From an uncultured Bacteroidota bacterium (lineage in GTDB: Bacteria; Bacteroidota; Bacteroidia; Flavobacteriales; Flavobacteriaceae), in assembly GCA_902509805.1 (NCBI GenBank), contig CABWZL010000007.1, positions 1 through 40,019 on the forward strand: DNA of 40,019 nt. Reading direction: 5' to 3'. Below, in pieces: positions 1 to 40,019 of the stretch. A program made the translations under genes and the position numbers. How positions within the stretch are numbered: position 1 is the first letter of the stretch; each line of letters opens with the position of its first letter. The notes below the pieces were generated by a model, which was not told the origin of the DNA, made no database searches, and saw only the letters and a program-made list of their open reading frames with translations.

Positions 1-69
1 TTTACCATGAGATTCCGTAGAATCTATCATGATTACTTTATCTGGTTTTTGAAAGTTTAAAATTGCCAT
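1..69 (-). CDS. rpoA: RNA polymerase alpha subunit, N-terminal fragment (partial)
   Basis: Only the first 23 codons are present; the gene runs off the left edge. The N-terminus reads [20 protein letters not shown], the usual start of alpha in Bacteroidota. Alpha dimerises through its N-terminal domain and nucleates assembly of the beta and beta' subunits. It follows rpsD by 5 nt, the normal position at the end of the alpha operon, where rplQ would be expected next. The call rests on a short N-terminus plus context, but both agree. Confidence 0.9.
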
Positions 70-74
70 ATTTT

Positions 75-680
75 TTATTTTGAGTATAATTCAACGATTA
101 ATTGTTCTTTAATGTTCTCTGGAATCTGTTCTCTTTCTGGAATTGTAACAAACTCTCCTTCAAGTCTCTCTCTGTTAAACTTGATCCAATCATATTCAGA
201 GCTGTTTTCAATAAGAGAGCTCTCAATAGCCTTTAATGATTTTGATTTTTCTCTAATTGAAACCATATCACCTGGTTTGAGAGTATATGATGGAATATTA
301 ACAATAGAACCATTAACAGTAACGTGTTTGTGAGTAACTAACTGTCTTGCTCCATCTCTTGTTTTTGAAATACCCATTCTATATACAACATTATCCAGCC
401 TAGATTCACAAAGTTGAAGTAATAATTCACCTGTAATACCTTTCCCTCTATTAGCTTTATCATAAATGTTTTTAAACTGTTTTTCAAGAATACCATAAGT
501 ATACTTGGCTTTCTGTTTTTCCATTAATTGAATAGCATATTCAGATTTTTTCCCTCTTCTCTTGGCGTTACCATGTTGTCCTGGAGGATAATTTTTTTTC
601 TCTAAAGTACGGTCTTCACCAAAAAGAGGTTCACCGAACTTTCTAGAAATCTTTGTTTTTGGTCCTGTATATCTTGCCAT
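75..680 (-). CDS. rpsD: 30S ribosomal protein S4 (uS4)
   Basis: 201 aa, normal family length. S4 is a primary 16S rRNA binder that starts assembly of the 30S body. The N-terminal domain contains the YPPGQHG motif (31-37). The S4 RNA-binding domain covers about 92-155, beginning [11 protein letters not shown] and including [10 protein letters not shown]. The N-terminal region has no cysteine cluster, so this is the zinc-free form. It lies between rpsK (15 nt upstream) and rpoA, the standard alpha-operon order. In many bacteria S4 represses this operon; I see no leader structure here that proves that. Confidence 0.98.
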
Positions 681-695
681 TTATATTATAATTAA

Positions 696-1079
696 TTAAA
701 CTCTTCTTCTTTTAGGTGGTCTACATCCATTGTGAGGCACAGGAGTTACATCAATAATCTCTGAAACTTCTAAACCATTGTTATGAAGTGTTCTTATCGC
801 TGATTCTCTCCCATTCCCTGGTCCTTTTACAAGAACTTTAATTCTTCTTAGACCTGCATCGTGAGCAACTTTTGCACAATCTTCAGCAGCTGTCTGAGCA
901 GCAAAGGGAGTATTCTTTTTAGAACCCCTAAAACCCATTTTTCCAGCAGAAGACCATGAAATCACTTCACCTTTTAAATTTGTTAATGATATAATTATAT
1001 TATTAAATGAAGCATTAATATGAGCTTCACCTACTGAGTCTACAATTACTTTTCTTTTTTTATTAGTTGATTTTGCCAT
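696..1079 (-). CDS. rpsK: 30S ribosomal protein S11 (uS11)
   Basis: 127 aa. S11 sits on the 30S platform near the mRNA exit and contacts the 690 loop of 16S rRNA. The C-terminal block [13 protein letters not shown] (about 86-98) and the basic tail PPKRRRV are the conserved family signatures. The start is fixed by the junction with rpsM: the rpsM stop TAA, two bases TT, then ATG. The spacing suggests translational coupling with rpsM. Nothing is missing compared with homologues. Confidence 0.98.
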
Positions 1080-1081
1080 AA

Positions 1082-1456
1082 TTACTTAGTCGCTTTTTTC
1101 TTGTTAGCTACAGTTTTTCTTTTACCTTTTCTGGTTCTAGAATTATTTTTTGTTCTCTGACCTCTTAAAGGAAGACCTGTTCTATGTCTTATACCTCTAT
1201 AACTTCCAATATCCATTAATCTTTTAATGTTCAATTGAGTTTCCGATCTTAACTCACCTTCAATTGTAAGACTTCCAACTACATCCCTAACACTAGCTAT
1301 GTCTTTGTCATCCCAATCTGCAACTTTTTTATTAGGGTCTACCTTTGCATTATCTAATATTGTAATTGCTAAGCTTCTACCAATACCATAAATGTATGTA
1401 AGAGAAATCGCTCCTCTTTTTTCTTTTGGTATATCAATTCCTGAAATTCTTGCCAT
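1082..1456 (-). CDS. rpsM: 30S ribosomal protein S13 (uS13)
   Basis: 124 aa. S13 lies in the 30S head, touches the P-site tRNA and forms intersubunit bridges with L5. The N-terminus [14 protein letters not shown], the helix-two-turn-helix region and the motif [15 protein letters not shown] (about 88-102) are diagnostic, followed by a Lys/Arg-rich C-terminal tail that reaches the tRNA. The gene starts two bases after the rpmJ stop (TAA-TT-ATG), as rpsK does after rpsM. Confidence 0.98.
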
Positions 1457-1458
1457 AA

Positions 1459-1575
1459 TTAACCTTGTCTTTGTTTAAACCTTGGATTCTTTTTGTTAAT
1501 GACATATAAACGTCCTTTCCTACGGACAATTTTACATTCACTACTTCTTTTTTTAATTGATGCTTTAACTTTCAT
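1459..1575 (-). CDS. rpmJ: 50S ribosomal protein L36 (bL36), zinc-free form
   Basis: 38 aa, found by reading the gap between rpsM and infA. It begins [15 protein letters not shown] and ends [10 protein letters not shown], matching L36 along its full length. L36 stabilises 23S rRNA near the L11/L6 region. In zinc-binding L36 three cysteines and a histidine hold the metal; here only Cys14 remains and the other positions are Ser11, Asn27 and Phe33, so it cannot form the usual zinc ribbon. Order infA-rpmJ-rpsM is the standard one. Confidence 0.96.
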
Positions 1576-1586
1576 TTTAATTTGTT

Positions 1587-1802
1587 TTACATTCTAAATG
1601 TTATTCTTGCTTTTGATAAATCATAGGGACTCATTTCTAATTTAACTTTATCACCAGGTAAAAGTTTTATATAATGAAGTCTCATCTTACCAGATATATG
1701 AGCTGTAACAACATGTCCATTCTCTAGCTCAACTCTAAACATAGCATTAGAGAGTGCTTCAATAATCTTACCTTCTTGCTCTATTGATTTCTGCTTTGCC
1801 AT
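1587..1802 (-). CDS. infA: Translation initiation factor IF-1
   Basis: 71 aa, the usual length. It is a single OB-fold (S1-like) protein that binds the 30S A site during initiation and assists IF-2 and IF-3. Family features are the start [17 protein letters not shown], the central [20 protein letters not shown] and the end [10 protein letters not shown]. It directly abuts the secY stop codon. The map and adk genes that many bacteria place between secY and infA are absent. Confidence 0.97.
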
Positions 1803-3155
1803 CTATATTGTTGGTTTACTTCTCATTGAACCCGACTTCATTAGACCATCATAATGATTATTAAGTAAATATGCATTTACTTGTTGTATTGTATCTATAG
1901 CTACACCTACCATAATTAATAGTGAGGTACCTCCAAAAAAGAGAGCCCAACCTTGCTGCATTCCAATTAATTGAACAACTATAGCTGGAAAAACTGCAAT
2001 TATTGCTAAGTATAAAGACCCAGGAAAAGTTATTTGTGACATAACTGAATCTAGGTATTCTGATGTTTCATTACCAGGTCTAATCCCCGGAACAAAACCA
2101 CCACTTCTTTTTAAATCATCTGACATCTTATTAGTAGGAACAGTTATAGCAGTGTAAAAGAAAGTGAAAATTACTACTAACAATCCAAATAAAATATTGT
2201 ACCACAGTCCAAAAATATCAGAGAAACTTGCTTGAAGCCACTGACCAATTGAAGATGTACCGAAAACACTTCCAATGGTTGCAGGTGCAAACATTAAAGC
2301 TTGAGCAAAGATAATTGGCATAACTCCTGATGCGTTAAGTTTAAGAGGTATATACTGTCGTTTGGACATTCCCGATGATTGTGATCCAGGCACAGAATTT
2401 CTTCGTGCATACTGAACAGGAATCTGCCTAACAGCCATAACTAATAATATACTTAATAAAATAATTACAAGCCACACAGCTAATTCAATAACAACCATTA
2501 TCAAACCACCATTACTTTCAGATATTCTTGAAATTAAATTCTGTGTAAATGAAAGAGGTAATGTAGCAACAATTCCTACAGTTATAAGAAGAGATATTCC
2601 ATTTCCAATACCTCTATCTGTAATTTTTTCACCAAGCCACATTGCAAAAATACATCCTGTTACAAGAATTATAATTGAAGTAAAAATAAACATTGGAGTT
2701 CTTCCAAAGATAAAAGCACTATCAGGAACACCTAAAGCACTTAAACCATAAAGATATGCAGGAGCTTGAATTGTACAGATAAAAATAGTTAACCATCTTG
2801 TAATTTGAGTAATTTTCTTTCTACCACTTTCACCTTCCTTTTGTAACTTTTGGAGGTATGGAAGAGCAACTCCCATAAGCTGAACAACAATAGATGCTGA
2901 TATGTATGGCATAATCCCTAAAGCAAAAATAGAGGCATTAGCAAAGGCTCCACCAGTAAACGCATTAAGAATACCAAGAAGTCCACCTCCATCAGATCTT
3001 GATGAAAGATCAGATAATGCAAGTGAGTCAACACCCGGAAGTACAACTTGAGCACCAAGTCTATAGACTAACAAAAGAGTAAGAGTAAAAAGGATTCTAT
3101 CCCTCAACTCTTTAATATTGTATATACTTTTTATTAAGTCTATTAACTTATTCAT
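1803..3155 (-). CDS. secY: Protein translocase subunit SecY
   Basis: 450 aa inner-membrane channel of the Sec translocon. About ten hydrophobic segments are visible, starting near residue 20. The large cytoplasmic loops carry family signatures: SVPGSQSSGMSKRQYIPLK (about 254-272) before the plug-facing segment NASGVMPIIFA, and GGFVPGIRPGNETSEYL in the C5 loop that contacts SecA and the ribosome. It follows rplO by two bases. Being in the spc part of the cluster ties translocon supply to ribosome production. Confidence 0.98.
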   Translation of the reverse strand: MNKLIDLIKSIYNIKELRDRILFTLTLLLVYRLGAQVVLPGVDSLALSDLSSRSDGGGLLGILNAFTGGAFANASIFALGIMPYISASIVVQLMGVALPYLQKLQKEGESGRKKITQITRWLTIFICTIQAPAYLYGLSALGVPDSAFIFGRTPMFIFTSIIILVTGCIFAMWLGEKITDRGIGNGISLLITVGIVATLPLSFTQNLISRISESNGGLIMVVIELAVWLVIILLSILLVMAVRQIPVQYARRNSVPGSQSSGMSKRQYIPLKLNASGVMPIIFAQALMFAPATIGSVFGTSSIGQWLQASFSDIFGLWYNILFGLLVVIFTFFYTAITVPTNKMSDDLKRSGGFVPGIRPGNETSEYLDSVMSQITFPGSLYLAIIAVFPAIVVQLIGMQQGWALFFGGTSLLIMVGVAIDTIQQVNAYLLNNHYDGLMKSGSMRSKPTI

Positions 3156-3157
3156 TA

Positions 3158-3610
3158 TTATATCTTAGTAATTTTACCACCAGCTTTTTCAATTAATTTT
3201 TCAGCAGTAGCAGAAAACTTATTAGCTGTTATATTGACAGGAGCGCTTATTTTACCTCGACCTAAAACCTTAACTAATTTTCCTTTTTTAACAAGTCTCA
3301 ACTCAACCATTTTTTCAATAGTTAGATTAGTCTTTATCTTTTTGTCATCAACTAGCGTCTGGATATCATCAATATTGATAGTATTATATTCAATTCTATT
3401 AATATTTGTAAAACCAAATTTTGGTATTCTTCTTTGAAGAGGCATTTGACCACCTTCAAAACCAATTTTTCTAGAATAACCTGATCTAGATTGAGCACCA
3501 TTATGACCTCTACCTGAGGTCTTCCCTTTACCTGATCCCTGTCCTCTACCTAGTCTTTTACCACTAGTTTTATTTGATCCTTCTGCAGGTTTTAAATTAT
3601 TTAAACTCAT
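3158..3610 (-). CDS. rplO: 50S ribosomal protein L15 (uL15)
   Basis: 150 aa. The long Gly/Lys/Arg-rich N-terminal extension (about 1-50, with [20 protein letters not shown]) threads into 23S rRNA. The globular C-terminal domain ends with [13 protein letters not shown]15 is a late assembly protein contacting 5S and 23S rRNA. The start ATG is preceded by AATT, giving A at -3, which is the preferred context in Bacteroidota lacking Shine-Dalgarno use. Its neighbours rpmD and secY are in standard order. Confidence 0.98.
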
Positions 3611-3615
3611 AATTA

Positions 3616-3801
3616 TTATTTTATAGAATTAACTTCAACAAGATGACTTACTTTAGCAACCATACCTTTGATTGAAGCAGTAAGCTCATGCTCAACTTCC
3701 ATTCCAATTTTTCTTAAACCAAGAGCTTCAAGAGTCCTTTTTTGAGACTCAATCCTTTTGATTGTACTTCTTACCTGTTTTATTCTTATTTTTTTGCTCA
3801 T
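3616..3801 (-). CDS. rpmD: 50S ribosomal protein L30 (uL30)
   Basis: 61 aa, the short bacterial form. It starts [16 protein letters not shown] and has the conserved [16 protein letters not shown] segment (25-40). L30 binds 23S rRNA domain II near the 5S region. Its ATG overlaps the TGA stop of rpsE in an ATGA arrangement, so translation is probably coupled to rpsE by termination-reinitiation. Confidence 0.97.
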
Positions 3802-4322
3802 CCTTTAAAAACTTTATCTAAAGAAATACCCCTTTGTCTTGAAATTGTCAACGGGCTTCTTAAATTTAATAATGCGTCAAAAGTAGCTTTAACTACGTTG
3901 TGAGGATTTGAAGATCCTTGAGATTTAGAAAGTACATTTTGTATTCCAACTGCTTCTAAAACAGTTCTAACCGCACCACCTGCAATAACACCGGTACCAG
4001 GAGCAGCAGGTTTTATAAATACTCTGGATCCACCAAATTTACCTTTTTGTTCATGAGGAAGAGTACCATTTTCAATTGGTATTCTAACTAAATTTTTCTT
4101 AGCATCTTCAACAGCTTTTTGAATTGCAGTAGTAACTTCTTTAGCCTTTCCTAAGCCATGACCTACAACACCATTTTCATCACCAACGATAACAATGGCA
4201 GAAAAACCAAAAGCTCTACCACCTTTTGTCACCTTAGTTACTCTTTGGATACCTACTAATTTATCTTTAAGATCTAAGCCAACTGGCTTTACAAGTTCAA
4301 TATTTTTATAATTTTTATACAT
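3798..4322 (-). CDS. rpsE: 30S ribosomal protein S5 (uS5)
   Basis: 174 aa. S5 lines the mRNA entry tunnel and takes part in decoding accuracy. The N-terminal dsRBD-like domain contains [18 protein letters not shown] followed by [10 protein letters not shown]; the C-terminal domain contains [20 protein letters not shown] and [15 protein letters not shown]. Both blocks are strongly conserved. It overlaps rpmD by four bases and starts two bases after rplR. Confidence 0.98.
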
Positions 4323-4324
4323 AT

Positions 4325-4684
4325 TTAAAATTTAAGTCCACCTTCTCTTGCACCTTCTGCTAGGGATTTTACTCTTCCGTGATAAAGATATCCACCTCTA
4401 TCAAATTTTATTTTTTCAATACCTTTTTTTAAAGCCTGTTCAGCAACTAGTTTTCCAACATTAAAGGAAATTTCAATATTAGTCTTTAGTTTAAGATCTA
4501 TAATAGCCTTGTCTCTTGAAGATGTTTGAAGAAGAGTTTTTCCATTCACATCATCAATTACTTGACAGTAAATTTCTTTGTTACTTCTAAAAACAGAAAG
4601 TCTTGGATAATCAGGAGTACCAGAAATTACCTTTTTTATTCTCTGTCTAATTCTATTTCTTCTAAAAGTTTTAGTATTTGTCAT
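4325..4684 (-). CDS. rplR: 50S ribosomal protein L18 (uL18)
   Basis: 119 aa. L18 binds 5S rRNA together with L5 and carries it into the central protuberance. The basic N-terminus (1-20), [19 protein letters not shown] (about 27-45) and the C-terminal [20 protein letters not shown] are family signatures. It lies one base after the rplF stop codon and two bases before rpsE, in normal spc order. Confidence 0.98.
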
Positions 4685-4685
4685 A

Positions 4686-5228
4686 TTATGCTGATTTACC
4701 TGCTTTTCTTCTTATTTGTTCACCAACAAATTTTATTCCTTTTCCTTTGTATGGCTCTGGTCGTCTATATGATCTTATTTTAGCCGCCACATGTCCTACA
4801 AGCTGTTTATCAGGAGAAGATAATTTAATAATAGGGTTTTTACCTTTTTCATTAATTGTTTCAACCTTTACCTCAGGAGCAATACTCATAACTATTGTAT
4901 GAGAAAACCCTAAGGATAAATCTAACTTTTGACCAGATGCATTAGCTCTATAACCTACACCAACTAGTTCTAATTCTAATGTGAATCCATCTGTTACACC
5001 AGTAACCATATTAAATACTAAAGCTCTATATAATCCATGCTTAGATTTATGATCTTTTGATTCAGACTTTCTTTTAACCATGATAGTATTATCAGAGATG
5101 TCAAAGCTCACACCATCAAAATTTTGATTCATCTCACCATTTTTACCTTTTACAGTAATTACATCTCCATTTACGCTAACTGAAACGCCTTCTGGGATAC
5201 TTATCGGATTGTTACCTATTCTTGACAT
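4686..5228 (-). CDS. rplF: 50S ribosomal protein L6 (uL6)
   Basis: 180 aa, two tandem L6 domains. It begins [17 protein letters not shown] and ends with the conserved [24 protein letters not shown] (split across about 155-178), which contacts the sarcin-ricin loop region. L6 supports EF-G and EF-Tu binding at the GTPase centre. The start is preceded by TAATT, matching other strong starts in this cluster. Confidence 0.98.
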
Positions 5229-5237
5229 AATTATTTT

Positions 5238-5639
5238 TTAATAAACATAACAAATTAATTCACCACCAATATTTTGACTAGCAGCTTGCTTTCCAGTCAT
5301 AACTCCTTTTGAAGTAGATATAATTGAAATACCTAAACCATTTAAAACTCTTGGGAATTCTTGAGAATTAGAATATTTTCTAAGACCAGGCTTACTTATC
5401 CTTTGAATCTCTTTGATTATAGGTTGTTTAGAAACTGCATCATATTTCAAAGCAATTTTAATATTACCTTGGTTGTTGTCAGTATCTTCAAATTTATAGC
5501 TTAAAATATAGCCTTGGTCAAAAAGAATTTTAGTTATATCCTTCTTTATATTTGAAGAAGGAATATCTACAACTCTATGACCAGCCATGCTAGCATTTCT
5601 TACTCTAGTTAAATAATCTGCAATAGTATCTGTATACAT
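5238..5639 (-). CDS. rpsH: 30S ribosomal protein S8 (uS8)
   Basis: 133 aa. S8 binds helix 21 of 16S rRNA and organises the central domain. Visible signatures are TIADYLTRVRNASMAGH near the N-terminus, RISKPGLRKYS (about 81-91) and the C-terminal GLGISIISTSKGVMTGKQA. In Escherichia coli S8 autoregulates the spc operon; I cannot identify an equivalent operator here. It lies between rpsN and rplF with short gaps. Confidence 0.98.
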   Translation of the reverse strand: MYTDTIADYLTRVRNASMAGHRVVDIPSSNIKKDITKILFDQGYILSYKFEDTDNNQGNIKIALKYDAVSKQPIIKEIQRISKPGLRKYSNSQEFPRVLNGLGISIISTSKGVMTGKQAASQNIGGELICYVY

Positions 5640-5649
5640 AATCTTTAAT

Positions 5650-5919
5650 TTACCAACTTGCTTTTGTTACACCTGGGATTAATCCTTTATTTGCCATTTC
5701 TCTAAACATTACTCTAGACAGACCAAATTGTCTTATATAACCTTTAGGTCTACCTGTTAACTTACATCTGTTGTGAAGTCTAACTGGAGAAGCATTTTTT
5801 GGGAGTTTTTGAAGACCAACGTAGTCATTCGCATCTTTTAAAGACTTTCTTTTAGCAGCATACTTTGCAACTATACGTTGTCTTTTTCTTTCCCTAGCTT
5901 TCATTGATTCTTTTGCCAT
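5650..5919 (-). CDS. rpsN: 30S ribosomal protein S14 (uS14), long zinc-free form
   Basis: 89 aa. It has the full C-terminal signature [20 protein letters not shown] (51-70) and ends with PGVTKASW. The short zinc-binding S14 has two CxxC motifs; this protein has a single cysteine in that area and a longer N-terminus, so it is the zinc-independent type. S14 sits in the 30S head near the A site. The gene starts one base upstream of a contiguous junction with rplE. Confidence 0.97.
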
Positions 5920-5920
5920 A

Positions 5921-6472
5921 TTATTGTTTTTTAAAAGGTAATCCTAGATCTGTTAATAATGCTTTTGCCTCTTTATTAGAGTTTGTATTTGTCACAAATG
6001 TTATATCCATACCTGAAATTTTATTCACTTTGTCAATATTAATTTCTGGAAATATAATTTGTTCTTTTATTCCAAGGTTATAATTACCTCTTCCATCAAA
6101 GCCATCAGCTTTTATACCTTGAAAATCTCTAACCCTTGGAAGTGCGATAGTTATAAGCCTATCAAGAAATTCATACATTCTATCACCTCTCAATGTAACT
6201 TTTGCACCAATAGCTGTACCTTTTCTAAGCTTAAAAGATGCAACATCTTTCTTTGATAATGTAGCAATTGCCTTTTGACCAGAAATAAGAGTTAATTCTT
6301 CAACTGCATAATCAATTAATTTTTTATCACTGACAGCAGCTCCAACACCTCTTGATATAACAATTTTATCTAATGTAGGAACCTGCATTATATTTGTTAA
6401 ACCTAGCTTATCTTTTAGCTCATTAACTATCTTATTTGAATAATCTTCTTTTAATCTTGGTGTATTAGACAT
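5921..6472 (-). CDS. rplE: 50S ribosomal protein L5 (uL5)
   Basis: 183 aa. L5 binds 5S rRNA and contacts P-site tRNA and S13. The signature blocks are [19 protein letters not shown] (about 32-50), [20 protein letters not shown] and the C-terminal [18 protein letters not shown]. The start follows rplX by a TAA-TT-ATG junction, the same two-base spacing seen at several other genes in this window. Confidence 0.98.
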
Positions 6473-6474
6473 AA

Positions 6475-6786
6475 TTAAATAGTTTCTTTAGATTTTGTAG
6501 ATATACGAACTTTTTTACCATCTTCATTTTTATAACCAATTCTTGTTTTTTCGCCTTCTTTTGTCATTAATGAAATATTAGAAATATTAATTGGAAGTTG
6601 TTTTTCAATAATTCCACCTTTTGGATTTTCAGAATTAGGTTTAGTATGTCTTTTTACAGTATTCACACCTTCAACTAAAGCTTTATTTGAATTATATAAT
6701 ACTTTAAGAACTGTACCTTTAGTTCCCTTATTTTCACCAGTAATAACCATTACTTGATCTCCTTTTTTAATTTTTATCTTATTCAT
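6475..6786 (-). CDS. rplX: 50S ribosomal protein L24 (uL24)
   Basis: 103 aa from the start I prefer, [17 protein letters not shown], which matches the usual L24 N-terminus and its KOW motif (about 6-33). A longer reading frame begins 12 codons upstream, but those residues ([12 protein letters not shown]) would overlap rplN and do not resemble L24. L24 is an assembly initiator binding the 5' end of 23S rRNA and lies near the peptide exit tunnel. It follows rplN by 7 bases. Confidence 0.96.
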
Positions 6787-6793
6787 ATCTCTA

Positions 6794-7162
6794 TTATAAA
6801 ACTTCAGGTGCAAGAGAAACAATTTTCATAAACTGTTTATCTCTTAATTCTCTAGCTACTGGACCAAAAACCCTTGTACCTCTCATCTCACCGGTTTGGG
6901 CGAGCAATACACATGCATTCTCATCAAATCTAATATATGATCCATCATTCCTTCTAACTTCTTTTTTTGTTCTTACAACTACAGCTATTGAAACTTGACC
7001 CTTCTTAACCGTTCCGTTCGGTGTTGCATCTTTAACAGTAACAACAATTTTGTCACCAATTCTAGCATACCTTCTTTTAGTTCCACCCAATACACGTATC
7101 GTAAGAACTTCTTTTGCTCCAGTGTTATCTGCTACTTTAAGTCTTGATTCTTGTTGTACCAT
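6794..7162 (-). CDS. rplN: 50S ribosomal protein L14 (uL14)
   Basis: 122 aa, exact family length. It begins [19 protein letters not shown] and ends with [13 protein letters not shown]14 is on the subunit interface, contacts 16S helix 14, and is the docking site of the silencing factor RsfS. The gene sits one base after rpsQ in the normal S10/spc order. Confidence 0.98.
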
Positions 7163-7163
7163 T

Positions 7164-7421
7164 TTATTTAGCTCTTTCTATTATTTCTACAATTCTCCAC
7201 TTTTTTGTTTTACTCATTGGTCTAGTCTCCATTATTCTTACAGTATCTCCTTCATTACAATCATTCTTTTCATCATGAGCAACATATTTTTTTGTCTTTA
7301 AAACAAATTTACCGTAAACAGGGTGTTTTACCTTTTTAACCTCTGCTACAACAACGGATTTTTCCATTTTATCAGAGGATACGATCCCAATTCTTTCTTT
7401 TCTTAAACTTCTAGTTGACAT
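7164..7421 (-). CDS. rpsQ: 30S ribosomal protein S17 (uS17)
   Basis: 85 aa OB-fold protein. Conserved pieces are [19 protein letters not shown] (about 7-25), [19 protein letters not shown] and the [19 protein letters not shown] segment. S17 binds helix 11 of 16S rRNA and is an early assembly protein. The gene directly abuts rpmC. Confidence 0.98.
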
Positions 7422-7613
7422 TTAATCTTGTTTTTTTTCGTTTAAAACTGTTTTTAGCTTAGCAAGCTGTCTTCTTAAAATTTTTATTTCAAGAGGATTT
7501 TCAATTGTTTGAACTGAGTTATTAAATTTTAACTGTGATAACTTCTTTGAAGTATCAGTTAGCTTTTCATTTAACTCATCGGTTGACATATTTCTTATTT
7601 CACTAATTTTCAT
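7422..7613 (-). CDS. rpmC: 50S ribosomal protein L29 (uL29)
   Basis: 63 aa from the start [14 protein letters not shown], which matches the L29 N-terminus; an ATG eight codons upstream (MQEILKDI) lies inside rplP and is not family-like. It is a two-helix protein near the tunnel exit, where trigger factor and SRP dock. With this start the gene overlaps the end of rplP by 11 bases, so translation is probably coupled. The core helix hairpin is seen in [15 protein letters not shown] and the following [15 protein letters not shown]. Confidence 0.93.
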
Positions 7614-8034
7614 AATATCCTTTAAAATCTCTTGCAATTACAAATTTTGTTGTTACTGGTAATTTTTGAGCAGCTAACCTAAGAGCTTCTTTTGCGACTG
7701 CAACAGGAACACCTGAAACTTCAAAAAGAACTCTGCCAGGTTTTACAACTGCAACAAAATACTCTGGAGCACCTTTTCCTTTACCCATTCTAACCTCAAG
7801 AGGTTTTTTAGTGATTGGTTTGTCCGGAAATATTTTAATCCAAAGCTGACCTTCTCTTTTCATATATCTAGTAGCAGCAATCCTTGCAGCCTCAATTTGC
7901 CTAGAAGTAATAAACTTAGATTCTAAAGATTTAATTCCAAACATACCATTCGAAAGTCTGTGACCTCTTTGGGATAAACCTTTCATTTTACCCTTCTGCG
8001 CTTTTCTATATTTGGTTCTTTTAGGTTGTAACAT
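7603..8034 (-). CDS. rplP: 50S ribosomal protein L16 (uL16)
   Basis: 143 aa. L16 stands at the A-site tRNA and helps organise the peptidyl transferase region. The start [19 protein letters not shown], the [20 protein letters not shown] block and [20 protein letters not shown] (about 68-87) are highly conserved. The C-terminus [10 protein letters not shown] is somewhat short but within the range for Bacteroidota. Its stop codon lies 11 bases inside rpmC. Confidence 0.98.
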
Positions 8035-8040
8035 ATCTAA

Positions 8041-8751
8041 TTAATTTTTTCTATCCCTTTGTCTATTATTTTTTTTAGAATTATTAGATGATTTTTTCAT
8101 GCCTGTTAAAGGAGATAATTCTCTTTTACCATAAACTTCACCTTTCATAATCCAAACTTTAATTCCAAGTTTTCCGTATGTTGTATTAGCCTCAACAATA
8201 GCGTAGTCAATGTCAGCTCTAAAAGTTGAAAGAGGTATTCTACCGTCCTTATATGATTCAGATCTCGCCATTTCAGCACCGTTCAATCTACCTGATATTT
8301 GAATTTTAATTCCTTCAGCATTCATTCTCATTGCTGCAGCAATAGCCATTTTAATAGCTCTTCTAAAAGAAATTCTATTTTCAATTTGCCTTGCTATACT
8401 ATTTCCAACTAGAAATGCATCTAGTTCAGGACGTTTAATTTCAAAGATATTAAGCTGAATATCTTTTGCTGTAATTTTTTTAAGTTCTTCTTTTAATTTA
8501 TCAACTTCTGAACCAGCTTTACCAATAATAATACCTGGTCTCGCAGTAGTTATAGTTATGATAATTAATTTAAGTGTCCTTTCGATTATAACACTAGATA
8601 CACTAGCACGAGAAAGTCTTGCATAAATATATTTTCTAATCTTATCGTCCTCTGCAATTTTATCACCATAATTTCTACCACCCCACCAGTTAGACTCCCA
8701 GCCTCTGATAATTCCTAATCTATTTCCTATTGGATTTGTCTTTTGTCCCAT
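8041..8751 (-). CDS. rpsC: 30S ribosomal protein S3 (uS3)
   Basis: 236 aa. It has an N-terminal KH type-2 domain, with the GxxG-type loop in [20 protein letters not shown] (about 72-91), then the C-terminal S3 domain containing [20 protein letters not shown] and [21 protein letters not shown]3 forms the mRNA entry site with S4 and S5. The last 20 residues are a low-complexity Ser/Asn/Lys/Arg tail, commonly variable. It abuts rplV with no gap. Confidence 0.98.
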
Positions 8752-9153
8752 TTAATTAATTGTTTTTGAAGAAAGTACTAATGTTACATGATTAGATCTC
8801 TTTCTAATTCTATGAGCTCTACCTTGGGGAGCTGTTCTTATTCTTTTAAGCATACTGCCACCGTCTACTCTAATTTCTTTAACAAAAAGCTGAGCTGTAT
8901 CTATATTGGAATCCTCGTTCTTTGATTGCCAATTAGATATAGCTGAAACTAATAGTTTTTCTAGTCTTCTTGAAGCTTCTTTTGGACTGAACTTAAGTAT
9001 AGATAATGCATTAGATATATCTTCACCTCTAATCTGATCAGCTACAAGACGCATTTTTCTTGGAGAAGTCGGACAATTGTTAAGTTTAGCAAAAGCTATA
9101 TCTTTTTTTGCTTCTTTAATTTTATCAGCGCTATTTCTTTTTCTTGATCCCAT
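8752..9153 (-). CDS. rplV: 50S ribosomal protein L22 (uL22)
   Basis: 133 aa. L22 lines the exit tunnel with an extended beta hairpin; here the hairpin corresponds to [20 protein letters not shown] (about 97-116). The core contains [20 protein letters not shown]. The N-terminus (1-17, [17 protein letters not shown]) is a charged extension longer than in Escherichia coli. No macrolide-type deletion is visible in the hairpin. Confidence 0.97.
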
Positions 9154-9172
9154 TTAATTAATCAATATTATT

Positions 9173-9439
9173 TTATCTTTTGTTCCCTGTATGACCTCTA
9201 AAAGATCTAGTTGGAGAAAATTCTCCTAATTTATGTCCAACCATATTTTCTGTTATATACACAGGAATAAATTGTTTACCATTGTGTACTGCAATTGTTT
9301 GGCCAACAAAATCAGGAATAATCATAGAAGATCTAGACCATGTTTTAATAACAGATTTTTTATTGTCTTCAATATTTTTATTTACCTTTTTAAGAAGGCT
9401 TAGATGAACATATGGTCCTTTTTTTAATGATCTTGACAT
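9173..9439 (-). CDS. rpsS: 30S ribosomal protein S19 (uS19)
   Basis: 88 aa. S19 forms a complex with S13 in the 30S head. It starts [19 protein letters not shown] and contains the conserved [20 protein letters not shown] and [19 protein letters not shown] blocks at its C-terminal half. The gene lies between rplB (6 bases) and rplV (19 bases) in canonical order. Confidence 0.98.
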
Positions 9440-9445
9440 ACTATA

Positions 9446-10270
9446 TTATTTTTTTCTTCTTTCAATTATAAACTTAGAAGATGCTTTCTTTTTTGATCTT
9501 GTTCTAAAGCCCTTAGCTGGTATACCTTTTTTAGACCTAGGATGACCACCAGAAGCTTTACCTTCTCCACCACCCATTGGATGATCAACAGGGTTCATTG
9601 CTACTGGTCTAGTTCTTGGTCTTCTACCTAACCATCTTTTTCTTCCTGCTTTTCCAGAAGAAATAAGTTGATTATCAGAATTTGAAACAGCACCGATTGT
9701 TGCATAGCAAGTATTAAGGATCATTCTTGTTTCACCAGAAGGCAACTTTACTGTACAAAACTTGCCATCTTTTGCCATAAGTTGTGCAAAAGAACCTGCA
9801 CTTCTTGAAATACTAGCTCCTTTTCCTGGATTTAACTCAATACAAGAAATAATTGTTCCTAATGGTATAGTACTAATTGGCATAGCATTTCCAATCTCAG
9901 GAGAAACAGATTCTCCAGAAATAACACTTTGACCAACCTTTAAACCATTTTGGGCTACTATATATCTCTTTTCACCATCTTTATACTCTAAAAGAGATAT
10001 AAAAGCAGATCTGTTAGGATCATATTCAATTGATTTAACTTCAGCAGTTACATCAAATTTATCTCTTTTAAAATCTATTAATCTATATCTTTTCTTGTGT
10101 CCACCCCCTCTGTACTTACTAGTCATTTTACCATTGTTATTCCTCCCACCTGTTCTTTTCTTGGTAGTTAACAATGACTTTTCAGGTTTATCTGTTGTAA
10201 TAGCGTCAAATCCATTAACAACTCTAAATCTCTGTGACGGTGTAACCGGTTTTAATTTTCTTACTGGCAT
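9446..10270 (-). CDS. rplB: 50S ribosomal protein L2 (uL2)
   Basis: 274 aa, normal length. L2 is needed for subunit joining and peptidyl transferase activity. The OB-fold and SH3-like domains are followed by the signature [20 protein letters not shown] near residues 226-245, which contains the conserved histidine discussed for catalysis, and a Lys/Arg-rich tail. The start follows the rplW stop through a TAA-TT-ATG junction. Confidence 0.98.
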
Positions 10271-10272
10271 AA

Positions 10273-10563
10273 TTATAGATTTGCAAAGAAGTCAATTCTG
10301 TCTCCCTCTGAAATTTTAACGATTGCTTTCTTGTAGGCACCCTTTTTACTTATTTGGACTCCTTTTTTTGTGAATCTGGTTTTTGATTCTGCTCCATAAA
10401 TCATAGTTCTAACTTTAACAACTGAAACCCCATATGAAGATTCAACAGCTTTTTTAATTTCAACCTTGTTTGCAGATTTAGAAACTATAAAAGTGTATGA
10501 ATTTCTTAATTCACTTTCATTAGTTGCTTTTTCAGTTAATATTGGTTTTATAAGTATGTCCAT
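10273..10563 (-). CDS. rplW: 50S ribosomal protein L23 (uL23)
   Basis: 96 aa. L23 sits at the tunnel exit and is the main docking point for trigger factor and SRP. Conserved features are [16 protein letters not shown] at the N-terminus, the central [20 protein letters not shown] (about 32-51) and the C-terminal [17 protein letters not shown]. The gene starts 8 bases after rplD. Confidence 0.98.
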
Positions 10564-10571
10564 AATCTAAT

Positions 10572-11198
10572 TTATTTCAAGGTTGATTCAATTCCTTCAA
10601 CCGCACTTTCTAAAATTAAAATGTTATTAGCATCAGTTATTTCATAAGTGTTTAACTCTGAGTTGATTACAACTTTTGAGTTTTTTAAATTTCGTGACGA
10701 CAAATATATATTATTATTTATATCACTTGTAACTACTAATGTCTTTTTTGTTTCAAGTCCAAAAGCCTTGATAATGTTAAGATAATCTGATGTTTTTGGG
10801 TTTGAAAGATTGAAATCTTCAAGTATTAAAATTTCTTTATTTTTTGCTTTATACGCAAGAGCAGATTTACGAGCTAACTTTTTAACTTTCTTGTTAACCT
10901 TTTGGTCATAAGAACGAGGTCTTGGACCAAAAACTCTACCACCACCTCTGAATAAAGGGTTTTTAATACTTCCCGCTCTAGCAGTACCAGTTCCTTTTTG
11001 CTTCTTAATCTTTCTTGTACTACCTGCAATCTCTCCTCTTTCTTTTGATTTATGAAGACCTTTTCTATTATTGGCAAGATACTGTTTAACATCAAGATAA
11101 ATAGCATGATCATTTGGTTCAATACCAAATATTAGCTTATCTAACTTAACTTTTTTGTCAGTCTCTTTTCCTTTTATATTATGTACTTTAAGTTCCAT
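10572..11198 (-). CDS. rplD: 50S ribosomal protein L4 (uL4)
   Basis: 208 aa. L4 contributes to the exit tunnel constriction through the long basic loop seen here as KKQKGTGTARAGSIKNPLFR and RGGGRVFGPRPRSYDQKVNK (about 68-107). In Escherichia coli L4 represses the S10 operon; no comparable leader can be identified upstream of rpsJ here. Its ATG overlaps the rplC stop by one base (TAATG), so the two are translationally coupled. Confidence 0.98.
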   Translation of the reverse strand: MELKVHNIKGKETDKKVKLDKLIFGIEPNDHAIYLDVKQYLANNRKGLHKSKERGEIAGSTRKIKKQKGTGTARAGSIKNPLFRGGGRVFGPRPRSYDQKVNKKVKKLARKSALAYKAKNKEILILEDFNLSNPKTSDYLNIIKAFGLETKKTLVVTSDINNNIYLSSRNLKNSKVVINSELNTYEITDANNILILESAVEGIESTLK

Positions 11199-11812
11199 TA
11201 CTTTTGAACAATTATATATGAGTTATTGTGTCCAGGAACACTTCCTTTAACAATTAAAATATTTTCTTCTGGCATTACCTTTACCACCTTAAGGTTAAGC
11301 ACTTTAACTTTTGAATTACCAGTTTGACCTGCCATTCTCATTCCTTTAAAAACTCTTGAAGGACTAGAACCAGCACCAATTGAACCAGGAGCTCTTAATC
11401 TATTATGTTGACCGTGGGTAGAATCACCAACACCTCTAAAACCATGTCTTTTTACTACACCTTGAAAACCTTTTCCTTTTGTAATTCCAGAAACATCAAC
11501 AAATTCTCCTTCCATAAAGTGATCAACAGTAATTTTGTCTCCTAATTTAAGATCACCTTCAAATCCTTTAAACTCAACTAATTTGTTCATAGGGTTTGAT
11601 TTACTTTTTTTGAATTGACCTTCATAAGATTTTGTAGTATTCTTAGATTTCTCATCAAAACCAAGCTGAAAAGAAGAATAACCTTCTTTATCATCTGTTT
11701 TGACTTGAGTAATAGTACATGGACCTGCTTGAAGAATTGTACAAGGAATGTTTTTACCATTCTCATCGTAAATACTTGTCATCCCAATTTTTTTTCCAAT
11801 AATACCAGACAT
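11198..11812 (-). CDS. rplC: 50S ribosomal protein L3 (uL3)
   Basis: 204 aa. L3 is an assembly initiator whose central extension reaches the peptidyl transferase centre. The start [19 protein letters not shown] and the extension block [20 protein letters not shown] (about 117-136) followed by [20 protein letters not shown] are diagnostic. It overlaps rplD by one base and follows rpsJ closely. Confidence 0.98.
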
Positions 11813-11817
11813 AATTA

Positions 11818-12123
11818 TTATACTTTAATTTCTACTTCAACTCCACTAGGAAGTTCTAATTTCATAAGCGCATCAACAGTTTTAGAAGATGAGCTGTAAA
11901 TATCTAATAGCCTCTTGTAAGAACACAATTTAAATTGTTCTCTTGATTTTTTGTTAACATGAGGAGATCTCAGAACTGTGAATATTTTCTTATGAGTTGG
12001 TAATGGAATAGGACCCGTAACTATAGCTCCAGTGTTTTTTACAGTTTTAACAATCTTATCAGCTGATTTGTCAACTAGATTGTAATCATAAGATTTTAAT
12101 TTTATTCTAATTTTTTGACTCAT
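11818..12123 (-). CDS. rpsJ: 30S ribosomal protein S10 (uS10)
   Basis: 101 aa. S10 acts in the 30S head and, as NusE, in transcription antitermination with NusB. Family signatures are the N-terminal [18 protein letters not shown] and the [20 protein letters not shown] block (about 37-56). It follows fusA by 10 bases, with no tuf gene in between, so the str and S10 groups are fused into one transcription unit. Confidence 0.98.
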
Positions 12124-12133
12124 GTCTATATTT

Positions 12134-14263
12134 TTAATCTGTTGTATTTCCTTTTACTTCAGAAATAACAGTTTCTGAGATATTTGAAGGTGTTTGATCA
12201 TAATGAGAAAACTCCATTGTTGATGTAGCTCTTCCAGAAGAAAGAGTCCTTAATGAAGTTACATATCCAAACATTTCAGAAAGTGGAACTTCTCCTTTTA
12301 CAACCTTTGCTCCAGCTCTATCATCCATAGAACTAACTTGTCCTCTTCTTCTATTTAAATCACCAACTATATCACCCATATTTTCTTCAGGTGTAATTAC
12401 TTCAAGTTTCATTATAGGTTCCATAATGACTGCTTTTGCTGCTTTTGCAGAAGTTTTGAAAGCAAGTCTTGCTGCCAGTTCAAAAGATAAAGAATCAGAA
12501 TCAACAGGATGGAATGAACCATCTTTTAAAGTAACTTTCATAGAGTCTACTTCAAATCCAGCAAGTGGGCCATTCTTCATTGAATCTTTAAAACCTTTTT
12601 CTACAGATGGGATATATTCTCTAGGAATATTTCCACCTTTAATAAGATTAACAAATTCAAGACCTGATTTTCCTTTTTCTCCTGGCTCAATTGTAAATAC
12701 AATATCTGCAAATTTACCTCGACCACCTGTTTGCTTCTTGTAAGTCTCTCTATGATCTGCAGATCGAGTTAGAGATTCTTTATATTCAACCTGAGGTTGA
12801 CCTTGATTAACTTCAACTTTGAATTCTCTTCTAAGTCTATCAACAAGTATATCAAGATGAAGTTCACCCATTCCAGAAATAACAGTTTGGCCAGATGCTT
12901 CATCAGTTTTTACCTGGAAAGTTGGATCTTCCTCAGCTAATTTACCAAGGGCCATACCAAGTTTGTCAACGTCAGCTTTAGTTTTTGGTTCAACTGCAAC
13001 ACCAATAACTGGGTCCGGAAAGTCCATACTTTCTAAAATTATTGGATCTTTCTCTGACGATAAGGTATCACCTGTTTTAATATCTTTAAAACCAACTGCT
13101 GCACCAATATCTCCAGCCTCTATATAATCAATAGCATTTTGCTTATTTGAATGCATCTGATAAATCCTAGAAATTCTCTCTCTATTTTCAGATCTGTTGT
13201 TTAAAATGTAAGAACCTGCATCAAGTCTACCAGAATAAACTCTAAAAAATGCTAATCTTCCAACATATGGATCAGTAGCAATTTTAAAAGCAAGAGCAGA
13301 AAACGGTTCGGTTGCATTTGGAAGTCTAGAAATTTCCTCATCAGAATCTGGCTTAGTTCCAATTATAGCATCTTTATCTACTGGTGAAGGTAAGTATCTA
13401 CAAACAGCATCTAATAAAAATTGTACACCTTTATTTTTAAATGCAGAACCACAGACCATAGGAATTATACTTATTTCTTGAGTCGCAGCTCTAAGCGCAT
13501 TGTGAACCTCATCCTCAGTGATCGAATCAGGGTCTTCAAAATACTTCTCTAATAGATTTTCATCATATTCAGCAACAGCTTCAATTAATTCACCTCTTAG
13601 TCTTTCAGCCTCTTCTTTTAAATCATCTGGTATATCAACAATATCAAATGTAGAACCATAATTTTCATCATGCCATACTATTGCTTGATTTTTAACTAGA
13701 TCAACAATTCCTTTAAAATCTTCTTCGTCACCTATATTAAGTACAATAGGCACAGCTTTTGAACCTAGTTTTTCAATAACTTGTTTACAAACTCCAAGAA
13801 AATTGGAACCTTGTCTATCCATTTTATTAACAAAACCTATTCTAGGAACCTTATAATTGTCTGCTAATCTCCAGTTAGTTTCAGATTGAGGTTCTACTCC
13901 ATCAACAGCAGAAAATAAAAAAACAAGACCATCTAAAACTCTTAACGACCTGTTTACCTCTACGGTAAAGTCTACGTGGCCAGGAGTATCAATTATATTA
14001 AAGTGATAAGCTTTAGTATCAGCAATAGATTTACCCTGGTCAGTTGGAAAATTCCAGCTACAAGTTGTTGCAGCAGAAGTTATTGTAATACCTCTTTCTT
14101 GTTCTTGCTCCATCCAATCCATTGTAGCTGCACCATCATGAACCTCACCAATTTTATGACTTACACCAGTGTAAAATAAAACTCTTTCAGTAGTAGTAGT
14201 TTTACCAGCATCAATGTGAGCAGCAATACCAATATTTCTTGTAAATTTTAAATCTCTTGACAT
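12134..14263 (-). CDS. fusA: Elongation factor G
   Basis: 709 aa GTPase that drives tRNA-mRNA translocation and, with RRF, ribosome recycling. The G1 motif AHIDAGKTT is at 15-23, the switch II motif DTPGHVDF and the NKMDRQG guanine-specificity motif follow, and domains II-V are complete, ending with the domain [21 protein letters not shown] block. It lies in the str group between rpsG and rpsJ. No duplication or truncation is visible. Confidence 0.99.
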
Positions 14264-14272
14264 ACTGTAATA

Positions 14273-14749
14273 TTAAAATCTGAAATGTGAAAAGGCTTTG
14301 TTAGCTTCAGCCATTTTATGTGTATCAACTCTTTTCTTTACAGCAGCTCCTTCTTCTTTTGCTGCCGCTAAAATTTCTTGTGCTAATTTAACAGCCATTG
14401 ACTTTTCATTTCTCTTTCTTGAAGCAGTAATTAACCACTTCATGGCTATTGATATTTTTCTATCTGGTCTAATAGGTGAAGGTATTTGAAAAGTTGCACC
14501 ACCTACTCTACGACTTCTAACCTCGACATGAGGCATAACATTAGAAAGGGCATCTTTCCATAATTCAAGTGAAGTCTTCTCTTCGTCACCCTTTTTACTC
14601 TCAACTATTTCTATAGCATCATAAAAAACTTTGTATGCAGTTGATTTTTTACCCTGCAACATAAGATTATTAACAAATCTAGTTACTAGCTGATCGTGAA
14701 ACTTTGGATCAGGAATTAGTGGTCTCTTTTTAGATTGTTTCTTTCTCAT
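14273..14749 (-). CDS. rpsG: 30S ribosomal protein S7 (uS7)
   Basis: 158 aa. S7 starts assembly of the 30S head and contacts E-site tRNA. Diagnostic blocks are [20 protein letters not shown] (14-33), [20 protein letters not shown] (about 76-95) and the C-terminal [20 protein letters not shown]. It lies 7 bases after rpsL, in the normal str order. Confidence 0.98.
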
Positions 14750-14756
14750 TTAGGGA

Positions 14757-15131
14757 TTATTTTTTTGGTTTTTTTCCTCCATACTTGGATCTTCTTTGAA
14801 GTCTCCCCTCTACACCAGCTGTGTCAAGTGCTCCTCTTACAATATGGTATCTTACACCAGGAAGATCTTTTACTCTTCCTCCACGAACAAGAACAATAGA
14901 GTGTTCCTGAAGATTATGACCTTCTCCTGGAATATATGCATTAACCTCTTTACCATTAGTAAGTCTAACTCTTGCAACTTTTCTCATTGCAGAGTTTGGT
15001 TTCTTAGGAGTAGTAGTATAAACCCTAGTACAAACACCTCTTTTTTGTGGGGATTTATTAAGGGCTACTGACTTACTCTTCTTTGTTGAGGAAGTCCTAC
15101 CTTTTCTTACTAATTGCGATATTGTTGGCAT
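14757..15131 (-). CDS. rpsL: 30S ribosomal protein S12 (uS12)
   Basis: 124 aa, first gene of the cluster. S12 monitors codon-anticodon pairing at the A site. The motif [11 protein letters not shown] (41-51) holds Lys43 and the motif [12 protein letters not shown] (about 85-96) holds Lys88 and Asp89; these are the wild-type residues at the positions where streptomycin resistance usually arises, and Asp89 is the site methylthiolated by RimO in other bacteria. A promoter-like -7 element lies about 33 bases upstream, and no gene in the same operon precedes it closely. Confidence 0.99.
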
Positions 15132-15163
15132 ACAATAATTTTTATTTTCTGTATTAAAGCGTG

Positions 15164-15171
15164 CAAATTTA
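15164..15171 (-). promoter_or_regulatory. Putative -7 promoter element for the ribosomal cluster
   Basis: The minus strand reads TAAATTTG, a full match to the Bacteroidota -7 consensus TAnnTTTG, followed by CACGC. The predicted transcript start would be about 30 bases before the rpsL ATG. No TTG is seen at the usual -33 distance, so the element is only half of a typical promoter. Position in the 104-base gap before the first gene of a 30-gene cluster supports it. Confidence 0.6.
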
Positions 15172-15205
15172 AAATATATTTTGGTTTTAGTAGGTATAAA
15201 TGCAT

Positions 15206-15224
15206 GTTTTTTTTAAAAAAAAAC
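15206..15224. repeat. A/T palindrome between mnmA and rpsL
   Basis: A G, eight T, nine A and a C form a nearly perfect dyad in the gap downstream of mnmA. It could help end mnmA transcription or act as a flexible A-tract upstream of the rpsL promoter. There is no GC in the stem, so a classical intrinsic terminator is not supported. Confidence 0.4.
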
Positions 15225-15235
15225 AATTATAAATC

Positions 15236-16423
15236 TTAACAAATTACACCTGAGGCAATTAATTGAGTATTATCATATATGGCAACGAATTGGCCAGGAG
15301 TGATAGCCGATTGTAATTCTTCAAATTCAACGTATAAAAACTCTGAATGTTTATGAAGGGATATTTTTTGAAGTTTTTGCCTATATCTGATTTTTGCACT
15401 AAGCTTTAAATCATGAGAATTTTGATAATTATATTGATCATTAACCCAATTAACTTCAGATAACTTAACTTTTAAAACTTTTTTTAGTAAACCTGGATGT
15501 TCTTTTCCTTCACCTACATATATTTCATTTGTTAATGTATTCGTACCTATAATAAATAAAGGTTCTTTGAAGCCACCAATTGCTAAACCTTTTCTTTGAC
15601 CAATCGTGAAATAGTGTGCACCTTGATGTTGGCCAATAATTTCTCCATCTAGGGTTTTAAAATCTATATGTTTAGATAAATTAGATAATCTCTTATGATT
15701 ATTAGTTTCATCATAATTTTGATTAAAAACCTTAGAGCTAGCTGAAATCTCTATAACATTTCCAGTTTTTTTCTTCAATTTTTGCTGAAGAAAGTCCGGA
15801 AGACTAACTTTTCCAACAAAGCAAAGTCCTTGTGAGTCCTTTTTTTCTGCTGTAACTAGATTATTTTTTTTGGCAATCTCTCTAACCTCAGTTTTTTTTA
15901 AATTTCCAATTGGAAATAATATCTTATCTAGGTGTTTTTGATTTAATTGACATAAAAAATATGACTGATCCTTTGTTTCATCAAGGCCAGAATGCAACTG
16001 GTAAGAGGAGTTTTTTTGATTATTCCTAATAATTTTACTGTAGTGACCTGTCGCTACATAATCAGCACCCAATGAAAGTGCTATATCCATAAATACATCA
16101 AATTTTATTTCTCTATTACATAAAATATCAGGATTTGGAGTGTTTCCTTTTGAATACTCCTCAAACATATAATCAATAATTTTCTCCTTATATTCTTTAC
16201 TTAAATCTACAGTTTGAAAAGGAATATTAAGTTTTTCAGCTACTAACATAGCGTCATTACTATCATCTAGCCACGGACATTCATCTGAAATGGTTACGTT
16301 TTCATCATGCCAATTCTTCATGAATAAACCAATTAAATCATGACCTTGTTCTTTAAGTAAATATGCAGCTACACTGGAGTCAACACCTCCAGATAAGGCA
16401 ACAACAACTTTATTTTTTTTCAT
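15236..16423 (-). CDS. mnmA: tRNA-specific 2-thiouridylase MnmA
   Basis: 395 aa. The enzyme installs 2-thiouridine at wobble position 34 of Glu, Gln and Lys tRNAs using ATP and sulfur passed from a persulfide carrier. The N-terminal PP-loop ATP-binding motif SGGVDSS is at 11-17. The two catalytic cysteines are visible: Cys102 in [12 protein letters not shown] and Cys201 in SQGLCFVG. The tRNA-binding and beta-barrel C-terminal domains are complete ([17 protein letters not shown], then the [10 protein letters not shown] block). It follows yidC by 4 bases and is probably co-transcribed with pyrG and yidC. Confidence 0.97.
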
Positions 16424-16427
16424 TTAG

Positions 16428-18215
16428 TTACTTACCTCTACTTTTCTTTTGTTTTTCTGCTTCTTCTAGAGCTTTTTGAAGTCTAGCTCTAAACCCACCC
16501 ACTTTTACAGGCTTCTTTTTATTTTCCTCAATTTCAGTCAAAATTTTATTATCATCAATTATAAAATTCTTGATAATTAGCATTAGAATTATTGTAAGGA
16601 CATTTGAAATAAAATAATACAAACTTAATCCACTAGCATAATTATTAAAGAAAAACAACATCATTAATGGCATCATATACATTATCAATTTCATATTAAC
16701 ACCTCCAGTTTGGGAAGCTGGCATCATTTGATCACCAGTGGTCATCTTAGTGTAGAAAAAGATAGCTATGGATGCTAAAATTGGAAAAAGACTAACATGA
16801 TCTCCATACAGAGGTATATAAAATCCTAGTTCTAGTATGGAATCATAAGAGGAAAGATCATCTGCCCATAAAAAACTCTTTTGTCTAAGAGAGAAAGCAA
16901 CCGGAAAAAAAGTAAATAATGCAAAAAATAGTGGCATCTGTAAAACTGCAGGCAAACAACCAGACATAGGATTAGCTCCAGACTTAGTATATAACTTCAT
17001 CGTCTCTTGTTGTTTTTTCATTGGGTCATCCTTAAATTTTTCATTAATTATTTGAAGCTCAGGCTTTAAAATTTTCATTTTTATTTGCGACAAATATGAC
17101 TTATATGTAAGAGGTGAAATAGTAAGTTTAACAATTATTGTCATTATAATAATTGCTATTCCGTATGAAAAGTAATTAGTTAAAAATGAAAATAAAGGGA
17201 AAAACACAAATCTATTTAACCAACCAAAAATCCCCCATCCTATTGGAACAGAATTTTCAAGATTAAGATTATAATCTTTTAATAGTTCATAATCGGTGGG
17301 TCCAAAGTACATACTATAACTAAAAGTGTTATTTGAATCAAGTGCAAGGGGTACTTTAGCAGAAAACCTCTTAGTAAATATGTTATTTAACGTTTCATTA
17401 CTTGCTAAATCTTCTGAACTAATATCTACATCATTTGATTGATTATCTAAAATAAGAATTGAACTAAAAAAATGCTCTCTAAAAGATATCCAATTAACAT
17501 TATTTATATTTTTATTTTTTGTTCCTGCTACGGATAAATATGAATCTTTTTCATCTTCAAATCCATAAGAGAGTGCAGTGTATCTATTTTCATAATCTAT
17601 ACTCTTGGAATTTCTGAAAGAGTCTCTACCCCAAATTAATTCAACACCAGCATTACTTAAGCTGTTATCATTTAATTTTACATCAAAGTCAATTATACTT
17701 GAGCCCTCCTCAAGAGAATAAGTTAATTCAAGTGATTTTTTATCATCAATTACAGCTGATAATTTTATTATAGATTTATCCCTAATTATCTCTGCTGTAT
17801 AAACTAAATCTCCTGTGTTAATTATTGAATTTCTTCCATTAGGTATATTATAACTAAAAACTGATTTATTGTTGTTAATTAAAAATAATGGGTCATCATT
17901 ATAATTAATAAAATCTTTAAGCAATAATTTCTTGATATCAGCACCATCTGTACTTATTTCAAATAAAATATTATCATTCTCTAAAGTAATTAGTTCCTCA
18001 ATAAAGTTTATATCTGAGTTTAATTCATTAGGATTTTCTTCAGAATTATTCAGATTTATAGAATTCTCATTTACCTGATCTATAACATCTTCAACAGCAA
18101 TATCTTGTTGATTTTCAATAATATTAGATTGATTGTCATAAAACCAAAACATCAATATTACTGATATAAGTAAAAAACCAATAAACTGAAGAGGATCAAA
18201 CTTATTTTGTTCCAT
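16428..18215 (-). CDS. yidC: Membrane protein insertase YidC
   Basis: 595 aa. YidC inserts and folds inner-membrane proteins alone or with SecYEG. A first transmembrane helix (about 10-27, FIGFLLISVILMFWFY) precedes a large periplasmic beta-rich domain (about 60-330). The conserved five-helix Oxa1-type core follows from about 340, with LTISPLTYKSYLSQIKMK, the cytoplasmic charged loop with MKKQQETMKLYTKSGANPMS, and GCLPAVLQMPLFFALF. The C-terminal tail is Lys/Arg-rich. It starts two bases after pyrG in a TAA-TT-ATG junction. Confidence 0.97.
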   Translation of the reverse strand: MEQNKFDPLQFIGFLLISVILMFWFYDNQSNIIENQQDIAVEDVIDQVNENSINLNNSEENPNELNSDINFIEELITLENDNILFEISTDGADIKKLLLKDFINYNDDPLFLINNNKSVFSYNIPNGRNSIINTGDLVYTAEIIRDKSIIKLSAVIDDKKSLELTYSLEEGSSIIDFDVKLNDNSLSNAGVELIWGRDSFRNSKSIDYENRYTALSYGFEDEKDSYLSVAGTKNKNINNVNWISFREHFFSSILILDNQSNDVDISSEDLASNETLNNIFTKRFSAKVPLALDSNNTFSYSMYFGPTDYELLKDYNLNLENSVPIGWGIFGWLNRFVFFPLFSFLTNYFSYGIAIIIMTIIVKLTISPLTYKSYLSQIKMKILKPELQIINEKFKDDPMKKQQETMKLYTKSGANPMSGCLPAVLQMPLFFALFTFFPVAFSLRQKSFLWADDLSSYDSILELGFYIPLYGDHVSLFPILASIAIFFYTKMTTGDQMMPASQTGGVNMKLIMYMMPLMMLFFFNNYASGLSLYYFISNVLTIILMLIIKNFIIDDNKILTEIEENKKKPVKVGGFRARLQKALEEAEKQKKSRGK

Positions 18216-18217
18216 AA

Positions 18218-19831
18218 TTATTTATTTAAATATTTTTTTAGACTAGCTTTTACAAAGTTTACAAAAATTGGATGAGGATTATATACAGAACTCTTATATT
18301 CTGGATGAAATTGAACTCCAACAAACCATGGATGATCGATATTTTCTATAATTTCAACAAGTTTTGTATCAGGGTTAAATCCGGCTACAATAAAATTATC
18401 ATCAAATATTTTTTTAGAATAGTCATTATTAAATTCATATCTGTGTCTGTGCCTCTCTGAGATTAATTTTTTCTTATAAACTTTATGTGATATTGTGTTT
18501 TTCAATATTTCACAATCCCATGCTCCAAGTCTCATTGTTCCACCCATATCAATAATTTCCTTCTGAGAAGTCATCAAGTCTATCACTGGATCCTTACATT
18601 TCTCAGATATCTCAGTAGAATTAGCATATCTTATTTTCTTTACATTTCTAGCATATTCTATAACTGCCATCTGCATTCCAAGGCAAATTCCTAAGAATGG
18701 AATCTTATTAACTCTAGCAAATTCAACTGCTAGTATTTTTCCATCTAAGCCCCTCTGACCAAATCCAGGAGCAACTATTATTCCATCTAGATTATTAAGA
18801 TTTTTGCCAATATTTTCCTTATCAATGTATTCAGAATGAATTGATTTGACATTTACTTTTACCTCATTTTCTGTTCCCGCATGAATGAGTGATTCTAAAA
18901 TAGATTTATAGGAATCATTTAGCTCTACATATTTTCCAATCAAACCAATATTAATCTGATGATTAGGATTCTTGAGTTTATGAAGAAAGTTTTTCCATTT
19001 GTCAAGGTTGGGCTCTGTTTCCTTAATTTTAAATTTTTCTAAGGTTACTTTATCTAAACCTTCATCCATCATTTTTATTGGTACATCATAAATAGTCTCT
19101 ACATCAATTGATTGAATAACACAATTAAACTTAACATTACAAAAAAGTGCAAGTTTATTTTTTATTTCATCTGATAATTCTCTTTCTGTTCTACAGACTA
19201 AGACATCTGCTTTTAATCCAAGTTCCATTAAAGTTTTAACTGAATGTTGAGTTGGTTTTGTCTTTAACTCACCTGTAGCAGACAAAAAAGGTATTAGTGT
19301 TAGATGAATTACCATTGAATTTTCTGGTCCTTCTTCATATATAACTTGTCTTACCGCTTCCAGAAAAGGAAGAGATTCGATATCTCCAACTGTTCCACCA
19401 ATCTCAGTAATTATTATATCTAAATTATTTTTATAATTAAGATTTCTTATATTTTCCTTTATTTCATTAGTGATGTGCGGAATAACTTGAACTGTTTTAC
19501 CTAAAAATTCTCCTTTTCTTTCTTTTTCTATCACATTCTGGTAGATTTTACCAGTTGTTACATTATTTCTTTGAGAGGTATTTACACTTAAAAATCTTTC
19601 ATAATGACCCAAATCTAAATCAGTTTCAGCTCCATCATCAGTCACATAACACTCGCCATGCTCATAAGGGTTCAATGTTCCAGGGTCAACATTAATGTAT
19701 GGATCTAATTTTTGAATACCAACATTTAAGCCTTGAGCCTGAAGTAATCTTGCTAAAGAAGCAGAAATAATGCCCTTACCTAGCGATGATGTAACACCAC
19801 CTGTAACAAAAATATATTTTGGTTTATTCAT
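18218..19831 (-). CDS. pyrG: CTP synthase
   Basis: 537 aa. It converts UTP to CTP with ATP and ammonia from glutamine, the last step of de novo pyrimidine nucleotide synthesis. The N-terminal synthetase domain starts with [17 protein letters not shown] (5-21). The C-terminal class I glutamine amidotransferase has Cys383 in FLGICLGMQ and the His509/Glu511 pair in QFHPEYKS. All catalytic residues are present. A -7 promoter element and a 24-base palindrome ending on the first base of the ATG lie just upstream (separate entries), so pyrG probably starts the pyrG-yidC-mnmA operon. Confidence 0.98.
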
Positions 19832-19854
19832 CCGGATAGAATATTATTTCCGGA
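19831..19854. promoter_or_regulatory. Imperfect palindrome at the pyrG start codon
   Basis: On the minus strand two copies of TCCGGA flank a 12-base AT-rich centre, giving a 24-base dyad with 10 of 12 positions matching between the arms. The downstream arm ends on the A of the pyrG ATG and the upstream arm falls at the predicted transcript start. It could be a 5' leader hairpin that covers the start codon, or an operator. The GC-rich arms stand out against very AT-rich flanks. Function is inferred only. Confidence 0.5.
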
Positions 19855-19856
19855 CT

Positions 19857-19864
19857 CAAATTTA
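19857..19864 (-). promoter_or_regulatory. Putative -7 promoter element for pyrG
   Basis: The minus strand reads TAAATTTG, a full match to TAnnTTTG. The predicted start is about 23 bases before the pyrG ATG, at the outer edge of the palindrome. No -33 TTG is found at normal spacing. Confidence 0.55.
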
Positions 19865-19891
19865 CAAAATATTAAAGTATAATTTAATTTA

Positions 19892-21283
19892 TTAATCAAT
19901 AATCTCTTCAATCCCATAATCTTTATGCTTAAGAATAAACATAGAAGAGTTATATAAACCTCCTAGGGTGTCTTTTTTATATAAAAATTTAGATTCAGTA
20001 TATATTTGCTCATCATACTTAACAGTTTTATTTAGGTTATTATCAATTAAAACTCTTAGTAAAATATCTTTAGTTATATCATAACCTCTAATAATATCTT
20101 TATTAGGAAAGCTTCCAAACAAATTAATGTAATTAGTTTCAAAATTTGAAATTGAGTCATTATTCATTTTTTTTGAAATAGAACTATACGTAAAACCTAG
20201 GTTCCCAAGATCTTTAATACTTATGCTAGGATCATCAAATTGATTTCCTCTGTATGTTGTATACAATCTTACATCACGCTCAGAAGTTATTTGAGAATTA
20301 AGTTGAGAAACGACACTTGAGATCAAAGTGAATATTTCAGATTCAATAATTACTTTGTTTGGAATTGAGTCTACTAGAAGTGAATCCAAAAGTTCAGGAA
20401 GAATATATCCTTCAAACTCAGGTTTTATTTTTATAGAATTAGGAAAGATATTAATTAATCTAGTTTCAATTTCTTGATTTAAAGAATCAGCTATGATTAC
20501 AATATTTTCTTCTTTGTTAATATTTTTATCTAAATATGACAGCATTTTTTCTCTTAAAAGTTCTATTGGAGTCACTGTTTGTATAACACCTTTAATAATT
20601 TTAATAGGAATTGTTGATAAAGGAAAAACTTTAGGAATATCATCTAAAAATTCAAGATTTGAAAAAGTTTCAAAATTTCTTGGAATTATTGGGCCTATTA
20701 TCACATCTGAATTAGTAATATTCTCATTATTAGATATCTGTAATATTTTATTTCTAGAGTTTTCAGTATCAAAAACATTAACATTAACTGAAATATTTAA
20801 TTTTTTTAAATCTTCTATCGCAAACAAAATACCAGAGTAAAAATCTAATGCTATAGTATAAAGGTTTCTATCTTCAAATAAAGATTCTACTTCTTTAATA
20901 GAATCATAATTTATTAATGAGGACCTAAAAGGAAGCAAAATAGAAACGTTTAGTTGATCATTTTTTTTTCTCTTTTTTAAATAAATAGAATCTAGTGTTA
21001 AAACTGAATGAGATGATTTTAGTGAATCCATTTTAATTGGCTGAATCTCTTGGATAGAACTAAAAACTGGAATTAAAATAGTTGACCTCCTCCTTAATCT
21101 AGAATTTCTAAGGTGTGGATTTAATTCTAGGATGTCATTAACATTTATATCATATTTTTGTGAAATAGAGAAGAGTGTCTCTTTTCTCTCAACTGAATGA
21201 GAAATTGTATCAGAGACAATGTTTTGAGAAAATATTACCTGATTGATTAATATAACTAATATCCATAAACTGAACTTCTTCAT
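19892..21283 (-). CDS. Exported LysM and PBP1-like domain protein
   Basis: 463 aa. A signal peptide covers about 1-20 (MKKFSLWILVILINQVIFSQ). A LysM peptidoglycan-binding domain follows at about 28-73 (VERKETLFSISQKYDINVND then the LNPHLRN and ILIPV ends). Residues about 100-455 resemble a type 1 periplasmic-binding-protein fold, starting NVSILLPFRSSL and including a SDVIIGPIIPRNFE-type block. This domain pair is common in Bacteroidota, with no firmly established role; envelope sensing or cell-wall attachment is an inference. Its ATG directly follows the stop of the upstream gene (TAA then ATG). Confidence 0.85.
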   Translation of the reverse strand: MKKFSLWILVILINQVIFSQNIVSDTISHSVERKETLFSISQKYDINVNDILELNPHLRNSRLRRRSTILIPVFSSIQEIQPIKMDSLKSSHSVLTLDSIYLKKRKKNDQLNVSILLPFRSSLINYDSIKEVESLFEDRNLYTIALDFYSGILFAIEDLKKLNISVNVNVFDTENSRNKILQISNNENITNSDVIIGPIIPRNFETFSNLEFLDDIPKVFPLSTIPIKIIKGVIQTVTPIELLREKMLSYLDKNINKEENIVIIADSLNQEIETRLINIFPNSIKIKPEFEGYILPELLDSLLVDSIPNKVIIESEIFTLISSVVSQLNSQITSERDVRLYTTYRGNQFDDPSISIKDLGNLGFTYSSISKKMNNDSISNFETNYINLFGSFPNKDIIRGYDITKDILLRVLIDNNLNKTVKYDEQIYTESKFLYKKDTLGGLYNSSMFILKHKDYGIEEIID

Positions 21284-21796
21284 TTACTTTTGTTTTTCAA
21301 GTTTCCATCTCTCATAATCCTCATTATTAACAATATAGGACCAATGTAATAAAGACTGCTGAATTCTTGGTGAAATACTATTTGAATTTTCAATTTCTAA
21401 TCCAGATTTAAATATTTTATTGTAGATAGAATTTCGAAATCTCCCTCTAGGTCCACAAAATGCAAGCCATCTTTTAATTTGTCTTTCATCATCTTCATGA
21501 CTTCTGCCATTAAAATATTTACAATACCACTCAAACCAACCTCTTGGATCATCCTTGTGAATCCATCCTTTTGCCTCCCACTCCTCCTGAGACTGACCAG
21601 ATTTAATATTAAAGTGATTTATCTTTTTATTGTAGTTTTTTGATAAAAAATAACTTTGATCTAAATCTAAAAACCAATCTTTAGGAAACATCCTATAATC
21701 AACTAATTTATTGAAATATGTTCCTCCAAAAATTCCTTTTTGAAGCATTTCTTTTGGAGAGAGCATAGGTTTAAAAGAATTATTGAAATCAGTCAT
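21284..21796 (-). CDS. Conserved protein of unknown function, aromatic-rich
   Basis: 170 aa from the start MTDFNNSFKPMLSPKEML; a start four codons upstream would overlap guaA and is less likely. No signal peptide or membrane segment is visible. The centre holds a striking block of Trp, Tyr, Gly, Asp and Arg: EEWEAKGWIHKDDPRGWFEW, then YCKYFNGRSHEDDERQIKRW and LAFCGPRGRF. The C-terminal part has RIQQSLLHWSY. I recall similar proteins, from memory only, in other bacteria and in some fungi and algae, with no assigned function. It lies between guaA and the LysM/PBP1 gene, almost abutting both. Spacing suggests co-transcription with guaA. No function is proposed. Confidence 0.8.
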   Translation of the reverse strand: MTDFNNSFKPMLSPKEMLQKGIFGGTYFNKLVDYRMFPKDWFLDLDQSYFLSKNYNKKINHFNIKSGQSQEEWEAKGWIHKDDPRGWFEWYCKYFNGRSHEDDERQIKRWLAFCGPRGRFRNSIYNKIFKSGLEIENSNSISPRIQQSLLHWSYIVNNEDYERWKLEKQK

Positions 21797-21798
21797 TA

Positions 21799-23328
21799 TT
21801 ATTCCCACTCAATGGTTGCTGGTGGTTTTGAACTAATATCGTAAACCACTCTGTTTATACCCGAAACCTTATTAATTATTCTATTTGAAACTTCTTTCAA
21901 AAAATTATTAGGAAATTCATACCAGTCTGCTGTCATACCATCTGTTGAAACTACTGCTCTTAATGCTACACATCTCTCATATGTCCTTTCATCACCCATA
22001 ACTCCTACACTTTTTACAGGAAGTAAAATTGAGCCTGCTTGCCAAATTTTATCATATAAATCCCATTCTTTTAGTCCGTCAATATAAATTTTATCAGCCT
22101 CTTGAATTAGTCTGACACTTTCAGAATCAACTTCCCCAAGAATTCTTATACCAAGACCAGGGCCAGGGAAAGGATGTCTATTTAAAATATCTGGATACAT
22201 TTTTAGTGACTTACCTATCCTCCTTACTTCATCTTTGAATAGCATTTTCAATGGTTCAACTACTTTAAGATTCATTTTTTCAGGAAGCCCCCCAACATTA
22301 TGATGGGATTTAATTGTTGCAGAAGGTCCCTTGACTGATACCGACTCAATTACATCTGGATAAATTGTTCCTTGAGCTAACCACTTTGCATTTTCAATTT
22401 TCTTAGATTCTTCCTCAAAAACTTTTACAAATGTATTACCTATTATTTTTCTCTTTTTTTCTGGATCTATTACTCCATCCAGAGATTCAATAAATAATTT
22501 TGAGGAATCTACTCCTTTAACATTTAGACCCATTCCTGTGTACTGTTCTAAAACTTCTTCATATTCGTTTTTTCTTAAAAGACCATTGTTTACAAATACA
22601 CAAAATAAGTTATCTCCAATTGCTTTATCTAAAAGTACAGCTGCTACGCTAGAGTCTACTCCGCCTGATAAACCTAATATGACTTTGTCATCTTTAAGCT
22701 GATCCTTAAGATCAGCAACAGTTCTATCTATAAAAGATTCTGGATTCCATTCTTTTACAAATTTAAATTCATTAATAAAAAAGTTTTCAAAAATTTTCAA
22801 TCCATTTTCTGAATGGAAAACTTCTGGATGAAACTGAAGAGCATACAAATTAAGAGACTCAACACAATAAGCCGCATTCTTAACAGAGTCTGTACTTGCA
22901 ATAAGCTTTGCTCCATCTGGAAGAGAAGTAATAGTGTCTCCATGGCTCATCCAAACTTGATTATTAGTCTTAATATTTTCGAATAACTTACATTCACTGT
23001 CAATGAAAGATAGTTTTGCTCTTCCATATTCCCTTGAATTTGAATTTTCTACATTTCCATTTAAACTCTTTGCAATTAATTGAGCTCCATAACAAATTGC
23101 GATAACAGGTTTTTGTCCTAAAAAACTTTCAAGATTTATTCGGGGTGAGTCTTTTTGATTTACAGAGAAAGGTGAGCCTGATAAAACAACTGCCTTAAAC
23201 TGATCTAGATTTTCTGGAATATTATTAAATGGTAAGATTTCACAGTAGATAAATAGCTCTCGTATTCTTCTTGCTATTAGTTGAGTGTATTGAGATCCAA
23301 AATCAATTATTAAGACTTTATTCTGCAT
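21799..23328 (-). CDS. guaA: GMP synthase (glutamine-hydrolysing)
   Basis: 509 aa from ATG at 23328 ([20 protein letters not shown]); a TTG two codons upstream overlaps the promoter element and is rejected. The enzyme converts XMP to GMP using ATP and glutamine. The N-terminal amidotransferase has Cys79 in AICYGAQ and the His167/Glu169 pair in LQFHPEVF. The PP-loop SGGVDSS is at about 221-227. The C-terminal dimerisation domain is complete and ends with [12 protein letters not shown] promoter with both -33 and -7 elements ends immediately before the start codon, so the mRNA may be leaderless. Confidence 0.98.
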
Positions 23329-23331
23329 GGG

Positions 23332-23360
23332 CAAAAATACAATTATAAATTAATCTTCAA
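23332..23360 (-). promoter_or_regulatory. Putative guaA promoter (-33 TTG and -7 TATTTTTG)
   Basis: On the minus strand TTG at 23358-23360, an 18-base spacer and TATTTTTG at 23332-23339 match the Bacteroidota promoter layout TTG-N17 to 23-TAnnTTTG. The predicted transcript start is within about 1-3 bases of the guaA ATG. The upstream half overlaps the 3' end of bshC. This is the only site in the window where both elements were found. Confidence 0.6.
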
Positions 23361-24957
23361 GATTTATAACTAATATTTTATCATCTGAAATGGGTACGTT
23401 ATCTATTATGTAATCAATTAATTCTTGACCCTTAAATGAATAAAAATTACCAAAATTTAAATATCTCTCTTGATCAATACCTTTAGGATGAAGAGATTCA
23501 TAGATACTTTTAATATTATTTAATTCAGTTTCATGATTTTTCTGTTCAGCTTTTTTTAATTTTTTTTCAAGATCAGTCAAACCTTTAATTTGCTTTTTTT
23601 CTTGAGCATCTAATGCACCAATAAATGATTCATTTGTCTTAATTGAAACTCTTCTCAATTCATCAAATTGATTTGACAATGTGTTCTTTAAAGAATCAAA
23701 ATTTAGATTTAAGTTAGATAAGCTATTAATTTTTAAATTAATTAAATCATCTAACTTCCCAATAAAATATTTGATTTCTAAACCACTCTTAGTTATTTTT
23801 TTTGATATTTTTTTATCTAAAATATATGCAGAATGTCTAAGCTTTAATATTGGAAATTGAATATTATTATTTTCAAAATAAGTCTTTAACTGCATCCAAT
23901 ATTTTAATTCGTTTGGACCTCCTACATAACAAATATTTGGCAGAATTTTCTCTTGATATAATGGTCTCATTAAAACATTTGGAGAGAAAAACTCTGGATT
24001 AGATTCAATTTGATTAATTATTTGATCAGAAGTATATTCTTTTTCATCATCAATAATAAATAGGTTTTCTTTCTTTCTAATTCTTTTTCTTCCATTTACA
24101 GTAATCTTGAAAAAATTTATATCTGAAGGATTAACCTGTGGTTTAAATGACTTAAAGTTATTTTGAATTTTGTTAATTTGATCTTCTGAGTCAACTTTAC
24201 ATGTTGAATTTAAAATCTCATTTTTAAATTGTTCTAAAAATAATTTCTTAAATGCCTTTTTATTAGAGTCTATAATTATAAGCCCATATTTACTGAATAA
24301 TGAATCTATAAATTTTATAGTAGCAGTTGATAAACTCACTGAATCAGTATATGATGAGTCAATTAAACTCTCCAAAACATCCTTAAATTCAAAATCAATT
24401 ATACTATCTTTATATGATTGTATCACTTCTTCAAAATCATTCAATTCAATTTTACCTACAGGGGAATTTTTAGAATCAAGATTCCAAATGACACTATTCT
24501 TTTCAAGATTTACCTCTGATATTTCATCAAAATCATGATCTTCACTAGCTATCCAAAAGACAGGAACATAATTAAAGTCATTAATCTTAGAGTTTAAGTA
24601 ATTAGCTGTTGAAATTACCTGAGCTATTTTGTATAAAACCATTAATGGTCCAGAGAAAATATTAAGCTGATGACCTGTTGTTACTGATAAAGTGTTAGAA
24701 TCAGATAATAATTGAATATTATTTAAGGTTTTGTCTGAAGTTTTTAAATCTGAATATTGTTTATTTAATTCTTCTATTAAGACTTTTCTTTGATCTGCTA
24801 TGAATAGATTCTTTTTATTTTTAGAATGATTTAAAATATTTTCTTCACTAAAAAATGAATTAACATATTTAGAAGCTTTAACATCTTGTAATATAAATTT
24901 CTCTAAAAGTTCATCTCCTAATAGACTAAGGTCTCTTTTGATGTTTTGACTTCTCAT
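23350..24957 (-). CDS. bshC: Putative cysteine ligase BshC (bacillithiol synthesis)
   Basis: 535 aa. BshC adds cysteine to glucosaminyl-malate in the last step of bacillithiol synthesis; bacillithiol is a low-molecular-weight thiol found in Firmicutes and many Bacteroidota. Visible family features are TTGHQLNIFSGPLMVLYKIA (93-112) and VPVFWIASEDHDFDEISEVN (131-150), followed by a Rossmann-like middle region. A coiled coil lies around 425-490 (LEKKLKKAEQKNHETELNNI). The partners bshA and bshB are not in the window. No clear promoter element was found upstream. Confidence 0.9.
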   Translation of the reverse strand: MRSQNIKRDLSLLGDELLEKFILQDVKASKYVNSFFSEENILNHSKNKKNLFIADQRKVLIEELNKQYSDLKTSDKTLNNIQLLSDSNTLSVTTGHQLNIFSGPLMVLYKIAQVISTANYLNSKINDFNYVPVFWIASEDHDFDEISEVNLEKNSVIWNLDSKNSPVGKIELNDFEEVIQSYKDSIIDFEFKDVLESLIDSSYTDSVSLSTATIKFIDSLFSKYGLIIIDSNKKAFKKLFLEQFKNEILNSTCKVDSEDQINKIQNNFKSFKPQVNPSDINFFKITVNGRKRIRKKENLFIIDDEKEYTSDQIINQIESNPEFFSPNVLMRPLYQEKILPNICYVGGPNELKYWMQLKTYFENNNIQFPILKLRHSAYILDKKISKKITKSGLEIKYFIGKLDDLINLKINSLSNLNLNFDSLKNTLSNQFDELRRVSIKTNESFIGALDAQEKKQIKGLTDLEKKLKKAEQKNHETELNNIKSIYESLHPKGIDQERYLNFGNFYSFKGQELIDYIIDNVPISDDKILVINLED

Positions 24958-25029
24958 TATTTAATTTTTGTAAATATATCTGAATTTTTGAAAATTGAAT
25001 GTAACTTAGTGTAAACTAACATATTTATC

Positions 25030-28000
25030 ATGAAGAATTTAAGCATACTTTTTGTTTTTTTAACTATAATTCCTTTCTCTTATTCACAAGATATAGAAGA
25101 TAAACTTGAAGAAGTTAAATATAGAAATCTAGGTCCTTTTAGAGGCGGTCGATCAGTTTCATCCTCTGGAGTTATAAATGATCCTTTAACCTATTATATG
25201 GGAACAGCAGGAGGTGGATTATGGAAAACAACTAATGCTGGTAGTGAGTGGTATAATATTTCAGATGATTATTTCAAAACTTCATCTGTAGGAGCAGTTG
25301 CTGTAGCTGAAAGTGATAGTAGAATAATTTATGTTGGTATGGGTGAGCATTCTCCAAGAGGAGTTACTACATCATATGGTGATGGGGTTTATAAATCAAC
25401 TGATGAAGGCAAGACATGGGAACATATTGGATTAGAAAATACTCAACAGATTTCAAGGATTATAATTCATCCTGACAATCCTGATTTGGTATATGTAGCT
25501 GCTCAAGGAGCAATTAATGGACCCACTAAAGAAAGAGGGATATATAAAACTCAAGATGGAGGAAAATCATGGAAAAATGTTCTTTTTGTAAACGAATTAA
25601 GTGGAGCATCAGAACTTTCTATTGATTTTAATAATCCGAAGGTTCTCTATGCAACTCTTTGGGAACATCAGAGGTTTCCTTGGAAAGTTGTCAGTGGCGG
25701 TCAAGGAAGTGGAGTTTATAAGTCAATCGATGCTGGTGAAAATTGGTTTAAAATAGAAAATGGGCTACCAGATGAATTAGGTAAAATGGCAATATCAGTT
25801 TCTAGAGCTAACTCAAATAAGGTATACCTATTAGCAGAAAGTGATTCAAACAAAAGATTAGGAGGGTTATTTGTATCAAATAATGCCGGTGAAAGCTGGT
25901 CAAGAATTAGCAAGTATGCTGAATTGACATCAAGAGCTTGGTATTATATTGAAGTTTTTACAGATCCTAATGATGAAAACACAGTATATGTTCTAAGTGC
26001 TAGAGCTTTTAGATCAATTGATGGAGGAAAAACATGGGAAAGAATATATAGTGGCCATGGTGATTACCATGACTTGTGGATAAATCCGAATAACTCTAAA
26101 AATATGATTATATCTGATGATGGAGGTGGAGAAATTACATTTGATAATGGAGAATCTTGGTCAAGTATCAATAACATGCCAACAGCACAGTTTTATAGAG
26201 TTAATGTGGACAATCTCTTTCCTTATAATTTGTATGGTGGTCAACAAGATAATTCTACGGTCAGAATAGCCAGCATTGGATCTGGAGGAGGTATTTCTGA
26301 AAGTGACTGGTCTTCAACTGCTGGAGGAGAAAGTGCCTTCTTAGCATTTGACCCTAATAACCCAAGATTAGTAATGGGGGGGAGCTACCTTGGAAGTGTA
26401 AATATATACGATACAAAAGCAAAGGCTAGAAAAAAGGTAATGATAGAGCCAATAAATTATATTGGTAAAGCATCAAGAGATATGAAATATAGGTTTAACT
26501 GGAATGCACCAATAATATGGTCTAAACACGAACCAAATACATTTTATCATGCTGCACAACATCTATTTAAAACAAATGACCTTGGTAAGTCGTGGGAAGT
26601 TATATCACCAGATTTAACAATGGATGAAGATGAAAAGCAGGGAAATGGTGGAGGTCCATTAACTAATGAGGCAGTAGGTGCAGAAAACTATGGAACAATA
26701 AGTTATGTAATAGAATCTCCTCATGAGCCTAATACTATCTATACTGGTTCTGATGATGGATTAGTATATATAACTCAAGACGGAGGTAAATCATGGAAGA
26801 ACATAACACCAAAAGGTCTTCCAGAAACAATAATTAATGCAATTGATATATCTCCTCATGATAAGGAAACAGTATATATTGCAACTACTAGATATAAATT
26901 TAATGATAAATCACCTGGTCTCTATAAGTCTACAAATTATGGAGAATCTTGGAAAGAGATAACAGGAAATATTCCATATGGAGCATATACTAGAGTAGTA
27001 AGAGAAGATGAGAAAAGAAAAGGACTATTAGTTGCGGGTACAGAATTAGGAGTATATATTTCATTTAATGATGGTGAAAACTGGGAAAGATTTAATCTTA
27101 ATATGCCTGTTTTAGCTATAACAGATTTAATGATTAAACATGATGATTTAATCATTGCAACCCAAGGAAGATCATTCTGGATACTTGATGATATGGGGCT
27201 AGTGAGACAACTAGATGATACAAAAGAAACTAAACTTTATCAACCTGAAAATTCAACAATTGGTAATTGGTACAGTCAGCTTAACTCTAATTATTCAGAT
27301 GGTACATCAACATTCACAGGTGTTAATCCAGCTAATGGTGTTGTTGTTTATTATAATCTAAATGAAGATGATACTGATAAAGAAATAACAATTAAATTTT
27401 TTGACCAAGACAATAATCTTGTTAGAGAAGTTAGTAATCAAATTGATGAAAACTTTATTTCTTACAATGGAGGCCCTTCAAGAGAACCTGTTTTGTCTAA
27501 TAAAATAGGTATTAATAGGTTTGTTTGGAATGCAAGACATAAATCTTTAACTGGAGTGCCTTATGCATATATAGAAGGAAGATTTAGTGGACATAAAGCG
27601 ATACCTGGAAAATATAATATGTCACTAGAAGTTGGAGATAAAAAATTAACTTCAGATTTTGAGATTCTAAAAAATCCAAATTTTAGGGTATCAGATGAAG
27701 ACTATGCTGAATTTCACAAGTATACCAGTCATATGGAAAATAAGTTTAATATAATGGCAGATTATATTAATAATAATAATCAATTGATTGATAAGCTTAA
27801 AACAATCCTTAGTGATATTGAAGATCAGGCAATTAAAAATAATGGTGAGATCTTACTTAATAAAATGGATAGCTGGGATAAAAAGATGATGCAGAGAAAA
27901 TCATTAGCATACGATGATGTAGAAAACTTCCCAAACAAATTTCTAGCTGATTATTTATTTATACTAGATGAAATTAAGGGTGATATTCCAAATGTTAGTG

Positions 28001-28137
28001 AAGGTATTTTAAAATCTTTAGAGTCTCTTGATAAAAAATGGGATTCCTTAAAAGAAGAAATTGATAATATCAATGAAAATGATATACCAAATTTTAACAA
28101 TGAATTGTGGGAATCAGGTATTGGCGCATTGAATTAA
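25030..28137 (+). CDS. Secreted BNR/Asp-box repeat protein, sortilin-like beta-propeller
   Basis: 1035 aa. A signal peptide covers about 1-20 ([20 protein letters not shown]). From about 67 to 690 I count eleven Asp-box-like repeats of the pattern S/T-x-D/N-x-G-x-x-W, for example [44 protein letters not shown] and [11 protein letters not shown]. These fold as beta-propellers of the VPS10/sortilin-like type. The C-terminal part (about 780-1035) has a beta-sandwich-like region and then a helical segment with no repeat. Databases often label such proteins glycosyl hydrolase, but no catalytic residues support that label. No type IX secretion tail is seen. Role unknown; periplasmic or surface binding or processing of polymers is inferred. 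Confidence 0.88.
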
Positions 28138-28240
28138 ATAACAAAACAAAGAGTTGTATTCTGTATTGGAAAATATTTTTTTGATGAATTATTAAATTAT
28201 CAGATTGTGTTTTATACATTTATGTATTAAACCAATTATT

Positions 28241-28735
28241 ATGAAAAACTATATTAAATATTTATCAATTTTTACTTTAATTAGTCTTATCTCTATAAGC
28301 TGTGATACTGTTCAAACAGATAATAAATTGTCTGAAAACTCAAAAACTTATGAAAAGGTTTGGGCTCAATTCTTTGACGAGAGAGATATGGATGTAATTA
28401 ATAGTCAATATTTCACAGAAGATGTAAAAGTTGTTATTCCAGGTGACGATATCATTGGAATTGAAGGCACTAAGGATTATTATGGAAATTATTTAACTGG
28501 ATTCTCTGATGCTGAATTTACTTTTGTTGATCTATTTGGTCAGGGAGACAAACTAGTTAAACACTGGAATTTTAAAGGTACACATGATGGAAATTTCTTT
28601 GGTATTCCAGCTACAGGAAAAAAATTAGATCTTTCTGGAACAACCCTAATATTAATGGAAGATGGTAAAATTAAGCAAGAGCAAGACTTCTTTGATAGTT
28701 TAGATATGCTCACACAATTAGGCTTAATGGAATAA
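28241..28735 (+). CDS. SnoaL-like (NTF2-fold) putative lipoprotein
   Basis: 164 aa from MKNYIKYLSIFTLISLISIS; an upstream ATG 12 codons earlier gives a non-signal-like extension and is rejected. Cys21 follows a hydrophobic stretch (ISISC), so this is probably a lipoprotein, although Ser at -3 is unusual for a lipobox. The rest is one NTF2/SnoaL-like fold: KVWAQFFDERDMDVINSQYF at the start, a HWNFKGTHDGNFFGIPATGK segment typical of ester-cyclase-type members, and a C-terminal FFDSLDMLTQLGLM. Substrate is unknown. It lies about 100 bases after the BNR gene, and a hairpin terminator follows. Confidence 0.82.
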   Translation: MKNYIKYLSIFTLISLISISCDTVQTDNKLSENSKTYEKVWAQFFDERDMDVINSQYFTEDVKVVIPGDDIIGIEGTKDYYGNYLTGFSDAEFTFVDLFGQGDKLVKHWNFKGTHDGNFFGIPATGKKLDLSGTTLILMEDGKIKQEQDFFDSLDMLTQLGLME

Positions 28736-28763
28736 TCTAACTAATTATTTTTTACATAAAATT

Positions 28764-28787
28764 AAACCCTCATTAAATTGAGGGTTT
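28764..28787. terminator. Bidirectional intrinsic terminator
   Basis: A perfect 9-bp stem, AAACCCTCA paired with TGAGGGTTT, encloses a six-base loop TTAAAT, followed by TTCT on the plus strand. Read from the minus strand it is followed by TTTAATTTTATG-type T-rich sequence. It sits between the convergent SnoaL-like gene and the DUF4295 gene and probably ends both transcripts. Confidence 0.85.
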
Positions 28788-28832
28788 TCTATTACATCCT
28801 GTATAATGGTAAGTATATTAAAGTTGGGGGAG

Positions 28833-28849
28833 ATCTGAATTATTCAGAT
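28833..28849. repeat. Inverted repeat over the DUF4295 gene stop codon
   Basis: ATCTGAAT and ATTCAGAT form an 8-bp dyad with a single base between. It covers the TAA stop codon of the minus-strand gene at 28840-28842. As the centre is only one base, a hairpin would lose inner pairs. It may assist termination or mRNA stability, but there is no direct support. Confidence 0.4.
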
Positions 28850-29262
28850 TTATCGTCAGCAGCTGGCTCTTCAGCCTTAACTTCTTCTGCAGCTGGCTCT
28901 TCAGCCTTAACTTCTTCTGCAGCTGGCTCTTCAGCCTTAACTTCTTCTGCAGCTGGCTCTTCAGCCTTAACTTCTTCTGCAGCTGGCTCTTCAGCCTTAA
29001 CTTCTTCTGCAGCTGGCTCTTCAGCCTTAACTTCTTCTGCAGCTGGCTCTTCAGCCTTATTTTCTTCTGCAGCTGGTTGAACAGGTTTAGGTGCCTCTTT
29101 TTTAACAATAGGTTTACCAGCAAGCCAATCATTAACAAGATCTTGAGGCAATATTCTTTCTTCAAAAGAATAGCTATTAGAGCCATCTTTTTTTACCATT
29201 CTTATTGCTTTTGCAAGTTTTTTTGAGCCAGTTTGTAAACTAGCAACTGCTTTTTTTGCCAT
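28840..29262 (-). CDS. DUF4295 protein with long acidic tandem-repeat tail
   Basis: 140 aa. Residues 1-50 are a DUF4295 domain, a small Bacteroidota-specific family almost always found after rpmB and rpmG, with the signature MAKKAVASLQTGSKKLAKAI and MVKKDGSNSYSFEERIL. Family members are usually about 50 aa. Here a Pro/Lys linker (51-64) leads into seven decapeptides at 65-134: one AEENKAEEPA and six identical AEEVKAEEPA, then ADDKSE. The domain is basic and the tail strongly acidic and probably disordered. The neighbourhood suggests a ribosome-associated role; I recall a Bacteroidota-specific ribosomal protein named bL38 that may be this family, unverified. The start is one base after the rpmG stop. 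Confidence 0.88.
   Translation of the reverse strand: MAKKAVASLQTGSKKLAKAIRMVKKDGSNSYSFEERILPQDLVNDWLAGKPIVKKEAPKPVQPAAEENKAEEPAAEEVKAEEPAAEEVKAEEPAAEEVKAEEPAAEEVKAEEPAAEEVKAEEPAAEEVKAEEPAADDKSE
28861..29070. repeat. 30-bp tandem repeat array, seven units
   Basis: Seven consecutive 30-base units run through the 3' part of the DUF4295 gene. The first six on the plus strand (28861-29040) are identical base for base; the seventh (29041-29070) differs by two adjacent bases, changing Val to Asn in the protein. A partial eighth unit begins at 29071 (AGCTGGTT). The unit length is a multiple of three, so copy-number change keeps the frame. There are no unique spacers, so it is not a CRISPR array. 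Confidence 0.97.
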
Positions 29263-29263
29263 C

Positions 29264-29446
29264 TTATTTAATTTCTTTGTGAACAGTCATTTTCTTCAGA
29301 ATAGGGTTGAATTTTTTTATTTCAAGTCTGTCTGGAGAATTTTTTTTGTTTTTAGTAGTTATATATCTAGAAGTACCTGGCATACCTGAGTCTTTGTGCT
29401 CAGTACATTCTAATATTACTTGAACTCTATTACCTTTTTTTGCCAT
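29264..29446 (-). CDS. rpmG: 50S ribosomal protein L33 (bL33), zinc-free form
   Basis: 60 aa. It begins [20 protein letters not shown] and contains [20 protein letters not shown], the L33 signature. Zinc-binding L33 has two CxxC pairs; only Cys14 is present here, so it is the metal-free type. L33 sits at the 50S E site. It is 2 bases after rpmB and one base before the DUF4295 gene. Confidence 0.97.
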
Positions 29447-29448
29447 TT

Positions 29449-29685
29449 TTACTTAATTAAACCTTGTTTTCTAGCTTCTTTCAAAACCTCTGAAATACCC
29501 TTTTTGTTTATTGTTTTCAAAGCTGATGCAGAAACTTTAAGAGTAACCCATTTGTTTTCATCTGGAATGAAGAATCTTTTTTTCATAAGATTAACATCGA
29601 ATCTTCTTCTTGTTCTATTTAATGATTTGGAAACGTTGTTCCCAAACATAACTTTCTTTCCAGTAATTTCGCAAGTCTTAGACAT
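29449..29685 (-). CDS. rpmB: 50S ribosomal protein L28 (bL28)
   Basis: 78 aa. The start [20 protein letters not shown] and the [20 protein letters not shown] block (about 23-42) are typical of L28. A second cysteine needed for a zinc site is absent. L28 contacts 23S rRNA near the E site next to L33. It is first in the rpmB-rpmG-DUF4295 unit, and a -7 promoter element lies about 25 bases upstream. Confidence 0.97.
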
Positions 29686-29709
29686 AACGTACTAATTTTT
29701 TGTAACGTG

Positions 29710-29717
29710 CAAAACTA
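29710..29717 (-). promoter_or_regulatory. Putative -7 promoter element for rpmB
   Basis: The minus strand reads TAGTTTTG, matching TAnnTTTG, followed by CACG as at the rpsL promoter. The predicted transcript start is about 22 bases before the rpmB ATG. A direct repeat ACGTTA lies downstream at 29685-29690 and 29703-29708. No -33 TTG is seen. Confidence 0.55.
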
Positions 29718-29746
29718 ATGTATTTAAGTTTAATAAAAAAATAAAT

Positions 29747-30214
29747 TTATTGGTTAATAATTTTATCAACGAAGAGTTTGAATGAATTTTCAGTTACAGT
29801 TTTAATGAAGTCTTCTCTCGAACTAATTACTTCATATTTTTCACAGAATAATTCATTTTCAGACGATATAGCTATAAAACAATCTCCAACTGAAGATTTT
29901 AATCCTTCAGAGGCTGGACCAGCGTTTCCAGTTACAGAAATTGAATAATCAGAATTAAATTTTTCCCTAACTTTTTCTGCCATTTTTATAGCAATCTCTT
30001 TACTTACAGGAGAGAATAAGTCAATTTCATTTTTTTCAATTCCAATAATTTTTTCTTTTGAATATTTGCTGTAAGAAACAATAGAACCCTTAAAAACATT
30101 TGAAGCGCCAGCAATTTTTGTTATTGAAAGAGATAAGTTTCCACCTGAACAACTTTCTGCAAATGAAATTGTTTTATTTTTAACATTGAGATAATCAAAG
30201 ATTTTTTTTATCAT
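29747..30214 (-). CDS. Stand-alone CinA C-terminal domain (nicotinamide-nucleotide amidase-like)
   Basis: 155 aa. The motif FAESCSGGNLSLSITKIAGA (18-37) followed by FKGSIVSYSKYSKEKIIGI is the start of the CinA C-terminal (PncC) domain, whose characterised members deamidate nicotinamide mononucleotide for NAD recycling. The usual T-G-I-A-G-P block appears as TGNAGPASEG. The N-terminal molybdopterin-like domain of full-length CinA is absent and the start is well placed three bases after the FAH gene, so this is a single-domain form and not a truncation. Enzyme activity is inferred from family only. Confidence 0.87.
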   Translation of the reverse strand: MIKKIFDYLNVKNKTISFAESCSGGNLSLSITKIAGASNVFKGSIVSYSKYSKEKIIGIEKNEIDLFSPVSKEIAIKMAEKVREKFNSDYSISVTGNAGPASEGLKSSVGDCFIAISSENELFCEKYEVISSREDFIKTVTENSFKLFVDKIINQ

Positions 30215-30216
30215 AT

Positions 30217-30828
30217 CTATTTTATCTTAAGTGAAAACATTTTAGTTGAATCAATGTAGCCTTCTAATATATCTTCACTTATAACTTTTGAAACACCTGC
30301 AGGTGTCCCAGTAAAAATCAAATCTCCTATTTTAAGTGTAAAATATTGTGAAACATATGAAATTAATTCATCTATTTTCCATAACATATTAGAAGAGTTA
30401 CCAGATTGAACCAATTGATTATTTTTCTTTAAACTAAAATCTATTTTTGATAAGTCTTTAAATTTCTCTACACTAATAAAATCTCCAACTAAACACGAAT
30501 TATCAAAAGCCTTTGATTTTTCCCATGGATGACCTTTTTCTTTTAAAGTATTTTGAATATCTCGAGCAGTAAAATCAATTCCAAGACCAATTTCATTATA
30601 ATATTTATTAGAAAATGATTCATCTATATGCTTTCCAACTTTATTAATCTTAACAACTAATTCAACTTCATGATGTATTTCATTTGAAAAGGCAGGAATA
30701 ATAAAATTGTGATTTTTCGGAATAATAGATGAGTCAGGTTTTAAAAAAACAACAGGATGAGAAGGTCTAATATTAGCTAATTCTTTTATATGATCAGAAT
30801 AATTTCTTCCAATACAGATTATCTTCAT
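30217..30828 (-). CDS. Fumarylacetoacetate hydrolase family protein
   Basis: 203 aa, a short single-domain member of the FAH superfamily. Metal ligands can be recognised as Glu54 and Glu56 in HHEVELVV and Asp85 in GIDFTARD. Other signatures are CIGRNYSDHIKEL near the N-terminus, SHPVVFLKPDSSI, and the C-terminal GDLIFTGTPAGVSKV. Short homologues act as acylpyruvases or oxaloacetate decarboxylases; the substrate here cannot be told. It is tightly packed between the exonuclease and the CinA-like gene. Confidence 0.88.
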   Translation of the reverse strand: MKIICIGRNYSDHIKELANIRPSHPVVFLKPDSSIIPKNHNFIIPAFSNEIHHEVELVVKINKVGKHIDESFSNKYYNEIGLGIDFTARDIQNTLKEKGHPWEKSKAFDNSCLVGDFISVEKFKDLSKIDFSLKKNNQLVQSGNSSNMLWKIDELISYVSQYFTLKIGDLIFTGTPAGVSKVISEDILEGYIDSTKMFSLKIK

Positions 30829-30829
30829 C

Positions 30830-31600
30830 TTATTTAGAGTTTATTATACTTAATTTCAATTTTGTAAATATTTTTTTGGTATACTCTGGAAAATCCCCTT
30901 TCATAATCCAGGAGTAATAACCCAGATCAATTTTAAATACATCAACAACTTTTTGCCCAGTATATTTACCAAATGCAAAAGTTGCATCATTGTCAGAATC
31001 TAATCTTATTTTCCCTGCAAAGTCTAGATTATTATTCCTTTTTGAATATTCATTTAAGAAATCCATATCAGGTTCTAAATCATCATACTTGTCTAATTGA
31101 GCTTTAAACACTTCGTAAGCAGCAATTGTATCATCCAAGGCAGAATGAGCATTTTCAAGATTTTTATCACAATAGTACCTAAGGGCAGCCGAAAGATTTC
31201 TAGGTTCTTTTTTATGATATATTACCTGACTATCAATCATTCTTACATTTGTAAAATCAAATTGAATATTGGCTCTTATTAATTCTTCGACAAGAATAGG
31301 AATATCAAATTTAATTGCATTAAACCCTGATAGATCACAATCTTTAATAAATTGATAAATTTCAGCTGAATAATAAGCAAAATTTGGTTCACTTTTAATC
31401 ATCTCATTTGTTATTCCGTGAACTTGAGTTGCTTGAGTTGAAATTTCCATTTCAGGATTAATTCTCCATACTTTTTGAGACTCTGTTTTATCAATATCAA
31501 CTCTTAAAATAGCTATTTCAACAATCCTATCTTTACCAACCTTTGCTCCAGTAGTCTCAAGGTCAAAAAAACAAATAGGTCTATTAAGATTGATTTTCAT
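30830..31600 (-). CDS. DEDDh 3'-5' exonuclease (DnaQ-like)
   Basis: 256 aa. Exonuclease motifs are ICFFDLETTGAK (Asp13, Glu15), FNAIKFDIPILVEEL (Asp99) and ENAHSALDDTIAAYEV (His152, Asp157), so all catalytic residues of the DEDDh class are present. A second small domain at about 205-250 contains FAFGKYTGQKVVDVF and YYSWIMKGDFPEYTKKI, as in ExoX-type proteins. It is not fused to a polymerase. Likely roles are DNA repair or nucleic-acid trimming. It lies one base after the E2 gene, in the recR operon. Confidence 0.9.
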   Translation of the reverse strand: MKINLNRPICFFDLETTGAKVGKDRIVEIAILRVDIDKTESQKVWRINPEMEISTQATQVHGITNEMIKSEPNFAYYSAEIYQFIKDCDLSGFNAIKFDIPILVEELIRANIQFDFTNVRMIDSQVIYHKKEPRNLSAALRYYCDKNLENAHSALDDTIAAYEVFKAQLDKYDDLEPDMDFLNEYSKRNNNLDFAGKIRLDSDNDATFAFGKYTGQKVVDVFKIDLGYYSWIMKGDFPEYTKKIFTKLKLSIINSK

Positions 31601-31601
31601 T

Positions 31602-32903
31602 TTAAATGATTTGGTTCATATCCCATTCTTCAAGATATTCAGCAACTCTTTTAACAAAGCTTCCACCTATTGAACCATTTATAATTCTATGGTCATATGT
31701 GTGTGACAAAATAAGTTTTTTTCTTATGCCAATAAAGTCTCCTTTATCAGTTTCTATAACAGACGGTGTTTTACGAATAACACCAATAGCAATTATACCA
31801 ACTTGTGGCTGATTAATTATTGGTGTACCCATAATTGACCCAAAATTCCCAACATTAGTTACAGTATATGTTCCATCTGATATTTCATGTGGTTTTAAGG
31901 AATTTGATCTAGCCCTATTTGATAAGTCATTTACTGCTAGAGTAAGTCCTTTAAGGTTAAGATGATCTGCATTTTTAATCACAGGTACGATCAAATTTCC
32001 ATTTTCAATAGCTGTAGCCATTCCAATATTGATAGATCTTTTCATTACAATTTTTTCATCAATTATTGAGCTATTTAAAATAGGATAATCTTTAAGTGAC
32101 TTAATTACTGCATCTATAAAAAGAGGCGTAAAGGTGAGTTTAAGCCCCTCTTTATCTTGAAAAGATTTTTTGTATCGATCCCTCCAGTCCCATAGATTAG
32201 TGACATCAACTTCAACAAATGATTGAACATGAGCTGAGATTTTTTTACTATTAGACATATGATCAAATATGATCTTACCCATTCTATCTAACTCTATTAC
32301 CTGGTCTCCCAGAGAAGGTTTGGATTCAATAACAGGTTTATTAGATGAAGTAGATTGGGATCCTATGTAATTTAAAATATCTTGCTTGGTGACTCTTCCA
32401 TCCTTTCCTGAACCAGAAATTTTATTAAGCTCTTCCTGACTAATATTTTCCTTCTTTGCAATATTTTTAACTAATGGTGAGAAAAATTTATCATTTTTTT
32501 CAATTTCAAAATTATCTTCTGAAGATATTTCATCATTTTTTAATAAATCTATTGAAGGAATACTTGCAATTTCTGAATCTTTCATAGTTTCTTCAACATT
32601 ATCTATGATTAATTCTTTATCCTTCTCTTTAGAAACTATTTTAATCTCATTAGTATCTTCTATAGATGTTTCTATTTCAGCAATGACTTCACCTACTTTG
32701 ACAACATCATTTACTTCAAAGTTTTTTTTGACTAGCTTACCTTTAAATTCAGATGGAACATCAGAATCAACCTTATCAGTTGCAATTTCAACTATTGATT
32801 CATCAATGCTTACAATATCTCCAACCTCTTTTAACCATTTAGTTATAGTAGCTTCAGCAATGCTCTCTCCCATCTTCGGAAGTTTCAAAAGATATTTTCC
32901 CAT
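31602..32903 (-). CDS. 2-oxoacid dehydrogenase E2 (dihydrolipoamide acyltransferase)
   Basis: 433 aa. Domains in order: lipoyl domain (1-80) with Lys44 in IATDKVDSD as the lipoylation site, an acidic linker, the E1/E3-binding domain (about 140-179, SPLVKNIAKKENISQEEL then GSGKDGRVTKQDIL), and the acyltransferase domain (about 200-433). The catalytic motif is HTYDHRIINGS with His405. The usual form is DHRxxDG, so Asn409 stands where Asp is expected. Branched-chain 2-oxoacid specificity is likely from the overall type but not proven; E1 genes are not adjacent. A -7 promoter element lies just upstream. Confidence 0.9.
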   Translation of the reverse strand: MGKYLLKLPKMGESIAEATITKWLKEVGDIVSIDESIVEIATDKVDSDVPSEFKGKLVKKNFEVNDVVKVGEVIAEIETSIEDTNEIKIVSKEKDKELIIDNVEETMKDSEIASIPSIDLLKNDEISSEDNFEIEKNDKFFSPLVKNIAKKENISQEELNKISGSGKDGRVTKQDILNYIGSQSTSSNKPVIESKPSLGDQVIELDRMGKIIFDHMSNSKKISAHVQSFVEVDVTNLWDWRDRYKKSFQDKEGLKLTFTPLFIDAVIKSLKDYPILNSSIIDEKIVMKRSINIGMATAIENGNLIVPVIKNADHLNLKGLTLAVNDLSNRARSNSLKPHEISDGTYTVTNVGNFGSIMGTPIINQPQVGIIAIGVIRKTPSVIETDKGDFIGIRKKLILSHTYDHRIINGSIGGSFVKRVAEYLEEWDMNQII

Positions 32904-32917
32904 TTTTCTAGTACTTG

Positions 32918-32925
32918 CAAATTTA
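32918..32925 (-). promoter_or_regulatory. Putative -7 promoter element for the E2 gene
   Basis: The minus strand reads TAAATTTG in the 36-base gap between recR and the E2 gene, followed by CAAG. The predicted transcript start is about 12 bases before the ATG. A -33 TTG is not visible. It may allow expression independent of recR. Confidence 0.5.
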
Positions 32926-32939
32926 CAATATTAAAATCA

Positions 32940-33560
32940 TTACTTATTAGATAGATCAGTTTCATAAGGACGTCTATTTTGAATACTTCTTGCCAATGTA
33001 ACTTCATCTGTATATTCTAATTGATCACCAACGGGGATGCCTCTAGCTAATACCGAGACTTTTACATTAAGTTTTTTTAAAATTTTAAATAAATAAAAGC
33101 TAGTTGTATCAGCCTCAATTGTTGCACTTAATGCAAAGATTATTTCATCTACTTTTTTTTCAATAATTTTTTTTTCAAGACTTAAAACATTTAAATCCTC
33201 GGGACCAATTCCTTCAATTGGAGAAATCACCCCTCCTAAAACATGGTAAAGTCCGTTATAAAGATTTGTATTTTCAATTGCAATGACATCTCTTATATCC
33301 TCAACAATACAAACAATAGATTGATCTCTTGATAAATTTGAGCATATATCACAAATATCTTTATCTGAAATATTGTGACATTGAGTGCAATGTTTAATTT
33401 GAGTTTTAAAGTCAAAAATACTTTCCGATAGATCTCTGGAGAATTCTTTAGGTTTTCTTAATATTTCTAGTGCAATTCTTAGAGCAGATCTTTTACCAAT
33501 TCCTGATAATTGGGAAATATTATAAACTAAATTTTCAAGAAGTTTAGAAGGAAATTCCAT
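32940..33560 (-). CDS. recR: Recombination protein RecR
   Basis: 206 aa. RecR works with RecF and RecO to load RecA on gapped DNA. The N-terminal helix-hairpin-helix is in QLSGIGKRSALRIALEIL (17-34). The zinc finger uses Cys58, Cys61, Cys70 and Cys73 (HCTQCHNISDKDICDICS). The Toprim domain begins SIVCIVEDIRDVIAIE (81-96), and the Walker-like C-terminal RGIPVGDQLEYTDEVTLARS is complete. The gene heads the minus-strand operon, with a -7 element only 4 bases before the ATG. Confidence 0.97.
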   Translation of the reverse strand: MEFPSKLLENLVYNISQLSGIGKRSALRIALEILRKPKEFSRDLSESIFDFKTQIKHCTQCHNISDKDICDICSNLSRDQSIVCIVEDIRDVIAIENTNLYNGLYHVLGGVISPIEGIGPEDLNVLSLEKKIIEKKVDEIIFALSATIEADTTSFYLFKILKKLNVKVSVLARGIPVGDQLEYTDEVTLARSIQNRRPYETDLSNK

Positions 33561-33564
33561 TATG

Positions 33565-33572
33565 CAAATTTA
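33565..33572 (-). promoter_or_regulatory. Putative -7 promoter element for recR
   Basis: The minus strand reads TAAATTTG followed by CATA and then the recR ATG. If used, the transcript would begin within about 2 bases of the start codon, so the mRNA would be leaderless or nearly so. No -33 TTG at the right distance. The site lies in the 50-base divergent gap to the symporter gene. Confidence 0.5.
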
Positions 33573-33610
33573 GAAATATTCGTTGTAAGTTCTTTTGTAT
33601 ATTTATAAAA

Positions 33611-35065
33611 ATGTTATCTCCTGAAATTATTTTAATTGCTATTGCTTCATATTTTATAGTTTTAACTGCTATATCATATTTGACAGGTAAAGAAGACAAC
33701 AATGAAGTTTTTTTTAATGCTAAAAGAAGTTCTAACTGGGCTGTTGTCGCATTTGGAATGGTTGGTGCATCTTTATCAGGAGTTACATTTATTTCAGTCC
33801 CCGGATGGGTTGGTGAATCTCAATTTACATATTTTCAAGTAGTTATTGGATATTTAATAGGATATCTAATTGTTGCTAATCTATTACTTCCTCTATACTA
33901 CAGGATGGGGTTAACATCCATTTATGAATATCTGTTTACACGATTTGGAAAAAACGCTCATTATGTAGGATCTATTTCTTTTTTAATTTCTAGGATTCTT
34001 GGAGCATCTTTTAGATTGTTTCTTGTAGCTATAGTTCTTCAACAATTTATTTTTGATGACTTAGGAATACCATTCGAAATAACAGTTATTATTTCCATTT
34101 TATTAATCTGGTTATACACAAGAAGAGGTGGAATTAAAACAATAGTTTGGACAGATACAATTCAAACTACGTTAATGATTTTAGCTGTTATATTATCAAT
34201 TTATTATATAAACCAAGATTTAGGCTGGACATTTTCAGAATTCATTTCTTCAAGTGATTTTAAAGAATTTGATAAAATATTTGTAACTGAAAACATTACA
34301 GAAAGAAATTACTTTTTAAAATCAATTATTGGTGGTGCCTTTATAACAATTTGTATGACTGGTCTAGATCAGGACATGATGCAGAAAAACTTAACATGTA
34401 AAAATATTAAAGAAGCTAAAAAGAATATGATAGTTTTTAGTTTTATACTGACTATTGTTACATTTCTTTTTATTGTTTTGGGTGCACTTCTTTTTATATA
34501 TGCAAGTGAAAATAATATAGCTGTTCCGTTGGTTGATAATTCACCTCGAACAGATCTTTTATTTCCACAGATTGCATTAAGATCAGGACTAGGAGAGTTT
34601 TTAGGAATCACTTTCATATTAGGTCTAATTGCCGCAGCATATAGTAGTGCTGATAGTGCATTAACTTCTCTTACAACATCCTTTTGTGTTGATATTCTAA
34701 AGATTGATATTACTAATTCGAAATCAATCAAAACAAGAAAAAATATTCATGTTTTAATGAGTATAACATTAATAATTGTAGTGATAATTTTTAGATATAT
34801 TCAAGACAAAAATGTAATAGATAGTCTTTTAACTGTTGCGCAATATACATATGGACCTTTGCTAGGACTATTTGCTTTTGGAATTTTTACAAAATATAAA
34901 ATTGAGGACACTAAGGTCTACTTAGTTGTAGTCATTAATATTATAATAATAGTTATAATAGGGAATTTACCTTCAGATCTTATTGGAGGTTATCAAATAG
35001 GATATGAACTACTGCCATTTAATGGATTAATTAATTTTATAGGGTTATACTTGATTAGAAAATAA
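33611..35065 (+). CDS. Sodium:solute symporter family protein
   Basis: 484 aa integral membrane protein with about 13 hydrophobic segments, the usual layout of the SSS family. Visible signatures are SNWAVVAFGMVGASLSGVTF (about 35-55), the GWVGESQFTYFQVVIGYLIG stretch, and GLIAAAYSSADSALTSLTTS (about 339-358), which carries the serine-rich sodium site of LeuT-fold transporters. The solute cannot be deduced. It is divergent from recR, the same neighbourhood seen in other Flavobacteriia as I recall. Confidence 0.92.
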   Translation: MLSPEIILIAIASYFIVLTAISYLTGKEDNNEVFFNAKRSSNWAVVAFGMVGASLSGVTFISVPGWVGESQFTYFQVVIGYLIGYLIVANLLLPLYYRMGLTSIYEYLFTRFGKNAHYVGSISFLISRILGASFRLFLVAIVLQQFIFDDLGIPFEITVIISILLIWLYTRRGGIKTIVWTDTIQTTLMILAVILSIYYINQDLGWTFSEFISSSDFKEFDKIFVTENITERNYFLKSIIGGAFITICMTGLDQDMMQKNLTCKNIKEAKKNMIVFSFILTIVTFLFIVLGALLFIYASENNIAVPLVDNSPRTDLLFPQIALRSGLGEFLGITFILGLIAAAYSSADSALTSLTTSFCVDILKIDITNSKSIKTRKNIHVLMSITLIIVVIIFRYIQDKNVIDSLLTVAQYTYGPLLGLFAFGIFTKYKIEDTKVYLVVVINIIIIVIIGNLPSDLIGGYQIGYELLPFNGLINFIGLYLIRK

Positions 35066-35126
35066 TGCCAATTTGTCATATTTATTGATTGGTATTTTTT
35101 TTGCTACTATTAATTAAAAAGAAATT

Positions 35127-36992
35127 ATGCCTAAAGGAAAAATTAATGTTTCGGTTGAAAATATATTTCCACTTATAAAAAAATTCTTATACAGTGATCA
35201 AGAAATTTTTTTAAGAGAACTTATATCAAATGCTACAGATGCTCTTACTAAGATTCAACATTTATCTAGTATTGGAGAAATTAAAGGGGAAATTGGTGAA
35301 TTAGGGGTTGATATTAAAGTTGACAAGAAAAAGAAAACTCTTCACATTACTGATAATGGAGTTGGAATGACCTTAGATGAAGTTAAAAAATATATTAATG
35401 ATGTTGCATTTTCTGGAGCTGAAGAGTTTCTTGAAAAATATAAAGAAAGCTCAAAAGATACTGGAATTATTGGTCATTTTGGACTTGGTTTCTATTCATC
35501 ATTTATGGTTGCTGATAAAGTTGAAATAATTACTAAATCTTTTAAAGATGAACCTGCAGCTCATTGGATTTGCGATGGTTCTCCAGAATACAGTTTAAAA
35601 AAATCAGATAAAGAAGAAAGAGGAACAGAAATTATTCTTCATATTTCTAAAGATTCTAAGGATTATCTTGAAGAAAATAAAATTACAGAGCTTCTAAATA
35701 AGTATAACAAGTTTATGCCCCATCCAATTAAATTTGGTACAAGGGAGGAAAGTATTCCAGTTAAAGAGGGTGAGAAGGAAGAGAAAATAACAGTTGACAA
35801 TATTATCAACAATCCCGATCCAGCTTGGACTAAACAACCAGCAGATTTAAAAAAAGAAGACTATAATCAGTTTTATAGAGAGCTTTATCCATACCAATTT
35901 GAAGAACCATTATTTCATATTCACCTTAATGTTGATTATCCATTTAGTTTAACTGGTATTCTTTATTTTCCTAAAATTTCAAATGATCTTAATTTACAAA
36001 AAGATAGAATTCAACTATATCAGAATCAAGTATTTGTCACAGATAATGTTGAAGGAATTGTCCCTGAGTTCCTAGGTCTACTCAAAGGTGTTATAGACTC
36101 TCCGGATATTCCTTTAAATGTTTCTAGAAGCTATCTTCAATCAGACACATCTGTTAAGAAAATTACTAACTATATAACAAGAAAAGTAGCTGACAAACTT
36201 GGATCGATTTTTAAAAATGAAAGAGAAAATCTTGAAAGTAAATGGAATGATATAAAAGTTGTTATTGAATATGGAATGCTTACTGAAGACAAATTCTACG
36301 ATAAAGCTGAATCTTTTAATCTTTATCCTTCAGTTGATAACAAGTATTATACTTATCAGGAACTAGAAGAAAAAATTAAAGATATTCACACTGACAAAGA
36401 AGGGAATTTGATTATTCTTTATGCTCAAAACAAGGATGAACAATATACTTACATTGAATCTGCAAAAGAGAAAGGATATGAAGTACTTCTGTTAGATTCT
36501 CCTATTATCCCTCATTTAATTCAAAAACTTGAATCCAAAAAAGAGAAAGTTAAATTTTCAAGAGTTGACTCTGACACATTAGAGAACCTAATTAAAAAAG
36601 ATGATCAAGTTGTATCAAAACTATCTGATGAGGAAAAGGATAAACTTAAGCCTATGATTGAGAATGCAGTGTCAGATGATAAATATACAGTTCAACTTGA
36701 ATCATTAGATAGTAAATCGCTACCATTTATGCTAGCTCAACCTGAATTTATGAGAAGAATGAAAGAGATGCAACAGTCGGGTGGAGGCGGAATGGGTCAT
36801 ATGCCTGAAATGTATTCTTTGATTGTAAATACAAATCATGAATTAGTTACTAAAATATTAACTACTAGAACAGAAAAAAAGAGAAATAGTCTTATAAAAC
36901 AATCAGTAGATTTAGCTAAACTTTCTCAAAACGCTCTTACCGGTAAAGACCTTACAGAGTTTATAAATAGAAGTATAGATCTAATCAAATAA
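35127..36992 (+). CDS. htpG: Molecular chaperone HtpG (Hsp90 family)
   Basis: 621 aa, normal length. ATP-driven chaperone dimer. The Bergerat ATP-binding fold shows Asn35 in LRELISNATDAL, Asp76 in HITDNGVGM and the glycine loop GHFGLGF at 116-122. The middle domain contains the conserved NVSRSYLQSD with the ATP-contacting arginine. Near the C-terminus is a glycine-rich loop QQSGGGGMGHMPEM, as commonly found in Bacteroidota HtpG. The last 12 bases overlap the 3' end of the convergent S1/P1 nuclease gene. No heat-shock operator was recognised upstream. Confidence 0.97.
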   Translation: MPKGKINVSVENIFPLIKKFLYSDQEIFLRELISNATDALTKIQHLSSIGEIKGEIGELGVDIKVDKKKKTLHITDNGVGMTLDEVKKYINDVAFSGAEEFLEKYKESSKDTGIIGHFGLGFYSSFMVADKVEIITKSFKDEPAAHWICDGSPEYSLKKSDKEERGTEIILHISKDSKDYLEENKITELLNKYNKFMPHPIKFGTREESIPVKEGEKEEKITVDNIINNPDPAWTKQPADLKKEDYNQFYRELYPYQFEEPLFHIHLNVDYPFSLTGILYFPKISNDLNLQKDRIQLYQNQVFVTDNVEGIVPEFLGLLKGVIDSPDIPLNVSRSYLQSDTSVKKITNYITRKVADKLGSIFKNERENLESKWNDIKVVIEYGMLTEDKFYDKAESFNLYPSVDNKYYTYQELEEKIKDIHTDKEGNLIILYAQNKDEQYTYIESAKEKGYEVLLLDSPIIPHLIQKLESKKEKVKFSRVDSDTLENLIKKDDQVVSKLSDEEKDKLKPMIENAVSDDKYTVQLESLDSKSLPFMLAQPEFMRRMKEMQQSGGGGMGHMPEMYSLIVNTNHELVTKILTTRTEKKRNSLIKQSVDLAKLSQNALTGKDLTEFINRSIDLIK

Positions 36993-37754
36993 GTAATTTA
37001 ATATTTTAGCTAGCCTTATCCCTCCTATTAATAATAACTCTTTCACGGTGCCAAAGTTTTTATATTGATATTCGTAACCTAATTTATCATCAACTGATAT
37101 GCCTGCATATATTTGATTTGTGTAGGAATGTATTTCATTCACCCAATCCAGTATATCACCTCTTTTAAAATCTTCAGCTTCTTTTGTAAATAATAAAAAA
37201 TCTGGATTTGGCAGATTGATAGCTAATTCAGAGTAGCTCATATTATAACTATTTATCATATCAGAATCCCAAACTCTGTGAAGATTCGAATTTCTACCAA
37301 ACCATTTTACATATACTCTGTTTGCACCTCTATCTTCATATCTTCCAATATGAAGAGGTTGGTGAAGATCTCCAACAAAATGAACAAGCAGCTTAAGATA
37401 GAATGATTTATCAGAATCTGACGCTGAATCACTCTCTAAAACATCAATACATTTATTTATAGCAATAAATACATCTCCTTTTTCTGATGGGTCAATATCC
37501 TCATAGTTATCATCTAATTCCATATTTAAAAAATGCCAATCATAAAAGCTGTCATATCTACTATCAGATTTAATATCATCTGCATAAGTTGATGCATTAA
37601 CTAATGTTTCCCCATTAAGAATTTTAATTATCTTCTCATTTGAATTATCTGTTAAATATTTATTCGCAACTTCAGCAATCACCCTGTGACCAGTTGCACC
37701 CCAATCTTCATTAGGATAAAAGTTTAATAATAATAGTGTTAAAATTAAAGCCAT
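36981..37754 (-). CDS. S1/P1-type zinc nuclease
   Basis: 257 aa. All nine ligands of the tri-zinc site of P1 nuclease align: Trp18 and His23 in WGATGH, Asp59, His74 in YDWHFLN, His125, Asp129 and His135 in VHFVGDLHQPLH, and His159 and Asp163 in NLHRVWDSD. The enzyme cleaves single-stranded DNA or RNA and removes 3' phosphates. In P1 nuclease the tryptophan is the N-terminus of the mature protein; here a 17-residue hydrophobic leader precedes it, so secretion is likely. The leader has no positive residue, which is unusual. It converges on htpG. Confidence 0.93.
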   Translation of the reverse strand: MALILTLLLLNFYPNEDWGATGHRVIAEVANKYLTDNSNEKIIKILNGETLVNASTYADDIKSDSRYDSFYDWHFLNMELDDNYEDIDPSEKGDVFIAINKCIDVLESDSASDSDKSFYLKLLVHFVGDLHQPLHIGRYEDRGANRVYVKWFGRNSNLHRVWDSDMINSYNMSYSELAINLPNPDFLLFTKEAEDFKRGDILDWVNEIHSYTNQIYAGISVDDKLGYEYQYKNFGTVKELLLIGGIRLAKILNYLFD

Positions 37755-37777
37755 AAACTTATTTGTAAAATTAAGGT

Positions 37778-37785
37778 CAAATATA
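37778..37785 (-). promoter_or_regulatory. Putative -7 promoter element for the S1/P1 nuclease gene
   Basis: The minus strand reads TATATTTG, a full match to TAnnTTTG, with a predicted transcript start about 20 bases before the ATG at 37754. It lies in the short divergent gap to the DUF5916 gene. No -33 TTG was found, and AT-rich sequence makes chance matches possible. Confidence 0.45.
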
Positions 37786-37836
37786 TTACATAATAAATCC
37801 TTATAATTTTATTACTTTTAAAATTGAAAAATTATT

Positions 37837-40019
37837 TTGAAAAAACTACCTATTATTTTAGTGTTAGCACTAGTCTACTCTAATTTAATTTTTTCTCAAG
37901 AATTAACAGTAAAGTATACTGAAGAAAAAATTGAAATTGATGGATCTCCTTTTGATTCAGCCTGGAATGACGCTGAATCATCAACTGATTTTTGGCAGTG
38001 GAGACCTACTGATTCTGTAAGAGCTGTGAAACAAACAGAGTTTAAGGCTCTGTTTGATAACGAAAACATTTATTTTCTAGTCAAAGCATTTACAAAGGAA
38101 AAAAAGTTTACGGTCTATAATCTTGAAAGAGATTTTGAAACTAAAAGTGCAGATTATGTACAATTAATTTTTGATACTTTCAATGATGCTTCAAATGCTT
38201 TTAAATTTCAAACCAATCATCTTGGATTAAAAGGAGATATGCTATTATCTTCTGTTAATTCATTTGGTGGTAGAGGAATGAATTCATCATGGGATGCAAT
38301 TTGGGAAGTAGAATCAAAATTATATGATGATTCTTATATAGCTGAAGTTAAAATTCCTTTAAATCAACTGTATTTTATTAATGGTGCTAATAGTTGGAGA
38401 TTTAACATTTACAGAAGTGATACTCAATCACTAGAACATTCAAGTTGGGCAAAAACCCCTCAGGAGCAAAGAATTGGAGATCTAGCTTTTATGGGTAAAA
38501 TTAACTTTGAGAAACCTTTAGGAGAGTCTAAAAAACCTATTTCATTTATACCATATATAAACAGTTCTATTGGAAAGGATTTTATTAAAAATAAAAAGAT
38601 AAATACTTTTGATTATGGCCTTGACATGAAAATACCTGTTGGTAATTCTATAAATATAGACTTTGCTTTAAATCCTGATTTTTCGCAAGTAGAAGTTGAT
38701 GACCAATTAGTAAACTTGACTCAATTTGAGTTGAGACTTCCAGAAAAGAGACAATTCTTTACTCAAAATTCAGATCTATTCACTGACTTTGGTCAAGAAA
38801 GAGATGCAGAACCTTTCTTTTCAAGAAGAATTGGTATTTCTAGAGACCTTGAAGGAAATACTGTTGAAAATAGAATAATTAGTGGTGTAAGGCTGAGTGG
38901 TAAAGTAAATGACAAACTTAGAATAGGTTTACTAAATGTTTTAACAGAAGAAGATAGAACAAAAGGTGTTCCTCAGAATAATAATACAGTATTTACACTG
39001 AGAAATAAAGTTTTTGCAAGATCAAATTATTCATTCTTTTTCATAAATAGGGAAAATACAAAAACTTATGATTTTGTTGAAAATCAAAATACGTATAATA
39101 GAGTTTTTGGATTTGAATATAATCTAGCTTCTAAAGATGGTGCTTGGAAAGGGAGAACATTTTTTCATAAATCTTATACTCCTGAAAAAAATGACAAAAA
39201 TGCATCTTTTGGTATAAAATTATCAAAGAATAGTCGTAAACACTATGTTAGTATGAGTGGTTCTTATGTAGGGGATGATTTTAGATCAGACTTAGGATAT
39301 TATAGAAGATATGGTTTTGTAAAATTTACTCCATTCTATCAGTATAGGATATATCCAAAAAATAATGACAAAATTTTAAACTATGAATTTCAACATTATG
39401 CTGCATATGTTTTTAGACCTAACAAAGATGAAAAGTTTGAAACCAGGGCGAATATTTCTTCTTTTGAAATAAAGTATTTAAATCAAAGTACGTTTGAAAT
39501 TAAACAAAGTATAAGGGGAGAGCATTTATATTATGATTTTGATCCAACTAGAACAAAAGATGCAACACCTCTTCCTGCAAATAATTTTTATTCTTATACA
39601 GACTATGAAATAGGATTTTCATCTCCGGATAAAAATTTATTTAAATTTGCAACTGGAATTCAGTATGGGGATTTTTTTAATGGAACTAAATTTTCATTCA
39701 AGACTGGTTTTAAATATAGAATTCAGCCTTATTTTAATATGAGTTTAAGATTTAATTATGACTCAATTAAATTACCTGACCCATACCCTTCTAGAAATAT
39801 TTGGTTAATAAGTCCTAGATTTCAATATACTTTTAATAAACAAGTTTCATGGTCTACATACATTCAATACACTAATCAATCTGAAAATCTTGGGATAAAT
39901 TCCAGATTTAGATGGAGGTTTGCTCCACTTTCAGACTTATATATTGTTTACAATGATAATTATATTAATATAAATTCATTGGAGCCACAGTATAGATCAA
40001 TAAATCTTAAATTTACTTA
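37837..40019 (+). CDS. DUF5916 protein with CBM9-like N-terminus (partial, 3' end off window)
   Basis: 727 codons are present and the frame is still open at the right edge. The start is TTG: an in-frame stop lies at 37825-37827 and no ATG is available before the signal peptide (KKLPIILVLALVYSNLIFSQ, about 2-21). A carbohydrate-binding family 9-like domain follows (about 25-200), including EKIEIDGSPFDSAWNDAE. Then comes the DUF5916 signature NPDFSQVEVDDQLVNLTQFE and LRLPEKRQFFTQNSDLF (about 285-320), and many alternating aromatic strands like an outer-membrane beta-barrel. The family is common in Bacteroidota with no established function. Confidence 0.88.
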   Translation, partial: MKKLPIILVLALVYSNLIFSQELTVKYTEEKIEIDGSPFDSAWNDAESSTDFWQWRPTDSVRAVKQTEFKALFDNENIYFLVKAFTKEKKFTVYNLERDFETKSADYVQLIFDTFNDASNAFKFQTNHLGLKGDMLLSSVNSFGGRGMNSSWDAIWEVESKLYDDSYIAEVKIPLNQLYFINGANSWRFNIYRSDTQSLEHSSWAKTPQEQRIGDLAFMGKINFEKPLGESKKPISFIPYINSSIGKDFIKNKKINTFDYGLDMKIPVGNSINIDFALNPDFSQVEVDDQLVNLTQFELRLPEKRQFFTQNSDLFTDFGQERDAEPFFSRRIGISRDLEGNTVENRIISGVRLSGKVNDKLRIGLLNVLTEEDRTKGVPQNNNTVFTLRNKVFARSNYSFFFINRENTKTYDFVENQNTYNRVFGFEYNLASKDGAWKGRTFFHKSYTPEKNDKNASFGIKLSKNSRKHYVSMSGSYVGDDFRSDLGYYRRYGFVKFTPFYQYRIYPKNNDKILNYEFQHYAAYVFRPNKDEKFETRANISSFEIKYLNQSTFEIKQSIRGEHLYYDFDPTRTKDATPLPANNFYSYTDYEIGFSSPDKNLFKFATGIQYGDFFNGTKFSFKTGFKYRIQPYFNMSLRFNYDSIKLPDPYPSRNIWLISPRFQYTFNKQVSWSTYIQYTNQSENLGINSRFRWRFAPLSDLYIVYNDNYININSLEPQYRSINLKFT

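Follow-up and report, generated by a model that had tools for sequence, protein, structure and literature searches.

The bL38 gene and its tail

The window, by which we mean the whole stretch of 40,019 nucleotides analysed here (contig CABWZL010000007.1, from a Flavobacteriaceae genome), carries on its minus strand a gene for bL38 (DUF4295). The gene runs from 29262 to 28840, ATG to TAA, encodes 140 amino acids, and lies directly downstream of rpmB and rpmG, in that order, whose products bL28 and bL33 were confirmed by Pfam (Table 1). A first-pass annotation had described an intact DUF4295 domain followed by a linker and seven decapeptides, in the position after rpmB-rpmG known from this family. 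Translation, PF14128 and TRF bear out this architecture, on the minus strand, and the Pfam matches of both neighbours bear out the position.

Table 1. Features of the bL38 locus, with positions in the window.
Feature	Position	Strand	Evidence
bL38 (DUF4295) with acidic repeat tail	28840..29262	-	open reading frame; PF14128; bL38 chains in solved ribosomes
bL38 domain, residues 1-50, net charge +5	29113..29262	-	Pfam match to residues 2-47; AlphaFold2 model
linker, residues 51-63 (PIVKKEAPKPVQP)	29074..29112	-	translation
seven decapeptides, residues 64-133, 30-bp DNA units	28864..29073	-	TRF, 28859-29076
non-repeat C-terminal cap AADDKSE, residues 134-140	28843..28863	-	translation; stop codon 28840-28842
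rpmG, bL33, upstream neighbour	29264..29446	-	PF00471
rpmB, bL28, upstream neighbour	29449..29685	-	PF00830

The protein changes its charge along its length, with +5 over the first 50 residues and -21 after residue 50. One decapeptide reads AAEENKAEEP and the other six AAEEVKAEEP. At the DNA level they form a tandem array of 30 bp x 7.3 copies with 98% matches and a TRF score of 422, which far exceeds all other tandem repeats in the window, the next best of 28 TRF rows scoring 48. The near-identity of the units points to a recent expansion or homogenisation. As contigs often end at these tails, the copy number may be wrong in any single assembly. A linker with Lys and Pro residues was found repeatedly among members of the genus to which the window belongs. 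The 30-bp unit also keeps two extra frames open, a Ser/Ala frame on the plus strand (28778-29080) and a basic LQKKLRLKSQ frame on the minus strand (28818-29186). No Rfam RNA element was matched around the gene (window positions 25000-34000).

Identity and place on the ribosome

DUF4295 is the established 50S protein bL38. The PF14128 match has an E-value of 1.3e-14 and scores 54.2 bits, where the cut-off is 27. Two PDB sequences matched at E-values up to 1, 7jil_4 (E 3e-9) and 9i5t_15 (E 8.5e-5). The 7jil chain, from F. johnsoniae, carries the name "50S ribosomal protein L38", and 9i5t and 9i5v are ribosomes of P. gingivalis. An AlphaFold2 model, built from a 31-sequence alignment, predicts two strands and a helix for the domain, with 30 residues at a pLDDT of at least 90, and no secondary structure for the decapeptide region, residues 63-118 having a pLDDT below 50. 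The chains 7jil_4, 9i5t_15 and 9i5v_15 occupied Foldseek ranks 1-3 (probability 0.97-1.00, rmsd 1.3-1.6). The best of them, 7jil_4, had a probability of 1.00, a TM-score of 0.80 over the target and an E-value of 0.038, and because the fold is tiny, no match had an E-value of 0.001 or less. The ribosome residence assumed in the first-pass annotation is thus established for the family by the solved ribosomes 7jil, 9i5t and 9i5v, and by homology the window protein would reside there too.

According to the excerpts of PMC10618245, the bL38 of B. burgdorferi touches helix 95, the helix of the sarcin-ricin loop, as well as helix 97, uL6 and uL14, at a site adjoining H95, uL6, uL14 and bL19. The F. 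johnsoniae protein has a similar place there, displaced by 14 A (PMC10618245).

Distribution of the bL38 tail

To judge from the genomes surveyed, the bL38 tail is a mark of the marine genus MED-G11 (Ca. Marisimplicoccus). The best named match of the window protein belongs to Cryomorphaceae bacterium MED-G11 (97% over residues 1-117), and the nearest surveyed genome shares 29% of sampled words with the window. The excerpts of PMC9122927 assign the GTDB genus MED-G11 to the NS5 marine group and MED-G11_sp2 to NS5_A, that is Ca. Marisimplicoccus, described as free-living, with about 1.17 Mbp and 30% GC.

We matched bL38 in 21 of the 25 genomes surveyed for the genus and read 20 genes, leaving out the one at a contig edge (G010). 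A tail is visible in 18 of these, 16 being complete, with tails of 39-89 residues, and two ending inside the tail. The remaining two are cut by contig ends before the tail, and no readable gene is tail-less. Some of the tails have a charge of just -3 to -6 (G025, G021, G007). L117 (MED-G121) starts within a bL38 tail.

Outside the genus the protein is short, with the norm of about 50 residues given in the first-pass annotation. All 65 named loci with a readable domain encode a bL38 of 49-51 aa, among them the four nearest by bL38, from TMED96, AG-447-D22, AG-916-A19 and AG-915-O22. Among non-genus relatives with a bL38 match, the open frames measure at most 59 aa in 74 of 74 cases, and in a family survey non-genus bL38 has at most 64 aa among the matches listed. 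A phylum sample (80 of 148 matched) gave non-genus open frames of 50-91 aa, which were counted without reading the sequences and include stretches before the start, those above 73 aa being borderline or sub-threshold matches. A tail universal in the family, a possibility that the first-pass annotation had raised, was rejected on the frames seen outside the genus in these surveys.

A set of 5.8 billion proteins was searched for members 77-245 aa long that contain a bL38 domain, with 221 matches among 223 candidates; the statistics below cover the 120 matches listed. All 120 are at least 90% identical over the domain and 79-162 aa long. Their tails contain 29.5% Glu, 23.3% Ala, 13.6% Lys and 11.9% Pro, with a median charge of -11, and their caps include EKSE (35), DKPE (14), DKAD (13), DKAE (10) and DKSE (9). 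At least two listed homologues, P0016 and P0058, pass directly from the linker into unrelated sequence. Five others (P0055, P0066, P0072, P0108, P0119) have a frame break and then the basic alternative frame, a read-through that may be either sequencing error or real phase variation. Both groups indicate that the bL38 tail may be dispensable, or else they are assembly errors.

Tails on other ribosomal proteins

The first-pass annotation treated the acidic tail as exceptional. This holds for bL38, but not as the peculiarity of one protein, since uL10, bL31 and bS16 are tailed too, as read in MED-G11 genomes other than the window's own strain. Of the 25 MED-G11 genomes, 19 gave a uL10 match; the gene is complete in 16, with tails of 32-80 residues (among them the frameshifted tail of G018, MED-G11 FRAM18_bin151), and cut by contig ends in three. 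Its tail is made of the same decapeptide as that of bL38 or a near-identical one, and its units fit the bL38 pattern in 12 of the 14 complete uL10 genes tested. For bL31, found in 24 of 25 genomes, contig ends cut five genes, and the 19 complete ones have tails 30-100 residues long with charges of -9 to -30. In the named non-genus genomes with a match, TMED96 included, both proteins are tail-less, uL10 ending at 171-173 aa (12 of 12) and bL31 at 83-90 aa (11 of 11). The tails of bL38, uL10 and bL31, absent from these named relatives, are therefore best read as gained on the genus stem.

The tail of bS16 has a wider distribution, being acidic in 18 of the 20 non-genus loci read and present in most of the order. 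By this distribution, bS16 tails are older than those of bL38, uL10 and bL31. Two genomes of the order, each of 0.6 Mb, have a bS16 of 112 aa without an acidic tail (L205 in G087, L212 in G096). The acidic tails of bL31 and bS16 are built from units other than the decapeptide of bL38 and uL10, so that different DNA units converge on an acidic Ala/Glu/Pro composition.

As far as the gene sequences tell, acidic ribosomal-protein tails are a recurrent trait beyond MED-G11. Acidic bL31 tails with SEEAPA-type units are found in G066 (L226) and G079 (L225), from another family of the order, one with small genomes, and are apparently an independent gain. Outside the genus, G078 has a 29-residue acidic uL10 tail, the open frames of bL31 are long in G090 and G098, and those of uL10 are longer in G065, G070 and G079. 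Contigs of MED-G11 assemblies end in or at tails in 16 of the 73 gene copies examined (L032, L036, L040, L044, L117, L207, L216, L218, L219 and others). Some arrays are therefore longer than recorded, and short-read databases truncate such tails.

Repeat arrays across a MED-G11 genome

We ran TRF on contig C1 and on 80 of the 122 kb of contig C2 of G018. The 26 rows with a score of at least 80, merged by eye, correspond to 19 arrays in open reading frames and one outside. Seven of the 19 array-bearing genes are ribosomal by Pfam (bS16, bL38, bL31, uL10, bL21, bL25 and bS6), an enrichment with p about 8e-6 if 54 ribosomal genes among about 1206 ORFs are assumed. A piece of a further candidate, bS1, gave no Pfam match when tested and was excluded from the count. 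We take other array-bearing ORFs to be Rho, SecG, the linker of pyruvate dehydrogenase E2 and lipoproteins. Pro/Glu/Lys repeats at positions 813137 and 1034371 of C1 lie in the putative pyruvate dehydrogenase E2 linker and near the putative Rho N-terminus. Given these repeats, expansion in disordered linkers would not be limited to ribosomal proteins.

In G018, the frames of uL10 (L135:9772-10509), bL21 (L159:2483-2962) and bL25 (L140:10571-11281) break inside the arrays and the tail goes on in another frame, whereas those of bS16, bL31 and bL38 are unbroken. Low-complexity tails can also be basic, as in bL21 and bS6.

One possible explanation for the acidic tails is assembly chaperoning in cis, in which the tail would cover the basic domain that binds RNA in bL38, bL31 and bS16 after their synthesis, until rRNA displaces it. 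Such a role would fit a bL38 chain that joins a basic domain of +3 to +5 to an acidic tail of -3 to -21, and the finding that several ribosomal proteins that bind RNA have acidic tails. We consider it quite unlikely, as bL38 does its job tail-less in all 139 non-genus sequences read or measured (74 and 65, two sets that may overlap), and basic tails occur as well, on bL21 and bS6.

Selection, conversion and length

To estimate pN/pS, we used codon alignments in which only nucleotides were scored, over all pairs, and compared them with a null of the same sequences mutated without selection and realigned. The tails gave 0.35 for bL38 (n=16), 0.31 for uL10 (n=15), 0.48 for bL31 (n=19) and 0.32 for bS16 (n=6), as opposed to 1.08-1.15 for the neutral null and 0.06-0.14 for the domains. 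These figures are rough, as the sequences are related and repeats are hard to align, and their direction agrees in all four genes. Earlier values of 0.23, 0.155 and 0.13 were set aside in favour of these milder, pattern-free ones, because units chosen by protein pattern favour conservation. With tails at 0.31-0.48 and a null of about 1.1, drift of a minisatellite is an unlikely explanation by itself. That several ribosomal proteins of MED-G11 have long acidic tails suggests that such arms are maintained on its ribosome by selection.

The shared peptide of bL38 and uL10 could have been spread by conversion between the two arrays, which in G018 are about 21 kb apart on the same strand. This was not supported, the unit distance being 5.5 of 30 bases within genomes and 5.8 between them (permutation p 0.30, 11 genomes). 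As there is no within-genome excess of DNA likeness, recent DNA copying does not explain the shared peptide; the within-genome match of the amino acids is itself weak (p 0.08). Compensation of length between tails was likewise rejected, since the lengths of bL38, uL10 and bL31 are uncorrelated (rho 0.09-0.19, n 10-11). A brush of loose length therefore fits better than a measured ruler.

These results bear on a purely neutral origin, in which a 30-bp minisatellite slips where a solvent-exposed C-terminus tolerates it, and the acidity is an accident of the seed. Several observations agree with slippage, namely the 98% identity of the units, a copy number that varies (79-162 aa in the 120 listed homologues), tail lengths with weak or no correlation between genes, and arrays in non-ribosomal genes of G018. 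Nevertheless, we regard neutrality as unlikely. Besides the pN/pS values, none of the 18 readable genes among the 20 of the genus is tail-less, and the tails of bL38/uL10, bL31 and bS16 resemble one another in acidic composition although their DNA units differ. Moreover, 7 of the 19 array-bearing genes of G018 are ribosomal. These arguments carry caveats, since the sequences are not independent, repeats align only roughly, and the 19 genes come from a merge of 26 TRF rows by eye.

Proposed function

We propose that the bL38 arm, known from genes and a model, is a clade-specific, disordered, polyanionic brush that acts by its composition and is retained by selection, and we put the chances of this reading at about even. 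The brush is preferred to its rivals because the constraint falls on composition and not on length, because no fold is modelled for the tail, and because the tailed proteins are spread over the ribosome. The arm would have been produced by in-frame expansion of the 30-bp unit, with slippage setting the copy number and selection keeping the acidic Ala/Glu/Lys/Pro composition. From homologous structures, the bL38 domain would sit on the 50S subunit beside helix 95, so that the arm could sway over the factor-binding face. It would belong to a set, together with the near-identical decapeptide arm of uL10 and the arms of bL31 and bS16 made of other units. Acidic and broken by Pro, the brush could repel RNA and other ribosomes and thus keep the factor site open, and it may possibly hold basic translation factors locally. 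Counting against the brush are the lack of correlation between tail lengths, the low tail charge of G025, G021 and G007, the listed homologues that run into unrelated sequence or the basic frame, and the distance of bL31 and bS16 from the factor site.

uL10 is located at the base of the bL12 stalk, on the factor-binding side, while bL31 and bS16 lie away from the factor site. The first-pass annotation had offered factor recruitment in the manner of the acidic stalk proteins, protein binding or charge shielding as possible roles. The place of bL38 beside helix 95 and the near-identical uL10 decapeptide make a role at the factor site more plausible than that annotation could tell, and it could be imagined that the arms of uL10 and bL38 together display a short, repeated motif that draws in translational GTPases or some other factor. 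The decapeptides of the two proteins are near-identical with no sign of conversion between the loci, and bL38 adjoins the sarcin-ricin loop helix. However, the unit is of low complexity and may be shared by composition, the within-genome amino-acid match is weak, and the units compared were chosen by pattern, which favours similarity. The acidic tails of bL31 and bS16 sit elsewhere on the ribosome, and mimicry of the stalk therefore does not describe the whole set. We therefore judge recruitment by motif to be highly improbable. A broader scenario, also very unlikely in our view, would have the uL10 and bL38 tails flank the GTPase-associated centre as a second acidic stalk, tunable by copy number, that gathers factors, was gained with the bL31 tail on the genus stem, and adapts the cells to a streamlined, slow-growing life in the ocean.

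For the brush, as for any role, the constraint at the protein level argues that the tails of MED-G11 do something. The genus is a natural experiment, with three tailed ribosomal proteins, varying in copy number, to be set against named relatives in which all three are tail-less. As the neighbourhood of bL38 has been solved beside the sarcin-ricin loop helix, the question of the tail is testable.

Comparison with known systems

The window protein shares with the bL38 of the solved ribosomes (7jil, 9i5t, 9i5v) the same 47-residue domain, the best-matching fold and the position after rpmB-rpmG. The deposited chains have 49-50 aa, whereas here 90 more residues follow, 70 of them tandem decapeptides.

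The archaeal and eukaryotic stalk proteins P0/uL10 and P1/P2 have an Ala/Glu-rich hinge and an acidic end. By analogy, the bL38 tail may be likened to them as a flexible acidic C-terminal extension near the factor-binding site; the conserved end peptide of the P-proteins was not seen by eye in the tails read. The bacterial stalk protein bL12 also has a flexible hinge, and it is a folded C-terminal domain that recruits factors there. As a probable flexible arm at the factor-binding site, the bL38 tail resembles bL12, from which it differs in having no modelled fold.

A further comparison is with the low-complexity regions of bacterial ribosomal proteins, of which the excerpts of Ntountoumi et al. 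2019 (PMC6821194) count 822, mostly C-terminal and Ala/Glu-rich. They name S2, S3, S6, S16, L3, L10, L17, L19, L21, L25 and L31 as recurrent carriers and state that the role of these regions needs investigation (PMC6821194). Like this class, the window tail is C-terminal (residues 64-140 of 140). The paper sets its A/E class at 70% or more Ala plus Glu; AAEEVKAEEP, with 7 of 10, lies right at that value, and the tails of the 120 listed homologues, with 52.8% after residue 52, fall below it. Surface exposure is a trait of the class, and the pLDDT below 50 over residues 63-118 would agree with a disordered tail. No report of a bL38 tail was found in the open-licence literature, and the bL38 tail would thus be an unreported example in a described class of ribosomal-protein tails. 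It differs from what section 9 of PMC6821194 describes, where bL38 is not among the proteins named, in its near-perfect DNA array and its decapeptide bearing Pro and Lys. The MED-G11 set as a whole further stands apart from that class in that its bL38 tail is confined to one genus, where it occurs with uL10 and bL31 tails that are absent in named relatives.
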